DNA of 64,000 nucleotides from the NCBI RefSeq assembly GCF_003194605.1, contig NZ_QHKY01000003.1, positions 62,001-126,000 on the forward strand, given 5' to 3'. Below the pieces are notes generated by a model. That model saw nothing but the letters and a program-made list of their open reading frames with translations, did no database searches and was not told where the DNA came from. The translations under genes and the position numbers were made by a program. The DNA is from Nocardioides gilvus. Its GTDB lineage: Bacteria > Actinomycetota > Actinomycetes > Propionibacteriales > Nocardioidaceae. Below are positions 1 through 64,000 of this stretch, in pieces (position 1 is the stretch's first letter; each line of letters begins with the position of its first letter).

Positions 1-125
1 GCGTCCAGCGCGGCGCCGGCACCCACCACCCCGGCACCGACCACCAGCACGTCGAGCTCACCGGCCGCCATCGCTGCGAGCGCGGCAGCGCGGGAGTCAG
101 GGTTCAGTGCGATCGGTTGGCTCAC
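1..125 (-). CDS. glpD: Glycerol-3-phosphate dehydrogenase (GlpD-like), N-terminal fragment
   Basis: Partial gene: only the first 41 codons are inside the window and the rest lies beyond base 1. It starts at a GTG (123-125) and reads through an Ala-rich helix (LNPDSRAAALAAMAAGE) into a beta strand and dinucleotide-binding motif, VVGAGVVGAGAAL, the GxGxxGxG FAD-binding fingerprint. This arrangement, a short N-terminal tail ending in LDVLVVGxGVVGAG, is what actinobacterial GlpD proteins look like; GlpD oxidises sn-glycerol 3-phosphate to dihydroxyacetone phosphate at the membrane with FAD. The fold assignment to an FAD oxidoreductase is solid; the exact substrate rests on resemblance of a short stretch, so another FAD-dependent DAO-fold enzyme is possible. 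Confidence 0.6.
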   Translation of the reverse strand, partial: MSQPIALNPDSRAAALAAMAAGELDVLVVGAGVVGAGAALD

Positions 126-144
126 CCAGCCAGTGTGTCAGGCG

Positions 145-158
145 GGGGTTTCAACCCC
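145..158 (-). terminator. Weak hairpin downstream of the secreted-protein gene
   Basis: A 6-bp G/C-rich stem (GGGGTT / AACCCC) with a very short loop lies about 26 bases after the stop codon at 184. It has no U-tract. It could stop transcription leaving the small secreted-protein gene before the glpD start region, but the stem is short. Confidence 0.25.
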
Positions 159-183
159 GTGAACGCATTCGGCCCGGACGGCC

Positions 184-732
184 TCAGACCGGCGGGAACG
201 CAGTGGGGGTGGCGATGGCGAACGATGAACTCGTGGCCCCGACCCCGACGACAACCGTGAAGGTGCCGAATTGGTTGTCGGCGGCCGTCCCGGCAAACAG
301 ACCGTTCACCGTGAGACTGTCGCCTGCGGCGATGGTGGCCAGTGACGTCAGGATCACGTTGGAGAACTCATTGTCGGCAGGACGGTTAGACGACCACCCT
401 GCCGGAGCGGGAAACGTGTAGACCGTCTGGTTGGGATACTGCGAAGTCGCGTTCGGCTGGAAGGTGATCGTCATCGTCACCACGGACGGACCCGTCAACG
501 TCGAGGGGGCCGTGATCTGGGCACCGACGAAGTTCAGGTCCCACACCAGGGGGATGTCGGGTGACGGCACGACCGGCGTCGGGCCGAAGGAGAACTGTGG
601 AGTGGTCGTTGCCCCGGGCGAGTTGGCGAACGCTGGCGCGGCTGAGGTGAGGACCACGGCCGGGACCGACCAGGCGGCCGCTCCGACGACGGCGCGTCGA
701 GAGGGTGATGCGGACGGCAACAGTTCGAACAC
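184..732 (-). CDS. Secreted protein of unknown function with Tat-like signal peptide
   Basis: About 182 residues. The preferred start is the GTG at 730-732 because GAAGGA lies 6 bases upstream of it; an in-frame ATG at 754-756 has no ribosome binding site. The N-terminus has the pattern SPSRRAVVGAAAW followed by a hydrophobic stretch and a signal-peptidase-like site after SAAPAFA, so it is probably exported, and the twin Arg suggests the Tat route. The mature part (about 145 residues) is rich in Thr, Ser, Pro and Val with alternating polar/hydrophobic residues, typical of a beta-sandwich secreted domain. No Cys, no lipobox, no sorting motif. The family is not recognised and no function is proposed. 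It stands alone, with glpD downstream on the same strand. Confidence 0.6.
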   Translation of the reverse strand: MFELLPSASPSRRAVVGAAAWSVPAVVLTSAAPAFANSPGATTTPQFSFGPTPVVPSPDIPLVWDLNFVGAQITAPSTLTGPSVVTMTITFQPNATSQYPNQTVYTFPAPAGWSSNRPADNEFSNVILTSLATIAAGDSLTVNGLFAGTAADNQFGTFTVVVGVGATSSSFAIATPTAFPPV

Positions 733-845
733 GGCGGGTCCTTCATTGGGAGGCATATAACCAAATAAGGGTATGCCGCAAAGCGGCGTTTGGCCGGTCT
801 TTTCGCCCGATCGTGCCCTTGTGCCCCCTGCCGGCGGTCCGCCAG

Positions 846-1649
846 TCAGGAACCCTTCTTCAGCTGCCGGATCTCCACTGCACCACCGCTGCTGCCCTTG
901 GGCGGACGTCGGACCTCGAAGAGGCCGATCGTGGTGACCAGGTCGATCAACTTGGCGTAGCCCCAGTTGCGGGAGTCGAAGTCGGGCGACTGCTTGGCGG
1001 CGGTCGTTCCGACAGCGCCCAGGTTGGCCCAGCCGTCGTCGTCGGACGCGGAGGCAACTGCACCCCGCAGCAGTTGCACCAGAGCGGAGTCACCCCGCAG
1101 TTGCTTGCTCGACTGGCGCGGCGTCGACCGGTTGGACTGCCCATCGGCTACGACCTCGGTGGGCACGGTGGGGTCCGCCTCGGCGTCAGCCTCGGCCTCG
1201 GCGCTCTCCACCCCCAGCACGTCGGTGTAGATGAACCGGTCGCACGCCGCCCGGAACGCCTCGGGGGTCTTGCGCTCCCCCACCCCGTAGACGGTCTTGC
1301 CCGATTCGCGCAGTCGAGAGGCGAGGCGGGTGAAGTCGGAGTCGGAGGAGACCAGGACGAACCCGTCGAGCCGATCGCTGTAGAGCAGGTCCATCGCGTC
1401 GATGATCAACGCACTGTCGGTGGAGTTCTTGCCCTTCGTGTAGGCGAACTGCTGCATCGGCTGGATCGCGTGCTTGTTGGCCGCGCTCTTCCAGCCCGTC
1501 AGCTGCGACGTCGTCCAGTCCCCGTAGATGCGTTTCACCGTGGCCACACCGAAGGTCGCGATCTCGGCCATCAGGGCGTCGCTGCGACTGGGCTGGGCGT
1601 TGTCGGCATCGATGAGCACAGCGAGTCGGGCGTCCGGGGAGGCGGTCAT
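846..1649 (-). CDS. NYN-domain RNA-binding/nuclease-like protein with C-terminal OST-HTH (LOTUS) domain
   Basis: 267 residues from the ATG at 1647-1649; an in-frame GTG sits 9 bases further upstream. N-terminal NYN (LabA/DUF88-type PIN-like) domain, residues about 8-145, with the conserved acidic positions IDADN, STDSALIIDAMDLL and SSDSDF that hold a metal in this nuclease fold. A charged Ala/Glu/Asp linker follows, then residues about 195-255 (SALVQLLRGAV...WANLGAVG...FDSRNWGYAKLIDLV...FEVRR) match the winged-helix OST-HTH/LOTUS pattern that binds RNA, especially G-quadruplex RNA, in eukaryotes. The combination suggests RNA recognition coupled to cleavage; the bacterial role is unknown. A -10-like TAGGGT (1657-1662) ends 7 bases before the ATG, so the mRNA may be leaderless. 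Single-gene unit. Confidence 0.8.
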   Translation of the reverse strand: MTASPDARLAVLIDADNAQPSRSDALMAEIATFGVATVKRIYGDWTTSQLTGWKSAANKHAIQPMQQFAYTKGKNSTDSALIIDAMDLLYSDRLDGFVLVSSDSDFTRLASRLRESGKTVYGVGERKTPEAFRAACDRFIYTDVLGVESAEAEADAEADPTVPTEVVADGQSNRSTPRQSSKQLRGDSALVQLLRGAVASASDDDGWANLGAVGTTAAKQSPDFDSRNWGYAKLIDLVTTIGLFEVRRPPKGSSGGAVEIRQLKKGS

Positions 1650-1677
1650 GGGCCTCACCCTAGTGAGCAGAAGGAGC

Positions 1678-3282
1678 TCACTCGTGCCCCAGCCCTCGTG
1701 CCCGGGCGAGCCGTCCCAGCAGCTCCCGGTGCGCCGGGCTGTTCGGCGCCGCCATCACGCCCGCGCCCCGCGGGGCGCCGGAGCCGGTCACCAAGTGGTC
1801 GCGCAGCAGCTCGTGGACCCCCATGGCATCGAGAAAGGGCACCACACTCGCTCCCAGATGAGCAGCGCAACGGCTGAGCCCTTCCGGCGTCACGCTCCAC
1901 TGCTCGTGAAGTCGGAGATGAGCCTGGTACTCCAGGATGCGAGCACGATCAACCGGCCCCACCCGGTCACCGTCGTGGGCACCGTCGTGGGCGGCGTCCT
2001 GGGCGGCGTCGAACCAGACGCCGTAGGAGAGGCTGAGGTTCTCCCCGGACGAACCCAGGTGCACAAGGTCGACCCGGTCGGCGTGCAGGCGGCGCCACGT
2101 ACGCCCCGAGCCCTTGAAACCGGCGGCTCGCAGGGTGGGAGCCACGTGGGTGCGCAGCAGCGCGTCCACCGCGGCACGCTCCCGCTTGGGAGCAGGGTCG
2201 GCCTTGCGACGTACGGCCGCTTCCTTCTCCTTGCGCAGGTGCTCGTCACGGGCCGCCAGCGCCTCGACGTCGCCGAGGGCGTTGCCCACGCGCCGGAGCA
2301 GGTCACGCCTCGTCAGCTCCTCGAAGAGCTCGGCCAGGACGACGCGGTCCTGCTCGCCACCGCGCGCAGCCAAGGTGTCCACGGCGGCCCCCGCCACCTT
2401 GAGCGCCAGGGCACTGACCGAGCCCGGGTGGCTGGGGGCGGCGCCGCGTCGAGCCAGGACCCCCAGCACTGGGCTGACCCACGGCTCGTCGACCAGGTGG
2501 CGGGTCGCAAGCACCGCTGCCCGTACGACGTCGTCGTTGCCCGGCACGAAGAGGACACCATCCACCGGCTCGACCTCGCAGGCCAGCTCGAGCCAGAGAC
2601 GCACCATGTCACGGGCCGCCGCCGGGGCAACGGCTCCAGCGACCTTGGCCGACCACCGTTGCGAAGGTCTCCGGTTGCCCAGCTCCCCCAGGAGCCGGAC
2701 GAGCGCCACCACGTCCTCGGACTCCGCCGCGCGGGCAGCGTCGCGCGCGAACGGCGCCCACCGATCCCCGGAGCTGAGCAACGACAGGTCCAGGAGATCG
2801 GGAGGGGTCGCCGCGGCCAGGGCACGACGGGCCGCGCGCCGGGACTCCTCCACCCCGTAGCTGTGGGGGAGCGCGTCCAACCATTCGGTGAAGGCGTGCA
2901 GCCGGTCGAGCAGGTCCGGGCCGGCGGCTCCCTCGGAGCAGAGTTCTTCGCTGGCCCGCAGGGCCACCCCGACCCGGGACAGGTCGTACTCACGCGCAGC
3001 CACGACCTCGAGCGCCAGCCCCGCGGCGGCCGGGTCCCACGGCAACCTGCGGCGGCGCAACCGCTCGATGACCTCGGCAGCGGAGTCGTGGAGCAGCTGG
3101 TGGCCACCGTCCCAGGCCTGGATGCGTTGCTCGGGCGCGGAGAGCATCAGCAGCAGCGCCGAGAGGCGGGCTCGCGGGGACCAGTCCGCCGTCGCGGCCA
3201 CGGCGGGCCAGGCGTCCCAGTCGTGGCCGGAGGCGAGCAGGGCGCGGTTGACGGCCTCGCGTTCGGCGTCCAGGTCGGTCAC
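1678..3282 (-). CDS. Uncharacterised protein with C-terminal DUF4304-like domain
   Basis: 534 residues from a GTG at 3280-3282. The first 330 residues are Ala/Leu/Arg-rich and helical, with repeated Trp and charged positions that look like an irregular HEAT-type helical array. A Lys/Arg/Glu linker (residues about 345-365) leads to a C-terminal domain of about 150 residues beginning LLRTHVAPTLRAAGFKGSGRTWRR and continuing VDLVHLGSS, which matches the DUF4304 pattern (helix, AGFK-x-GRTW-R, then a strand). DUF4304 has no established biochemical role. No signal peptide or membrane segment. It ends 28 bases before the NYN gene start and may be transcribed with it. The domain call is from recognition of the motif only. 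Confidence 0.6.
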   Translation of the reverse strand: MTDLDAEREAVNRALLASGHDWDAWPAVAATADWSPRARLSALLLMLSAPEQRIQAWDGGHQLLHDSAAEVIERLRRRRLPWDPAAAGLALEVVAAREYDLSRVGVALRASEELCSEGAAGPDLLDRLHAFTEWLDALPHSYGVEESRRAARRALAAATPPDLLDLSLLSSGDRWAPFARDAARAAESEDVVALVRLLGELGNRRPSQRWSAKVAGAVAPAAARDMVRLWLELACEVEPVDGVLFVPGNDDVVRAAVLATRHLVDEPWVSPVLGVLARRGAAPSHPGSVSALALKVAGAAVDTLAARGGEQDRVVLAELFEELTRRDLLRRVGNALGDVEALAARDEHLRKEKEAAVRRKADPAPKRERAAVDALLRTHVAPTLRAAGFKGSGRTWRRLHADRVDLVHLGSSGENLSLSYGVWFDAAQDAAHDGAHDGDRVGPVDRARILEYQAHLRLHEQWSVTPEGLSRCAAHLGASVVPFLDAMGVHELLRDHLVTGSGAPRGAGVMAAPNSPAHRELLGRLARARGLGHE

Positions 3283-3377
3283 GGCGGCAGTATTGCCGAG
3301 CGCGGGGGTGGTCCGGGACCGATCCGAGGAACTCCCAGCGGGAGCGTTCAGCGCTGGCGGGAGCCCCAGGACCCGAG

Positions 3378-3408
3378 CCGGGCGGCGTACATCGGGTGCG
3401 CCGCCCGG
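3378..3408 (-). terminator. guaB3 terminator hairpin
   Basis: Perfect 10-bp G/C stem (arms 3378-3387 and 3399-3408, loop 11 nt) placed 32 bases after the guaB3 stop. No U-tract, as is usual for this window. It would end the guaB - small gene - guaB3 transcript. Confidence 0.5.
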
Positions 3409-3439
3409 GTGCGGTCCGTCAGGACGCCCTTCCGGGTCG

Positions 3440-4549
3440 TCACGAGTTGACGACGACCTCGACCCGCTGGAACTCCTTGACGTCGGTGTAACCGGTGGTG
3501 GCCATGGAGCGCTTCAGCGCGCCGACGAGGTTCATCGTGCCGTCGGCGACACGGGAGGGACCGAACATGATCTCCTCCAGGGTGCCGACGGAGTCGAACT
3601 CGACGCGCTGTCCGCGCGGCAGGTCGGCGTGGTGCGCCTCGTTGCCCCAGTGGAAGCCCCGGCCGGGGGCGTCGGTGGCGCGCGCCAACGGAGAGCCGAT
3701 CATCACGGCGTCAGCACCGCAGGCGATCGCCTTCGGGACGTCGCCGGAGAGACCGATCGAGCCGTCGGCGATGACGTGCACGTAGCGGCCACCCGACTCG
3801 TCGAGGTAGTCGCGCCGAGCAGCCGCGACGTCCGAGACTGCAGAAGCCATCGGGACGGCGATGCCGAGGACCGTACGGGTGGTGTGGGCCGCGCCGCCAC
3901 CGAAGCCGACGAGCACCCCCGCAGCACCGGTCCGCATCAGGTGCAGCGCGGCCTGGTAGGTCGCACAGCCACCGACGATCACCGGCACGTCGAGCTCGTA
4001 GATGAACTCCTTGAGGTTCAGGGGCTCGGCGTTGGAGGAGACGTGCTCGGCCGAGACCGTGGTGCCGCGGATGACGAACATGTCGACGCCGGCATCCACG
4101 ACCGCCTTGGCGAACTCCTTCGTACGCTGCGGAGACAGCGACCCGGCGACCGTCACGCCAGCGGCGCGCATCTCCTTGAGTCGAGCGGTGATCAACTCCG
4201 GCTTGATCGGCTCGGTGTAGATCTCCTGCAGCCGCTGGGTGCCCTCCAGTCCGCGCAGCGAGGCGACCTCCTCGAGCAGTCCGCTGGGGTCCTCGTACCG
4301 GGTCCAGAGACCCTCGAGGTTAAGCACGCCCAGACCGCCGAGTCGGCCGAACTCGATCGCGGTCGCCGGGGACATCACCGAGTCCATCGGAGCAGCCAGC
4401 ACCGGTAGGTCGAAGCGGTACGCGTCGATCTGCCAGGTGACGCTGACCTCCTCGGGGTCACGCGTGCGACGCGAGGGCACGATGGCCACGTCGTCGAAGG
4501 CGTAGGCCCGGCGGGCGCGCTTGTTCTTGCCGATCTCGATCTCGGTCAC
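3440..4549 (-). CDS. guaB3: GuaB3-type IMP dehydrogenase-family protein lacking CBS domains
   Basis: 369 residues from the GTG at 4547-4549 (VTEIEIGKNKRARRAY, the usual family N-terminus); a second GTG lies 6 bases upstream. (beta/alpha)8 barrel of the IMPDH/GMPR superfamily: N-terminal AYAFDDVAIVPSRRTRDP, LAAPMDSVMSP, then the phosphate-binding loops (ADGSIGLSGDV, ACGADAVMIGSPLA). It has no CBS insert, unlike GuaB upstream. The loop equivalent to GuaB GSICTTR reads AAHTTR here, so the catalytic Cys is replaced by His. Actinobacterial GuaB3 proteins accompany GuaB and have been called IMPDH by similarity only; cyanobacterial GuaB3 has been reported to act as a GMP reductase. Last gene of the guaB unit, separated from the small middle gene by 13 bases. 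The family is certain, the reaction is not. Confidence 0.9.
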   Translation of the reverse strand: MTEIEIGKNKRARRAYAFDDVAIVPSRRTRDPEEVSVTWQIDAYRFDLPVLAAPMDSVMSPATAIEFGRLGGLGVLNLEGLWTRYEDPSGLLEEVASLRGLEGTQRLQEIYTEPIKPELITARLKEMRAAGVTVAGSLSPQRTKEFAKAVVDAGVDMFVIRGTTVSAEHVSSNAEPLNLKEFIYELDVPVIVGGCATYQAALHLMRTGAAGVLVGFGGGAAHTTRTVLGIAVPMASAVSDVAAARRDYLDESGGRYVHVIADGSIGLSGDVPKAIACGADAVMIGSPLARATDAPGRGFHWGNEAHHADLPRGQRVEFDSVGTLEEIMFGPSRVADGTMNLVGALKRSMATTGYTDVKEFQRVEVVVNS

Positions 4550-4562
4550 GTGCACCAGTCTC

Positions 4563-4886
4563 TCAGAACTCTGCCCCGGAGCGCTCCCGCTCCAGATGAA
4601 GGCACCCCACTCCGGAAAGTGGGAGGTGGCGGTCGGCGAGCCAGACGACGTCCAGCTCTCCTCCCGCCCGCGGGACCAACCGTGCCACGGCCGGCCCCAG
4701 GCGGGTGTTCAGATGCAGCAACCAGGTCTCGTCCTCGGGGACGGCCCCGAGGTAGTCGTTGGTCCTGATCCATTCACCCAGGTCGTGCAGCGCTGCGCGC
4801 AGCGGCAGGTGTGCTGCCACCACGTGCGGCGCGCGGATCTCGTCGTCCGTCGCCACCGAGTCACGCGTGAGCTGGACGACGTTCAC
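4563..4886 (-). CDS. Small uncharacterised protein encoded between guaB and guaB3
   Basis: 107 residues from a GTG at 4884-4886, three bases after the guaB stop codon, so it is almost certainly co-transcribed and translationally coupled to guaB. Sequence is soluble and mixed alpha/beta (VVAAHLPLRAALHDLGEWIR, ETWLLHLNTRLGPAVARLV, ELDVVWLADRHLPL) with one Cys near the C-terminus, no signal peptide and no membrane segment. I do not recognise the family. Context, between two IMPDH-superfamily genes, hints at a link with purine metabolism, but nothing in the sequence shows one. Codon use matches the neighbours (third-position G/C throughout), supporting a real gene. Confidence 0.6.
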   Translation of the reverse strand: MNVVQLTRDSVATDDEIRAPHVVAAHLPLRAALHDLGEWIRTNDYLGAVPEDETWLLHLNTRLGPAVARLVPRAGGELDVVWLADRHLPLSGVGCLHLERERSGAEF

Positions 4887-4889
4887 GGC

Positions 4890-8089
<3,200 letters not shown>

Positions 8090-8114
8090 TCCGGACCCAG
8101 CTTCGTTCCTGACG

Positions 8115-8163
8115 CGAATGGGGAGACTTTCAGTCATCCGATGACTGGAAGTCTCCCCATTCG
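8115..8163. terminator. Long bidirectional hairpin between convergent genes
   Basis: A 24-bp inverted repeat (arms 8115-8138 and 8140-8163) with a single non-Watson-Crick position (a G-T wobble on one strand) and a one-base centre. It sits exactly between the stop of the GT39-like gene (8089, plus) and the stop of the MBL gene (8191, minus), so it can terminate both. There is no T-run on either side, so it would act as an I-shaped terminator of the kind described in actinobacteria, or be a REP-like palindrome. Confidence 0.6.
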
Positions 8164-8190
8164 ATCGTGGGACAGGGTCAGACGTTTACA

Positions 8191-8805
8191 TCAAGCGAGT
8201 CCGATGCCCTCGGCCTCGGCAGCGATGCTGGTGCTGTCGCCGTGGCCGGTGTGCACGACCGTGTCCTCCGGGAGCGCGAACAGCTTCGTCCGGATCGACT
8301 CGACGATCACCTCGGCGTCGCTGAACGAGCGCCCGGTGGCCCCGGGGCCACCCTGGAAGAGGGTGTCGCCGGTGAAGACCGCGCCCAACTCAGGGACGTA
8401 CAGGCAGACCGCGCCGGGTGCGTGGCCAGGGGTGTGGATGACGTGCACGATGGTGCCCCCGACGTCGATCTGCTGACCGTCGACGAGGTCGACGTCCCAG
8501 AGGTAGTCGGTGTGCGTGAGCTCCCACAGCGGCTTGTCGTCAGGGTGCAGCATGATCGGCGCCACCACCCGCTCGCGCAGGGCCGGTGCGACCCGGACGT
8601 GGTCGTCGTGGGCGTGGGTGCAGACGATCGCCCTGACCGTACGCTCCCCCACCACCGCCATGATCGCGTCGACGTCGTGCGGGGCGTCGATGACGATGAC
8701 CTCGGAGTCGTCCCCGACGACCCAGATGTTGTTGTCGACCTGGTGGGTCTCGCCGTCGAGGGAGAAGGTGCCGGAGACGACCGCGTGGTCGATGCGGGCG
8801 CCCAT
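8191..8805 (-). CDS. MBL-fold metallo-hydrolase partner of mscR (Rv2260-type, probable S-acylmycothiol hydrolase)
   Basis: 204 residues. Metallo-beta-lactamase fold with the zinc motif CTHAHDDH (residues about 61-68), a second-site His in VIHTPGHAPG, the Asp bridge in FTGDTLFQGG, and the terminal His in VVHTGHGDST: the full glyoxalase-II-type two-metal set. In mycobacteria the equivalent gene follows mscR. Here its ATG overlaps the mscR stop as TGATG, so the two are translationally coupled. Known pathway: MscR oxidises S-hydroxymethyl-mycothiol to S-formyl-mycothiol; a thioesterase would then release formate and mycothiol, and this enzyme is the natural candidate. That substrate is an inference from context. 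Confidence 0.85.
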   Translation of the reverse strand: MGARIDHAVVSGTFSLDGETHQVDNNIWVVGDDSEVIVIDAPHDVDAIMAVVGERTVRAIVCTHAHDDHVRVAPALRERVVAPIMLHPDDKPLWELTHTDYLWDVDLVDGQQIDVGGTIVHVIHTPGHAPGAVCLYVPELGAVFTGDTLFQGGPGATGRSFSDAEVIVESIRTKLFALPEDTVVHTGHGDSTSIAAEAEGIGLA

Positions 8806-9923
8806 CAGGACTCTCCGCCCAGGATCACGACGGAGCGCAGCACGTCACCGTGGTGCATCTTGTCGAAGGCGGACTCGATGTCGCCCAGACCGATCTCCTC
8901 GGTGACGAAAGCGTCGAGGTCGAGGCGGCCCTGGAGGTAGAGGTCGGTGAGCATCGGGAAGTCGCGGCTCGGCAGGCAGTCGCCGTACCAGGAGGACTTC
9001 AGCGACCCGCCGCGACCGAAGACGTCGATCAGCGGGATCTCCGGGATCTTCATCTCCGGGGTCGGGACGCCGACCAAGACAACCGTGCCCGCCAGGTCGC
9101 GGGCGTAGAAGGCCTGCTTCCAGGTCTCGGGACGACCCACTGCGTCGATCACCACGTCGGCGCCATCCGCACCGTTGGCCCCGACGATCTCCTTGATGGC
9201 GGCGACCGGGTCGGTCTCCTTGGAGTTGACCGTGTGGGTGGCACCCAAGGTGAGGGCCTGCTCCAACTTCCGGGCGTCGATGTCAACGGCAATGATCTTC
9301 GCGGCACCGGCCAGGGCGGCACCAGCGATCGCTGCCATCCCGACGCCTCCGCAACCGATGACCGCCACGCTCTGGCCACGGGTCACGTTGCCGGTGTTGA
9401 TCGCGGCACCGAGACCGGCCATCACGCCACACCCCAGGAGACCGACGGCGGCAGGGCGGGCCGCCGGGTCGACCTTCGTGCACTGGCCGGCGGCGACCAA
9501 GGTCTTCTCGGCGAAGGCACCGATCCCCAGCGCCGGGCTCAACTCGGTGCCGGCCAGCTCACCGGTGGCGAGCGTCATCTTCTGCTTCGCGTTGGCGGTG
9601 TCGAAGCAGTACTGCGGCTGACCGCGGTCGCAGGCGCGGCAGTTGCCGCACACCGCACGCCAGTTGAGCACCACGAAGTCGCCGGGCACGACGTCGGTGA
9701 CGCCCTCACCGACGGACTCCACGATCCCTGCCGCCTCGTGACCGAGCAGGAACGGGAACTCGTCGTTGATCCCGCCCTCGCGGTAGTGGAGGTCGGTGTG
9801 GCAGACGCCGCAGGCCTGGACCTGCACGACGGCTTCGCCGGGCCCCGGGTCGGGGACGTTGATCGTCTCGATGGTGACGGGGGCGCCCTTCGCGAGCGCC
9901 ACCACTGCCTGGACCTGCTGCAT
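8805..9923 (-). CDS. mscR: S-(hydroxymethyl)mycothiol dehydrogenase / S-nitrosomycothiol reductase
   Basis: 372 residues, zinc-dependent MDR alcohol dehydrogenase, class-III-like. Catalytic zinc ligands in GVCHTD and LGHEAAG, four structural-zinc cysteines in [15 protein letters not shown], Rossmann NAD site [11 protein letters not shown], and the family-typical [26 protein letters not shown] segments. The actinobacterial enzyme uses mycothiol rather than glutathione to oxidise formaldehyde and to reduce S-nitrosomycothiol in the cytosol. ATG preceded by AAGGAG at 7 bases. First gene of a two-gene operon with the MBL-fold hydrolase. The substrate assignment follows from close resemblance to the actinobacterial group and from the partner gene. 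Confidence 0.93.
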
Positions 9924-9978
9924 GTACGAACTCCTTCAACCGGGGTCTCCCACCTTCTCACCCGACGGAAGGGAAATG

Positions 9979-10019
9979 CACCACGGCCCGCCCCCCTCGC
10001 GGGGAACGGGCCGTGGTGG
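9979..10019 (-). terminator. groEL terminator hairpin
   Basis: Perfect 12-bp stem (arms 9979-9990 and 10008-10019) with an additional C/G run closing the loop. It lies about 125 bases after the groEL stop and 56 bases ahead of the mscR start, so it would end the groES-groEL transcript. No U-tract. Confidence 0.6.
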
Positions 10020-10039
10020 TCACACGGTGAGCTTCAGTC

Positions 10040-11859
<1,820 letters not shown>

Positions 11860-11915
11860 TCAGGTGGAGCGGGTCGTCAAGCGCACCCGACGCCGCCGGG
11901 CGGGAAGCCAGTCCG

Positions 11916-12212
11916 TCAGGAAACGACGGCGAGAACGTCGCGGGCGACCAGGATCAGGAACTCGTCGCCGCCGAGCTTGACCTCGGTGCCGCCGTACTTG
12001 CTGTAGATGACCTTGTCACCGACGGAGATGTCCATCGGGATGCGACCCTCGCCGCTCTCGTTGAAACGACCGGGGCCCACGGCCACGACCTCGCCCTCCT
12101 GGGGCTTCTCCTTGGCGGTGTCCGGGATGACCAGGCCGGAAGCCGTGGTCTGCTCAGCCTCGAGGGGCTTGACGACGATGCGGTCCTCGAGGGGCTTGAT
12201 GTTGACCGACAC
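11916..12212 (-). CDS. groES: 10-kDa co-chaperonin GroES
   Basis: 98 residues from the GTG at 12210-12212 ([20 protein letters not shown]), chosen because GGAGG is 8 bases upstream and the length then matches the family; an upstream in-frame GTG would add five residues. Lid of the GroEL chamber. Recognisable parts: mobile loop [20 protein letters not shown], roof strand [25 protein letters not shown]-terminal strand [15 protein letters not shown]. First gene of groES-groEL1, driven by a promoter with a CIRCE operator between -35 and -10, about 125 bases upstream. Confidence 0.97.
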
Positions 12213-12310
12213 GATGTCGACCTCCACTTTCTCGACTCAGATCTGAATGACGGATGGGTGCTGCCACTGGGACCAACGCCGTCGCGGGGGTCGAAGGCCT
12301 GTGCGGCAGG

Positions 12311-12337
12311 CTGGCACCCTCACATGGAGAGTGCCAG
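12311..12337 (-). promoter_or_regulatory. Second (downstream) CIRCE operator for groES-groEL
   Basis: Inverted repeat CTGGCACCC - N9 - GAGTGCCAG at 12311-12319 and 12329-12337, matching the HrcA operator consensus TTAGCACTC-N9-GAGTGCTAA at most positions and with the correct 9-base spacer. It lies in the transcribed leader just after the predicted start site, so HrcA here would block early elongation or complex formation. Confidence 0.8.
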
Positions 12338-12342
12338 TGATC

Positions 12343-12372
12343 ACGTTAGCACTCCCCTCCAGAGAGTGCCAA
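12343..12372 (-). promoter_or_regulatory. groES promoter overlapping the first CIRCE operator
   Basis: On the minus strand, -35 TTGGCA (12367-12372) and -10 TAACGT (12343-12348) are 18 bases apart. The spacer is the first CIRCE element: TTAGCACTC (12346-12354), nine bases, GAGTGCCAA (12364-12372). HrcA bound here would occlude sigma factor. This is the standard heat-shock control of groESL in actinobacteria. Confidence 0.85.
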
Positions 12373-12408
12373 CGAGGCATTCCCTTCACGATGAGGGAGG
12401 ATGCCCAC

Positions 12409-13620
12409 GTGGATCTCGACACCTTCACCTGGTTGCTGACCGACGACGGGCAGCGCCTGCTGGAGCGCGCCGCCCATCTCTACGCCGACGACCACGGCCG
12501 CAATGTCGGTGGCAAGCAGCGCACGGACCTGTTGGCGGTGGCGGCCGCCGTACGCAAGGTGGAGCCGGACGCCGAGCGCGCCGCCGCCGCGCTGACCCAG
12601 GTGCAGTTGCGGGTCAAGGCGGTCGCGAAGTTCGGCGAGGACGCGTTGAAGATGTACTTCACCCCCGACGGACTCGAGCAGGCCACCCGCCACCGCGTCG
12701 CCACCCACCGAGCCGCCCGTCTCGCCGCGGCCCGACCGAGCTCCGTGGTCGACCTCGGGTGCGGCATCGGCGGCGATCTCATCGCCTTCTCCCGGGCCGG
12801 GCTGACCACCGCCGGCGTCGACCTCGACCCGGTACGTGTCGCCGTGGCGCAGGCCAATCTCGATGCGCTGGGGCTGGGCGGCGCGACGATGGTCGCCGAC
12901 TCGACCCAGCTCGACCTTGCCGGCTTCGGCGCCGCCTTCGCCGATCCCGCCCGCCGGGGCGCGCGGGGCCGGGTCTTCGACGAGACCGGCTGGACTCCCC
13001 CATGGTCCTTCGTGCTCGACCTGCTGCGGCGTACGTCGGTGGTCAAGGTCGCTCCCGGCATCGGGCACGACCTGGTCCCCGAGGGGGTCGAGGCCGAGTG
13101 GGTCAGTGACGACGGCGAGGTCAAGGAGGCCTCCCTGTGGTCCCCCGACCTGGCCACCGCCCGCAAGCGAGCCACGGTGATCTCGGGTGAGGGCCTGGTC
13201 TCGATCACCGACGAGGACGACCCCCACCAGGGCAAGGAACGCCCGGTGGTCGAGCTGGGCAAGCACCTGTACGAGCCGGACGGCGCCGTGATCCGCGCCG
13301 GCCTGGTCACCGCGGTGGCGGCGGGGGTCGACGGCGGACTCCTTGATCCGCACATCGCCTACGTGACCTCGGACCTGTCCTTCCGCAGCCCCTTCATGAA
13401 GTCGTACTACGTCATCGAGGAGCTCCCCTACCGGGAGAAGCAGCTCAAGGCCGCACTGGTCGAACGCAACATCGGCCCGATCACCATCAAGAAGCGCGGC
13501 GTGGACATCGTCCCGGAACAACTGCGCAAGCGACTGGCCCTGACCGGCGACGTGGAGGCGACGATCGTCCTGACCCGTGTCGCCGGCGTCGGCCGGGTCC
13601 TGCACGTACGCCCCTTCTGA
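12409..13620 (+). CDS. Class I SAM-dependent methyltransferase with C-terminal THUMP-like domain
   Basis: 403 residues from the GTG at 12409 (GGGAGG 8 bases upstream); an ATG at 12391 in the same frame has no ribosome site. N-terminal helical part (DLDTFTWLLTDDGQRLLERA, KFGEDALKMYFTPDGLEQATR), then a Rossmann methyltransferase with motif I VVDLGCGIGGDLIAF, acidic GVDLDP, and a catalytic-type motif FADPARRGARGRVF. The last about 80 residues (YYVIEELPYREKQLKAALVERNIGPITIKKRGVDIVPEQLRKRL) match the THUMP-like domain of this actinobacterial family. Substrate unknown, probably RNA given the THUMP-like part. Divergent from groES: its upstream region contains the CIRCE elements, so heat-shock co-control is possible. 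Its stop codon marks the start of a 76-bp repeat. Confidence 0.85.
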   Translation: MDLDTFTWLLTDDGQRLLERAAHLYADDHGRNVGGKQRTDLLAVAAAVRKVEPDAERAAAALTQVQLRVKAVAKFGEDALKMYFTPDGLEQATRHRVATHRAARLAAARPSSVVDLGCGIGGDLIAFSRAGLTTAGVDLDPVRVAVAQANLDALGLGGATMVADSTQLDLAGFGAAFADPARRGARGRVFDETGWTPPWSFVLDLLRRTSVVKVAPGIGHDLVPEGVEAEWVSDDGEVKEASLWSPDLATARKRATVISGEGLVSITDEDDPHQGKERPVVELGKHLYEPDGAVIRAGLVTAVAAGVDGGLLDPHIAYVTSDLSFRSPFMKSYYVIEELPYREKQLKAALVERNIGPITIKKRGVDIVPEQLRKRLALTGDVEATIVLTRVAGVGRVLHVRPF

Positions 13621-13689
13621 GCCACACCTCGCAAGGTCATCAGGATCTGCACCCCCGGGGCGCGTTCCTGATGACGTCCGCCGGGCTGG
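13614..13689 (+). repeat. 75-bp hairpin repeat, copy 1
   Basis: Starts with CTTCTGAG, which includes the stop codon of the methyltransferase gene, and ends about 16 bases before the padR promoter region. Matches the copy at 15071-15145 at about 69 of 76 positions with one indel. Contains an inverted repeat GTCATCAGGA (13636-13645) / TCCTGATGAC (13666-13675), so it can form a 10-bp stem and may terminate the methyltransferase transcript. Confidence 0.8.
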
Positions 13690-13703
13690 GTTGAGGTTGT
13701 CGG

Positions 13704-13733
13704 TGGACAATAGTGTGTGTCACACACTATTGT
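13704..13733 (+). promoter_or_regulatory. padR promoter, probably leaderless
   Basis: TGGACA (13704-13709) and TATTGT (13728-13733) separated by 18 bases; the -10 ends 7 bases before the padR ATG at 13741, placing the transcription start at the start codon. There is no Shine-Dalgarno sequence upstream of that ATG. Confidence 0.6.
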
Positions 13734-13735
13734 CC
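13705..13735. promoter_or_regulatory. Perfect 31-bp operator palindrome overlapping the padR promoter
   Basis: Arms of 14 bp (13705-13718 and 13722-13735) with a 3-bp centre, no mismatches. It covers the -35, spacer and -10 of the padR promoter, as expected for autorepression by the PadR protein encoded next to it. The long uninterrupted palindrome is characteristic of PadR-family operators. Confidence 0.8.
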
Positions 13736-13740
13736 CTGAC

Positions 13741-14064
13741 ATGAACGACGACGTCCTCGCCAGCCACCTGCAGGAGTTGCGGCGCGGCACCGTCGTCATG
13801 GCGTCCCTCGCGATCCTGCGCGCCCCGACCTACGGGTACGCCCTGCTCGAGACCTTGGCCGATTCAGGTTTCGCCGTCGACGGCAACACCCTCTATCCGC
13901 TGTTGCGACGCCTCGAGAAGCAGGGGCTCCTCACCAGCGAGTGGAACACCGAGGAGAGCCGACCCCGCAAGTTCTACCGCTCCACCGACGAGGGCGCCGC
14001 CCTCCTCGAGGTCCTCCTCGGCGAATGGACCTCACTCCACACATCGATCGAGAAGCTGAGGTGA
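13741..14064 (+). CDS. PadR-family transcriptional regulator
   Basis: 107 residues from the ATG at 13741. Winged helix-turn-helix with the PadR signature: LRRGTVVMASLAIL, PTYGYALLETLADSGFAVDGNTLYPLLRRLEKQGLL, then SRPRKFYRSTDEGAALLEVLL. Short (PadR-s3-like) form without the long C-terminal dimerisation domain. Its gene is followed at once by a HAAS-domain membrane protein, the usual partner in actinobacteria and firmicutes, so it probably represses this two-gene operon in response to a membrane or envelope signal. Own operator palindrome sits in its promoter. Confidence 0.92.
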   Translation: MNDDVLASHLQELRRGTVVMASLAILRAPTYGYALLETLADSGFAVDGNTLYPLLRRLEKQGLLTSEWNTEESRPRKFYRSTDEGAALLEVLLGEWTSLHTSIEKLR

Positions 14065-14069
14065 CGACC

Positions 14070-15077
14070 ATGCACACCACCGACCCGACCCAGACTCCGA
14101 CCAACACGGCACAGGACACCCTGACGGAGCGTTACGTCCACGCAGCCACTCGGCGCCTCGGTGACGACCAGCGCGACGACGTCGCCCTGGAACTGCGCAG
14201 CGACATCGCGGACCGCGTCGAGGCCCTCTGCGCGAGCGAGCCCTCGCTCAGCACCGAGAAGGCCGAGGAGGCCGCGCTCATCGAGCTGGGCGACCCGGGC
14301 CGCCTGGCTGCCTCCTACCGCGGGACACTGCAGCACCTGGTAGGCCCCGAACTCTTCCCCACGTACGTCCGGGTCCTGCGCGGCATCCTCGTCGCCGTCG
14401 TGCCCCTGGTCACCACCATCGTTGCCCTGGTCGCCGCCTTCCAGGGCGACGACGTCGGAGGCGTCATCGGAGCCTCGATCTCGACCGCACTCAACACTTC
14501 GGTCCACATCGCCTTCTGGACGACCCTGAGCTTCGCCATCCTCGAACGGAGTGCCAACCCCACGCAGGAGTCCCTGGGGCTCGCGCCCTGGACGCCGGAC
14601 AACCTGCCTGCCCTTCCCACGGCACCCCGTGGGGCTCTCGGCGAGACGGTCACGAACATCGTGTGGCTGGGTCTCCTCGCGGGGTTCGTCGTCTGGCAGC
14701 AGGTGGCCTCACCACCCTGGGGTGACGGCGAACGGTTCCCCGTGCTGGACCCTGACCTGTGGAGCTTCTGGATCCCGTTGATCCTCGTCGCCCTGGCTGC
14801 CGAGGCGGCCTTCGAGATCGTGAAGTATCGAAGAGGGGGCGTCTGGACCCGAGGGTTCGCCACCCTCAACACCGTCACCGGGCTGGTCTTCGCCGCACCA
14901 CTCATGTGGCTGGCCTCTCAGGACCAACTCCTCAACCCTGCACTGACGTCGCTCGTCCAGGAGCAGTGGTCGGAGTTCGACCCCGGCGTGGCCCACCTGG
15001 TCGTCCTGGTGAGCGCCCTGGCGATCTGGCTCTGGGACACCGTCGACGGCTGGCGCAAGAGCACCCAACTCTTCTGA
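14070..15077 (+). CDS. HAAS-domain membrane protein, PadR operon partner
   Basis: 335 residues from the ATG at 14070, with GAGG 9 bases upstream; a GTG at 14061 overlaps the padR stop (GTGA) and is an alternative. Residues about 15-90 form the helical HAAS/DUF1700-like module (TERYVHAATRRLGDDQRDDVALELRSDIADRVEAL ends, then EEAALIELGDPGRLAASYRG). Then about six membrane helices (e.g. GILVAVVPLVTTIVALVAAF, NIVWLGLLAGFVVW, LVVLVSALAIWLW). HAAS modules are linked to PadR regulators and are thought to sense or relay signals at the membrane; the effector is unknown. Its stop codon is the first element of the second copy of the 75-bp repeat. Confidence 0.8.
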   Translation: MHTTDPTQTPTNTAQDTLTERYVHAATRRLGDDQRDDVALELRSDIADRVEALCASEPSLSTEKAEEAALIELGDPGRLAASYRGTLQHLVGPELFPTYVRVLRGILVAVVPLVTTIVALVAAFQGDDVGGVIGASISTALNTSVHIAFWTTLSFAILERSANPTQESLGLAPWTPDNLPALPTAPRGALGETVTNIVWLGLLAGFVVWQQVASPPWGDGERFPVLDPDLWSFWIPLILVALAAEAAFEIVKYRRGGVWTRGFATLNTVTGLVFAAPLMWLASQDQLLNPALTSLVQEQWSEFDPGVAHLVVLVSALAIWLWDTVDGWRKSTQLF

Positions 15078-15145
15078 GCAACACCTCGCAACGTCATCAG
15101 AATCCGCACCCCTGGCGCGCGTTCCTGATGACGTCCGCCGGGTGG
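15071..15145 (+). repeat. 75-bp hairpin repeat, copy 2
   Basis: Begins CTTCTGAG at the stop codon of the HAAS gene, exactly as copy 1 does at the methyltransferase stop. Inverted repeat ACGTCATCAG (15091-15100) / CTGATGACGT (15125-15134), 10 bp. Substitutions relative to copy 1 fall mostly outside the arms or are compensatory, which suggests the hairpin matters. Confidence 0.8.
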
Positions 15146-15198
15146 CTTCTCCACCCTGCCCCGCCCACGCACCCGGGGCAGCCGACCCCGGACACGCA

Positions 15199-15228
15199 GA
15201 GAACCCCCACCCGAAGGTGAGGGTTCTC
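15199..15228. terminator. Bidirectional terminator with cUUCGg loop on the minus strand
   Basis: 13-nt arms (15199-15211 and 15216-15228) with one mismatch and loop CGAA, which on the minus strand is the very stable C(UUCG)G tetraloop. Lies between the convergent HAAS gene and the 213-residue membrane protein gene. Confidence 0.6.
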
Positions 15229-15290
15229 GTCATGCCGTCTTGGCCTTCCGGGCGACCGCCCGCCGAAGCGGGACGGCCGTCCCCGGATCC

Positions 15291-15932
15291 CTAGGCCTCC
15301 GCGCGAGCTACCTTGCGCGAGTGGACGAGGCCCAACAGGCCCAGGATCAGGAAGAGCGCTGCGCCGACGAAGGCGCCGATGGCCGCGTAGCCAGCGATCA
15401 CACCCATGGTTGCAAAGGCGTATCCGTAGAGGAGCAGGCCGCGCAACGTGTTGCCCTTGAAGAGGCTGTCGCGGTTGCCGCTGACCGCCTCGAGCACCTC
15501 GGCCTTGTCCGCGTCGCTGATCTCGGTGTTGGCCTCAACGGCCTTGGCCACTCCGCCGGCCGACTCGTAGGTCAGCGGGAACGTGAACTCGTCGGTGGGA
15601 ATGCCCTTCTCCTCCAGGGTGGCCTTCACGCCGAAGGTGCTGGCGTTCATGTGCGCCTGGATGTAGTGGTCGGCGTAGGCACGAGCCTTGGGTCCGTCGT
15701 TGAGCGTGGTGCCCTCGAACTCCATCAGCGTGTCACGACCCTCGTCGGTGAGGGACTCGTCGGCCTCGAGGGCCTCCTTGGTCGGCATGGTGATGTCCTG
15801 GTCGCCGAACTGCTGGTCGACCTGGTCACCGATGAAGACTGAGCCCCAGGTGAGCAGAGCCCCGGCCACCGCGAGCACGAGCGCGAGGAGGATGCCGGTA
15901 CCTGAGATGAGCTTGTCGAGTGTTGAACGCAT
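15291..15932 (-). CDS. Two-TM membrane protein with large extracytoplasmic loop, unknown function
   Basis: 213 residues from the ATG at 15930-15932, which has AAGGAG 6 bases upstream; an in-frame TTG six codons earlier is less likely. One N-terminal helix (LISGTGILLALVLAVAGALLTW), about 115 residues outside rich in Asp/Glu/Thr (DITMPTKEALEADESLTDEGRD, then ARAYADHYIQAHM), then two closely spaced C-terminal helices (LLLYGYAFATMGVIAGYAAIGAF and ALFLILGLLGLV). Relatives in actinobacteria are often labelled as LigA dioxygenases in databases, but nothing here resembles that enzyme. The region upstream carries two dyads of TACTAC/GTAGTA type. Function unknown. Confidence 0.7.
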   Translation of the reverse strand: MRSTLDKLISGTGILLALVLAVAGALLTWGSVFIGDQVDQQFGDQDITMPTKEALEADESLTDEGRDTLMEFEGTTLNDGPKARAYADHYIQAHMNASTFGVKATLEEKGIPTDEFTFPLTYESAGGVAKAVEANTEISDADKAEVLEAVSGNRDSLFKGNTLRGLLLYGYAFATMGVIAGYAAIGAFVGAALFLILGLLGLVHSRKVARAEA

Positions 15933-15986
15933 GATGGGCTCCTTTGCCAATCACAGAGGCCGGGCCACTTCCGACCTTCTTGAAGT

Positions 15987-16028
15987 ACTACTGACTGTAG
16001 TAGTTATCTACGACGAAAGGTAGTAGAT
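15987..16028. promoter_or_regulatory. Two adjacent CTAC/GTAG dyads, possible operator
   Basis: ACTACT-N6-AGTAGT (15987-16004) and ATCTAC-N11-GTAGAT (16006-16028), back to back in the 259-base gap between the divergent membrane-protein and sigma-factor genes. The local AT content is higher than around it. The sequence style recalls TAC/GTA dyads bound by BlaI/PenI-type winged helices, but the regulator is not identified here. Confidence 0.4.
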
Positions 16029-16191
16029 GACTCGATCCTCGCAGAGACCCTGGTCACATGGCCAGAACGACTCGCAAACAGCAGGAAAACAGCGCTGACT
16101 GCAACCTGCACGACGTCGCTCGCGTCCAGACGATGAGAGAGACGGAGAGCATGATGAAGCACCGACCCATCGCAGACCGAGCAGACAGACC

Positions 16192-16794
16192 ATGACCACC
16201 GCGAGCAGCATGGAGATGAGCGTGTCCCCCACCAGGACCAACTCGCGTGACGCCGACTTCGAGGCCTACCTGCACGCGCGCCAGCCGGCACTGTTCCGTA
16301 CGGCGTGGGCCCTGACCGGCAACCCGCACGATGCCGCCGACCTGCTCCAGACGGCGCTCGCCAAGCTCTACCTGAAGTGGGACTCGGTCCGCGACCGCGA
16401 AGCGCTCGACGGATTCGTGCGCCGGATCATGGTCAACGAGCAGAGCTCGCTGTGGCGCAGGGCCTTCAAGCGTCGCGAGCAGAGCTCCGCTGACCTGCCC
16501 GACGCCCCGGTGCTCGACGCGTACGACGACGGCACGTCACGCGCACTGTGGGAGTTCGTCCAGACCCTGGCCCCCAGGCAACGGGCGGTGGTCGTCCTTC
16601 GCTACTACGAGGAGCTCAGCGAGGCCGAGACCGCGGCCGTGCTCGGAGTCTCCGTCGGGACGGTGAAGTCACAGTGCAGCAGAGCACTGGCGACGTTGCG
16701 TACGACGTTGCCCCACGACCTCGATCAGCACGCGGGATCCCCTGACGCGGCGCCCTCACGCCAGCACATCCTGTCCCCCGAGGAGGACCGATGA
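16192..16794 (+). CDS. SigE-family (TIGR02983-type) ECF RNA polymerase sigma factor
   Basis: 200 residues from the ATG at 16192; in-frame ATGs at 16210 and 16216 are alternatives as none has a strong ribosome site. Region 2 at residues about 22-90 (DFEAYLHARQPALFRTAWALTGNPHDAADLLQTALAKLYLKW) and region 4 at about 120-172 (LAPRQRAVVVLRYYEELSEAETAAVLGVSVGTVKSQCSRALATLR with the HTH). ECF sigma factors direct stress or envelope regulons and are usually held by a membrane anti-sigma factor encoded next door. Here the next gene overlaps its stop by ATGA and encodes a single-pass membrane protein, the natural candidate. Confidence 0.9.
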   Translation: MTTASSMEMSVSPTRTNSRDADFEAYLHARQPALFRTAWALTGNPHDAADLLQTALAKLYLKWDSVRDREALDGFVRRIMVNEQSSLWRRAFKRREQSSADLPDAPVLDAYDDGTSRALWEFVQTLAPRQRAVVVLRYYEELSEAETAAVLGVSVGTVKSQCSRALATLRTTLPHDLDQHAGSPDAAPSRQHILSPEEDR

Positions 16795-18017
16795 ACGACG
16801 ACCTGAACGGTCAGCGCCTCGGCGCCGGCCTGCGCGACCACATGGGCCAGAGCCCGTACAGCCCTCTCGACCTGGACGACGTGAAGAGCACCGCGAGCCG
16901 GATCCGGCGCCGCCGTACGTTGACGGGCGTCGCGGTCGCGGCCGTGGCGGCAGCAGCGCTCATCCCCGCGGCCTTCTTCACCCCGGGAGGAGAGGACACG
17001 AGAAGGCCGATCGACCCGACGACGCAGACGCCAACCCCGACGATGGCCCCGACGATGGCCCCGACTCCCCGAGCCGATGTCACGCTGAGGGAGGACGCAC
17101 CACGCGGGGACGACCCCGCCGACTGGTCGCACCCGACCTTCACCGACCAGGCCCTGACGCACGACTCGCTGCCCGACAACACCGACCGGGTGGCCCGCAT
17201 CGGGGAGCGTTGGGTCCTCAGCACCCGCGACGACGGCGAGGGCAAGCGCACGGTGCAGCTGCTCGACGCCGACGGCGACGTCGTCCAGAAGTTCGCCGCG
17301 AGGAGCTTCTTCGCGATCTCGGACAACCACGAGTTGGTGGCCTGGACCACCGACGACAGCACGCTCATGCTGATGGACTCCCAAGGGAAGACCCGTCTGC
17401 TGGCCAAGTTGCCGGGGGATGGCAACGCGATCGACGTGACCGGTGGAGCAGGGTGCATCGACGAGTCCGTGATCGACGACTGCCGAGTGGTGGTCAGCTA
17501 CGACTCCCCGGACGGCCCCGCCGTCGTCTCCGGCGACGGAGTGGTGACGCCCATTTCCCAGGACATCACGGGAGTCCGTGCAGCCTTCTCGGACTTCGCG
17601 GCCGGGTTCGAGAAGACGACGACGTTCGAGGCTCCACCCTGCATGCGCCTGATCGACGTCACCGACGGCGAGACCCAGTGGAGGAACTGCGATGTCTACG
17701 TGACGTCCTTCTCCCCCGACGGCCGGTGGACGACCGTGGTGGACGCTCAGTCTGACGGCTGGGGTCCGAGTCGGGTCGGGATCGCCGACGCCGCCACAGG
17801 CAAGGTCTACTTCTGGCTCGACCCGTCCGGTGACAACCGTGCGCTCGGTACCCCCACGTGGGAGGGGTCCGAACACCTGGTGGTTGACAGTTACGACTTC
17901 ACCGCCCAGGAGTGGCGCCTGTATCGGGTCTCGCTCACCGGCGAGGAGGAACAGGCAGCCGACATGGTGGAGGGCGACGACGTGGCGTTCCCGTTCATCG
18001 CACCCATCGAGCCCTGA
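16791..18017 (+). CDS. Membrane-anchored protein with beta-propeller-like extracellular domain, sigma-factor partner
   Basis: 408 residues; ATG overlaps the sigma-factor stop (ATGA), so translation is coupled. Cytosolic N-terminus of about 40 residues (LRDHMGQSPYSPLDLDDVKSTASRIRR), one membrane helix (43-63, TLTGVAVAAVAAAALIPAAFF), a Thr/Pro linker with a TMAP tandem duplication, then about 320 extracytoplasmic residues with repeated Trp/Asp blades such as ERWVLSTRDDG, HELVAWTTDDSTLML, SFSPDGRWTTVV and GTPTWEGSEHLVVD, typical of WD40/TolB-like propellers. Four Cys in the extracellular part could form disulfides. It lacks a zinc-containing ZAS motif, so it is not a classical anti-sigma factor, but position and topology fit a sensor for the sigma factor. 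That role is inferred. Confidence 0.7.
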   Translation: MNDDLNGQRLGAGLRDHMGQSPYSPLDLDDVKSTASRIRRRRTLTGVAVAAVAAAALIPAAFFTPGGEDTRRPIDPTTQTPTPTMAPTMAPTPRADVTLREDAPRGDDPADWSHPTFTDQALTHDSLPDNTDRVARIGERWVLSTRDDGEGKRTVQLLDADGDVVQKFAARSFFAISDNHELVAWTTDDSTLMLMDSQGKTRLLAKLPGDGNAIDVTGGAGCIDESVIDDCRVVVSYDSPDGPAVVSGDGVVTPISQDITGVRAAFSDFAAGFEKTTTFEAPPCMRLIDVTDGETQWRNCDVYVTSFSPDGRWTTVVDAQSDGWGPSRVGIADAATGKVYFWLDPSGDNRALGTPTWEGSEHLVVDSYDFTAQEWRLYRVSLTGEEEQAADMVEGDDVAFPFIAPIEP

Positions 18018-18070
18018 TCCGGAGCTGATCCGGACGGACCGACAGCCAGCCGGTCACCCTCGTCGACGCC

Positions 18071-19129
18071 TCAGGCGACGACAGTCGTGATCGGCTGGCT
18101 CGAGTCGGCGGGCAGGTCGAGCGCGGAGGGCGTACGTCCCCTGGCCACGAGCTCGGCGCCCAGCGCGGCGACCATCGCGCCGTTGTCGGTGCACAGACCC
18201 GGACGCGGCACCCGGACCCGGATCCCCTTGGCCTCGGCCCGCTCGGTGGCCATCGCCCGCAGGCGGGTGTTGGCGGCCACGCCACCCCCGATCAGGATGT
18301 CCTCGATGCCGTGCGACAGCGCTGCGTCGACAGCCTTGCGGGTCAGGACGTCACAGACAGCCTCCTGGAACGAGGCAGCCACGTCGGCCACGTCGATCGG
18401 CTCGCCGGCGCGCTGCTTGGCCTCGACCCAGCGGGCGACCGCAGTCTTGAGGCCCGAGAACGAGAAGTCGTAACGATGCCGCTCGAGGTCTCGCCGCGAC
18501 GTCAGCCCCCGCGGGAAGTCGATCGCGATGCTGTTGCCGCTGGCCGCCGTACGGTCGATGTGCGGGCCACCGGGGAAACCGAGGCCGAGCAGCCGGGCCA
18601 CCTTGTCGAAGGCCTCGCCGGCCGCGTCGTCGATGGTGGCGCCGAGGGGGTCGACACCCACCGTCACGTCGGTGACCTTGAGCAGGCTGGAGTGGCCACC
18701 GGAGACCAGCATGGCCAGGCAGGGTTCGGGCAGCGGCCCGTGCTCCAACTGGTCGACGGCCACGTGGGCGGCCAGGTGGTTGACCCCGTAGATCGGCTTG
18801 CCCAGGCCCCACGCCAGCGCCTTGGCCGCACCGACCCCGACCAACAGCGCACCGGCGAGCCCCGGACCTGAGGTCACCGCGACGGCGTCGATGTCATTGA
18901 GCTTGATCCCGGCGGTCTCGCAGGCCCGCTCGATCGTCGGGACCATCGCCTCGAGGTGGGCTCGGCTGGCGACCTCCGGCACCACGCCCCCGAACCGCGC
19001 ATGTTCCTCGACGCTGCTGGCCACGGCGTCGGCGAGCAGGGTGTGGCCCCGCACGATCCCGACCCCGGTCTCGTCGCACGAGGTCTCGATGCCCAGCACC
19101 AGCGGCCCGTGAGCAGATGCGTCCTTCAT
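18071..19129 (-). CDS. tsaD: tRNA N6-adenosine threonylcarbamoyltransferase TsaD
   Basis: 352 residues. Transfers threonylcarbamoyl from TC-AMP to A37 of ANN-decoding tRNAs (t6A), with TsaB and TsaE. ASKHA fold: [15 protein letters not shown] at the start, metal-binding His pair in [69 protein letters not shown] and [12 protein letters not shown] overlaps the rimI stop (ATGA). The other two t6A genes of the same operon, tsaB and tsaE, are upstream, so the whole late pathway except TsaC is encoded here. Confidence 0.97.
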
Positions 19130-19626
19130 GGCTCCATCCTCCCTGACCCGGACGGGTCACTGTCCAGCGGCGGCAGGTCACGCTGCAGGACGAGGGCATC
19201 CGAGCCGTCACGGTAGTAGTGGCCGCGGCGGTCGATCTCGACGAACCCGCAGCGTGAGTAGAAGGCCAGGGCCGCGGCGTTCGCCACGCTGACCTCGAGC
19301 AGCATCCGGTCGGCGCCCGACTCCCGCGCTCCCCTCAGGGCAGCGTCGAGCAGCGTGCTCGCGATCCCGCTGCGCTGGAGGCGCGCGGCCACCCCGATCC
19401 GGAGCAGCTCCGCGAAATCGCCCTGCACCCCGGTCAGCGCGTACCCGACCACGGCCCGGTCAGGCTCCTCGGACTCGGTCACCAGGAGGCGGCGTCCGGG
19501 CGTGCTGGCCAGCTCGGCCAGTGCCTGCGCGCTCCACGCCTCCGCGCCGAAGAGCGACTGTTCGAGGAGCGCCAGATCCGCCAGGTCTGACAGGTCTGTC
19601 GGGCCGACGAGTCGCAGCGCGCTCAC
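19126..19626 (-). CDS. rimI: RimI-like ribosomal protein S18 / protein N-terminal acetyltransferase
   Basis: 166 residues from the GTG at 19624-19626, which overlaps the tsaB stop as GTGA; the frame runs on upstream but that part is a shadow of tsaB. GNAT fold: [27 protein letters not shown] carries the acetyl-CoA loop (usual Q/RxxGxG/A) and [29 protein letters not shown] is the conserved C-terminal RimI block with the Asn and Tyr residues used in catalysis. Acetylates N-terminal residues, S18 in E. coli. Located between tsaB and tsaD as in many actinobacteria. Confidence 0.92.
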
Positions 19627-20258
19627 GAGACGCGCTTGGGCGCAGGCGGTGCCACCGCGTCCGGGCGGCGCAGGTAGAGCGGTTCGGGGTCGAGCAGCTC
19701 GGCACGCTCCTCGGTCACCACCCGCGCCAGCCACCCCGCGCTCGGCCGGGCCGGGCCGACCGGACGGGGGAACGAGTCCGGGTAGAGCAGGGCGCCCTCC
19801 CCCACCACCGGCAGGTCGCTGGCGGCGACGGCAGGCTTCAGCACCGCAGGCCCGTCGGTGCGTACGCCGTCACGGTAGGAGGCGATGTAGACCTCCTTGC
19901 GGCGCGCGTCGGTGGCGACCAGGAAGTCGCCCTCCACGGCTCCCGTGTCGTAGGCCTCGACCGCCAGCACGTCGAGCGTGCACACCGCGTAGACCGGGAT
20001 CTCCAGGGCCAACGCCAGCGTGCGGGCGGTGACCAGCCCGACCCGCAGACCCGTGAAGGGGCCCGGCCCGGCGCCGACCGCGATGGCGGTGAGGTCCTGC
20101 CGCACGAGACCGGCCTGACGGGTGACCGCGTCGATCAGCGGCGCCAGGGATTCCCCGTGCTTCATCGGGCGGTCGGAGACCTGCTCGGCGATCACTTCGT
20201 TGCCGTCGTGGAGGGCCACGGTGACCAGCGGGGTGGCGGTGTCGAAGGCGAGGAGCAT
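19623..20258 (-). CDS. tsaB: tRNA threonylcarbamoyladenosine biosynthesis protein TsaB
   Basis: 211 residues. Inactive ASKHA paralogue of TsaD that scaffolds the TsaB-TsaD-TsaE complex. Signature elements: LAFDTATPLVTVAL, KHGESLAPLIDAVTRQAG, VGAGPGPFTGLRVGLVTARTLALAL (hallmark GPGSFTGLR-like block) and LVATDARRKEVYIASY. Ends with YLRRPDAV, also typical. GTGA overlap with rimI downstream; 9 bases after the tsaE-fusion stop. Confidence 0.95.
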   Translation of the reverse strand: MLLAFDTATPLVTVALHDGNEVIAEQVSDRPMKHGESLAPLIDAVTRQAGLVRQDLTAIAVGAGPGPFTGLRVGLVTARTLALALEIPVYAVCTLDVLAVEAYDTGAVEGDFLVATDARRKEVYIASYRDGVRTDGPAVLKPAVAASDLPVVGEGALLYPDSFPRPVGPARPSAGWLARVVTEERAELLDPEPLYLRRPDAVAPPAPKRVS

Positions 20259-20267
20259 TGCTCGAGG

Positions 20268-21203
20268 CTACTGCTCGTCCACCCAGGCGAACTCGACCAC
20301 CCGAGGGTCGTGGTCCTCCAGCGAGCCGTCGCCTGTCCCGGTCGTCCCGGTCGCCACGTCGCCACCGAGCGCACGGGTGATGGTGACCTCGAGGCGACGC
20401 GTCGACAGGCCCTCTGCCACGCCCGCGCCCCACTCGACCACGGTGACCGCCTCGTCCAGGGAGGCGTCGAGGTCGAGGTCGTCCAGTTCATCGATGCCGC
20501 CCAGACGATAGGCGTCGACGTGCACGAGGTCCGGGCCCTCACTCAGGGACGGGTGGACCCGGGCGATCACGAAGGTGGGCGAGGTGATCCCGGGTCGTAC
20601 GCCCAGGCCGTCACCGAGCCCCTGGGTGAAGGTGGTCTTGCCTGCGCCCAGCTCGCCGCTGAGCACGAGCACGTCCCCAGCCTCCAGCAGCAGACCGACC
20701 CGACGCCCCAGGTCGCGCATCTGCTCGGCGTCGGTGACCACGTGCCTGGGCGGCAGCGCGAGTCGCAGTTGCAGGTATGGCGGGCGACCGGGCTCCTGCT
20801 CGAAACCCTTGGCGAGCCAGAAGTCGACGGTCTGCGGCATCTCCGCGCGGGCCAGCACGGTGAGGGAACGATGCGTGGGGACCGCCTCGACGGCCGCCTC
20901 GACCAGCACCGAGGCAATCCCCTTGCCCTGGGCATCGGGGTGGACGCCGAAACGGCGCAGGAAGACGGTGTCGGTGCGTACGTCGAGCAGTGCCGTGCCC
21001 ACCGGCTCTCCACCCAGGCGCACCAGCAGACCACGCGCTCGGCCGAGGCTCTTCGCGATCGTCGCCGGGGTCTCCGCGAGGGCGTCAGCCGGCGGGTCCA
21101 TCGGCGGGCGTGCCTCGAAGGCCGCCCGGACCACCGCGTGCACGTCGGTGGCAGCCTCGGCCCCGACGCGCTCGACCGTGACCGACCCCGCTGCTGAACT
21201 CAT
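20268..21203 (-). CDS. tsaE: GNAT acetyltransferase - TsaE ATPase fusion protein
   Basis: 311 residues from the ATG at 21201-21203, which overlaps the hydrolase stop (ATGA). Two domains in one frame: residues about 8-150 are a GNAT acetyltransferase (VFLRRFGVHPDAQGKGIASVLVEAA has the acetyl-CoA loop; TVDFWLAKGFEQE is the C-terminal motif), and residues about 155-300 are TsaE (Walker A GELGAGKTT at 183-191, GITSPTFVIARVHP, VHVDAYRLGG, and the Walker-B-like VVEWGAGVAEGL). TsaE alone is about 150 residues. TsaE hydrolyses ATP to recycle the TsaB-TsaD complex in t6A synthesis. The fused GNAT domain is extra; a separate RimI is encoded two genes on. The stop of the fusion is 9 bases ahead of tsaB. 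Confidence 0.92.
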   Translation of the reverse strand: MSSAAGSVTVERVGAEAATDVHAVVRAAFEARPPMDPPADALAETPATIAKSLGRARGLLVRLGGEPVGTALLDVRTDTVFLRRFGVHPDAQGKGIASVLVEAAVEAVPTHRSLTVLARAEMPQTVDFWLAKGFEQEPGRPPYLQLRLALPPRHVVTDAEQMRDLGRRVGLLLEAGDVLVLSGELGAGKTTFTQGLGDGLGVRPGITSPTFVIARVHPSLSEGPDLVHVDAYRLGGIDELDDLDLDASLDEAVTVVEWGAGVAEGLSTRRLEVTITRALGGDVATGTTGTGDGSLEDHDPRVVEFAWVDEQ

Positions 21204-22258
21204 CCCGCGACTTCCCGGGCCAGGCTCGCGGCACGGTCGAAGAGCTCGTCGAGCTCGGCGTTGACCTCGACGTGACTCTCGAGCATCACCATGTGGCCGG
21301 CGTTCACCACTTCGAACAGCTCCGAGCCGGGGATCCGTGAGTGCAGTTTGCGGCTGTGGCCGATCCCGGTGAGTTTGTCGAGCCTGCCGCCGATCACCGT
21401 GCAGGGCACCTTGCCCAGGGCAGCCAGTCGGTCGTAGTGGTTCAGCGAGGCGAACGAGGGATAGAAGTCGGCGACCACGTCGAACGAGGTCGCGTCGATC
21501 ATCTCGAAGACGAAGTCGGCGTAGTTGCGGGGCACGTCCACCCCGAAGGCGAAGTTGTCGACCACGGTCTGGGCGATCCGGGCACCCACCGAGCGGGCGC
21601 GGTCGACGACCATGTGCCCGCGGTCGAGGACCCGGACCAGCCGACCGATGGCCCGTCCGCTCAGCGATCCCAACGGGACCATCGGGAAGAGGATCCGACC
21701 CGGGTCGAGCCCGCCGGCCGTCGTGCCGATCAGGGCACTGCCGACGACCTTCTCCCCGAAGAGCTCGGGGAACTGCCCGGCCAACGAGATCAGGCTCATC
21801 CCACCCATCGAGTGGCCGACCACCACCACGGGGCCGCCCTCGCTGGTGGTCTCGATGATCCGCTTGAGGTCGCGTCCCAGCTGGTCGATCGTGCAGTTGC
21901 TGCCCTTGGAGCGCGCGGAACGACCGTGCGAGCGTTGGTCGTAGTAGACCGTACGGACCAGGCCCCGGTAGGCAGCGCGCTGGAAGTGCCAACAGTCCAG
22001 GTTGAGGGTGAAGCCGTGCACGAAGATGACGGTGAGGCCGTTGCCGTGCCCGGGGTCGGGCTCGTCGATCTCGACGTGCAGGTCGATGCCGTCGTCGGTG
22101 ACCACCTTCATGGAGGGGCCACGCAGCTCACCGAAGGGGGTCTCGTCCCCGGCGCCGGGCCGACCCTGGACCTTCTGCACGGCGCGTGCGGTGGCCCCGG
22201 CGGCGGCGACGCCCACCAGGCCGGCGGCGACTCCCCATGCTTTGCGTTGGCGACTCAC
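21200..22258 (-). CDS. Membrane-anchored alpha/beta hydrolase
   Basis: 352 residues from the GTG at 22256-22258, which overlaps the alr stop (GTGA). An N-terminal hydrophobic segment (residues about 6-23, WGVAAGLVGVAAAGATA) probably anchors it or acts as a signal peptide. Alpha/beta-hydrolase core: oxyanion loop FVHGFTLNLD, nucleophile elbow VVVGHSMGGMS (Ser), Asp in GGRLDKLTGIGHSR, His in VVNAGHMVMLESH: complete catalytic triad. Substrate unknown. In actinobacteria a hydrolase of this type is regularly found between alr and tsaE, so the position is conserved although the role is not known. Confidence 0.85.
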   Translation of the reverse strand: MSRQRKAWGVAAGLVGVAAAGATARAVQKVQGRPGAGDETPFGELRGPSMKVVTDDGIDLHVEIDEPDPGHGNGLTVIFVHGFTLNLDCWHFQRAAYRGLVRTVYYDQRSHGRSARSKGSNCTIDQLGRDLKRIIETTSEGGPVVVVGHSMGGMSLISLAGQFPELFGEKVVGSALIGTTAGGLDPGRILFPMVPLGSLSGRAIGRLVRVLDRGHMVVDRARSVGARIAQTVVDNFAFGVDVPRNYADFVFEMIDATSFDVVADFYPSFASLNHYDRLAALGKVPCTVIGGRLDKLTGIGHSRKLHSRIPGSELFEVVNAGHMVMLESHVEVNAELDELFDRAASLAREVAG

Positions 22259-23400
22259 GGTCGGCCCTTTCCGACGTACCGGCGGGTCAGGCGTCCGCCG
22301 ACACCGGTCACGATCTCGTAGTTGATGGTGCCCACAGCCTCGGCCCAGTCCTGGGCGGTCGGCTCGCCGTCGGCACCGCTGCCGAAGAGCACGTACGTGG
22401 CCCCGGGGTCCGGCCGGTCCCCCTGGAGGTCGATGACCAACTGGTCCATGCAGACCTTGCCTCGCACCGGTCGGCGACGCCCGGCCACCCACGCCTCGGC
22501 GCCGGGGCTCGCGGCCCTGGGGATCCCGTCCGCGTAACCGACCGGGACCAGCCCCACGGTGGTGGCGGCCGGTGCGACCCAGGCGTGTCCGTAGGACACC
22601 CCGGCGCCGGCTTCGATCTCCTTGACCAGGGAGAGGCGTCCCTGCACGGTCATGGCCGGGACCAACCCGATGTCGGGTGTCACCCCGGGCGCCGGATCGA
22701 GGCCGTAGACGGCGATGCCGCAGCGCACGAGGTCGTGACGCAGGCCCGGATTCATCACGGCTGCCGCCGAGTTGGCGATGTGACGCACCTCGAGCTCGAG
22801 GCCCGCCGCCTCAGCCACCTTGAGCGCGTGGTCGAACCGCTCGGCCTGGGTGGTGTTGGCCGGGTGCTCGGGCTCGTCGCTGGCGACGAGGTGCGACCAG
22901 ACTCCGACGACCCGGATCGCGCCCGTCTCCTCGACCGCCCGCGAGTGGGCACACAACTCGGGCCACTGCAGCGCGGTGGCTCCCCCACGGGAGAGGCCGG
23001 TGTCGATCTTGAGGTGCACACGCGCCGTACGTCCCTGGGCGGCGGCCTCCGCAGCGATCGCGTCGACCTCGGGGATCGTGTAGGCAGCGACGTCGACGTC
23101 GGCGGCGAGCACCGCGGCGTACGAGTCACCCGGCGCGGTGAGCCAGCTCAACAGGCGTCCGGTGTCGCCGGCAGCCCGGAGCGAGACGGCTTCTTCGGGG
23201 GTGGCCACACCCAGCCATTCGGCGCCTGCGGCGCGCGCAGTGGCGGCAACCTCCACCATCCCGTGGCCGTACGCATCGGCCTTCACGACGGCCATCAGGG
23301 CTGCCGGGGCGACGCGCTCCCTCAGGATGGCCACGTTGTGGGCGATGGCGTCGAGGTCCACGACCATCTCGGCACGTGCGGTGGCCGCCCGATCAGTCAT
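22255..23400 (-). CDS. alr: Alanine racemase
   Basis: 381 residues. PLP enzyme interconverting L- and D-alanine for peptidoglycan. N-terminal barrel starts VVDLDAIAHNVAILRERV; catalytic Lys in VVKADAYGHG; barrel residues VHLKIDTGLSRGG and HIANSAAAVM; RCGIAVYGLDPAPG; second catalytic base Tyr in AGVSYGHAW; C-terminal VGYADGIPR and GKVCMDQLVIDL. ATG overlaps the nnr stop (ATGA). Part of the acpS-nnr-alr-hydrolase-tsaE run. Confidence 0.97.
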   Translation of the reverse strand: MTDRAATARAEMVVDLDAIAHNVAILRERVAPAALMAVVKADAYGHGMVEVAATARAAGAEWLGVATPEEAVSLRAAGDTGRLLSWLTAPGDSYAAVLAADVDVAAYTIPEVDAIAAEAAAQGRTARVHLKIDTGLSRGGATALQWPELCAHSRAVEETGAIRVVGVWSHLVASDEPEHPANTTQAERFDHALKVAEAAGLELEVRHIANSAAAVMNPGLRHDLVRCGIAVYGLDPAPGVTPDIGLVPAMTVQGRLSLVKEIEAGAGVSYGHAWVAPAATTVGLVPVGYADGIPRAASPGAEAWVAGRRRPVRGKVCMDQLVIDLQGDRPDPGATYVLFGSGADGEPTAQDWAEAVGTINYEIVTGVGGRLTRRYVGKGRP

Positions 23401-24827
23401 GCAGGCGATTCTCTCATTCCCACCGCGAGGTCGCGCACCGAACCCGGTAGGAGGCGTGCCACGTCGCTCGCCACCAAGGGCCCACCTCCGGCGGCCCGCT
23501 CGGCAGCGGCACCGTGCAGCCAGGCTCCGACCGAGGCCGCGTCGAGAAGGTCGAGGCCCGCCGCCAGCAGCGCACCGATGAGCCCGGTGAGCACGTCGCC
23601 GGCGCCAGCGGTGGCCAGCCAGGGCGTGCCGGTGGGATTCACCCGGACCCGACCCGTCGGCGAGACCACGACCGTCCGGGACCCCTTGAGAAGCACGCAG
23701 GCCCCGAACCTCTCGGCGGCGTGGGCGGCGTGGCGCAACGGTGCCGCCTCGACCTCGTCGCGGCCCACGTCGAGCATCGCTGCGAGCTCACCCGCGTGCG
23801 GAGTCAGGACGACCCGGTGGTCGTGACCCGGGACCAGGTGTCCGGAGGCGTGGGCCAGGGCATCGGCGTCCACGACGACCGGCACGCCGTCGGCCAGCGC
23901 CGCAGCCAGGGCATCGCCCGCCCCTTCGGCTCCCCCGGAGCCGACGGCCCAGGCCTGGACCTGACCGGCACCGACGACCTCGGGAAAACGTCTGCGCACG
24001 TCACGCTCGACGTCCACCTGACCGACGTACCTGACCATCCCGACCAGGCCGGTCGCTGCGCCCGCGACACAGAGCGAGGCTGCACCCGGATAGGTGGGCG
24101 AACCGGCCCGTACGCCGACGACGCCGCGGGTGTACTTGTGGTCCCGGCGCTGCGGGAGGGGCAGCAGCGCCGCCACGTCCCGGGCCTCGAGGACCTCGAT
24201 CACGGGCTCCGGCAGTGCCAGACCGATGTCGAGGAGCACCACGTCTCCGCAGGCGCTGGCCGCCGGATCGACGAGGGTGGCGACCTTGTGCGTGCCGAAC
24301 GTGATCGTCAGCTCCGCGGTGACGTGGGTGGCCGGCGTCTCACCGCTCTCCGTGTCCACGCCGGAGGGAAGGTCCACCGCGATCACCGGCGCCCCGGCCA
24401 GGGCGGCCAGCGCCGCTTCGGCGTCGGGACGCAGCCCCGGATGTCCACCGATGCCGACGATCCCGTCGACGACGACCTGCGGGTCGAACCGTCGAGCCTC
24501 GTCGAGGTCGATCAGCCGTGCCCCGGCCGCTCGAGCCGCCACCAGGCCAGCCGGATGCGGCGAGTCGCCCAGCGGCAGCATCCGCACCGCGACTCCGCGC
24601 CCGGCCAGCCAGGCGCCCGCGAAGAGCGCGTCGCCCCCGTTGTTGCCGCTGCCCACGAGCAGCAGCACGCGAGTGCCGTACGTACGCCCGTGGCGAGCGC
24701 GCAGGAAGTCGGCGATGCAATGGGCAAGTCCCGTGGCGGCTCGGGCCATCAGGGCACCGTCATCGAGCTCGTCCAGCAGCACGGCCTCCGCCGTCCTGAT
24801 CTGCTCAACCCGGTGCGCCGACAACAT
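23397..24827 (-). CDS. nnr: Bifunctional NAD(P)HX epimerase / ADP-dependent NAD(P)HX dehydratase
   Basis: 476 residues, two repair enzymes in one chain. N-terminal YjeF_N epimerase, residues about 1-205: LLLVGSGNNGGDALFAGAWLAGRG binds NAD(P)HX, VVDGIVGIG and VIAVDLPSGVDTESG complete the fold. C-terminal ribokinase-like dehydratase, residues about 215-470: VVGVRAGSPTYPGAASL, VVVDADAL, VLTPHAGELA, LLKGSRTVV and the catalytic WLATAGAGDVLTGLIGALLA. Repairs hydrated NADH/NADPH. Starts three bases after the acpS stop; ends in an ATGA overlap with alr. Confidence 0.95.
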   Translation of the reverse strand: MLSAHRVEQIRTAEAVLLDELDDGALMARAATGLAHCIADFLRARHGRTYGTRVLLLVGSGNNGGDALFAGAWLAGRGVAVRMLPLGDSPHPAGLVAARAAGARLIDLDEARRFDPQVVVDGIVGIGGHPGLRPDAEAALAALAGAPVIAVDLPSGVDTESGETPATHVTAELTITFGTHKVATLVDPAASACGDVVLLDIGLALPEPVIEVLEARDVAALLPLPQRRDHKYTRGVVGVRAGSPTYPGAASLCVAGAATGLVGMVRYVGQVDVERDVRRRFPEVVGAGQVQAWAVGSGGAEGAGDALAAALADGVPVVVDADALAHASGHLVPGHDHRVVLTPHAGELAAMLDVGRDEVEAAPLRHAAHAAERFGACVLLKGSRTVVVSPTGRVRVNPTGTPWLATAGAGDVLTGLIGALLAAGLDLLDAASVGAWLHGAAAERAAGGGPLVASDVARLLPGSVRDLAVGMRESPA

Positions 24828-24830
24828 CCC

Positions 24831-25184
24831 TCAGCCCTCCAGCACGACCATCGCCGTGGCGATGCCGGCGTCGTGGGACAGGGAGAGATGGAGGTGCGCG
24901 ACCCCGAGCTCGGCGGCTCGGGCCGCGACCGTGCCCCGGATCTCGAACCGGGGCCGACCCGACTCCTCGGAGACCACCTCGGCGTCGTGCCACGCCAGCC
25001 CGGCGGGCGCGCCGAGCGCCTTGGCGAGGGCCTCCTTCGCCGCGAACCGCGCCGCCAGGGAGGCCGGCGGACGCTCACGTTCGGCGTCGGTGAAGAGCTT
25101 GACGCGCAGCCCCGGAGTGCGTGCGAGTGACTCAGCGAACCGATCGATGTCCGCCACGTCGATGCCCACTCCGATCACTGCCAT
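24831..25184 (-). CDS. acpS: Holo-[acyl-carrier-protein] synthase
   Basis: 117 residues. Transfers 4'-phosphopantetheine from CoA to the Ser of acyl carrier protein. Conserved [13 protein letters not shown] with the Mg-binding Asp, and [13 protein letters not shown] with the catalytic Glu/Lys helix; closing block [17 protein letters not shown]. Starts 15 bases after glmS and is followed 3 bases later by nnr. Confidence 0.95.
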
Positions 25185-25199
25185 GCCGGGCTCAGAGGC

Positions 25200-27044
25200 T
25201 CATTCGACCGTGACGGACTTGGCCAGGTTGCGGGGCTGGTCGACGTCGTGACCCATGGCCGTGGCCAGCTCGCAGGCGAAGAGCTGCAGCGGCACGACAG
25301 CGACCAACGGCTGGAGCAGGACCGGGACCTTCGGCAGGCGGATCAGGGCATCGGCGTACGGAGCGATCGTCTCGTCGTCCTCCTCGGCCAGGCAGATGGT
25401 GTGGGCTCCGCGGGCACGTACTTCCTGGATGCCGCTCAGCATCTTGTCGTGCAGCTGGTCGCGCCCCCGTGGCGGCACGATGCAGAAGATCGGCATGCCC
25501 TGGTCGATCAGCGCGATCGGCCCGTGCTTGAGCTCCCCGGCCGCGAAACCCTCGGCGTGGATGTAGGCCAGCTCCTTGAGCTTCAGCGCACCCTCGAGGG
25601 CCACCGGGTAGCCGGCGTGACGGCCGAGGAAGAGCACCGAACGGGTGTCGACGTGGCTGCGGGCGAAGTCGTACACCTGGTCGGCCTGGTCGAGCACCGT
25701 CTGGATGTGCTCGGGCATCTCGTCGAGCTGGTCCATCACCGTGTTGATCTCGTCGCCGAACAAGGTGCCCTTGACCTGCGCCAGGTAGAGCGCGAGGAGG
25801 TAGACGGCCACCAACTGGGTGACGTACCCCTTGGTCGAGGCGACGCCGATCTCCGGGCCCGCGTGGGTGTAGATGACGCCGTCGGACTCGCGCGGGATGG
25901 TCGATCCGTTGGTGTTGCAGATCGCCAGGACCTTGGAGCGCTGGACGCGCGCGTGCCGGATCGCCTGCAGGGTGTCGGCGGTCTCGCCCGACTGACTGAT
26001 GGCCACCACCAGGGTGGAGTGGGTCAGGATCGGGTCGCGGTAGCGGAACTCGCTGGCCAGCTCGACCTCGACGCTGATCCGGGTCCAGTGCTCGATCGCG
26101 TACTTGGCGACCATGCCCGCGTAGAAGGAGGTGCCGGCCGCGATGATGATGATCTTGTCGATGTCGCGCAGTTCGGAGTCGTCCAGGCGCATCTCGTCGA
26201 GCTTGAGGAGTCCGGCGTCGTCACGGCGGCCCAGCAGCGAGTCGGCCACGGCACGCGGCTGCTCGAAGATCTCCTTGCGCATGAACCAGTCGTGGCCGTC
26301 CTTCTCGGCGGCAGTCAGGTCCCAGTCGACGTGGTACTGCTTGCCCTCGGCAGGCGTCCCGTCGAAGCCGGTGATCTCCACGCCCTCCGCGGTGATCGTG
26401 ACGACCTGGTCCTGACCCAGCTCGAGCGCCTCGCGGGTGTGCTCGATGAAGGCAGCGACGTCGGAGCCGAGAAAGTTTTCACCCTCGCCCAGGCCCACGA
26501 CCAGCGGCGAGTTGCGGCGTGCGGCGACCACACGTGAGGGGTCCTGACCGTCGAGCGCGACCAGGGTGAAGGCACCCTCGAGGCGACGACAGACATTCTG
26601 CATCGCGACGGTAAGGTCATGGCCGGCCTCCACCTCGAGCTCGAGCAGGTGGGCGGCGATCTCCGTGTCGGTCTCGGAGAGGAAGACGTGTCCGGCGTCC
26701 TCGAGCTCTGAACGGAGCTGGGCGAAGTTCTCGATGATGCCGTTGTGCACGACCGCCAGACGACGGTGCTCACCCAGGTGCGGGTGGGCGTTCGCGTCGT
26801 TCGGGGCTCCGTGGGTCGCCCAGCGGGTGTGGCCGATGCCGGTGCAGGACTCCGGGAGCCCGGACTCGGCGAGGGCCGCCTCGAGGTTCGCCAGCTTGCC
26901 GGCGCGCTTGTCCCACGCCACCGCGCCTTCGTGCGCGAGAGCCACCCCGGCCGAGTCGTATCCCCGGTACTCGAGCCTGCGCAGGCCCTCGACGACAACG
27001 CTCTGAGCCTGCTTGGCTCCCACATACCCCACGATTCCGCACAT
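25200..27044 (-). CDS. glmS: Glutamine-fructose-6-phosphate aminotransferase (isomerizing)
   Basis: 614 residues, usual length. Makes glucosamine-6-phosphate for cell-wall synthesis. Glutaminase half: Cys2 nucleophile in MCGIVGYVG, RLEYRGYDSAGV, GHTRWATHGAPN and VVHNGIIEN. Synthase half: two SIS domains with AAGTSFYAGMVAKYAIE and SQSGETADTLQAIRHAR, LGRHAGYPVALEGALKLKE, HAEGFAAGELKHGPIALID, and the C-terminal NLAKSVTVE tail that closes the active site. First gene of the long operon running to tsaD. TAGACT lies 8 bases upstream of the ATG, so a leaderless mRNA is likely; no glmS ribozyme is seen, as expected outside Firmicutes. Confidence 0.97.
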   Translation of the reverse strand: MCGIVGYVGAKQAQSVVVEGLRRLEYRGYDSAGVALAHEGAVAWDKRAGKLANLEAALAESGLPESCTGIGHTRWATHGAPNDANAHPHLGEHRRLAVVHNGIIENFAQLRSELEDAGHVFLSETDTEIAAHLLELEVEAGHDLTVAMQNVCRRLEGAFTLVALDGQDPSRVVAARRNSPLVVGLGEGENFLGSDVAAFIEHTREALELGQDQVVTITAEGVEITGFDGTPAEGKQYHVDWDLTAAEKDGHDWFMRKEIFEQPRAVADSLLGRRDDAGLLKLDEMRLDDSELRDIDKIIIIAAGTSFYAGMVAKYAIEHWTRISVEVELASEFRYRDPILTHSTLVVAISQSGETADTLQAIRHARVQRSKVLAICNTNGSTIPRESDGVIYTHAGPEIGVASTKGYVTQLVAVYLLALYLAQVKGTLFGDEINTVMDQLDEMPEHIQTVLDQADQVYDFARSHVDTRSVLFLGRHAGYPVALEGALKLKELAYIHAEGFAAGELKHGPIALIDQGMPIFCIVPPRGRDQLHDKMLSGIQEVRARGAHTICLAEEDDETIAPYADALIRLPKVPVLLQPLVAVVPLQLFACELATAMGHDVDQPRNLAKSVTVE

Positions 27045-27052
27045 GGGGCGGG

Positions 27053-27058
27053 AGTCTA
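27053..27058 (-). promoter_or_regulatory. glmS -10 motif, probable leaderless promoter
   Basis: TAGACT on the minus strand ends 8 bases ahead of the glmS ATG, with no Shine-Dalgarno in between. A poor -35 (TTGCAG, 15-base spacing) is upstream. Same hexamer and placement as at guaB. coaA diverges from here with its GTG 32 bases away. Confidence 0.45.
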
Positions 27059-27089
27059 GCGGTGATCACGTCACTGCAAGAATACGAGA

Positions 27090-28040
27090 GTGCCGCCCCC
27101 CGAGGAGTCCTCCCCGTACGTCGAACTCGACCGTGCGGCGTGGGCGGCGTTGGCTCCCAAGACCGACAGTCCGTTGACGACCGAGGAGATCAACCAGCTC
27201 CGCGGGCTCGGGGACGCGCTCAACCTCGACGAGGTCAAGCAGGTCTACCTGCCGTTGTCACGGCTGCTCTCCATGTACGTGGAGAGTGCGGGCAACCTGC
27301 ACCGCAACCAGGAGGACTTCCTGCGGCGCCAGCACCCCCCGCGCACCCCGTTCGTGATCGGGGTCGCCGGCTCGGTGGCGGTGGGCAAGTCGACCACCGC
27401 ACGGGTGCTGCAGCAGATGTTGGCGCACTGGCCCGAGCACCCCAACGTCGCGCTCGTGACCACTGACGGGTTCCTCTTCCCCAACGCCGAGCTCGAGAAG
27501 CGGGGGCTGCTGCGCCGCAAGGGTTTCCCGGAGTCGTACGACCGTCGCGCCCTGCTGAAGTTCGTGATCGACATCAAGTCGGGTCGCGACGAAGTGCTCG
27601 CGCCGACCTATTCACACCTTGTCTACGACGTGGTGCCCGACGAGAAGGTCGTGGTCAACCGTCCCGACATCGTCATCGTCGAGGGCCTCAACGTGCTGCA
27701 ACCCGCACAGGTGCGCAGTGACGGTCGTACGGGGCTCGCGGTCAGCGACTTCTTCGACTTCTCGATCTACGTGGACGCAGCCATCCCCGACATCCGTGGC
27801 TGGTACGTCGACCGCTTCCTGCGGCTGCGCGAGACCGCCTTCCGCGACCCGGCGTCCTACTTCTCCAAGTACGCCCAGCTCAGCCACGACGCCGCCGTCG
27901 ACGAGGCGCGCCGGATCTGGGACGACATCAACGGCCCGAACCTCGAGAAGAACGTTCTCCCCACCCGCGGTCGCGCCACCCTCGTGCTGCGCAAGGACAA
28001 GGACCACTCCGTGCGCTACGTGCGGCTGCGCAAGCTCTGA
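27090..28040 (+). CDS. coaA: Pantothenate kinase, type I
   Basis: 316 residues from the GTG at 27090. Phosphorylates pantothenate, the first step of CoA synthesis. P-loop [12 protein letters not shown] at residues 91-102, [56 protein letters not shown] and the acceptor-site [11 protein letters not shown] are all canonical. Starts close to the divergent glmS promoter with no Shine-Dalgarno and may be leaderless too. Genomic pairing glmS/coaA/glmM is typical for actinobacteria. Confidence 0.96.
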
Positions 28041-28046
28041 GGGGCC

Positions 28047-28523
28047 TCATCGCTCGGCGACGGTGACGTCCCACGCCAACCATCCCGGAGCGAACAGCAC
28101 GACGGCCGCCGCGCACGTGACCAAGGCGTAGGCAGCCTCGCTCCCGTCGGCAGCCTGGACCAGCGTCACCAGACCCAGCAGGCCAAGGGCGAAACCCGCG
28201 AGCGCACAGGCGACGGCACCGGTCACGAAGGCACCTCGTGCGGCCGTGGGCACGACCGCGGCGATCGCGGTGGCACCCAGGCAGAGCACGAAGACAGGTG
28301 CACCCACCATGAAACTGTAGATCGCCGCCGCGAACCCGAACCCGTACAGGCCACCCCCGTCACCCAGCGGTGTGGCATCGACCAGCGCGGCGCCGGCATT
28401 CCACACGAAGGCGGCGAGCGGGATCGAAACCGGGCAGAGCCACGACAGTCGCCGCGTGCGCTGGACACCAGGGCCGTGGGGCCGTGTGGGAGCAGCGTCG
28501 GGCGCGAAGACAGGGTCGGTCAT
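28047..28523 (-). CDS. Four-TM membrane protein of unknown function
   Basis: 158 residues. N-terminal hydrophilic tail of 26 residues, then four hydrophobic helices (VSIPLAAFVWNAGAALV, FAAAIYSFMVGAPVFVLCLG, FVTGAVACALAGFALGLLGLVTL, AYALVTCAAAVVLFAPGWLAW). Convergent with coaA (stops 6 bases apart) and 106 bases upstream of the glmM stop on the same strand. No recognised domain and no motif that would suggest transport. Codon bias agrees with the neighbours. Confidence 0.6.
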   Translation of the reverse strand: MTDPVFAPDAAPTRPHGPGVQRTRRLSWLCPVSIPLAAFVWNAGAALVDATPLGDGGGLYGFGFAAAIYSFMVGAPVFVLCLGATAIAAVVPTAARGAFVTGAVACALAGFALGLLGLVTLVQAADGSEAAYALVTCAAAVVLFAPGWLAWDVTVAER

Positions 28524-28629
28524 GGGATCACCCTGCCGGACTCCACCGCGACCACGGCAGAGCCGTCCTACTCAGTTCGCCACCCGTTCGGGCCATGCCC
28601 GCACCCCTCGCGGGGCCACCGCGCGGCCC

Positions 28630-29976
28630 TCAGAGGGAGAGTTGGGCCTTCACGACCTGGGCCAGGCGGTCGGCGACCAACTGCGCCTCCTCAGCGGTGG
28701 GGGCCTCCACCATCACCCGGACCAGCGCCTCGGTGCCGGAGGGTCGCAGCAGCACCCGGCCACGCTCGCCGAGGAGTGCTTCCTCCTCGGCCACGGCAGC
28801 GGCGACCACCGCGTCGTCGTCGGCGCGTGCCTTGTCCACGTCGGGCACGTTGACCAGCACCTGCGGCAACTGCTCCATGACCGCGGCCAGCTCCTTGAGG
28901 GAGAGACCGGTGGTGACCAGTCGCTCCAACAGGTGCAACGCCGTCAGGGTGCCGTCGCCGGTGGTGGCGTGGTCGCTGAGGATCACGTGGCCGGACTGCT
29001 CGCCGCCGAGGTTGTACTCCGAGACCCGCATCGCCTCCAACACGTAGCGGTCCCCGACCTTGGTCTGGCGCACCCCCACGCCGTGGGCCTTCATCGCCTG
29101 GACGAAACCGAGGTTGCTCATCACGGTCGCGACGACGGTGTCCTTGGCCAGCCGGCCCTGGTCCTTGAGCGCCAGCGCCAGGATGGCCAGGATCTGGTCC
29201 CCGTCCACGATGTTGCCCTCGTGGTCGATCGCCAGGCAACGGTCGGCGTCACCATCGAGCCCGAAACCGGCGTCGGCTCCGTGCATGAGCACGTGCTTGC
29301 GCAGGTCGTCGAGGTGGGTGGAACCACAGTTGTCGTTGATGTTGGTGCCGTCGGGATCGGCATGGATCGCGATCACCGTGGCTCCGGCGTCCTGGAGTGC
29401 CTTCGGCGCGGACTCAAAAGCTGCACCCTCGGCACAGTCCACCACCACGGTGAGGCCGGCGAGCGGGTGCTCGATCGTGCGGACCAGGTGACGGGCGTAG
29501 TCGTCGACGGCGGTGGGGTGCACGGTGACGCGACCGACGTCGGCCCCGGTCGGTCGCTCCCACGGCTCGTTGAGACGCTTCTCGATCGCGATCTCGATGG
29601 TGTCGTCCAGCTTCTTGCCGCCCCGGGCGAGGAACTTGATCCCGTTGTCGGGCATGGCGTTGTGCGAGGCGGAGAGCATCACGCCGAGGTCGGCGCCGAG
29701 CTTGTCGGTCAGGTGGGCGACACCCGGCGTGGGCAGCACCCCCAGCAGCAGTACGTCGACTCCGGCGGACGCGAGCCCGGCCACCACGGCAGCTTCCAGG
29801 AACTGACCCGACACCCGGGTGTCACGCCCGACCACAGCCAACGGTCTGTGGCCGCTGAACTCCCCTCGGTCGGCCAGCACGTGGGCTGCAGAGACGGAGA
29901 GTTCCAGGGCCAGCTCGGCGGTCAGATGGCCATTGGCCAGACCGCGCACACCATCGGTGCCGAAGAGTCGCGACAT
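28630..29976 (-). CDS. glmM: Phosphoglucosamine mutase
   Basis: 448 residues. Converts glucosamine-6-phosphate to glucosamine-1-phosphate. [11 protein letters not shown] at the N-terminus, phosphoserine loop [14 protein letters not shown] with the active Ser104, Mg loop [12 protein letters not shown], sugar loop GGEQSGHVI and phosphate loop [15 protein letters not shown]. Follows rpsI after 138 bases containing a terminator, so probably an own transcript. Works upstream of the next step by GlmU and directly after GlmS encoded nearby. Confidence 0.97.
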
Positions 29977-30060
29977 GATGACTCACCGTAACGGATGCGG
30001 CGGCCCGGGCCGCAACTGACCACTGACCGGCCGCGGCCGCGGTCGGTGCCGTGAATGCAG

Positions 30061-30096
30061 GAGACCCCGCCCCGGCCGAAGCCGGAGCGGGGTCTC
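30061..30096 (-). terminator. rplM-rpsI terminator with cUUCGg loop
   Basis: 16-nt arms (30061-30076 and 30081-30096), one mismatch, loop CGAA (UUCG on the transcribed strand closed by C-G). It lies 19 bases after the rpsI stop. Confidence 0.8.
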
Positions 30097-30114
30097 GCTG
30101 GTGGAACTCGAAGA

Positions 30115-30627
30115 TCAGCGCTTGCTGAACTGCGGTGCCTTGCGGGCCTTCTTGAGGCCTGCCTTCTTGCGCTCGATGACGCGGGCGTCACGAGTGAGCA
30201 GGCCAGCCTTCTTGAGGGAAGGACGGTTGGCCTCTTCGTCGATCGAGTTCAGGCAGCGAGCCACGCCGAGGCGCAGGGCGCCGGCCTGACCGGTGATGCC
30301 GCCGCCGTGGATGCGGGCGATGACGTCGAAGCGGCCTTCGAGCTCGAGGTTCGCGAACGGCTCGTTCACGACCTGCTGGTGCAGCTTGTTCGGGAAGTAG
30401 CTCTCCAGGGCGCGGCCGTTGACGGTCCACACGCCGGTGCCGGGGACGATGCGCACGCGGGCCACGGCCTGCTTGCGACGGCCGGTGGCGGCTGCGGGGG
30501 CAATGGTCGCTGCCTTGAGGGGAGCGTCGGCGGAAGGCTCGGACTCCGAGCTGTAGGCAACGCCCTGCTCGTCGGTCTCGAAGGTCTCTTCAACCTCGGT
30601 CGGGTTGTTCTCGGTGGTCTCAGCCAC
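30115..30627 (-). CDS. rpsI: 30S ribosomal protein S9 (uS9) with N-terminal extension
   Basis: 170 residues from the GTG at 30625-30627 (GAGG 8 bases upstream). Residues about 47-170 are the S9 core: [46 protein letters not shown] and the basic tail [20 protein letters not shown] ends with the conserved Lys-Arg. The first 45 residues are acidic and Ala-rich ([18 protein letters not shown]) and are absent from E. coli S9 but common in actinobacteria. Downstream of rplM by 26 bases. Confidence 0.96.
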
Positions 30628-30653
30628 GGTAATTCCTCACTCGTCCTTGAAAA

Positions 30654-31097
30654 TTACTGGGAGACCTGGATGATCTCGAACGGCTTGGCCTGCTGGGCCT
30701 GGTGCGGGTGCTCCGGGCCTGCGTAGACCTTGAGCTTCTTGAGCATCTGGCGGCCAAGACGGTTCTTGGGGAGCATGCCCCACACAGCCATTTCAATGGC
30801 CTTGCGAGCGTCCTTCTCCAGGATTTCACCGAACGGCGTGGCCGTGAGGCCGCCGGGGTAACCGGAGTGGCGGTAGGCCAGCTTGGTGATCTTCTTGTTG
30901 GCGGAGAGCGCCACCTTCTCCGCGTTGACGATGATGACGAAGTCACCCATGTCCATGTGCGGAGCGAACGTGGGCTTGTGCTTTCCACGCAGGAGGTTTG
31001 CGGTCTGGACGGAGAGACGTCCCAGGACGACGTCAGTGGCATCGATGACGAGCCACTCACGCTGAATGTCAGCGGGCTTCGGGCTGTACGTACGCAC
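30654..31097 (-). CDS. rplM: 50S ribosomal protein L13 (uL13)
   Basis: 147 residues from the GTG at 31095-31097 ([15 protein letters not shown]), the canonical start and length; the longer upstream frame is leader sequence. Core motifs [46 protein letters not shown] and [22 protein letters not shown]. First gene of rplM-rpsI. Transcribed from a promoter 193 bases upstream, leaving a long leader with a hairpin near the start. Confidence 0.97.
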
Positions 31098-31122
31098 GGC
31101 GAGAACCTTCTCGTTCGTAGGT

Positions 31123-31146
31123 CCCGGACGAAGGTGTCCGTCCGGG
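31123..31146 (-). promoter_or_regulatory. Hairpin in the rplM leader
   Basis: Perfect 8-bp stem (31123-31130 with 31139-31146) with an 8-base loop, 26 bases ahead of the rplM start. In other phyla the rplM leader folds into an L13-binding autoregulatory structure; a similar role here is only suggested by position. Confidence 0.35.
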
Positions 31147-31289
31147 TGGGTGGAGCCACGACTTCTGACGAACACGGCCCGGCTTTCACGTCCTCACGAT
31201 GACCGTGGAGACGCAATGTCCGGATCTGCATCTCTCGCCCGGTGGAAGGTTCGACCGGGGTCAGGACGCGGCAGGAGTCGCGACGCACG

Positions 31290-31318
31290 ATCTTACGCAC
31301 GGTTGGAGGAGGGGCCAA
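31290..31318 (-). promoter_or_regulatory. rplM-rpsI promoter
   Basis: Minus strand -35 TTGGCC (31313-31318), 17-base spacer, -10 TAAGAT (31290-31295): a good match to the housekeeping consensus. Start site expected near 31283. Confidence 0.65.
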
Positions 31319-31454
31319 ATTCCCCGCGCTCCGAGCACCCCGCGACAGCGGAGCACGGAGCCCGCCCCCGGACCCGGGTTACGCTGGTCACAGGCGAGCG
31401 ACTAGTTTGGACCGGTACCCGTATGACGTGAACATTACGTGCTAAGGAGCCGAC

Positions 31455-32789
<1,335 letters not shown>

Positions 32790-32815
32790 GCCCCACCCCG
32801 ATCCACGCGCGTCAC

Positions 32816-32857
32816 CCGAAGGGCCCGAGTTCTCGTACGAGAGCTCGGGCCCTTCGG
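32816..32857 (+). terminator. gltA terminator
   Basis: 20-bp stem (32816-32835 with 32838-32857) with a single G-T pair and a two-base centre, 27 bases after the gltA stop. No T-run. Confidence 0.8.
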
Positions 32858-32992
32858 TCGTCCACTCCCTGCCCGGCCCAGCCCTGCCCGGCCCAGCCAC
32901 CCAGCCTCCACAACCACCGGGACGGGCGACTTCACCGGGATCGCACGGCACAGTCTCAGGCAGTTCCTAGGCTTTGTTGGCACAGTGGGAAC

Positions 32993-34264
32993 ATGAGCAA
33001 CGAGAACGAGCCGACGCGACCCACCCCTCCGGCGACCTTCTACGGAAGCGCTGGCTCCCCGTCCGACTCGCCCCGACCACCCCATGCTGCGGTCTCGGAC
33101 GAGACCGCACGGCTGGCTCCGTTCCTCGAGGCTCCCTCCTCCCCCACGCCTCCGGGGAGGAAGTCGAGCCGTGCCCGCGGAGCCGGCGTGGTCCTGGCCT
33201 CCATGGCGCTCGGAGCAATCGCCGGTTACGGAGGCGCTGCCACTCACGCTGCGCTCGACGACGAGGACTCCGGCTCCTCCCGTGACGGCGACTCCACCTC
33301 CCAGGTGATCAACCAACCCAAGTCCTCGTCCGAGGCCGGGACCGTGGAAGGGGTGGCCAGCCAGGTGCTGCCCTCGGTCGTGCGCATCGATGTCTCATCA
33401 GGCTCGGGCCAGGGATCCGGCAGTGGGATCGTGCTCACCGACGACGGCCAGATCCTGACCAACAACCACGTCGTCGACGGCGCCGGCGACGGGGACACCA
33501 TCCGGGTCTCCTTCGCCGACGGCACGCGTGCGAGCGCGCGGGTGCTCGGCACCGACCCCCTCACCGACACTGCAGTGATCCAGGCCGCGGACGTCTCCGG
33601 CCTGACCCCCGCCACCATCGGCAAGTCCGACAACCTCCAGGTCGGCCAACAGGTGGTCGCCATCGGTTCCCCCTTCGGCCTCGACGCGACCGTGACGAGT
33701 GGCATCGTCAGCGCGCTCGACCGCCCGGTCAACGTCGGAAGCACCGGCAGCCAGGGCAACTCCACGACCTATCCCGCGATCCAGACCGATGCAGCGATCA
33801 ACCCCGGCAACAGCGGCGGACCCTTGGTCGACCTGACCGGCAGCGTGGTCGGCATCAACTCCTCGATCCGCACCGCGGGCTCATCGTCCGGCGCGGCCGG
33901 CTCGATCGGCCTGGGTTTCGCCATCCCGATCGACGAGATCCTGCCGATCGTCGAGCAGATGAAGGCGGGCGAGACCCCGACCCACGCCCGTCTCGGGATC
34001 ACGGTCACCGACGCCACCGGCGCCGGCGAGGCCACGGCCATGGGGGCCCTGGTGCGCGAGGTGACCGACGACGCTGCGGCCGGGTCGGCTGGGCTGCAGC
34101 AGGGAGATGTGATCACCCGGATCGACGACGCGATGATCGACAGCGCCGACGACCTCGTGGCGACCGTGCGCAGTTACCGTCCCGGCGACGAGGTCGAGGT
34201 GACCTTCGTCCGCGGAGACGACGAGCAGACGCTGAGCATCAAGCTCGAGTCGGACGCATCCTGA
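32993..34264 (+). CDS. HtrA/DegP-family membrane-anchored serine protease with PDZ domain
   Basis: 423 residues from the ATG at 32993 (GGGA 2-5 bases upstream; the frame is open far upstream as a gltA shadow). Cytosolic Pro/Ser-rich tail of about 60 residues, membrane helix about 63-84 (GAGVVLASMALGAIAGYGGAA), Ser/Asp-rich linker, then a trypsin-like domain with complete triad His159 (LTNNHVVDG), Asp192 (TDTAV) and Ser274 (PGNSGGPLVD), then a PDZ domain at about 320-415 (ARLGITVTDATG, GLQQGDVITRIDDAMI, VEVTFVRGD). Layout matches mycobacterial PepD/HtrA proteins that degrade or sense misfolded envelope proteins. Single gene; a TAGGCT hexamer 18 bases before the start may be its -10. Confidence 0.93.
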   Translation: MSNENEPTRPTPPATFYGSAGSPSDSPRPPHAAVSDETARLAPFLEAPSSPTPPGRKSSRARGAGVVLASMALGAIAGYGGAATHAALDDEDSGSSRDGDSTSQVINQPKSSSEAGTVEGVASQVLPSVVRIDVSSGSGQGSGSGIVLTDDGQILTNNHVVDGAGDGDTIRVSFADGTRASARVLGTDPLTDTAVIQAADVSGLTPATIGKSDNLQVGQQVVAIGSPFGLDATVTSGIVSALDRPVNVGSTGSQGNSTTYPAIQTDAAINPGNSGGPLVDLTGSVVGINSSIRTAGSSSGAAGSIGLGFAIPIDEILPIVEQMKAGETPTHARLGITVTDATGAGEATAMGALVREVTDDAAAGSAGLQQGDVITRIDDAMIDSADDLVATVRSYRPGDEVEVTFVRGDDEQTLSIKLESDAS

Positions 34265-34327
34265 CCACGGGACTCTCCAGGTGAGTGCCCTGCTGGCGGA
34301 GACCCTGGATCGCGGCCCCCACCGACG

Positions 34328-34951
34328 TCACGGTCGAGGCTCGGCGCCGACCATCCGCAACGCCAGCACGCGGTAGTGCTCGGCGACCTGGTCAGGGGTC
34401 CAGCCCCCGCGCTCGTCGTACCAGCGCGCGACGTCGATGCCGAGCGACAACAGGGCCGCTGACGTCATCGCCGGGGACACGACGTCGAAGACTCCTGAGT
34501 CGGCGCCGCGCTGGACCAGATCGCGCATCAGTCCGTCCATCTCTGCCCGGAGCTCCATGATCTCGACGCGGTGCTCAGCGTTGAGGGAGTTGAGTTCGTA
34601 GTTCACGATCCGCGCCATCGTGTGGTTGCGCGCATGGTGGCGTGCGAAGTCGACGACGAACTTCTGCAGTTGGTCGGTCGGAGCATCGTGCGCAGCGATC
34701 GCGTGGCGGCACAGGGCGAGCACTTCGAGGTGCCCGGCCAACGAGACCTGGTGGAGCAGGTCCTCCTTGGAGCGGTGGTGCACGTAGAGAGCCGCGGGGC
34801 TCATCTGGGCGGCGGTGGCGATGTCGCGGGTCGTGGTGCCGTGGAAGCCCTTTTCCGCGAACGCCTCCACAGCGGCGTCGAAGAGACGCTGGCGCGCCCT
34901 CTCGCCCGGTCCCGCGTCGTCAGCCGAACGCCCATTGACTCCAATTGCCAT
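34328..34951 (-). CDS. TetR/AcrR-family regulator of the adjacent acyl-CoA operon
   Basis: 207 residues from the ATG at 34949-34951. N-terminal TetR DNA-binding domain at residues about 17-65 (RQRLFDAAVEAFAEKGFHGTTTRDIATAAQMSPAALYVHHRSKEDLL); C-terminal ligand domain about 70-205, helical, with FVVDFARHHARNH and LRAEMDGLMRDLV. Divergent from the SDR-SDR-kinase-dehydrogenase operon, with an 18-bp dyad in between that lies inside its own promoter, so it very likely represses both itself and that operon and is released by an acyl-CoA or related ligand. The -10 TAGGAT ends 6 bases before its ATG, suggesting a leaderless mRNA. Confidence 0.92.
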   Translation of the reverse strand: MAIGVNGRSADDAGPGERARQRLFDAAVEAFAEKGFHGTTTRDIATAAQMSPAALYVHHRSKEDLLHQVSLAGHLEVLALCRHAIAAHDAPTDQLQKFVVDFARHHARNHTMARIVNYELNSLNAEHRVEIMELRAEMDGLMRDLVQRGADSGVFDVVSPAMTSAALLSLGIDVARWYDERGGWTPDQVAEHYRVLALRMVGAEPRP

Positions 34952-34957
34952 GTCGGT

Positions 34958-34986
34958 ATCCTAAGCAAGCGCTCACTTATGCGCAA
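34958..34986 (-). promoter_or_regulatory. TetR-gene promoter, leaderless
   Basis: Minus strand -35 TTGCGC (34981-34986), 17-base spacer, -10 TAGGAT (34958-34963), ending 6 bases before the ATG. The spacer contains the TetR dyad. Confidence 0.6.
34962..34979. promoter_or_regulatory. TetR operator dyad
   Basis: 18-bp imperfect palindrome, TAAGNNAGCGCTNNCTTA pattern, 14 of 18 positions symmetric around AGCGCT. It fills the spacer of the tetR promoter and lies 56 bases ahead of the first SDR gene. This style of site is common for TetR repressors of lipid-degradation genes. Confidence 0.7.
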
Positions 34987-35034
34987 CGTGATCACGGGCA
35001 CCCTGTGGGAGCCCCGACAGCCAGGAGAAGAGCA

Positions 35035-35787
35035 GTGCGAGGACTCAGCGGCAAGGTCGCCATCATCACCGGAGCAAGTCGCGGGATCGGTCTGGGTGTC
35101 GCCCGACGACTGGTCGAGGAGGGCGCCAAGGTGGTCGTCACGGCCCGCAAGGCCGAGGCCCTGGCCGAAGCCGTGGAGACCCTGGGCGGCCCCGAGCACG
35201 CGCTCGGCATCGCCGGGAGCGCGAGTGACCCCGAGCACCGTACGGAGGTGGTCACGCGCACCATCGAGACCTTCGGCAGCCTTGACCTGCTCGTCAACAA
35301 CACCGGGATCAACCCGGCGTACGGCCCGCTGGTCGACCTCGACCTCGACGTGGCCCGCAAGATCCTCGACACCAACGCCGTCGCCGCGCTGGCCTGGGTC
35401 CAGGAGGCCCACCGCGCCTGGATGAAGGAGCACGGCGGAGCCGTCGTCAACGTCTCGTCGGTCGCCGGGGTCAAGCCCGCCCCCGGGATCGCCATGTACG
35501 GCGCCAGCAAGGCCACCCTGCGCAGCCTCACCGAGTCCCTGGCCGTCGAGCTCGGCCCCGACGTCCGGGTCAACGGCGTCGCGCCCGCGGTGGTGAAGAC
35601 CCGCTTCGCCAGCGCCCTGTACGAGGGCCGCGAGGAGGAGGTCGCTGCGGCGTACCCGCTGAAGCGGCTGGGGCTCCCTGAGGACATCGGCAGCGCCGTC
35701 GCCTTCCTGCTCTCCGACGACGCCGGGTGGATGACCGGGCAGACGCTCGTGCTCGACGGCGGTCTCACGCTCACCGGCGGCGTCTGA
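35035..35787 (+). CDS. Short-chain dehydrogenase/reductase (FabG-like)
   Basis: 250 residues from the GTG at 35035 (AGGAGA about 9 bases upstream). Classical SDR: cofactor loop ITGASRGIGLG, NTGIN, catalytic Ser in VNVSSVAGV and YGASK (Tyr/Lys), C-terminal MTGQTLVLDGGLTLTGG. The Arg after the second strand (VTARKAEAL) favours NADP(H). Likely a 3- or 4-hydroxyacyl(-CoA) oxidoreductase. First gene of the TetR-controlled operon; its stop overlaps the next start as TGATG. Confidence 0.9.
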   Translation: MRGLSGKVAIITGASRGIGLGVARRLVEEGAKVVVTARKAEALAEAVETLGGPEHALGIAGSASDPEHRTEVVTRTIETFGSLDLLVNNTGINPAYGPLVDLDLDVARKILDTNAVAALAWVQEAHRAWMKEHGGAVVNVSSVAGVKPAPGIAMYGASKATLRSLTESLAVELGPDVRVNGVAPAVVKTRFASALYEGREEEVAAAYPLKRLGLPEDIGSAVAFLLSDDAGWMTGQTLVLDGGLTLTGGV

Positions 35788-36623
35788 TGGGAGGCCCCAC
35801 CTCCTTGGTCGGGCTCGGTGCCGTCGTCACCGGCGCCGGCCACGGCATCGGTGCCGCGCTGGCACGACGTCTGGCCACCGAGGGCGTCCGAGTGGTCGTC
35901 AACGACCTCGACGCCGCCGCGGCCCAGCGCGTGGCAGATGAGATCGGGGGCACCGCGGCTCCGGGCGACTGCGCCAGCGAGGAGGGCGTACGCGCCCTGC
36001 TGGAGACCGCGACGGACGCGCTCGGTCGCATCGACCTCTACTTCGCCAACGCCGGTCTCGACTCGGTGGCCGGTGACGGCTTCGCCGACGCCGCTCTCGA
36101 CAGCCTCGCCACCAGCGACGCTGCCTGGCAGCAGATGCACGAGGTCAACGTGATGGCCCATGTGCGGGCCGCGCGAGCGCTGGTCCCCGGTTGGGTGGCA
36201 GGGGGCGGTGGGCGTTTCGTCGTCACCGCCTCGGCCGCCGGGCTGCTGACCATGCTCGGCGCCGCGCCCTACTCGACCACCAAGCACGCCGCTGTCGGGT
36301 TCGCCGAGTGGCTCTCCGCGACGTACGGACACCGCGGCGTCGTCGTGCAGGCCATCTGTCCCCAAGGCGTGCAGACGCGGATGTACGAAGAGTCAGGCCC
36401 CCTCAAGGAGCTGCTCTCCCGCGACGCCGTGCTCACCCCCGACGACGTCGCGAGTGCGTGGGTCGACTCGTTGACCGACGACCGGTTCCTGGTGTTGCCG
36501 CACCCGGAGGTGGGCGCCTACTACCGGGCCCGGGCCGGCGCCAACGAGCAGTGGCTGGCCGGCATGCGCCGTCTCCAGGCCCACCTCGACCAGCACCTCG
36601 ACCAGAAGCAGGAGAACCGATGA
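35787..36623 (+). CDS. Short-chain dehydrogenase/reductase, second copy
   Basis: 278 residues, ATG at 35787 overlapping the previous stop. SDR core VVTGAGHGIGAALAR, VVNDLD (Asp at the end of strand 2, so NAD preferred), ANAGLDSV, catalytic VTASAAGLL and YSTTKHA. It differs clearly from the first SDR in this operon, with a longer C-terminal region rich in Tyr/Arg (VGAYYRARAGANEQWLAGMRRLQ). Probably oxidises or reduces a different hydroxyl of the same substrate chain. Overlaps the kinase gene by ATGA. Confidence 0.9.
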   Translation: MGGPTSLVGLGAVVTGAGHGIGAALARRLATEGVRVVVNDLDAAAAQRVADEIGGTAAPGDCASEEGVRALLETATDALGRIDLYFANAGLDSVAGDGFADAALDSLATSDAAWQQMHEVNVMAHVRAARALVPGWVAGGGGRFVVTASAAGLLTMLGAAPYSTTKHAAVGFAEWLSATYGHRGVVVQAICPQGVQTRMYEESGPLKELLSRDAVLTPDDVASAWVDSLTDDRFLVLPHPEVGAYYRARAGANEQWLAGMRRLQAHLDQHLDQKQENR

Positions 36624-37666
36624 GCACCCCCGGTCTCGACCTCGCCGCCTTCGCCGCGTGGTTCCGTACGCAGGTCCCCGAGGGCACCGTCACCGGCGAT
36701 GACTGGTCCGCCTCGCTGATCACCGGCGGCAAGTCCAACCTCACCTACGAGGTGAGCGACGGCCAGACCTCCTGGATCGTGCGTCGCCCCCCGCTGGGTC
36801 ACGTGCAGGCCACAGCCCACGACATGGCGCGGGAGTTCACCGTGATGTCCGCGCTCGCCGACACCGAGGTCCCGGTCCCGCGCACCGTCGCGCTCGGCGA
36901 GGACCACTCCGTGCTCGGCGCGACCTTCTACGTGATGGAGAAGGTCGCCGGCGTCCCCTACCGCGACGCGGCCCAGCTGGATGCCCTCGGGAGCGACTCC
37001 ACCGCCGCGTTGACCGGCGAGATGATCGATGTCCTGGCTCGGCTGCACACCGTGGAGCCGGAGGCTGTCGGTCTCGGCGACTTCGGTCGACCCGTCGGCT
37101 TCCTGGCCCGCCAGGTGAAGCGGTGGGGCAGGCAACTGGAGGGCTCGAAGACCCGGGAGCTGCCCGACGCCGACCGCCTGTTGGCCCACCTGGTCGCCCA
37201 CGTCCCCGAGGTCGATGCCCCCGGCGCGATCGTGCACGGCGACTACCGCCTCGACAACCTGCTCGTGGTGTCGGACGAGACGCCGTCGGTCAAGGCGGTC
37301 GTCGACTGGGAGATGTCTACGCTCGGCGACCCGCTCACCGACCTGGCCCTGCTGCTCGTCTACGACGGTCTGGCGGCGCTCGCTCCCTCGCTGGGCGTCA
37401 GCGACGTCAGCGCGGCCCCGGGCTACCCGGCGCCGAGCGCCCTCATCGACTCCTACGCCGCCGCTCGCGGCCTGGACGCCGACGAGTTGCACGGACACAT
37501 GGAGTTCCATCTGGGGCTGGCCCACTTCAAGCTCGCCGCGATCCTCGAGGGGATCCATCACCGCTTCGCCGCCGGCCAGACCGTCGGCGGAGGCTTCGAC
37601 ACCATCGGTTCCGCCGTGGAACCGCTGCTGGCCGCAGGACTGCGCGCCGCAGCAGGAAAGGACTGA
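36620..37666 (+). CDS. APH-like kinase (ACAD10/11 N-domain / LvaA type)
   Basis: 348 residues, ATG overlapping the SDR stop (ATGA). Aminoglycoside-phosphotransferase fold: ITGGKSNLTYEV nucleotide loop, VRRPPLGHVQATAHDMAREFTVM, Brenner motif IVHGDYRLDNLLV with catalytic Asp and Asn, and VVDWEMSTLGDPLTDLA as the metal-binding Asp block. This subgroup is not an antibiotic kinase: it is fused to acyl-CoA dehydrogenase in animal ACAD10/ACAD11 and occurs as LvaA, a 4-hydroxyacyl-CoA kinase, in the Pseudomonas levulinate pathway. Here the dehydrogenase follows after one base. Inferred to phosphorylate a hydroxyacyl-CoA for the partner enzyme. Confidence 0.88.
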   Translation: MSTPGLDLAAFAAWFRTQVPEGTVTGDDWSASLITGGKSNLTYEVSDGQTSWIVRRPPLGHVQATAHDMAREFTVMSALADTEVPVPRTVALGEDHSVLGATFYVMEKVAGVPYRDAAQLDALGSDSTAALTGEMIDVLARLHTVEPEAVGLGDFGRPVGFLARQVKRWGRQLEGSKTRELPDADRLLAHLVAHVPEVDAPGAIVHGDYRLDNLLVVSDETPSVKAVVDWEMSTLGDPLTDLALLLVYDGLAALAPSLGVSDVSAAPGYPAPSALIDSYAAARGLDADELHGHMEFHLGLAHFKLAAILEGIHHRFAAGQTVGGGFDTIGSAVEPLLAAGLRAAAGKD

Positions 37667-37667
37667 C

Positions 37668-38897
37668 ATGGACTTCGCCTTCGACGCCCGCACCAGCGAG
37701 CTCATCGACGAGATGAACTCGTTCATGGCCGAGCACGTGCTGCCGGCCGAGCCCGTCTTCGCCCAGCAGCTGGAGGGGTTGGACGACCGCTTCGCGTGGA
37801 CCCGGACGCCCGTGGTCGCCGACCTGCAGGCCGAGGCGCGCCGCCGCGGCCTGTGGAACCTCTTCCTCCCTGCCTCGGCCGACACCGAGGGGGTGGGCGG
37901 CGGCCTGACCAACCTCCAGTACGCCCCGGTCGCCGAGATCAGTGGCCGCAGCGGCAACCTCGGGCCGGCCGCGATGAACTGTGCTGCGCCCGACACCGGC
38001 AACATGGAGGTGCTGCACCTCTTCGGTACGCCGGAGCAGAAGGAGCGGTGGCTCACGCCACTGCTGGAGGCCCGGATCCGCTCCGGCTTCGCGATGACCG
38101 AGCCCGACGTCGCCTCCTCCGACGCCACCAACATTGAGACCTCGATCGTGCGCGACGGCGACCACTACGTGATCAACGGACGCAAGTGGTGGACGACCGG
38201 TGCGGTCAACCCCGACTGCGCGATCTTCATCGTGATGGGCAAGACCGACCCGGAGGCGTCGCGCCACCGGCAGCAGTCGATGGTCCTGGTGCCACGCGAC
38301 ACCCCCGGGCTGGAGATCGTGCGCCCGTTGCACGTCTTCGGGTACGACGACCACGAGCACGGCGGCCACGCCGAGATGCGCTTCAGCGACGTACGTGTCC
38401 CCGTCACCAACCTGATCGGCGAGGAGGGCAGCGGCTTCGCGGTGGCCCAGGCCCGCCTGGGACCGGGTCGCATCCACCACTGCATGCGCTCGATCGGGGT
38501 GGCCGAGCGTGCCATCGAGTTGATGTGTGAGCGGGTCAGCAACCGGGTCGCCTTCGGCCGCCCGCTCTCGGCCCAGGGCGTGGTGCGTGACTGGATCGCG
38601 GAGTCCCGCGTCGAGATCGAGCAGCTGCGCCTGCTGGTGCTGAAGACCGCCTGGCTGATGGACACCGTCGGCAACCGCGGCGCCCACACCGAGATCCAGG
38701 CGATCAAGATCGCCACGCCCCGGGTCGTCCAGGGCATCGTCGACCGGGCCATCCAGGCCCACGGTGCGGGCGGCGTGTCGCAGGACTTCCCGCTGGCGAT
38801 GAGCCTGGCCGGCATCCGTACGCTGCGTCTGGCCGACGGTCCCGACGAGGTGCACAAGAACTCGCTGGCCAAGGCTGAGTTGGCCCGCTGGTCCTGA
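37668..38897 (+). CDS. Acyl-CoA dehydrogenase, ACAD10/11-like
   Basis: 409 residues from the ATG at 37668, one base after the kinase stop. Acyl-CoA dehydrogenase fold with N-terminal helices (TSELIDEMNSFMAEHVLPAE), middle beta domain FAMTEPDVASSDATNIET and INGRKWWTTGAVNP, and C-terminal four-helix bundle with RIHHCMRSIGVAERAIELM, SQGVVRDWIAES-like helix and AHGAGGVSQDFPLA near the FAD site. The ACAD10/11 subgroup is distinguished from ordinary beta-oxidation dehydrogenases by the WWTTGA loop and the APH-like partner. Known members turn 4-phosphoacyl-CoA into a form that enters beta-oxidation. Last gene of the TetR operon. Confidence 0.92.
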   Translation: MDFAFDARTSELIDEMNSFMAEHVLPAEPVFAQQLEGLDDRFAWTRTPVVADLQAEARRRGLWNLFLPASADTEGVGGGLTNLQYAPVAEISGRSGNLGPAAMNCAAPDTGNMEVLHLFGTPEQKERWLTPLLEARIRSGFAMTEPDVASSDATNIETSIVRDGDHYVINGRKWWTTGAVNPDCAIFIVMGKTDPEASRHRQQSMVLVPRDTPGLEIVRPLHVFGYDDHEHGGHAEMRFSDVRVPVTNLIGEEGSGFAVAQARLGPGRIHHCMRSIGVAERAIELMCERVSNRVAFGRPLSAQGVVRDWIAESRVEIEQLRLLVLKTAWLMDTVGNRGAHTEIQAIKIATPRVVQGIVDRAIQAHGAGGVSQDFPLAMSLAGIRTLRLADGPDEVHKNSLAKAELARWS

Positions 38898-38903
38898 GGT
38901 GCC

Positions 38904-38938
38904 GCGGCTGAGCCGGCCCTCGGGGCCGACTCAGCCGC
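38904..38938. terminator. Bidirectional terminator hairpin
   Basis: 15-nt arms (38904-38918 and 38924-38938) with one mismatch and a 5-base loop, between the convergent acyl-CoA dehydrogenase and flavoprotein genes. It overlaps the last codons of the flavoprotein. Confidence 0.6.
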
Positions 38939-40316
38939 CAGCGGCCTCGTGGTCGATCAGCTCGGCCACCCGACGGGCCGCGATCTGCAGCACCTCCCAG
39001 GCGGTGGCGACCGGGGGTGCGTACGAGAGGTCCATCCAGGCGAGGTCGTCGACGGTCCCACCCGCCCACAGCACCGCAGCGGCGGCGTCGATCCGTTTGC
39101 CCGCGCCCTGACCTCCGACGATCTCCACGGCGAGCAGCCGCCGGGTGATCCGGTCTGCGCTCACCAGGAGAGTGATCGTGGGGGCGCCGGGCATGTAGCC
39201 CGTGATCGTGGTGCCCTCGGTGACCAGGCTGACGCACGTGTCAGCGATGTTGCCCGGGTTGCGGGTCGACACCCCGGTGCGAGCGATCTCGATGTACTCC
39301 TCACCCGCCGCGAAGCGCGTGATGGCCGTGCCCAGCACTCCGGGGAAGCGAAGGTCGCCGCCCGCGAGGTTCTCCCCCACGACTCGGCCGAGCTTGTTGG
39401 CGTGGGTGCCCAACGGGACGTACACCCACTCCCCGACAGGACGCGCCTGCACCTCGCAGCAGTCGCCCGCGGCCCAGACCCCCGGCGCCACCTGTCCGCG
39501 CTCGTCCGGGCGGAGGGCGCCGTTGGGTTGGCGCAGGTCCGTGTGGGCCAGGAAGTCCGTGGCGGGGCGTACGCCCAAAGCGACGACCACGTGGTGGGCA
39601 GCGAGCACGTCGCTCCCGACCCGTACGCCGGTGACCACCCCCTCGTGCACCTCGAGCCCCTCGACCTCACTGTCCAGGTGCACCTCGACACCGGCCCGCA
39701 CCAGGGAGGCGGTGACCCGGGCAGAGATCTCGGGGTGGAAGGTGCTCAACACCCGCGAACGGGTCACCAGGGCGACCTCGAGCCCACGACGCAGCGCGGC
39801 CTCCGCCATCTCGACGCCGATGTAGCCGCCGCCGATGACGACGACGCGCTCCCCTGCCCCGTCGGCGAAACGGCTCGCCCACGCCTCGGCGTCGTCCAGG
39901 TCCTTCGCCGGCATGACTCCTGCAACGGGTTCGCCGGCCGGGCCACGGGACCAGGCGGGCATGACGGGTGAGGCGCCGGTGGCCACGACGACCTCGTCGA
40001 ACTCCACCGGGTCCGCGCCCTCGACGGTCGCCACCCCGGCCTCCAGGTCCAGGTGGGTGACGCGGCTCCCGAGTCGCAGGTCGATGCCGGCCGCCCGGTG
40101 CTCCTGCGCCGTGCGGGCCACGAGGTCGTCGATGCCTGCCACTTCACCGGAGACGACGTACGGGATCCCGCAGGCCGAGTACGACGTGTGCTGGCCGGCG
40201 TCGAGCACCGTCACCGCGAGCTCGCGTCCGCGGTCGCGGGCGGTCCGCAGCATCTGGTGGGCGGCCGACATCCCGGCGCCGTCCGCGCCGATGACGAGGA
40301 CCCGGTGGCCGGTCAC
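38931..40316 (-). CDS. FAD-dependent pyridine nucleotide-disulfide oxidoreductase, CoA-disulfide-reductase-like
   Basis: 461 residues from a GTG that overlaps the methyltransferase stop (GTGA). FAD loop VIGADGAGMSAAHQM, then HTSYSACGIPYVVSG with a single active Cys in the S-x-x-C-GIPY position that defines CoA-disulfide reductases and NADH oxidases/peroxidases (in place of a CxxxxC pair). NAD loop VVIGGGYIGVEMAEAALRRG, C-terminal AAGDCCEVQ and the dimerisation domain to about residue 455. Known members reduce CoA disulfide or related persulfides, or reduce oxygen with NADH. Which one this is cannot be told from sequence. Last gene of the truA - methyltransferase - flavoprotein run. Confidence 0.85.
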   Translation of the reverse strand: MTGHRVLVIGADGAGMSAAHQMLRTARDRGRELAVTVLDAGQHTSYSACGIPYVVSGEVAGIDDLVARTAQEHRAAGIDLRLGSRVTHLDLEAGVATVEGADPVEFDEVVVATGASPVMPAWSRGPAGEPVAGVMPAKDLDDAEAWASRFADGAGERVVVIGGGYIGVEMAEAALRRGLEVALVTRSRVLSTFHPEISARVTASLVRAGVEVHLDSEVEGLEVHEGVVTGVRVGSDVLAAHHVVVALGVRPATDFLAHTDLRQPNGALRPDERGQVAPGVWAAGDCCEVQARPVGEWVYVPLGTHANKLGRVVGENLAGGDLRFPGVLGTAITRFAAGEEYIEIARTGVSTRNPGNIADTCVSLVTEGTTITGYMPGAPTITLLVSADRITRRLLAVEIVGGQGAGKRIDAAAAVLWAGGTVDDLAWMDLSYAPPVATAWEVLQIAARRVAELIDHEAAGG

Positions 40317-41023
40317 GTCAGGTCACTCCCACGGCGCGTCTCGAGGATCCGGAAGCCCTTGTGACTGGCCAGACGCGTGGTGGGGTATCCCTGCTCCCCC
40401 AACCACCGCTGCAGCGAGTCGGCGCCCAGGTGCTTGCCGACCACACTGACCATGCGCCCGTTCGGGGCCAACCGCGGCAGCCAGGTGAGCAGCAACGCGT
40501 GGAGGGCCTCCTTGCCGATCCGGATCGGCGGGTTGGTCCAGATCTCGTCGAACCGGTAGTCGCTCGGGACGTTCTCCGGCGTGACCGCGGCGAACGTGCC
40601 GGCGACCCCGAGCGCCTTGGCGTTGTCGTTGGCCAGAGCGATCGCGCGCTCGTTCACGTCGACGCCGATCACCCGGGCCAGCGGGACTGCCTTGGCGATC
40701 GCCAGACCGATCGGCCCGTACCCGCACCCGAGGTCAAGGAACTGCCCCATCGGCGGCGGCTCCAGCTCGCGGAAGAGGATCGCGGTCGCGTGATCGAGGT
40801 GACCGCGGCTGAAGACCCCGGCCCCACTGATCAGCTCGAGTTCGTGCCCCCAGACCTCGCAGGTGTACGTCTCGCGGGCGTACGGCACGCTGGGGTCCGC
40901 GTTGAAGTAGTGGTCCTGCTCGTCACTGTCGGCTGGTTCGGTGCTCACCGGGTCCTGTTCCTCTGGGTCCTGTTCCTCTGGGTCTTGGTTGCCTAGATCT
41001 CTGCTCACAGGGTCCTCGTTCAC
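40313..41023 (-). CDS. RsmC-like class I methyltransferase (small, MTS domain)
   Basis: 236 residues from the GTG at 41021-41023; a second GTG five codons on (41006-41008) is equally well supplied because the start region is duplicated. N-terminus about 38 residues, acidic with EEQDP repeats, then HYFNADPSVPYARETYTCEVWG, MTS domain with SAM motif FLDLGCGYGPIGLAIA, VDVNERAIALA, and catalytic-type EIWTNPPIRIGK (NPPxxxGK), as in RsmC/RlmG-type guanine-N2 rRNA methyltransferases. Length equals only the C-terminal half of E. coli RsmC. Starts in a GTGA overlap with truA, consistent with an RNA-modification role. Confidence 0.88.
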   Translation of the reverse strand: MNEDPVSRDLGNQDPEEQDPEEQDPVSTEPADSDEQDHYFNADPSVPYARETYTCEVWGHELELISGAGVFSRGHLDHATAILFRELEPPPMGQFLDLGCGYGPIGLAIAKAVPLARVIGVDVNERAIALANDNAKALGVAGTFAAVTPENVPSDYRFDEIWTNPPIRIGKEALHALLLTWLPRLAPNGRMVSVVGKHLGADSLQRWLGEQGYPTTRLASHKGFRILETRRGSDLT

Positions 41024-41034
41024 AGGGTCCTCCT
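40950..41034 (-). repeat. Two 15-bp tandem duplications at the methyltransferase start
   Basis: 40950-40964 and 40965-40979 are identical 15-mers coding the EEQDP repeat. 41005-41019 and 41020-41034 are 15-mers differing at one base, each containing the core GAGGACCCTGTG (ribosome site plus start) on the minus strand. The second pair thus duplicates a translation start signal in frame. Confidence 0.85.
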
Positions 41035-41847
41035 GGCTCGCGCCCTCGTCGACTGGGCGATCAGTTCTTCACCTTCGGGATAGCCGACCTCCTCGAGGCA
41101 CAACCCGTGCGCCTGGACGACGGCCACGGCCGGGTCTCGACGCCGGGCCTGCATCACCTCGGCAGCCCAGGCGGGGTCGCGTCGCCCGTCCCCCACCGTC
41201 AGCAGGCAGCCGACCAAGGAGCGCACCATGTTGTGGCAGAACGCGTCCGCGACGACTCGGGCCTCGGCAGCGCCGTCGCTGTTGCGCTGCCAGGACAGCT
41301 CCAGGAGCGTACGCACGGTGGTGGCCCCCTCGCGCCTCTTGCAGAAGGAGGCGAAGTCCTTGAGCCCGATCAGCAGGTCGGCGCCCTTGTTCATCGCGTC
41401 GACGTCGAGCGGGCGAGGCCAGGCCAGCACGTGACGTCGGGTGAGGGGGTCGACCAGATCGGGGCGGTCCGCGACCCGGTAGGAGTAGCGTCGCCAGATC
41501 GCCGAGAAACGGGCGTCGAAACCGGGCTCGGCCTGCGTCACTCGGTGCACCCTGATGTCTCCGGGCAGGATCCCGTTGAGCCGACGCAGCAGGGCGTCGG
41601 TGGGGGCGTCGGGCGAGCGTCCGGCCGATTCCACGACCGCCGACTCCTCGATGTCGAGGTGGACGACCTGCCCGCGCGCGTGCACCCCGGTGTCCGTACG
41701 TCCCGCCACCACCACCCGGGCGGCCGGGATGCGCAGGGTCGTCGCCAGTGCCGCTTCGAGGGTGCCCTGGACCGTGCGCAATTGCGGCTGGGTGGCCCAA
41801 CCGGAGAAGTCGGTGCCGTCATAGGCGAGATCGATCCGTAGGCGCAC
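41020..41847 (-). CDS. truA: tRNA pseudouridine(38-40) synthase TruA
   Basis: 275 residues. Converts U38-U40 of the anticodon stem to pseudouridine. LRIDLAYDGTDFSGWATQPQLRTVQGTLEAAL, catalytic Asp in VVAGRTDTGVHARGQVVH, ARFSAIWRRYSYR, DFASFCKRREG and FCHNMVRSLVGCLLTVGDGR. In most bacteria truA directly follows rplQ at the end of the alpha operon; here 2.5 kb of opposite-strand genes lie between. Start of a three-gene unit with the methyltransferase and flavoprotein. Confidence 0.96.
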   Translation of the reverse strand: MRLRIDLAYDGTDFSGWATQPQLRTVQGTLEAALATTLRIPAARVVVAGRTDTGVHARGQVVHLDIEESAVVESAGRSPDAPTDALLRRLNGILPGDIRVHRVTQAEPGFDARFSAIWRRYSYRVADRPDLVDPLTRRHVLAWPRPLDVDAMNKGADLLIGLKDFASFCKRREGATTVRTLLELSWQRNSDGAAEARVVADAFCHNMVRSLVGCLLTVGDGRRDPAWAAEVMQARRRDPAVAVVQAHGLCLEEVGYPEGEELIAQSTRARARRTL

Positions 41848-41895
41848 GCACCCATCCTCCCAGAGGCCCTCCCAGAAGCCTTCCGAGCATTGTTC

Positions 41896-41911
41896 TCAAC
41901 CAACTGGTTGA
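41896..41911. promoter_or_regulatory. ArsR operator 1, overlapping -35
   Basis: 16-bp palindrome with 7-bp arms TCAACCA / TGGTTGA around AC. It overlaps the TTGACA -35 of the arsR promoter and shares the TCAACC/GGTTGA half-sites with operator 2. Confidence 0.75.
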
Positions 41912-41937
41912 CATGAGGCGGTGCCTGGTCCTACCTT
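41908..41937 (+). promoter_or_regulatory. arsR operon promoter
   Basis: Perfect -35 TTGACA (41908-41913), 18-base spacer, -10 TACCTT (41932-41937). Expected start near 41944, which falls in operator 2. The two operators flank the promoter at equal helical faces (45 bases between centres, about four turns). Confidence 0.8.
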
Positions 41938-41940
41938 GAA

Positions 41941-41958
41941 GTCAACCGCACGGTTGAC
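41941..41958. promoter_or_regulatory. ArsR operator 2, at the transcription start
   Basis: Perfect 18-bp palindrome with 8-bp arms GTCAACCG / CGGTTGAC around CA, directly after the -10. With operator 1 it allows the ArsR protein to block both polymerase binding and initiation. Confidence 0.8.
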
Positions 41959-41970
41959 CAAGGAGCTTCG

Positions 41971-42336
41971 ATGACTGACGCACTCTCCCGGGCCTTCTCC
42001 GCGCTCGCGGACCCCACCAGGCGCGACATGGTGGCCCGCCTGACCGAGGGCGACCAGACTCTGAGCGAGCTCGCCGAGCCGTACGACGTGAGCCTGCAGG
42101 CCGTCTCGAAGCACCTCAAGGTCCTCGAGACCGCCGGCCTCGTCACCCGCAGCCGTGAGGCCCAACGACGTCCGGTCCACCTCGAGGCCGACGTCTTCGA
42201 CCTGATGACCAAGTGGATCGAGCGTTACCGCGATCGGGCCGAGGCGAGGTACCAACGCCTCGACGCGGTCCTGGCCCGCCTCGAGGACCTTGACCCCGAC
42301 GCCCCACACGACACCCACGAAGGAGCAGCATCATGA
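41971..42336 (+). CDS. ArsR-family winged-helix regulator (SRPBCC-linked subgroup)
   Basis: 121 residues; ATG with AAGGAG 5 bases upstream. SALADPTRRDMVARLTEGDQTLSELAEPYDVSLQAVSKHLKVLETAGLVTRSREAQRRPVHLEAD is a full ArsR wing-HTH. It has no Cys, so it is not a metal sensor; ArsR proteins of this kind precede an AHSA1/SRPBCC protein and are probably controlled by a small organic ligand. ATGA overlap with the SRPBCC gene. Its promoter is bracketed by two matching palindromes. Confidence 0.92.
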   Translation: MTDALSRAFSALADPTRRDMVARLTEGDQTLSELAEPYDVSLQAVSKHLKVLETAGLVTRSREAQRRPVHLEADVFDLMTKWIERYRDRAEARYQRLDAVLARLEDLDPDAPHDTHEGAAS

Positions 42337-42842
42337 GCACCACTGCCTTGCCGCACCACCCACAGGCCGAGATCACGGCCGACCCGGACGTCCCCGCGAT
42401 CCGCATCGAGCGGGACTTCAACGCCACTGCGGCACAGTTGAGCAGGGCACACCTGGATCCCGAGATCTTCGTCCAGTGGTGCGGTCCTGACTCCGTGACC
42501 GTCCGCGTGGTGGAGTGGGACGCGCGGCCGTTGGGCTCGTACCGCTACCTCTGTGTCGAGAAGGGTGGCGAGGGCGGCGGCGAGCACGCCTTCCGCGGCA
42601 CCTTCCCCCACGTCAGCGAGAACCGCATCGTCCAGACGTTCTGCTACGAGCCCTTTCCCGAGTCGATCTCGCTCGAGACGATGACGTTCACCGACCTGGG
42701 CGGCGGACGTACGCGTCTGCACGCATTCTCCCTGTGCGACTCGTTCGAGGCCCGCGACCAGATGCTCGCCTCCGGCATGGACACCGGGGTCAACGAGGGC
42801 TATCTCAAGCTCGACACTCTCCTGGCCCGTGGCGCACTGTGA
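42333..42842 (+). CDS. SRPBCC (AHSA1-like) ligand-binding protein
   Basis: 169 residues, translationally coupled to the ArsR gene. START-like helix-grip fold: IRIERDFNATAAQLSRAHLDPEIFVQWCGPDSVTVRV is the AHSA1 opening, then VEWDARPLGSYRYLC, GEHAFRGTFPHVSENRIVQTF, SISLETMTFTDLGGGRTRLHAF and the long C-terminal helix MDTGVNEGYLKLDTLL. These proteins bind hydrophobic small molecules; the ligand is unknown. The stop overlaps the next start as TGATG. Confidence 0.9.
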   Translation: MSTTALPHHPQAEITADPDVPAIRIERDFNATAAQLSRAHLDPEIFVQWCGPDSVTVRVVEWDARPLGSYRYLCVEKGGEGGGEHAFRGTFPHVSENRIVQTFCYEPFPESISLETMTFTDLGGGRTRLHAFSLCDSFEARDQMLASGMDTGVNEGYLKLDTLLARGAL

Positions 42843-43405
42843 TGGCCACCGGAGCCGGTGAGCGCCATCGCGTGTACGCCGCTCAGTTCGCCGCCCTGGT
42901 GGATCACGTGAGCGACTGGGAGGCTCCCAGTCCGGTGGTCGGATGGACGGCCCACTCAGTCATCGACCACCTCACCACCTGGTTCCCGGCCTTCGTCCAC
43001 GCCGGCTCCCCCTACGGCTGGACGCGGCGCACGAGCGCCACGGATGCGCCGGCGCTGGCCTGGGCCGAGCAGAGCAACGCCGTGCAACTCATCCTCGGCG
43101 ACCCCGCCCAGGCGGACTCCTCCTTCCACCACCCACAACTGCCCAGCTGCACGCTGGGCGAGGCCGTGGACCGCTTCTACACACCTGACGTCTTCATGCA
43201 CTCCTGGGACCTGGCCCGGGCCACTGGACAGGAGTTCGAGCTCGACCCGGGCTTCGCCGAGGAACTGCTCAGGGGCATGGAGTCGATGGAGGAGGTGATG
43301 CGTTCCTCGGGGCAGTACGGCCCGCGGGTACCGGTCCCCGACTCCGCCCCGGTGCAGGATCGGCTTCTCGGCTTCATCGGCCGGGACCCCCACTGGTCCC
43401 CCTGA
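42842..43405 (+). CDS. TIGR03086-type DinB-like protein (mycothiol-dependent maleylpyruvate isomerase N-domain fold)
   Basis: 187 residues. Four-helix DinB-like fold: FAALVDHVSDWEAPSPVVGWTAHSVIDHLTTWFPAFVHA with the first metal His, PDVFMHSWDLARATGQEFELDPGFAEELLRGMESM with the second, and GPRVPVPDSAPVQDRLLGFIGRDPHW as the conserved end of the TIGR03086 group. Fold relatives are mycothiol-dependent isomerases and thiol S-transferases. Third gene of the ArsR operon; the substrate is unknown. Conserved pairing with SRPBCC is often seen in actinobacteria. Confidence 0.88.
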   Translation: MATGAGERHRVYAAQFAALVDHVSDWEAPSPVVGWTAHSVIDHLTTWFPAFVHAGSPYGWTRRTSATDAPALAWAEQSNAVQLILGDPAQADSSFHHPQLPSCTLGEAVDRFYTPDVFMHSWDLARATGQEFELDPGFAEELLRGMESMEEVMRSSGQYGPRVPVPDSAPVQDRLLGFIGRDPHWSP

Positions 43406-43541
43406 CACCATCGCGTCAGTCACTCTGTCCTTGTGCACGCTTGGCGGCATCGCACACACAGGCTGTGGATCCGGGAGCTCGGACTGTCGGCCACCTCTGG
43501 CAGGGTTCACGGCACACGACCCCTTCCACCCCGGAGCCGCC

Positions 43542-43613
43542 GATGTCCCAGCCTGATCCGATGTCCCAGTACGGTTCGATGTCCCAGTCCGGTTCGATGT
43601 CCCAGTCCGGTCC
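43542..43613 (+). repeat. Four 18-bp tandem repeats each carrying an in-frame ATG
   Basis: Units at 43542, 43560, 43578 and 43596, each GATGTCCCAG plus eight variable bases, encoding MSQxxx four times. A fifth ATG follows at 43615 directly before the conserved domain. Confidence 0.9.
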
Positions 43614-44337
43614 GATGCTCGCGAAGATCCGCAAGTTGCTGGCCAAGGCCGAAGATGCCGCCTCCAGTCCCCAGGAGGCGGAGACCTACACGGCCAAGGC
43701 CGCGCAACTGATCGCCGACTACGGCATAGATGCGGCACTGCTCGCGGCGGACGCCCCCGGGAGCGACCGAGTCGCTGACCGCGTGGTGAAGCTGGATGCG
43801 CCGTATGCCCGCGACAAGGCCCAACTGCTCTGCGACATCGCCCTCGGGCTGCGCTGCCGAGCCGTGCTGCGCCGACGCAGCGCGCCGGACACGCCGACCG
43901 AGTTCTCCGTGCACCTCTTCGGCCACGAGTCCGATCTCGCGCGCACCGATCTGCTCTTCACCAGTCTCCTGATGCAGTCCACGCAACGTCTCGCGACCAC
44001 TCCGGTGCCCGCGTGGGAGCACAAGGCCGCCTTCCGCCGGTCGTGGCAGGCAGGGTTCCGGATGTCGATCTCGCGCAGGCTGGCCGAGGCCGAGGCCCGC
44101 GCCCAGGAGACTGCCGCCGATCGCACCACCCAGGGCGGACGAGCCACCGGCCTGGTCCTCGCTGATCGGTCCGTCGAAGTGGAGGCATCCCTGCGGGGTG
44201 CCTATCCACTGGCCCAACAGGCCCGCCCTCGCACCCTCTCGGGCTCCGGGATCCGCGACGGCTACCTGGCCGGCGTCCAGGCCGACATCGGCGAGACCCG
44301 GCTCCGCGGGGCGCGGGCAGCCCTGCACTCGGGCTGA
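43543..44337 (+). CDS. DUF2786-domain protein with repetitive N-terminus
   Basis: 264 residues from the ATG at 43543 (GGAG 10-7 bases upstream). The first 24 residues are four copies of a six-residue MSQ repeat. DUF2786 at residues about 25-65: MLAKIRKLLAKAEDAASSPQEAETYTAKAAQLIADYGID. Middle part DKAQLLCDIALGLRCRAVLRRR and FGHESDLARTDLLFTSLLMQSTQRL, then a basic helical part HKAAFRRSWQAGFRMSISRRLAEAEARAQ and a C-terminal GSGIRDGYLAGVQADI. DUF2786 proteins are widespread in actinobacteria and phage-related loci and have no proven role; a link with DNA or protein binding is only suspected. Monocistronic. Confidence 0.85.
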   Translation: MSQPDPMSQYGSMSQSGSMSQSGPMLAKIRKLLAKAEDAASSPQEAETYTAKAAQLIADYGIDAALLAADAPGSDRVADRVVKLDAPYARDKAQLLCDIALGLRCRAVLRRRSAPDTPTEFSVHLFGHESDLARTDLLFTSLLMQSTQRLATTPVPAWEHKAAFRRSWQAGFRMSISRRLAEAEARAQETAADRTTQGGRATGLVLADRSVEVEASLRGAYPLAQQARPRTLSGSGIRDGYLAGVQADIGETRLRGARAALHSG

Positions 44338-44436
44338 GCGCCTCCTGCATCTTGCTGCCTTCTGCCTTGTGCCTTGTGTCTCTGCGCCAACCGTCTCGGT
44401 CCTGGCCTCTGGCGTGCGCTCACAGTCTGTTCAACG

Positions 44437-44475
44437 ACGAAGCCCGTCACCTGCAGTGCAGGTGACGGGCTTCGT
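44437..44475. terminator. Perfect 19-bp terminator after rplQ
   Basis: Arms 44437-44455 and 44457-44475 are perfectly complementary around a single base. Lies 23 bases after the rplQ stop on the minus strand; it can also end the DUF2786 transcript. Confidence 0.85.
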
Positions 44476-44498
44476 GACGTGGTGCAGGTGAGAAGGCC

Positions 44499-45074
44499 TC
44501 AGGCCTTGTCGCCCTCCTCGGCCGCAGCCTCGGTCGTCCCAGCCTCAGGGGCCTCGGCCTCGGGGGCGTCAGCCTCAGGGGCCTCGGTCTCCGTTGCTTC
44601 GGTCTCCGTTGCCTCGGCGTCGGTGGCCTCAGGGGCCTCCTCGACCGTCTCGACCTCTTCGACCGGAGCCGGGGCAGCAGCCTGGGTCTTCTTGGTCGAC
44701 GGGGCCTTCGGCGAGTACGCCTCGGTCACGAGCTCGATCACGGCCATGGGCGCGTTGTCACCCTTGCGGGGACCGATCTTCGTGATCCGGGTGTAGCCAC
44801 CCGGACGCTCGGCGAAGGTCGGAGCGATCTCGGTGAAGAGGTGGTGCACGACACCCTTGTCGCGGATGGTCTTGAGGACCTCGCGACGGTTGTGCAGGTC
44901 ACCCTTCTTGGCCTTGGTGATCAGCTTCTCGGCGTGCGGACGCAGCACGCGAGCCTTCGTCTCGGTCGTGGTGATACGACCGTGCTCAAAGAGCTGGGTG
45001 GCAAGGTTCGCCAGGATCAGGCGCTGGTGAGCGGGGCTGCCGCCGAGGCGGGCGCCCTTCTTCGGGGTAGGCAT
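44499..45074 (-). CDS. rplQ: 50S ribosomal protein L17 (bL17) with acidic C-terminal tail
   Basis: 191 residues. Core at 1-118: [53 protein letters not shown] motif set and [23 protein letters not shown]. The last about 70 residues are Ala/Glu/Thr/Pro repeats (ETEA, APEA), absent in E. coli (127 residues) and present in many actinobacteria. Last gene of the alpha operon, 84 bases after rpoA. Confidence 0.97.
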
Positions 45075-45158
45075 CGTGTCTACTCATTTCTTCCCGGCCG
45101 TGTCAGGTACCGGGACAGATGGTCCCGGGGGCGAATGCCCCCGGGGCGATTGATCTGA

Positions 45159-46175
45159 TCAGTACTGCTCGTCCTCGACGAAGGTGTCGTCGTCGTCATC
45201 GCCGTACGCAGCCAGGGCCGCGTGCGGGTCGAAGCCGGGCGCGCTGTCCTTGAGGGACAGACCCATCTCGACCAGCTTGGCCTTGACTTCGTCGATCGAC
45301 TTCGCACCGAAGTTGCGGATGTCGAGCAGGTCCTGCTCCGAGCGACCGATGAGCTCACCCACGGTGTGGATGCCCTCGCGCTTGAGGCAGTTGTACGAAC
45401 GAACCGTGAGCTGCAGGTCCTCGACCGGAAGGGCGAGGTCGGCAGCCAACTGCTCGTCGACCGGCGAGGGGCCGATGTCGATGCCCTCGGCCTCGACGTT
45501 CAGCTCACGGGCCAGGCCGAAGAGCTCGACCAAGGTCTTGCCGGCCGAGGCGATCGCGTCGCGGGGACGGATCGACGGCTTCGTCTCGACGTCGATGACG
45601 AGCTTGTCGAAGTCGGTGCGCTGCTCGACTCGGGTGGCCTCGACCTTGTAGGTCACCTTCAGCACGGGGCTGTAGATCGAGTCGACCGGCATGCGGCCGA
45701 TCTCGTTGTCGCCACCCTTGTTCTGGACGGCGGAGACGTAGCCGCGGCCACGCTCCACGACCAGCTCCATCTCCAGCTTGCCCGAGTCGGACAGCGTGGC
45801 GATGACGAGATCGGGGTTGTGCACCTCGACGCCGGCGGGCGGCGTGATGTCGGCAGCCGTGACGGCACCGGCACCAGACTTGCGCAGGTACATGGTGACG
45901 GGCTCGTCGTGCTCCGAGGAGACGACCAGACCCTTGAGGTTCAGGATGATCTCGGTGACGTCCTCGGTGACGCCCTCCACGGTTGAGAACTCGTGGAGAA
46001 CCGAGTCGATCTTGATGCTGGTGACCGAAGCTCCCGGGATGGAGGAGAGCAGGGTACGACGCAGCGAGTTGCCGAGCGTGTAACCGAAGCCGGGCTCCAG
46101 CGGTTCGATGACGAACCGCGAACGGAACTCGTCAACGGATTCTTCCGACAGGGTCGGGCGCTGAGCGATAAGCAC
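45159..46175 (-). CDS. rpoA: RNA polymerase alpha subunit
   Basis: 338 residues from the GTG at 46173-46175. N-terminal assembly domain (residues about 1-235; [31 protein letters not shown] and [16 protein letters not shown]), linker, then C-terminal DNA/activator-binding domain ([48 protein letters not shown]). Ends in a short acidic tail with DDDDD. Between rpsD and rplQ as usual. Confidence 0.98.
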
Positions 46176-46259
46176 TGATTATGTCCTTTCCGGACCCACC
46201 CACCATATGACAGGTCCGAACTGCAGTGACGAGGAAGGAGTTGCGTGGTCGTGCCCCGC

Positions 46260-46281
46260 CGACCGCCCCGGAGGGCGGTCG
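46260..46281 (-). other. Intercistronic hairpin between rpsD and rpoA
   Basis: 9-bp G/C stem (46260-46268 with 46273-46281) with a 4-base loop, 13 bases after the rpsD stop. Could attenuate or protect the mRNA between rpsD and rpoA. Confidence 0.4.
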
Positions 46282-46293
46282 ACAGGTCAAGCA

Positions 46294-46902
46294 TTACTTC
46301 TTCGAGTAGAACTCGACGATGAGCTGCTCCTGCACGGGGAGGTCGATCTGTGCGCGGGTCGGCACCTGGTGGACCAGGATGCGCATGCGCGACGGAACCG
46401 CCTCGAGCCATGCGGGGACGACGCGCTCGCCGTGGGTCTCGCGAGCCACGATGAACGGGGTGGTCTCCAGCGACTTCTCGCGGACGTCGATGACGTCGTA
46501 GGCGCTGACCTGGAAGGACGGGATGTCGACCTTCTTGCCGTTCACCTTGAAGTGGCCGTGAACGACCAGCTGGCGCGCCTGGCGGCGGGTGCGGGCGAAG
46601 CCGGCACGGTAGACGACGTTGTCGAGACGGGTCTCGAGCAGCTGCAGCAGGTTGTCACCGGTCTTGCCCTGGCGGCGCGAGGCCTCCACGTAGTAACGGT
46701 GGAACTGCTTCTCCAGAATGCCGTACGAGAAGCGAGCCTTCTGCTTCTCACGGAGCTGGAGCAGGTACTCGGACTCCTTGATACGTCCCTTGCCGTGCTG
46801 GCCGGGGGGGTACGGGCGACGCTCGAAAGCTTCGTCGCCTCCGACGAGGTCGACACCGAGGCGGCGCGACTTCTTGGTCATGGGGCCGGTATAGCGGGCC
46901 AT
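46294..46902 (-). CDS. rpsD: 30S ribosomal protein S4 (uS4)
   Basis: 202 residues. MARYTGPMTKKSRRLGVDL N-terminus of the zinc-free type (no Cys cluster), PYPPGQHG, KESEYLLQLREKQKARFSYGILEKQFHRYY, S4 RNA-binding domain RLDNVVYRAGFARTRRQARQLVVHGHFKVNGKKV. Primary 16S binder; in other bacteria also represses its operon. Gap of 47 bases after rpsK. Confidence 0.97.
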   Translation of the reverse strand: MARYTGPMTKKSRRLGVDLVGGDEAFERRPYPPGQHGKGRIKESEYLLQLREKQKARFSYGILEKQFHRYYVEASRRQGKTGDNLLQLLETRLDNVVYRAGFARTRRQARQLVVHGHFKVNGKKVDIPSFQVSAYDVIDVREKSLETTPFIVARETHGERVVPAWLEAVPSRMRILVHQVPTRAQIDLPVQEQLIVEFYSKK

Positions 46903-46949
46903 TGTTCAAAGTCTCCTTGGAAGTCTCGTGTAGGTCTGGGCCAGAAGGC

Positions 46950-47345
46950 TCAGACGCGACGGCGCTTGGGCGGGCGGCAGCCGTTGTGCGGGGCAGGCGT
47001 GACGTCCTGGATGGTGCCGACCTCGAGGCCGATCGCACCCAGGGAGCGGATCGCCGTCTCGCGACCAGAGCCGGGGCCCTTGACGAAGACGTCGATCTTC
47101 TTCATGCCGTGCTCCATCGCGCGACGGCCGGCTGCCTCGGCAGCCATCTGTGCGGCGAACGGAGTGGACTTCCGGGAGCCCTTGAAGCCGACGGTGCCGG
47201 CAGAGGCCCAGGAAATCACCGCACCCGTGGGGTCGGTGATCGTGACGATGGTGTTGTTGAACGTGCTCTTGATGTGGGCTTCGCCCTGAGCGACGTTCTT
47301 CTTCTCCTTGCGGCGGACCTTGGTCGCGCGGCTCTTGGGAGGCAT
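46950..47345 (-). CDS. rpsK: 30S ribosomal protein S11 (uS11)
   Basis: 131 residues. [49 protein letters not shown] covers the core, [44 protein letters not shown] the conserved end. Basic N-terminal tail [17 protein letters not shown]. Platform protein of the 30S subunit. 73 bases after rpsM. Confidence 0.97.
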
Positions 47346-47418
47346 TCAGTAACTCCTGTTGAGGTTCTGGTCGAAAAGCTTCGGGAAGACGATCAGCGGT
47401 GCGCCTGAGGCGCAGGCG

Positions 47419-47790
47419 TCACTTCTTCTTCTTGCCGGCGACAGTCCGCTTCGGACCCTTGCGGGTACGGGCGTTGGTCTTGGTGCGCTGGCCGCGGACC
47501 GGGAGGCCCATGCGGTGGCGGCGACCCTGGTAGCTGCCGATCTCGATCTTGCGGCGGATGTCAGCCTGGACTTCACGACGGAGGTCACCCTCGATCTTGA
47601 AGTTGGCGTCGATCTCGTCGCGAAGCTTGACCAGCTCCTCGTCACCCAACGTGTGCACGCGAGCGTTCGGGTCAACCCCGGTTGCGGCGAGCAGCTGCTG
47701 GGAACGGGTACGGCCGATGCCGTAGATGTAGGTGAGTGCGATCTCGATGCGCTTGTCGCGCGGGAGGTCAACACCAGCGAGGCGTGCCAT
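47419..47790 (-). CDS. rpsM: 30S ribosomal protein S13 (uS13)
   Basis: 123 residues from the ATG at 47788-47790 ([26 protein letters not shown] begins the family), the usual length; the longer frame upstream is leader. [49 protein letters not shown] and Lys-rich tail are canonical. The ribosome site is weak (GGGA 12-15 bases upstream). Preceded by a 199-base gap with two hairpins. Confidence 0.96.
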
Positions 47791-47880
47791 GGTTCTTGGC
47801 GATCCCTTCGGGTTGTTCGCAACGGTGTCATTCGTGTCGCGTCCCAGCGCCACTCGCCAGGCGGACCTGACGAAACTGGG

Positions 47881-47900
47881 CTCCGGCCGCTGCGCCGGAG
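47881..47900 (-). other. Hairpin in the rpsM leader
   Basis: 7-bp stem CTCCGGC/GCCGGAG (47881-47887 with 47894-47900), 91 bases ahead of the rpsM start. Leader structure, possible attenuation or ribosomal-protein control site; only the fold is visible. Confidence 0.3.
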
Positions 47901-47963
47901 GTGATTCGCACCTGACGAGTCAGGAGCTAGCGATCACGATTGGTGGTGCTACTTGGTGCAAGA

Positions 47964-47985
47964 GCGGTGACACGAGGGTCACCGC
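47964..47985 (-). terminator. Hairpin after rpmJ
   Basis: Perfect 8-bp stem (47964-47971 with 47978-47985), 5 bases after the rpmJ stop. Probable partial terminator or processing site between infA-rpmJ and the rpsM unit. Confidence 0.5.
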
Positions 47986-47989
47986 GTCA

Positions 47990-48103
47990 TCAGCCCTGGC
48001 GCTGCTTGTGCCGCGGGTTCTCGCAGATGACCATGACGCGACCGTGACGACGAATGACCTTGCACTTGTCGCAGATGGCCTTGACGCTGGGCTTGACCTT
48101 CAC
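47990..48103 (-). CDS. rpmJ: 50S ribosomal protein L36 (bL36)
   Basis: 37 residues from a GTG at 48101-48103: [20 protein letters not shown] then [17 protein letters not shown]. It has the zinc set C-x2-C, C and H (CDKC, ICENPRH), so this is the C+ form. Too short for length-based gene calling but unmistakable. Between infA (28 bases) and rpsM, the normal order. Confidence 0.97.
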
Positions 48104-48131
48104 AGGGAGGCCCTTTCTTGATTTCGGCTGG

Positions 48132-48353
48132 TTACTTGTAGCGGTAGACGATCCGACCTCGCGTGAGGTCGTACGGCGACAGCTCCACCACTACCCGGTC
48201 CTCAGGGAGGATTCGGATGTAGTGCTGGCGCATCTTGCCGCTGATGTGGGCGAGCACCTTGTGGCCATTGCTCAGCTCAACGCGGAACATGGCATTCGGC
48301 AGGGCCTCAGTGATGGTGCCCTCGAGCTCGATCACGCCTTCTTTCTTCGGCAT
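48132..48353 (-). CDS. infA: Translation initiation factor IF-1
   Basis: 73 residues from the ATG at 48351-48353 ([13 protein letters not shown]), identical in length to the family. OB-fold: [58 protein letters not shown] blocks. GGAGG is only 2 bases from this ATG; an in-frame GTG three codons upstream is possible. Own promoter region upstream at 48517-48555. Confidence 0.97.
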
Positions 48354-48516
48354 GTCCTCCACAATCTGTTGATCTGTTGTCTACCGTGGCCCGGGAACCT
48401 CCCCCGCAGAAGTCCCGCGGGGTGGACCTCGTGAAGCTGCTGCTGGACCCACTTCCCTTCACCCGTTCCGGGCTCAGGACAGCCATCAGGCGCCAGCAAG
48501 CATGCCCACGTTGGGC

Positions 48517-48555
48517 CGATTAACCAGACTAGAGGGTCTGGTCAACATTTCCCAA
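48517..48555 (-). promoter_or_regulatory. infA-operon promoter(s) with an overlapping dyad
   Basis: Two overlapping minus-strand candidates: TTGACC (48540-48545) with 17 bases to TAATCG (48517-48522), and TTGGGA (48550-48555) with 18 bases to TAGTCT (48526-48531). A dyad 48520-48545 (TTAACCAGAC / GTCTGGTCAA, 9 of 10 paired) covers both. The leader to infA would be about 160 bases. Confidence 0.5.
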
Positions 48556-48602
48556 TCGCGGCAGCGGCCGGAGCTCACGCCCTGCGGACCGGGCAGGCTG
48601 GG

Positions 48603-49427
48603 TCAGGAGCCACCGAAGGGAACGCCAAGCTCGGCCAACTTCGATTCTCCGCCGTCCAGGGCGGTCAGCACCCAGGCGCCGGTGGGCGTCAGGGTGAACG
48701 TGTGCTCGAAGTGGGCGGCCGGAGCGCCGTCCGCCATCGACACGGTCCACTCGTCGTCCTCGAGCAACGTCTCGGCAGACCCCAGCGCGATCATGGGCTC
48801 CACGGCGAGGGCGAGGCCGCGCACCAACTTGGGCCCGCGCCCGGGGCGACCGAAGTTGGGCACGTTCGGCGGCTGGTGCATCTGGGTCCCGATGCCGTGG
48901 CCGGTGTAGTCCTCAAGGATGCCGTAGTTGCCGCGGGACCGGACGTACGACTCGACGGCGTGGCTGATGTCGGTCACCCGACCACCCAGACGCGCACTGG
49001 CGATGCCTCGCCACAGGCTCTCCTCGGTGACGTCCATCAGCTCCTGGACCTCGTCCGGGATGCTGCCGACGGCAACGGTGATGGCGGCGTCGCCGTGCCA
49101 ACCGTCCACGATCGCACCGCAGTCGATGGAGATGATGTCGCCGTCGACCAGCTCTCGAGCTCCGGGGATGCCATGCACCACCTGGTCGTTGACCGAGGCG
49201 CAGATCGAGGCCGGGAACGGTGGCGTGCTGTACCCCTTGAAGGAGGGCACCCCTCCCCCGGAGCGAATGTTGTCCTCCGCGATCGCGTCCAGCTCACCGG
49301 TCGTGACACCGGCGCGCACCGACGCCCGCAACAACTCCAGGGTCTGGCCGACCAGGAGCCCCGCGGCACGCATCGTGGCGATCTGCTCGGGAGTCTTGAT
49401 CTCGACACCCCGGTCGCGGAAGCCCAT
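48603..49427 (-). CDS. map: Methionine aminopeptidase, type I
   Basis: 274 residues. Removes N-terminal Met from nascent proteins. Metal ligands present: Asp in ISIDCGAIVDGW, Asp in HGDAAITV, His in YTGHGIGTQMHQ, Glu in ALAVEPMI and Glu in HFEHTFTL. Substrate His in GIPGAREL context (VVHGIPG). Third gene of secY-adk-map, 11 bases after adk. Confidence 0.96.
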   Translation of the reverse strand: MGFRDRGVEIKTPEQIATMRAAGLLVGQTLELLRASVRAGVTTGELDAIAEDNIRSGGGVPSFKGYSTPPFPASICASVNDQVVHGIPGARELVDGDIISIDCGAIVDGWHGDAAITVAVGSIPDEVQELMDVTEESLWRGIASARLGGRVTDISHAVESYVRSRGNYGILEDYTGHGIGTQMHQPPNVPNFGRPGRGPKLVRGLALAVEPMIALGSAETLLEDDEWTVSMADGAPAAHFEHTFTLTPTGAWVLTALDGGESKLAELGVPFGGS

Positions 49428-49438
49428 GAGTCGCTCCG

Positions 49439-50014
49439 TCAGCCCCGGCCGGTGTCGCTGATCGCCTCGAGCACGCGCTCGGTGACCTCGTCGACCTGAC
49501 CCATGCCGTCGACCTCGACCAGCAGTCCACGCTCGCGGTAGACGTCGATCAACGGAGCGGTCTGCTCGCCGTAGATCTCCTGACGGCGTCGGATGACCTC
49601 TTCGGTGTCATCGGCGCGGTTCTCGATGGAGGCCCGGTGCAACAACCTCTGGACGATCGCCTCGGGGTCGACGGTCAGCACCACCGCAGCGTCCAGGGCG
49701 ACGCCTGCGTCGCTCAGCATGCCGTCGAGCTCGGCCACCTGGGCGACCGTACGCGGGTAGCCGTCGAGCAGGAAGCCGGTTGCGGCGTCGTTCTCGGCGA
49801 TCCGGTTGCGGACCATCGAGTTGGTGACCTCGTCAGGGACGTACTCGCCGGCGTCCATGAAGCGCCTGGCCTCCAGGCCGAGGGGCGTGCCCGCGGAGAC
49901 GTTGGCGCGGAAGATGTCCCCCGTCGAGATGGCAGGGATCCCGTACTTCTCGGCGATGAAGGTCGCCTGGGTGCCCTTGCCGGCTCCGGGAGGGCCCATG
50001 ATGATGAGTCGCAT
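49439..50014 (-). CDS. adk: Adenylate kinase
   Basis: 191 residues. P-loop MGPPGAGKGTQATFIAEKYG, AISTGDIFRANV, GEYVPDEVTNSMVRNRI, LLDGYPRTVAQ. Short form without the LID zinc domain (ENRADDTEEVIRRR replaces it), as normal in actinobacteria. ATG directly abuts the secY stop (TAA then ATG). Converts ATP plus AMP to 2 ADP. Confidence 0.97.
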   Translation of the reverse strand: MRLIIMGPPGAGKGTQATFIAEKYGIPAISTGDIFRANVSAGTPLGLEARRFMDAGEYVPDEVTNSMVRNRIAENDAATGFLLDGYPRTVAQVAELDGMLSDAGVALDAAVVLTVDPEAIVQRLLHRASIENRADDTEEVIRRRQEIYGEQTAPLIDVYRERGLLVEVDGMGQVDEVTERVLEAISDTGRG

Positions 50015-51310
50015 TTACTTCAGGAACCCTTCGTAGTTGCGCTGCTGGAGCTGGCTCTCGATCTGCTTCACCGTGTCGAGGGCGACGCCGACCATGATCA
50101 GGATGGACGTACCACCGAACGGGAAGTTCTGGTTGGCACCGATCGCGGCGAAGGCGACCAGCGGGATCAGGGCGATCAGGCCGAGGTAGAGCGAGCCGGG
50201 GAAGGTGATGCGGGACAGGACGTAGGAGAGGTAGTCCTGGGTGGGCTTTCCGGCCCGGATGCCGGGGATGAAGCCGCCGTACTTCTTCATGTTGTCCGAG
50301 ACCTCTTCGGGGCTGAAGGTGATCGAGACGTAGAAGTAGGTGAAGAAGATGATCATGGCGAAGTACAGCGCCATGTAGATCGGGTGGTCGCCACCGACGA
50401 GGTAGAGACGGACGAACTCCATCACCGGGTTGTTCGAGTTCTCCCCGGAGAACGACACGGCCATCGCCGGCAGGTAGAGCAACGACGAGGCGAAGATGAC
50501 CGGGATGATGCCGGCCTGGTTGACCTTGAGCGGGATGTAGGTCGAGGAACCGCCGAACATCTTGCGGCCAACCATGCGGCGGGCGTACTGCACCGGGATC
50601 CGGCGTTGCGCCTGCTCGATGAAGATGACACCCAGCACGATCGCCAGACCGATGACCAGGACGATCACGAAGGTCACCCAGCCCTGGGTGACCCGCACCT
50701 GCCACAGCGACGACGGGAAGGTCGCGACGACCTGGCAGAAGATGAGGATCGACATGCCGTTGCCGACGCCGCGGTCGGTGATCAACTCACCGAACCACAT
50801 GATCACGGCCGTGCCTGCGGTCATCGTGATGACCAGCATCAGGAAGGTGGCCGTGCCCTGGCTGTGCAGCAGCGGGAGGTTGCACTGCAGGAGGTCACCA
50901 CTGCGTGCGAGCGCCACGATGCCGGTCCCCTGCAGGACCGCCAGGCCGAGCGTGAGGTAACGCGTGTACTGGGTGATCTTCGCCTGACCTGCCTGGCCGT
51001 CCTTCTTCAACGTCTCGAGCCGCGGAATGACCACGACGAGCAACTGCAGGATGATGCTGGCGGTGATGTACGGCATGATGCCCAGCGCGAACACGGTCAA
51101 CTGGAGCAGCGCTCCGCCGGAGAACATGTTGATGAGGGCGTAGACCCCGTCGTCGCTCTGACTGTCGAGGCACGACTGGACGTTGGCCACGTCGACGCCC
51201 GGTGCAGGAAGCTGCGACCCGAACCGGAAGATCGCGATGATCATCAGGACGAAGAGCAGTTTCCGCCGCAGGTCCGGCGTACGGAAGGCGTTGGCGAAGG
51301 CGCCGAGCAA
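50015..51310 (-). CDS. secY: Preprotein translocase subunit SecY
   Basis: 431 residues from a TTG at 51308-51310, 8 bases after AGAGG. Ten membrane helices forming the Sec channel. FRTPDLRRKLLFVLMIIAIFR at the N-terminus, plug region with the Cys in VANVQSCLDSQSDDG, LQLTVFALGIMPYITASIILQLL, QYTRYLTLGLAVLQG, YARRMVGRKMFGGSSTYIPLKVNQAGIIPVIFASS-type signature (here split as ARRMVGRKMFGG and STYIPLKVNQAGIIPVI), FNPEEVSDNMKK-like SPEEVSDNMKKYGGFIPG. Separated by 244 bases with a terminator from rplO, so it likely has its own promoter. Confidence 0.96.
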   Translation of the reverse strand: MLGAFANAFRTPDLRRKLLFVLMIIAIFRFGSQLPAPGVDVANVQSCLDSQSDDGVYALINMFSGGALLQLTVFALGIMPYITASIILQLLVVVIPRLETLKKDGQAGQAKITQYTRYLTLGLAVLQGTGIVALARSGDLLQCNLPLLHSQGTATFLMLVITMTAGTAVIMWFGELITDRGVGNGMSILIFCQVVATFPSSLWQVRVTQGWVTFVIVLVIGLAIVLGVIFIEQAQRRIPVQYARRMVGRKMFGGSSTYIPLKVNQAGIIPVIFASSLLYLPAMAVSFSGENSNNPVMEFVRLYLVGGDHPIYMALYFAMIIFFTYFYVSITFSPEEVSDNMKKYGGFIPGIRAGKPTQDYLSYVLSRITFPGSLYLGLIALIPLVAFAAIGANQNFPFGGTSILIMVGVALDTVKQIESQLQQRNYEGFLK

Positions 51311-51497
51311 GGTACTACCTCTTTCAGGTCAACAAGCGGCTGCAGCGGACGCTACGCCCCGTGGCTGCGATGGATCGCGGCCGGGCTCGCGCCGGGGCAC
51401 GTACAGCGGCAGGAGTCCATCGCAGATCATGCCACCTCGATCCACAGGAACGCGATCCCGGCCCCGTACGTGGGCAGGGAGTCGGCGATGAACGGGA

Positions 51498-51533
51498 CAG
51501 GGCCCGCCCCCACCGAAGTGGAAACGGGCCCTG
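51498..51533 (-). terminator. rplO (spc operon) terminator
   Basis: 9-bp G/C stem (51498-51506 with 51525-51533), enclosing a second small stem CCAC-CGAA-GTGG whose loop is UUCG on the minus strand. 22 bases after the rplO stop; separates the spc operon from secY. Confidence 0.7.
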
Positions 51534-51554
51534 CACCACTACTGGTCGATCGCC

Positions 51555-51998
51555 TCAGACGAGGGTGAGGCTGCCACCGGCGGCCTCGATCTTCGTCTTG
51601 GCCGAAGCGGACGCTGCGTCGACGGAGACCTGCACCGCGACGGAGATCTCGCCCTGGCCGAGGACCTTGACCGGCTGGTTCTTGCGAACCGCACCCTTGG
51701 CGACCAGATCCTCGACGGTGACGGTGCCACCCTCGGGGAACAGGTCGTTGATGCGGTCCAGGTTCACGACCTGGAACTCCACCTTGAACGGGTTGCGGAA
51801 CCCCTTCAACTTGGGGAGACGCATGTGGATCGGCATCTGGCCACCTTCGAAGGCGACCGGAACCTGGTAACGAGCCTTCGTACCCTTGGTACCGCGACCA
51901 GCGGTCTTACCCTTGGATGCCTCACCACGACCCACACGGGTCTTGGCGGTCTTGGCACCCTTGGCGGGACGAAGGTGGTGCAGCTTGAGAGCGCTCAT
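51555..51998 (-). CDS. rplO: 50S ribosomal protein L15 (uL15)
   Basis: 147 residues from the ATG at 51996-51998 ([16 protein letters not shown]); a few extra upstream codons are leader. [46 protein letters not shown] and [13 protein letters not shown] are conserved. Strong GGAGG. One base after the rpmD stop. Confidence 0.97.
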
Positions 51999-51999
51999 G

Positions 52000-52182
52000 T
52001 CACTCCACCTCCTCAACCGTCACGAGGTGACGGACGGTGTTGACCATGCCACGGATCTCCGGGCGGTCTTCCTTCACGACGACGTCACCGATGCGCTTGA
52101 GCCCGAGCGTACGCAGGGTGTCGCGCTGGTTCTGCTTGAGACCGACGAGGCCTCGCAACTGCTGGACCTTGAGCTGTGCCAT
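52000..52182 (-). CDS. rpmD: 50S ribosomal protein L30 (uL30)
   Basis: 60 residues. [29 protein letters not shown] and [26 protein letters not shown] overlap with rpsE. Confidence 0.97.
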
Positions 52183-52784
52183 CAGGAAGCCACCTCCGCG
52201 CGGGCCCTCAGGATCGCGGCAGGGGTGACCTGCTCGACCGTGAGACCACGACGTGAAGCAACTGCCTCGGGCTCCTCAAGCATCTGCAGCGCCTTGACGG
52301 TCGCGTGAACGATGTTGATCTGGTTGGACGACCCGAGCGACTTGCTCAGGACGTCGTGGATGCCGGCGCACTCCAGGACTGCACGCACCGGACCACCAGC
52401 GATGACACCGGTACCGGGAGCGGCAGGACGGAGCATGACGACGCCAGCCGCCTTCTCGCCCTGGACCGGGTGCGGGATGGTGCCCTGGATGCGGGGAACC
52501 TTGAAGAAGGACTTCTTCGCTTCCTCCACACCCTTGGCGATCGCCGCGGGAACTTCCTTTGCCTTGCCGTAGCCGACGCCGACGAGACCGTCACCGTCAC
52601 CGACGATCACGAGGGCGGTGAAGCTGAAGCGACGACCACCCTTCACGACCTTGGCGACACGGTTGATCGCAACGACGCGCTCGATGTAGGCAGTCTTGTC
52701 GGCGCTCTGGTCGCGGCGTCCGTCACGGTTACGACCACCGGACTGGGTGCCGCCACCGCGCTGACCGCGCTGGGCTCCGCTCAT
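52182..52784 (-). CDS. rpsE: 30S ribosomal protein S5 (uS5)
   Basis: 200 residues from the ATG at 52782-52784. Gly/Arg/Gln-rich N-terminal tail ([19 protein letters not shown]), S5 double-stranded RNA-binding domain [45 protein letters not shown] pieces, then [41 protein letters not shown]. Upstream in-frame extension is the rplR shadow. Confidence 0.97.
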
Positions 52785-52821
52785 GAGACTCTTCCTCTTC
52801 TCTCTGTTGCTTGTCGTGCCA

Positions 52822-53205
52822 TCAGAAGGCGAGGCCGCCCTCACGGGCGGCGTCGGCCAGGGCTGCAATGCGCCCGTGGTACTTGTTGCCAGCGCGGTCG
52901 AAGACCACGTTCTCGACACCGGCGGCCTTGGCGCGCTCGGCGACGAGTTGCCCGACCTTCTTGGACTTCTCGGTCTTGTCCGCGGTGAGGGAGCGCACGT
53001 CGGCCTCCATCGTCGAGGCATAGGCGAGGGTCTTGCCGACCAGGTCGTCGACGACCTGGACGGAGATGTGCTTCGCAGAGCGGGTCACGACCAGACGAGG
53101 ACGCTCAGGCGTACCCGAGATCTTCTTGCGGCCACGCATCTGACGACGCAGACGGGAACGAACCCGGCTTGAGGTGTGCTTGTTGTTCGACAGCGAGATA
53201 GCCAT
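52822..53205 (-). CDS. rplR: 50S ribosomal protein L18 (uL18)
   Basis: 127 residues. [39 protein letters not shown] and [24 protein letters not shown]. Binds 5S rRNA with L5. 3 bases after rplF. Confidence 0.97.
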
Positions 53206-53208
53206 GAA

Positions 53209-53751
53209 TCACTTACCAGCCTTTCCGACCTTGCGGCGGACCTGCTCGCCGGCGTAACGCACGCCCTTGCCCTTGTACGGCTCGGGCTTGCGGAGCTTGC
53301 GAATCTTCGCGGCGGTCTCTCCGACCGCCTGCTTGTCGATGCCCACGACGCCGAGCTTGGTCGGGCCGTCGGTGGTGAAGGTGATGCCTTCGGGGGCGTC
53401 GAACACGATGGAGTGCGAGTAACCGAGCTGGAACTCCAGCTTGGTCGGGCCCTTGGGGAGAACTCGGTAACCGACACCGACGATCTCGAGCTTCTTCTCG
53501 TAACCCTCGGTCACGCCGATCACCATGTTGTTGATCAGGGTGCGGGTCAGGCCGTGCAACGAACGAGCTTCACGATCGTCGTTGGGGCGCTGCACCTCGA
53601 GGACGCCGTCCTCGCCCTTCACGATGCTGATCGGGGCGGGGATGGTGTGGTTCAGGGTGCCCTTGGGTCCCTTGACGGTCACCAGGTCGCCGTCGATGGC
53701 GACATCGACGCCGGACGGGACCGTGATGGGGAGCTTGCCAATACGCGACAT
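53209..53751 (-). CDS. rplF: 50S ribosomal protein L6 (uL6)
   Basis: 180 residues. [66 protein letters not shown]-type core and the terminal [23 protein letters not shown], all canonical. 27 bases after rpsH. Confidence 0.97.
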
Positions 53752-53778
53752 TGCTTGTTTCCTCTCTCGGTCTCGTCG

Positions 53779-54186
53779 TTACCAGACGTAGGCGAGGACT
53801 TCCCCACCTACGCCCTTCTGGTGTGCCTGGCGGTCGGTCAGGAGGCCCTGGCTCGTCGAGATGATCGCGACACCAAAGCCACCGAGCACCTTGGGCAGGC
53901 CCGTGCTCTTGGCGTACACCCGGAGACCGGGCTTGCTGATGCGGCGGATGCCGACGATGGAGCGCTCACGGTTGCGGCCGAACTTGAGAGCGATGTGGAG
54001 CGTCTTGCCCACCTCACCCTCCTTGGGCTCGGCGACCTCGAAGGAGGTGATGTAACCCTCCTGCTTGAGGATCTCAGCGACGCCAGCCTTCAACTTGCTG
54101 TACGGCATTGAAACGTCATCGTGGAACGCCTGGTTGGCGTTGCGCAGACGAGTAAGCATGTCTGCGATCGGGTCAGTCATGGTCAT
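53779..54186 (-). CDS. rpsH: 30S ribosomal protein S8 (uS8)
   Basis: 135 residues; two ATGs six bases apart ([17 protein letters not shown]), the first is used. [45 protein letters not shown] and GGEVLAYVW. Binds 16S helix 21; in E. coli it represses the spc operon. Confidence 0.97.
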
Positions 54187-54273
54187 GGCCGTCTCGGCCC
54201 TTTCTCTCTGTGGTTTCGACCCGCCCCGAGGGGAGGAGTCGACCTTCAGCGGTTGTTGTTCAGTGGAAGGTGG

Positions 54274-54459
54274 TCACCAGGAGGACTTGGTCACACCGGG
54301 CAGCTCGCCCCGGTGCGCCATCTCCCGCAGGCAGATGCGGCACAGGCCGAACTTGCGGTAGACAGCCTTCGGCCGGCCACAGCGCTGGCAGCGGGTGTAA
54401 CCGCGGACAGCGAACTTGGGCTTGCGGGCCGCCTTCACCTTCAGAGCAGTCTTCGCCAT
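54274..54459 (-). CDS. rpsZ: 30S ribosomal protein S14 type Z (uS14, zinc form)
   Basis: 61 residues with the zinc knuckle [25 protein letters not shown] (C-x2-C - x12 - C-x2-C), so this is the short zinc-binding S14; actinobacteria may carry a second zinc-free rpsN elsewhere. One base after rplE. Confidence 0.97.
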
Positions 54460-54460
54460 G

Positions 54461-55012
54461 TCAGTTCTCCTTGAACGGGAAGCCGAGCTGCTTGAGCAGC
54501 GCGCGGCCTTCGGCGTCGTTGGTGGCGGTGGTCACCAGGGTGATGTCCATACCGCGCGAGCGGTCGATCTTGTCCTGGTCGATCTCGTGGAACATGACCT
54601 GCTCGGTGAGACCGAACGTGTAGTTGCCACGGCCGTCGAACTGGTTCGGGTTGAGACCGCGGAAGTCGCGGATACGGGGAAGGGCCAGGGACAGCAGGCG
54701 GTCCAGGAACTCCCACATGCGGTCACCGCGCAGGGTGGTGTGCGCGCCGATCGGCATGCCTTCACGCAGCTTGAACTGCGCGATCGACTTGCGGGCCTTG
54801 GTCACCAGGGGCTTCTGGCCCGTGATGGCGGTCAGGTCCTTGACGGCACCTTCGATGAGCTTCGAGTCACGAGCAGCCTCGCCGACACCCATGTTGACCA
54901 CGATCTTCGTCAGACCGGGGACCTGCATGATGTTCTTGATCTCGAACTCAGCCGTGAGCGCGGGGACGATCTCCTCGCGGTAACGGGTCTTCAGACGCGG
55001 GGTCTCGGCCAT
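54461..55012 (-). CDS. rplE: 50S ribosomal protein L5 (uL5)
   Basis: 183 residues from the ATG at 55010-55012 ([15 protein letters not shown]); AAGGAG 8 bases upstream; the longer frame is a shadow of rpl[62 protein letters not shown] and [24 protein letters not shown]. Contacts 5S rRNA and P-site tRNA. Confidence 0.97.
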
Positions 55013-55013
55013 C

Positions 55014-55379
55014 TCAGATCTCCTTCCCGGTCGTACGGGACACGCGGACGCTGCGCTGGGCAGCGTACGTCGAGCCGTCGGCACGACGCTTGGTCACGTC
55101 GTCGCGACGGAATGCGACGCGGGTGACGCCGTCACCCTCCACCAGCATGACGTTCGAGACGTGGATCGGAGCCTCAGCGGTGATGATGCCACCGGTGCTG
55201 CCCGAACCGTCGTTGACGACCTTGGTGTGACGCTTGATGCGGTTCACACCTTCGACGATCACGCGGTGGTCCTCGCGGAGCACCTTGATGACCTTCCCGG
55301 TTGCGCCCTTGTCCTTGCCTGCGATCACCTTGACGGTGTCGCCCTTCTTGATGTTCATGCTGGGTGCCTTCTTAGCCAT
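55014..55379 (-). CDS. rplX: 50S ribosomal protein L24 (uL24)
   Basis: 121 residues. N-terminal KOW motif [58 protein letters not shown] overlap with rplN. Confidence 0.97.
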
Positions 55380-55747
55380 CAGAGCACCTCCGGCGCGAGA
55401 GAGATGATCTTCATGAACTTCTTCTCGCGCAGCTCGCGGCCCACGGGGCCGAAGATGCGGGTTCCTCGGGGCTCACCGTCAGCCTTCAGGATGACGGCGG
55501 CATTCTCATCGAACTTGATGTAGGAACCGTCGGGGCGCCGGCGTTCCTTCTTGGTACGCACGACGACGGCCTTGACGACGTCACCCTTCTTCACGTTGCC
55601 ACCGGGGTTCGCGTCCTTGACGGTGGCGACGATGACGTCGCCGATACCGGCGTAGCGACGACCCGAGCCGCCGAGAACACGGATGCAAAGGATCTCCTTC
55701 GCACCGGTGTTGTCAGCGACACCGAGTCGCGACTCCTGCTGGATCAT
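55379..55747 (-). CDS. rplN: 50S ribosomal protein L14 (uL14)
   Basis: 122 residues. [46 protein letters not shown]-type start, [33 protein letters not shown], and the C-terminal [13 protein letters not shown]. Begins 103 bases after rpsQ, the largest gap between S10 and spc parts; no promoter was identified in it. Confidence 0.97.
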
Positions 55748-55850
55748 TGGTTTCTCCTGGTTGTCGAGCTGGTTCTCGCCGTCTTCTCAGGCGGGCGAGC
55801 CTTGCCGAACTAGTGGTTGGAAATCGTTGTTCGCCGGGTCGGGCGAGAGG

Positions 55851-56120
55851 TCACTTGGCCTTCTCGAGGACCTCGACCAGACGCCAGCGCTTGGTCGCGG
55901 ACAGCGGACGGGTCTCCATGATCAGGACCCGGTCGCCGATGCCGCAGGAGTTCTCCTCGTCGTGGGCCTTCAGCTTGGAGGTCCGACGCATGACCTTGCC
56001 GTAGAGGGCGTGCTTGACACGGTCCTCGACGGCGACGGTGATCGTCTTGTCCATCTTGTCGCTGACGACCAGGCCCTCGCGGACCTTACGGGCGTTCCGC
56101 TGCACTGAGTTCTCGCTCAT
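55851..56120 (-). CDS. rpsQ: 30S ribosomal protein S17 (uS17)
   Basis: 89 residues. [47 protein letters not shown] block and [35 protein letters not shown] overlap with rpmC. Last gene of the S10 part. Confidence 0.97.
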
Positions 56121-56365
56121 GCGGTGGCCTCTTCCTTGTTCTCGGCACCCGGGGCAGTACGAATTCCGAGCTCGCGCTCACGCACCACGGTGTAGATCCG
56201 GGCAATGTCCTTCTTGACCGTGCGCAGGCGGCTGTTGTTCTCCAGCTGGCCGGTAGCGGCCTGGAACCGGAGGTTGAACAGTTCTTCCTTGGCCTCGCGG
56301 AGCTTGCTCTCGAGGTCACCTGCATTCAGGTCGTCCAGCGCTACAGCGCTCAACTTCTCGCTCAT
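56117..56365 (-). CDS. rpmC: 50S ribosomal protein L29 (uL29)
   Basis: 82 residues. [58 protein letters not shown] pattern. Slightly longer than the E. coli protein by a C-terminal tail. TGATG overlap with rplP. Confidence 0.96.
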
Positions 56366-56784
56366 CAGAATTCACCGGCCTCGCGGGAAATGAACCGGCA
56401 CTTCATGGGGAGCTTGTGCATCGCGCGGCGCATGGCCTCGCGGGCAACTTCCTCAGTGACACCGGAAAGTTCGAACATGACGCGGCCGGGCTTGACGTTC
56501 GCGACCCACCACTCGGGTGAACCCTTACCGGAACCCATGCGGGTCTCGGCAGGCTTCTTGGTCAGCGGGCGGTCCGGGTAGATGTTGATCCAGACCTTTC
56601 CGCCTCGCTTGATGTGACGGGTCATCGCGATACGCGCCGACTCGATCTGGCGGTTGGTCACGTAGTGGCCCTCAACCGCCTGGATGCCGAAGTCGCCGAA
56701 GGCGAGCTTCGTGCCACCCTTGGCAACACCGGTCCGCTTGGGGTGGTGCTGCTTGCGGTGCTTGACACGACGGGGCATCAACAT
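56365..56784 (-). CDS. rplP: 50S ribosomal protein L16 (uL16)
   Basis: 139 residues. [67 protein letters not shown] pieces and [26 protein letters not shown]. Binds near the A site and matures the 50S subunit. 5 bases after rpsC. Confidence 0.97.
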
Positions 56785-56789
56785 GGAGC

Positions 56790-57620
56790 TCAGCCCTCCT
56801 GTCCGGTAGGTGCAGCCTCTGCAGCCGGAGCCTCGGCTGCCGGAGCAGCCTCAGCGGCCGCGGGGGCCTCGTTGCGGGGTGCACGGTCGCCGCGCGAGCC
56901 ACGGTTCGGGCGCTCGCCGCCACGGGCGGGACGAGCCCCGCCGCGACCGGGAGCACCGGCGCGGGCGGCCTGCTGGGCCTGGCGCTCGGCACGCGTGCCG
57001 GAGACCTCACCCTTGTAGATCCAGACCTTGACACCGATGCGACCGAAGGTCGTCTTGGCCTCGTAGAAGCCGTAGTCGATGTCGGCACGCAGGGTGTGCA
57101 GCGGAACGCGACCCTCGCGGTAGAACTCGGTACGCGACATCTCTGCCCCGTTGAGTCGACCCGAGCACTGGATCCGGATGCCCTTGGCACCGGAACGCAT
57201 CGCGGTCTGCATGGCCTTGCGCATGGCGCGTCGGAACTGCACACGACCGGTCAGCTGCTCGGCCACGCCCTGGGCGACCAGCTGCGCGTCGACCTCGGGG
57301 TTCTTGACCTCGAGGATGTTCAGCTGCACCTGCTTGCCGGTGAGCTTCTCGAGCTCGCCACGGATGCGGTCGGCCTCGGCGCCTCGACGACCGATCACGA
57401 TGCCGGGACGCGCGGTGTGGATGTCCACACGTACGCGGTCACGGGTGCGCTCGATCTCGACCTTGGAGATACCGGCCCGCTCCATGCCCTTGGAGAGCAG
57501 CTTGCGGATGTTGACGTCTTCACCGACGTACGACTTGTACAGCTTGTCGGCATACCAACGGGACTTGTGGTCCGTCGAGATACCGAGGCGGAAGCCGTTC
57601 GGGTTGATCTTCTGGCCCAT
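56790..57620 (-). CDS. rpsC: 30S ribosomal protein S3 (uS3) with Ala/Glu/Arg-rich tail
   Basis: 276 residues (233 in E. coli). [28 protein letters not shown] domain [61 protein letters not shown] and [24 protein letters not shown]. The last about 60 residues are Gly/Arg- then Ala/Glu-rich ([29 protein letters not shown]), as in other actinobacteria. One-base overlap with rplV. Confidence 0.97.
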
Positions 57621-58045
57621 CAGGCACCCTTTCCGTTCCTGGTGGCGGCAACATCAGCCGGCTGGACAACCAGGGTGATGTGGCTGGTGCGCTTGTTGAT
57701 CCGGGTCGCACGACCCTGCGCACGGGGACGCCACCGCTTCATGGTGGGGCCCTCGTCGACCATCGCGACGGAGAGAACCAGGTCGGCAGCCTTGAGGCCT
57801 TCGGTGGTCTCTGCGTTCGCGACGGCGCTTTCCAGCACCTTGTAGACGGTCTCGGAGGCGGCCTGCGGTGCGAACTGCAGCAGCGCCAGGGCCTCTTCGA
57901 CGGGAAGGCCGCGGACCATGTCGACGACACGGCGAGCCTTCATGGGGGTGATGCGGACGAATCGCGCGCTCGCGAAGGCTCCCGGCTGGTCGCCGAGCAG
58001 CGACTCGCGGCGGGCGCTGGTGCGCACGCGCTCAGTAACGCTCAT
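57620..58045 (-). CDS. rplV: 50S ribosomal protein L22 (uL22)
   Basis: 141 residues. [53 protein letters not shown] and the loop tip [28 protein letters not shown] that lines the exit tunnel. Extra N-terminal 20 residues relative to E. coli. Confidence 0.97.
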
Positions 58046-58079
58046 TGCTCGTTATCTCCAGTTTCTGGTCTCCGCCGCG

Positions 58080-58361
58080 TCAGCGACGGCGACCCTTCCG
58101 GTCTTCCTTCACGTGCCCGCGGTAAGTGCGGGTGGGGGCAAATTCGCCGAGCTTGTGGCCGACCATCGAGTCGGTCACGAACACGGGAACGTGCTTGCGT
58201 CCGTCGTGGACCGCGATCGTGTGGCCAATCATGGCCGGCAGGATCATGGACCGACGGGACCACGTCTTGATGACGTTGTGCGTGCCCTTCTCGTTCTCGG
58301 CGTCCACCTTCTTGAGGAGGTGGCCATCGATGAAGGGACCCTTCTTCAGGCTACGAGGCAT
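58080..58361 (-). CDS. rpsS: 30S ribosomal protein S19 (uS19)
   Basis: 93 residues. [73 protein letters not shown]. 5 bases after rplB. Confidence 0.97.
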
Positions 58362-58366
58362 CTCAG

Positions 58367-59203
58367 TTACTTCCTACCCTTGCCGGACTTGCGGCGACGG
58401 ATGATCTGGGAGTCGCTGGCCTTGCGCTTGCGCGTACGGCCCTCGGCCTTGCCCCAGGGGGACACGGGGTGACGTCCACCGGACGTCTTGCCCTCACCAC
58501 CACCGTGCGGGTGGTCGACCGGGTTCATGACGACACCACGAACGGTCGGGCGCTTGCCCTTCCAGCGCATGCGGCCGGCCTTGCCCCAGTTGATGTTCGA
58601 CTGCTCGGCGTTGCCGACCTCGCCGATCGTGGCGCGGCAGCGCACGTCGACGAAGCGCATCTCGCCCGAGGGGAGTCGCAGCGTGGCCTTGGTGCCCTCA
58701 CGAGCGACCAGCTGGGCGGAGTTTCCTGCGGAGCGAGCCATCTTCGCACCGCCGCCGGGGCGGAGCTCGATGCAGTGGATGGTCGTACCGACGGGGATGT
58801 TGCGCAGCGGCAGGTTGTTGCCGACCTTGATGTCCGAGTTCGGACCGCTCTCGATCACGGTGCCCTGGAACAGGTCCTTGGGAGCCACGATGTAGCGCTT
58901 CTCGCCGTCCGCGTAGTGCAGCAGGGCGATGCGGGCGGTGCGGTTGGGGTCGTACTCGATGTGAGCGACCTTGGCCGGCACGCCGTCCTTGTCGTAGCGA
59001 CGGAAGTCGATGATGCGGTAGGCACGCTTGTGACCGCCACCGTGGTGACGAGTCGTGATGCGTCCCTGGTTGTTGCGGCCGCCCTTCTTGGGGAGCGGGC
59101 GCGTCAGAGACTTCTCGGGCGTGTCCCGGGTGATCTCGGCAAAGTCAGCCACCGAGGAGCCACGACGGCCCGGGGTGGTCGGCTTGTACTTGCGGATAGC
59201 CAT
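58367..59203 (-). CDS. rplB: 50S ribosomal protein L2 (uL2)
   Basis: 278 residues. [102 protein letters not shown] with the conserved His needed for peptidyl transferase function. 33 bases after rplW. Confidence 0.98.
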
Positions 59204-59236
59204 TGTCTTAGTCCTTCTTCGCCTTCAGCCGCCCGG

Positions 59237-59542
59237 TCAGTTGACCGGACCCCCGAAGATGTCGATGCGGTGGCCCTCAGCGAGGCTGACGATGGCGCGC
59301 TTGGTGTCCTTGCGCTTGCCCAGACCGTTCTTCGTGCGGCGGGTCTTGCCCTGACGGTTCAGGGTGTTGACCGAGGTCACCTTCACGTTGAAGATCTTCT
59401 CGACCGCGATCTTGATCTCGGTCTTGTTGGCGTCCGGGTGCACGACGAACGTGTACTTGTTCGCGTCGAGCAGGCCGTAGCTCTTCTCGGACACGACCGG
59501 CGCGAGCAGGATGTCGCGGTGGTCCTTGTGCAGGGTGCTCAC
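59237..59542 (-). CDS. rplW: 50S ribosomal protein L23 (uL23)
   Basis: 101 residues from a GTG that overlaps the rplD stop (GTGA). [50 protein letters not shown] and the basic loop [19 protein letters not shown]. Docking site for SRP and trigger factor at the tunnel exit. Confidence 0.97.
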
Positions 59543-60156
59543 TTGTCGCCCTCCTTCTTGGTCTTGCCGGCGACGAACGCCTCGTAGGCGGCCTGGGTGA
59601 AGACCACGTCGTCGCTGGCGAGCACGTCGTAGGTGTTGAGCTGGTCAACGGCGACGATGTGAACCTGCTGGGCGTTGCGGAGCGAGAGCCACGTGGTGGT
59701 GTCGCTGCGCTCGAGGACGACCAGGTAACGGCTGCGGTCACTCAGTGCAGTGAGCGCGGTCAGCGCGGCCTTGGTGGAGGGCTTGTCACCCGACACCAGG
59801 GAGTCGACCACGTGGATGCGGTCGTTGCGAGCGCGGTCCGAGAGGGCGCCACGCAGAGCAGCGGCCTTCATCTTCTTGGGGGTGCGCTGCGAGTAGTCAC
59901 GCGGCTGCGGGCCGTGGACGATGCCACCGCCGGCGAACTGCGGTGCCCGGGTCGAGCCCTGACGGGCGCGGCCGGTGCCCTTCTGCTTGTGCGGCTTGCG
60001 TCCACCACCACGCACCTCGGCGCGGGTCTTGGTCTTGTGCGTTCCCTGGCGGGCAGCAGCCTGCTGGGCGACGACGACCTGGTGGATCAACGGCACGTTG
60101 ACCTCGACGCCGAAGATTGCGGCGGGAAGGTCGACCTTCACGGTCTTGGTAGCCAT
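59539..60156 (-). CDS. rplD: 50S ribosomal protein L4 (uL4)
   Basis: 205 residues. [68 protein letters not shown] carries the tunnel loop; C-terminal half SKDTATT-like [16 protein letters not shown]. In E. coli L4 represses the S10 operon through its leader. 2 bases after rplC. Confidence 0.97.
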
Positions 60157-60158
60157 GC

Positions 60159-60818
60159 TCAGGCCTCCTGGGTCTGCTTGGCAGCGGAACGCAGCACCAC
60201 GAGACCACCACGGGGGCCGGGAACGGCACCCTTGAGAAGGATCAGGCCCTTCTCGGTGTCCACTGCGTGCACGGTGACGTTCTGGGTGGTGACGACGTCG
60301 TTACCCATCCGGCCAGCCATGCGGGTGCCCTTGAAGACACGACCCGGAGTGGCGCAGGCGCCGATCGAGCCGGGCTTGCGGTGGTTGCGGTGGGCACCGT
60401 GGGAAGCGCCGACACCGTGGAAGCCGTGACGCTTCATGACGCCGGCGAAGCCCTTGCCCTTGCTGGTGCCGGTGACGTCGATCTCTTCGCCGTTGGCGAA
60501 GGTGTCGACACCGAGCTCCTGGCCGACCGTGTAGGTCGAGGCGTCAGCGGTGCGGATCTCGACCAGGTTGCGACGCGGGGTCACACCGGCCTTGGCGAAG
60601 TGACCAGCCACCGGCTTGTTGACCTTGCGTGCCTCGATCTCGCCGAAGCCGACCTGGATGGCGTTGTAGCCATCGGTCTCGGGCTGGCGGACCTGAGTCA
60701 CGACGTTGGTCGTGGCAGCGATCACGGTGACGGGAACAACCTTGTTGTTCTCGTCCCACATCTGGGTCATGCCGAGCTTGGTGCCCAGCAACCCCTTCAC
60801 GTTTCGTTCGAAAGTCAT
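60159..60818 (-). CDS. rplC: 50S ribosomal protein L3 (uL3)
   Basis: 219 residues. [92 protein letters not shown] blocks (Gln in the conserved RxPGSIGxxATPG region replaced by Cys-Ala as often in actinobacteria). 11 bases after rpsJ. Confidence 0.97.
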
Positions 60819-60829
60819 CTTCTCGGACC

Positions 60830-61138
60830 TCAGAGCTTGATCTCGATGTCGACGCCAGCCGGCAGGTCGAGACGCATCAGCGAGTCGACGGTCTTCGGCG
60901 TGGGGTCAATGATGTCGATGAGGCGCTTGTGCGTGCGCATCTCAAAGTGCTCGCGCGAGTCCTTGTACTTGTGGGGCGAGCGAATGACGCAGTACACGTT
61001 CTTCTCGGTCGGCAGCGGCACGGGGCCGGCGACCTTTGCACCCGTACGGGTGACGGTGTCCACGATCTTGCGCGCCGAGGTGTCGATCACCTCGTGGTCA
61101 TAGGCCTTGAGCCTGATGCGGATCTTCTGTCCCGCCAT
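60830..61138 (-). CDS. rpsJ: 30S ribosomal protein S10 (uS10) / NusE
   Basis: 102 residues. [47 protein letters not shown] segments, [27 protein letters not shown] and [26 protein letters not shown]. First gene of the S10 operon; also the antitermination factor NusE. The str operon (rpsL, rpsG, fusA, tuf) is not directly upstream. Confidence 0.98.
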
Positions 61139-61585
61139 AGGTCTCTCTCGTCCTTACTCTCGCACCCCGGGAGGTGCCGCGTCCTGGTCTGTTCTCTCGA
61201 CACGTCCTCGGGTGAGGCCGTACCGCCTGTCTCTCTTTCACTCCACCTCTCGACCCCCGCGGTCGGGCGTGTCGCTCTACTTCGAGTGACGACTGACCAG
61301 GGATTGAGTTGTGGACCTACGTGACTTCCGACGGTTCGTCGGATCGGATCGGGTCTCGGCCTGATGACTCAGGAACGGTGCTTCAGCACACGCGACCACG
61401 GAGTCCAGACGCTCGACGGCCAAGAGCCATCGGGAGACGCGATTCAGTAGTCAAGAGTGTTGACGCACCCCGGCACCCGCCGGAGCAACTTGCCTATCTT
61501 GGCAGACGCTTCGGCAAAGATCCAAATCGGGTCCGTCCCACCGATTCCGGACGGTCATGTCGGTGTTTCCTGCTTGGATTGCGCC
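61139..61585. other. S10-operon leader and divergent intergenic region
   Basis: 447 bases between rpsJ (minus) and the membrane-protein gene (plus). I see a 7-bp hairpin TCCGACG-GTT-CGTCGGA at 61327-61343 on the rpsJ side and a -35-like TTGACT on the minus strand at 61449-61454, but no convincing -10 at proper spacing, so the promoter cannot be placed. A long leader for the S10 operon is likely. No gene or tRNA in this stretch. Confidence 0.4.
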
Positions 61586-62716
61586 ATGGCAGGACAAGAC
61601 CAGTATGACCCCCCGGTCGGCGCCCAACCCCCTCTCGGCCCGCCCCATCCCGCGCCAGGGCCCGGTCCCGCCGCGCCCTGGCCTTCGTACTCGCCGCCCG
61701 GGCCCTACCCGGCGCCGGGCCCTCAGTACCCCTCCCCCGCGCCCGGGCAGCCGGGCGCCCCGGCACCACACTGGTCCCCGACACCGGCACGAGCAGCCCA
61801 CAAACCTGGAGCCGTGCCGCTGCGGCCCCTGCGGCTGGGCGACATCCTGGATGCCGCGATCCGGATCATCCGTTTCAACCCCGGCGCCACGGTCGGTGCC
61901 GCTGTCCTCTTCGCTGCCGTGCCGCTGCTGATCCCGATCGCGCTGACCGGCGTGCTGCTGCCGACGGCCGACTTCGGGTCGGATGACGCCGCCGTGCTCA
62001 TCTCCCTGGGTGTGGCGTGGGGAGGCGCCCTGCTGCTGCAGTGGCTGGGCGTCACGTTGGTCACCGGGATGACCGCCCAGGTTGCGTACACGGCGGCCCT
62101 GGGGCAGAAGATGACCTTGGGGCAGGCCTGGCAGGCGACGCGTGGCGCACGAGGACGGTTGCTCGGTCTCGCCGCCCTCCTGCTGTTCCTGATGGCGGCA
62201 GTGACGTTGGTCTACGTGGTGGCCTCGGTGGGAGTCGTCATGACCGGCAACGTGATGGGCATCGTCGCGTGGTTCCTCATCACCCTGCCCCTCGGCGCGG
62301 TGCTGTCGACCTGGTTCTGGGTGAAGTACTACCTCTTTGCCGTCCCCGTGCTGATGGTGGAGCGCACCGGTGTCCTCGAAGCGCTCAACCGCGGCTCACG
62401 ACTCGTCTCCGGCCACTTCTGGCGGGTCCTGGGCATCTCCTTCCTGACCGTGATGGTCGCCCAGATTGCCTCCGGAGTGGTCTCGATCCCGCTCGTCTTC
62501 CTGGGCGAGGTCCCTGCTCTCATGGGCGCCAGCGAAGCGATGGTGCTGGTCGCACTGATCGCCACCCAGGCCATCTCCCAGATCGTCGCGACCGCCCTGG
62601 TGACGCCCTTCCTCAGCGCGGTCACGGCTCTGCTGTACATCGACGTGAGGATCCGCAAGGAGGCGTTCGACGTCGATCTGCTCACCCGATCCGGAGCGGG
62701 AGCCCCACCTCCGTGA
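61586..62716 (+). CDS. Proline-rich polytopic membrane protein, GDPD-membrane-domain-like
   Basis: 376 residues from the ATG at 61586 (MAGQDQYDPPVG); the frame is open 43 codons upstream without a ribosome site. About 75 residues of Pro/Gly/Ala-rich cytosolic tail (GPPHPAPGPGPAAPWPSY), then RPLRLGDILDAAIRIIRFNPGATVGAA, the signature opening of the actinobacterial family related to the membrane domain of glycerophosphodiester phosphodiesterases, and six hydrophobic helices (e.g. AAVPLLIPIALTGVLL, LLGLAALLLFLMAAVTLVYVV, AMVLVALIATQAISQIVATAL). C-terminus VTALLYIDVRIRKEAFDVDLL is the conserved end. Function unknown; it opens the block with DUF4129 and DUF4350 genes. Confidence 0.8.
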   Translation: MAGQDQYDPPVGAQPPLGPPHPAPGPGPAAPWPSYSPPGPYPAPGPQYPSPAPGQPGAPAPHWSPTPARAAHKPGAVPLRPLRLGDILDAAIRIIRFNPGATVGAAVLFAAVPLLIPIALTGVLLPTADFGSDDAAVLISLGVAWGGALLLQWLGVTLVTGMTAQVAYTAALGQKMTLGQAWQATRGARGRLLGLAALLLFLMAAVTLVYVVASVGVVMTGNVMGIVAWFLITLPLGAVLSTWFWVKYYLFAVPVLMVERTGVLEALNRGSRLVSGHFWRVLGISFLTVMVAQIASGVVSIPLVFLGEVPALMGASEAMVLVALIATQAISQIVATALVTPFLSAVTALLYIDVRIRKEAFDVDLLTRSGAGAPPP

Positions 62717-63333
62717 CCCCAGTCCTCTCCCTGGCGCTGGTCCACGCACGCGACCTGACTCCCGACGAGGCGCGCTCCGAGATGCGACGCGAACTGCTGC
62801 GCCCTGAGTACCGGGAGCGCGACCTCACCGAAAGAGCCCTGCAATGGTTCCTGGGCCAACTCGACCAGGTGTTGAACGCGGCGAGCGGGGTGCCGCCCCT
62901 CTCCTACCTCGCGGCCCTCGTGGTCGGTTTCGTGCTCGTGCTCGTGCTGGGACTGGCTCTCTCCCGGCTCGGCCACCGGAGCCACGAGCGCAGCGCCTCT
63001 CCCACGCCGTTGCTCGAGGAGGGCGTCAGCGCGGAGCAGTTGCGCATCCGGGCACGCACGGCCTTGGCGGAAGGCCGACACAAGGACGCGGTCGTCGACG
63101 CCTTTCGCGCCCTGGCGACCTCTCAGGTCGAACAACGCCGTGTCGAGAACGTGCCCGGAGCAACCGCCCACGAGCTCGCGGAGGCCCTGGCCGAGGCGTT
63201 CGGCGACCACCGTTCGGAGATCGTCGCGGCAGCCGACCTCTTCGACGCCACGCTCTACGGTGACCAGGACGTACGCCCCGAGCAGGCCGTGGCGCTCCTC
63301 GCCCTGGAGACCGACCTGGCGGGCGCGCGATGA
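62713..63333 (+). CDS. DUF4129 membrane protein
   Basis: 206 residues from a GTG that overlaps the previous stop (GTGA). N-terminal RDLTPDEARSEMRRELLRPEYRERDLTERALQWFLGQLDQ, one membrane helix (SYLAALVVGFVLVLVLGLALS), then DUF4129 itself: LRIRARTALAEGRHKDAVVDAFRALATSQVEQRRVENVPGATAHELAEAL. DUF4129 proteins accompany DUF4350, MoxR and DUF58 genes in actinobacteria and are thought to have a cell-envelope or transglutaminase-like partner role, not proven. ATGA overlap with the next gene. Confidence 0.85.
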   Translation: MTPVLSLALVHARDLTPDEARSEMRRELLRPEYRERDLTERALQWFLGQLDQVLNAASGVPPLSYLAALVVGFVLVLVLGLALSRLGHRSHERSASPTPLLEEGVSAEQLRIRARTALAEGRHKDAVVDAFRALATSQVEQRRVENVPGATAHELAEALAEAFGDHRSEIVAAADLFDATLYGDQDVRPEQAVALLALETDLAGAR

Positions 63334-64000
63334 GCAGCGGCCTCCGGGTGCGCGTACGTCGACACCGCACCGCGCTCATCCTCACGGCATTCGTCCTGGC
63401 CGTCGTGGCCATCTCCGTCGTCGCGGGCCAGCGGCCCGGCAACACCGTGCCCCTCGACCCGGAGAACGCCGGTCCGGACGGCGCGCGAGCGCTGGCCCGG
63501 GTGCTCGAGCGCCACGACGTGGACGTCACGGTGGCGCGAGGCGCAGCAGCCCTGGAGTCGCAATCTGTCACCGAGGGGACCACGGTGGTGGTGACCTCGA
63601 CCGAACAGCTGGGCGAGAGCACCCTGTCCCGTCTCAGGGACCACGCAAGCGCCGGTGACGTGGTCCTGGTGGACCCGCCCGGCTGGCTCACCACCTCCCT
63701 GACCACCCCGCCCACCCGCGTCCGTATCCCCCAGCACGTGTCCGGGGCGTGCGCCGACCCAGAGTTCTCGGACCTGGCGATCCGCACCGAAGAGGCCCTG
63801 GCCTTCGACGGCCCCGGCTGCTTCGGCCACACCGAGGGCTCCTTGCTGGTCTCACCCGCTGCAGGACTGACGCTCTGGGGAGCCGGACAAGCGCTCTCCA
63901 ACGAACAGGTCGTGCGAGCCGACAACGCAGCAGTCGCCCTCCGGCTGGTCGGGGGCGGCAGCGCGCTCGTCTGGTACGTGCCGGACGCTCGCGACCTGAC
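63330..64000 (+). CDS. DUF4350 protein, truncated by the window end
   Basis: First 223 codons; no stop before base 64000. One membrane helix near the N-terminus (ALILTAFVLAVVAISVVA), then NTVPLDPENAGPDGARALARVLERHDVDVTVARG, the DUF4350 opening that resembles the GATase-1-like/BatA-type N-domain, and VVVTSTEQLGESTLSRLRDHASAGDVVLVDPPG. Co-translated with the DUF4129 gene. MoxR and DUF58 genes are the expected neighbours beyond the window. Confidence 0.85.
   Translation, partial: MSSGLRVRVRRHRTALILTAFVLAVVAISVVAGQRPGNTVPLDPENAGPDGARALARVLERHDVDVTVARGAAALESQSVTEGTTVVVTSTEQLGESTLSRLRDHASAGDVVLVDPPGWLTTSLTTPPTRVRIPQHVSGACADPEFSDLAIRTEEALAFDGPGCFGHTEGSLLVSPAAGLTLWGAGQALSNEQVVRADNAAVALRLVGGGSALVWYVPDARDL

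Follow-up and report, generated by a model that had tools for sequence, protein, structure and literature searches.

TsaE is a near-universal bacterial ATPase that acts in a tRNA modification on which accurate decoding depends. A review describes how TsaE binds at the TsaD–TsaB interface and excludes tRNA while it is bound, and how ATP hydrolysis then releases TsaE and resets the complex (PMC9654439). Acetyltransferase genes have been joined to the same machinery in the form of tsaB-rimI fusions, which the accessible sections of two papers report for M. leprae, Bordetella and Neisseria (PMC4926160, PMC5335608). A literature search for a fusion of a GNAT acetyltransferase with TsaE found no paper, its coverage of subscription journals being poor, and public protein databases may well list this architecture. 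Here we describe such a fusion encoded in the window, by which we mean the whole stretch of 64,000 nucleotides of Nocardioides gilvus DNA that was analyzed.

Gene, protein and operon

The fusion gene occupies positions 20268–21203 on the minus strand, where it forms a single open frame of 311 residues with an ATG start at 21203. Translation of the plus strand of 20268–21203 gave no protein of the GNAT–TsaE kind. A preliminary description, which did not mention the strand, had proposed one continuous frame with a complete GNAT domain followed by a complete TsaE, and this was borne out by the translation, Pfam and NCBIfam models and structure matches. The GNAT acetyltransferase domain covers residues 7–150 (20754–21185, minus strand), with a match to Acetyltransf_1 (PF00583) at residues 54–114 (38.8 bits, cut-off 20.7). 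The TsaE domain covers residues 153–311 (20271–20747, minus strand) and matches PF02367 at residues 157–277 (111.2 bits, cut-off 26.6) as well as the NCBIfam TsaE model TIGR00150 (80.6 bits, cut-off 60.1). The protein also scores over the curated cut-offs of PF13508 and PF13673. The acetyl-CoA (pyrophosphate) loop Q-G-K-G-I-A at residues 92–97 (20913–20930, minus strand) and the Walker A motif GELGAGKTT of TsaE at residues 183–191 (20631–20657, minus strand) were found where they had been placed before. In an alignment of 27 sequences Gly183 and Leu185–Thr191 of the Walker A motif are invariant.

An AlphaFold2 model built from a 27-row alignment contains both domains, with a mean pLDDT of 85.7 and a pTM of 0.74, and Foldseek matched it to TsaE/YdiB structures and to GNATs. 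In a comparison with PDB entries, residues 6–150 aligned with 3f0a, a GNAT with acetyl-CoA, over 145 residues at 1.9 Å (Z 19.1), and residues 149–311 with the TsaE/YdiB structure 5np9 over 138 residues at 2.5 Å (Z 18.8). In the model the two domains are joined without a linker, the strand at 143–149 continuing almost directly into the strand at 153–156. The fusion is the only TsaE in the genome that scores over the family cut-off, next to one other weak P-loop match below it. Taken together, we are highly confident that the gene encodes one polypeptide with a predicted working TsaE.

The surrounding genes are all on the minus strand and have the order glmS (25200–27044; TIGR01135, 803.8 bits), acpS (24831–25184; NF000832, 179.1 bits), a NAD(P)H-hydrate dehydratase/epimerase gene (23397–24827; TIGR00196, 134.4 bits, over 129.85; TIGR00197, 78.8 bits, under 88.6), alr (22255–23400; TIGR00492, 292.5 bits), an alpha/beta-hydrolase gene (21200–22150, 5′ end not fixed; PF12697, 78.3 bits), GNAT–TsaE, tsaB (19623–20258; TIGR03725, 184.8 bits, cut-off 69.3), rimI (19126–19647, start approximate; TIGR01575, 83.2 bits) and tsaD (18071–19129; TIGR03723, 411.9 bits). 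The start codon of the fusion gene and the stop codon of the hydrolase gene overlap in the sequence ATGA at 21200–21203 (minus strand). The preliminary description was also right in stating that RimI is encoded separately in the same operon: an ordinary rimI, the best in the genome although slightly under the curated cut-off of 86.4 bits, lies two genes downstream of the fusion. The slot behind the hydrolase gene is common to seven intact fusion loci (L109–L115) and to lone TsaE loci, and RimI is encoded nearby in all seven of these fusion loci, in L115 on the opposite strand. No tRNA genes were found in the 64-kb window.

Distribution, conservation and decay

In a survey of 96 genomes that included N. 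gilvus, 57 of the 58 other Nocardioides genomes gave a match, in every case across both domains, and the single one without a match is an 85% complete draft. Since the two-domain frame is found again in this many genomes, the fusion is not a chance event, and its recurrence rules out that it is private to the N. gilvus genome or an assembly error. It is not an annotation slip either. In the rest of the Propionibacteriales all 37 genomes matched, 32 of them across both domains (exceptions G062, G075, G080, G086 and G092). A survey of the class gave matches in 393 of 393 genomes, and 45 of these matches extend over the GNAT and the TsaE domain. Of the 45, 39 come from the 40 genomes of the home family, where the locus of the remaining genome, G398, is truncated at the end of a contig, two from three genomes of the Propionibacteriaceae, and four from 350 genomes outside the order, i.e. 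G100 in family f9 and G103, G138 and G151 in family f12. The full fusion is present in three of the eight genomes of f12. Elsewhere in the class a lone TsaE occupies the same operon slot (L116–L121, L123). In the phylum 285 of 296 genomes matched, and among the matches listed only two extend over the GNAT and TsaE domains, the two coming from the home family; a TsaE fused to an unlike GNAT would appear as a lone TsaE in this survey. A plasmid collection gave 21 matching records, none covering 80% of the query and none with a named fusion. As judged from these genome sequences, GNAT–TsaE is the form in which TsaE normally occurs in the Propionibacteriales, a point that the preliminary description did not make.

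Some loci show peculiarities of their own. G067 carries a second, weaker TsaE-like match (G067:C1:3253470-3253910) beside a full fusion. In Nocardioides alcanivorans (L059) the fusion extends over two frames, covering residues 7–102 and 111–309, which is either an assembly error or a real frameshift. The Mobilicoccus MAG S5R_Sa_22 contains tsaE at two loci (L053 and L061), of which one is unfused and the other is a fusion that groups with a Propionibacteriaceae genome; this MAG is probably a mixed bin.

Conservation was examined in 140 distinct frames from all loci collected in which TsaE is preceded by 115 residues or more. Frames with a GNAT score of at least 85 bits were regarded as intact fusions, a threshold that favors conserved rows and is reached by 112 of the 140. 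The other 28 consist of 16 decayed loci from the Propionibacteriaceae and 12 further frames, namely L159, the frameshifted L059, and cases of TsaE standing alone or joined to Alr whose upstream frame is unrelated. Phe29, Arg84, Gly95, Arg119 and Trp129 are invariant in all 112 distinct intact fusions. Arg32 and Glu121 are each present in 109, and Glu121 is replaced by Pro or Ala in the three f12 fusions. The pattern Q/R-x-x-G-x-G/A, which we take to describe the acetyl-CoA loop, was found in 106 of the 112, with exceptions at one position in L049, L051, L055, L111, L151 and L156.

The catalytic Glu and Tyr of RimI are presumably those known as E103 and Y115 in the enterobacterial enzyme. When these positions are read by eye from a Gly-Phe pair, they correspond to Leu117 and Trp129 in the fusion, and to Glu and Tyr in the RimI of the window. 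Trp129 (20817–20819, minus strand) would then occupy the position of what we assume to be the general-acid Tyr of RimI and many GNATs, a residue that is not universal. With an invariant Trp at this position and a hydrophobic residue at that of the RimI Glu, catalysis would need another base, for which Glu121 is a candidate.

Ten closely related pairs of intact fusions, chosen by eye among 25 rows, had dN/dS ratios of 0.08–0.30 in the GNAT half and 0.08–0.32 in the TsaE half. More distant pairs among these 25 closest 'intact' rows, some of which are one genome represented twice, reached 1.02 in the GNAT half. By contrast, two unfused Williamsia rows in the 'intact' list gave 7.0 over a stretch that is not GNAT. 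We consider it likely that the GNAT half binds acetyl-CoA in the intact members, and probable, with less confidence, that it is an active acetyltransferase.

The Propionibacteriaceae deviate from this pattern. In this family 115 of 117 genomes matched, 80 across both domains and 35 not; the latter belong to g5 (nine), g9 (five), g134 (seven), g146 (eight), g140 (three, of which G552 ends at a contig end), g143 (two) and g151 (one, weak). Twenty-two of these 35 loci were examined (L104–L108, L160–L176). In g134 and g146 TsaE has lost the frame in front of it, and the lone TsaE frames measure 165–174 residues (three g134 loci) and 195–200 residues (three g146 loci). In g5 and g9 (L104–L108, L170–L174, L176) a domain roughly as long as a GNAT still precedes TsaE, but in none of the 11 loci can an acetyl-CoA loop be recognized. 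An hhalign comparison of ten decayed g5/g9 domains with the intact GNAT gave a probability of 96.8 and an E-value of 2.9e-10. The remnants in g140, g143 and g151 are without the N-terminal part or the Arg-x-Glu residues. Among the 16 decayed loci the loop is absent in 12 (L168 included) and kept in L167, L169 and L175, and L166 has the glycines but not the Gln/Arg. Of the nine decayed loci scanned with Pfam, L166, L167, L169 and L175 score over the GNAT cut-off and L170 barely, and L104, L106, L108 and L168 do not. The preliminary description had named loss of acetyl-CoA-binding residues across orthologues as an argument against a fused acetyltransferase; such loss did occur in this minority of Propionibacteriaceae loci, but it does not extend to the 106 intact fusions in which the loop is preserved.

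Ten pairs among the g5 loci L104, L105, L107, L174 and L176 gave dN/dS ratios of 0.17–0.29 for the N-domain and 0.04–0.10 for TsaE. For 11 further g5 pairs, which involve L106 or L173 and have poor alignments with synonymous sites near saturation, the N-domain gave 0.38–1.06 or no value and TsaE 0.11–0.27, and six g9 pairs gave 0.39–0.53 and 0.14–0.21, respectively. By these ratios the remnant in g5 and g9 is translated and constrained, although less than TsaE. Decay occurred more than once, since a TsaD tree pairs a decayed g140 locus with an intact one (100/96). Because the GNAT half has decayed in several Propionibacteriaceae and was dropped in g134 and g146, it appears to be an accessory and dispensable module.

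Possible functions of the GNAT half

In the explanation that we propose, the TsaE half would perform the usual ATP-driven reset of TsaB–TsaD during the synthesis of t6A. The GNAT half would be a catalytically competent acetyl-CoA enzyme, distinct from RimI, that acts where TsaE takes it. Its acceptor could be a protein or a small molecule at or near the TsaB–TsaD–TsaE complex. A GNAT attached to the N-terminus of TsaE would be carried to the TsaB–TsaD complex in each cycle, which suggests an acceptor at that place. The GNAT activity would be accessory and not needed by t6A synthesis, and this would explain why some Propionibacteriaceae let the GNAT decay or lost it. Whatever the acceptor, a working TsaE with an active, dispensable, non-RimI GNAT is the reading towards which we lean. 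That the acceptor belongs to the t6A machinery itself is a tentative suggestion that we regard as doubtful. The RimI of M. tuberculosis gives reason for caution in assuming such targets, since it acetylates a TsaD peptide but not folded TsaB–TsaD or GroES, as described in the available part of PMC4926160.

Alternatively, the GNAT half may not be used as an enzyme but serve as a regulatory domain, either one that binds acetyl-CoA or a purely structural one, and alter the ATPase cycle of TsaE or its docking on TsaB–TsaD. The predicted absence of a linker between the domains and the replacement of Tyr by Trp would agree with this. The g5 and g9 domains are kept and constrained without the loop, the former with low N-domain ratios in ten pairs from five loci, and the profile comparison links them to the intact GNAT; for these domains a structural role fits better than an enzymatic one. 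However, in the intact members the residues on the acceptor side vary no more than the cofactor loop does, and a pure sensor need not keep them. Moreover, the decayed domains evolve about two to four times more freely than TsaE, the 11 poorly aligning g5 pairs give higher N-domain ratios or no value, and g134 and g146 manage without the domain. We consider this use of the GNAT half unlikely. Less probable still is the wider proposal that the t6A ATPase of the Propionibacteriales is equipped with an acetyl-CoA sensor or writer of its own, which would make t6A turnover follow acetyl-CoA supply, and that in several lineages this module turned into a pseudo-enzyme kept for regulation alone. If it is true, the fusions are a natural series in which a domain attached to an essential protein goes from enzyme to pseudo-enzyme and is finally lost.

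A low probability, equal to that of the regulatory domain, is assigned to a fusion of neighboring genes without shared function. In this scenario a GNAT gene for a small-molecule acceptor entered between the hydrolase gene and tsaE and overlapped tsaE by a few bases, after which a small indel joined both; the halves would share only a promoter and a chain. An arrangement as expected before the last step is found in G106 (L159, 5500–5900), where in the usual operon the GNAT frame has its stop at 5806–5808 and the TsaE frame starts with a GTG at 5805, giving a 4-base overlap GTGA. This looks like a pre-fusion stage or a later split, but a one-base error in the draft assembly would look identical, and the spacing is near that of the fused forms. 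In G125 (L158, 3197–3637, minus strand) a free GNAT relative of 146 residues is encoded between proB and proA, behind obgE. With 108.9 bits it is the closest free relative with a fixed stop that was found, and its setting hints at a possible amino-acid-like acceptor.

The origin of the fusion was examined with a tree built from 65 domains, of which 27 are fused, 1 is adjacent, 21 are free and 16 are RimI. The fused rows form a 98/93 group that is joined only by L159, L158 and L197. Two separate origins were considered because this first tree required two changes, but a single clade of fusions, compared on 32 of the 65 rows, was not rejected (AU p 0.47, or 0.38 with L159 included). A single origin would suit a neighbor fusion. 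TsaE and TsaD trees are too poorly resolved to date the event. The persistence of the fusion across the order with few breaks suggests, against a neighbor fusion, that the joint has some use. If the GNAT is nevertheless unrelated to t6A, the locus is a tidy case of operon neighbors that were fused and later unpicked.

It is very unlikely that the fusion is a second RimI that acetylates the N-terminus of S18, TsaD or other operon products. Such a function might be expected from the published tsaB-rimI fusions and from M. tuberculosis RimI, which according to the accessible sections of PMC4926160 accepts peptides of TsaD, GroES and GroEL1 as acetylation substrates and is an interaction partner of TsaD in vivo. 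RimI structures are indeed among the near shape matches of the GNAT domain (5isv, Z 18.7; 2cnm, Z 17.9), alongside many other GNATs. However, in the 65-domain tree a 99/93 branch separates the 16 RimI rows from the rest of the tree, which contains the fused GNATs. When the RimI model TIGR01575 was run across the genome, the fused GNAT ranked 16th of 17 matches with 19.6 bits, against 83.5 bits for the RimI of the operon; it missed the cut-off of 86.4, and the whole protein was not listed at an E-value of 0.001. Tree, score and the replaced catalytic positions rule out a RimI duplication as the source of the fused GNAT. Furthermore, a RimI gene is still close by in each of the seven intact fusion loci examined. 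The acetylation of ribosomal protein S18 that the preliminary description had envisaged is unlikely in view of the low RimI score and the altered catalytic positions, and the analysis yielded nothing in favor of the other targets suggested there, such as TsaB, TsaD or tRNA.

Finally, the production of two proteins from one frame, with TsaE also made alone through an internal start or cleavage, is regarded as extremely unlikely. Met162 is present in 52 of 58 fused sequences, but the same Met occurs within the first helix of lone TsaE proteins and is therefore structural, and initiation there would remove the first strand. A start codon with a Shine-Dalgarno-like site at the GNAT–TsaE junction was found in none of 58 fused genes, whereas the corresponding numbers for three control stretches were 3, 6 and 3, so that the internal start considered in the preliminary description was rejected as not supported.

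Comparison with known systems

A whole order attaches an enzyme of another kind to TsaE, and nature offers controls: fusions that are intact, remnants without the cofactor loop, losses of the whole domain and a relative that is free. With this series a link between acetyl-CoA and t6A is directly testable.

GNAT–TsaE is a new architecture of a known ATPase, whereas tsaB-rimI fusions were already published. With known TsaE/YjeE proteins (PF02367, TIGR00150; B. subtilis YdiB, 5np9; T. maritima TsaE, 6n9a) it shares a complete TsaE domain, the Walker A motif and an operon with TsaB and TsaD, and the structure matches have 31–34% identity to the fusion over the TsaE domain; known members are about 150 residues long and stand alone, whereas the fusion adds 150 GNAT residues in front. 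RimI (TIGR01575, the S18-alanine N-acetyltransferase) has the GNAT fold and is encoded in the same operon, but it belongs to another clade, its catalytic positions are replaced in the fusion, and it is itself present nearby. The free GNAT of G125 is a relative in sequence, yet it consists of 146 residues alone, lies in another operon and has a Phe at the Tyr/Trp position. In G421 (L122, 5100–7355, minus strand) one frame in the same operon slot encodes alanine racemase and TsaE; here too an N-terminal neighbor is fused to TsaE, but with a different partner, which makes it an unrelated fusion. The tsaB-rimI fusions likewise join a GNAT to a t6A subunit, but they involve another subunit and another GNAT.
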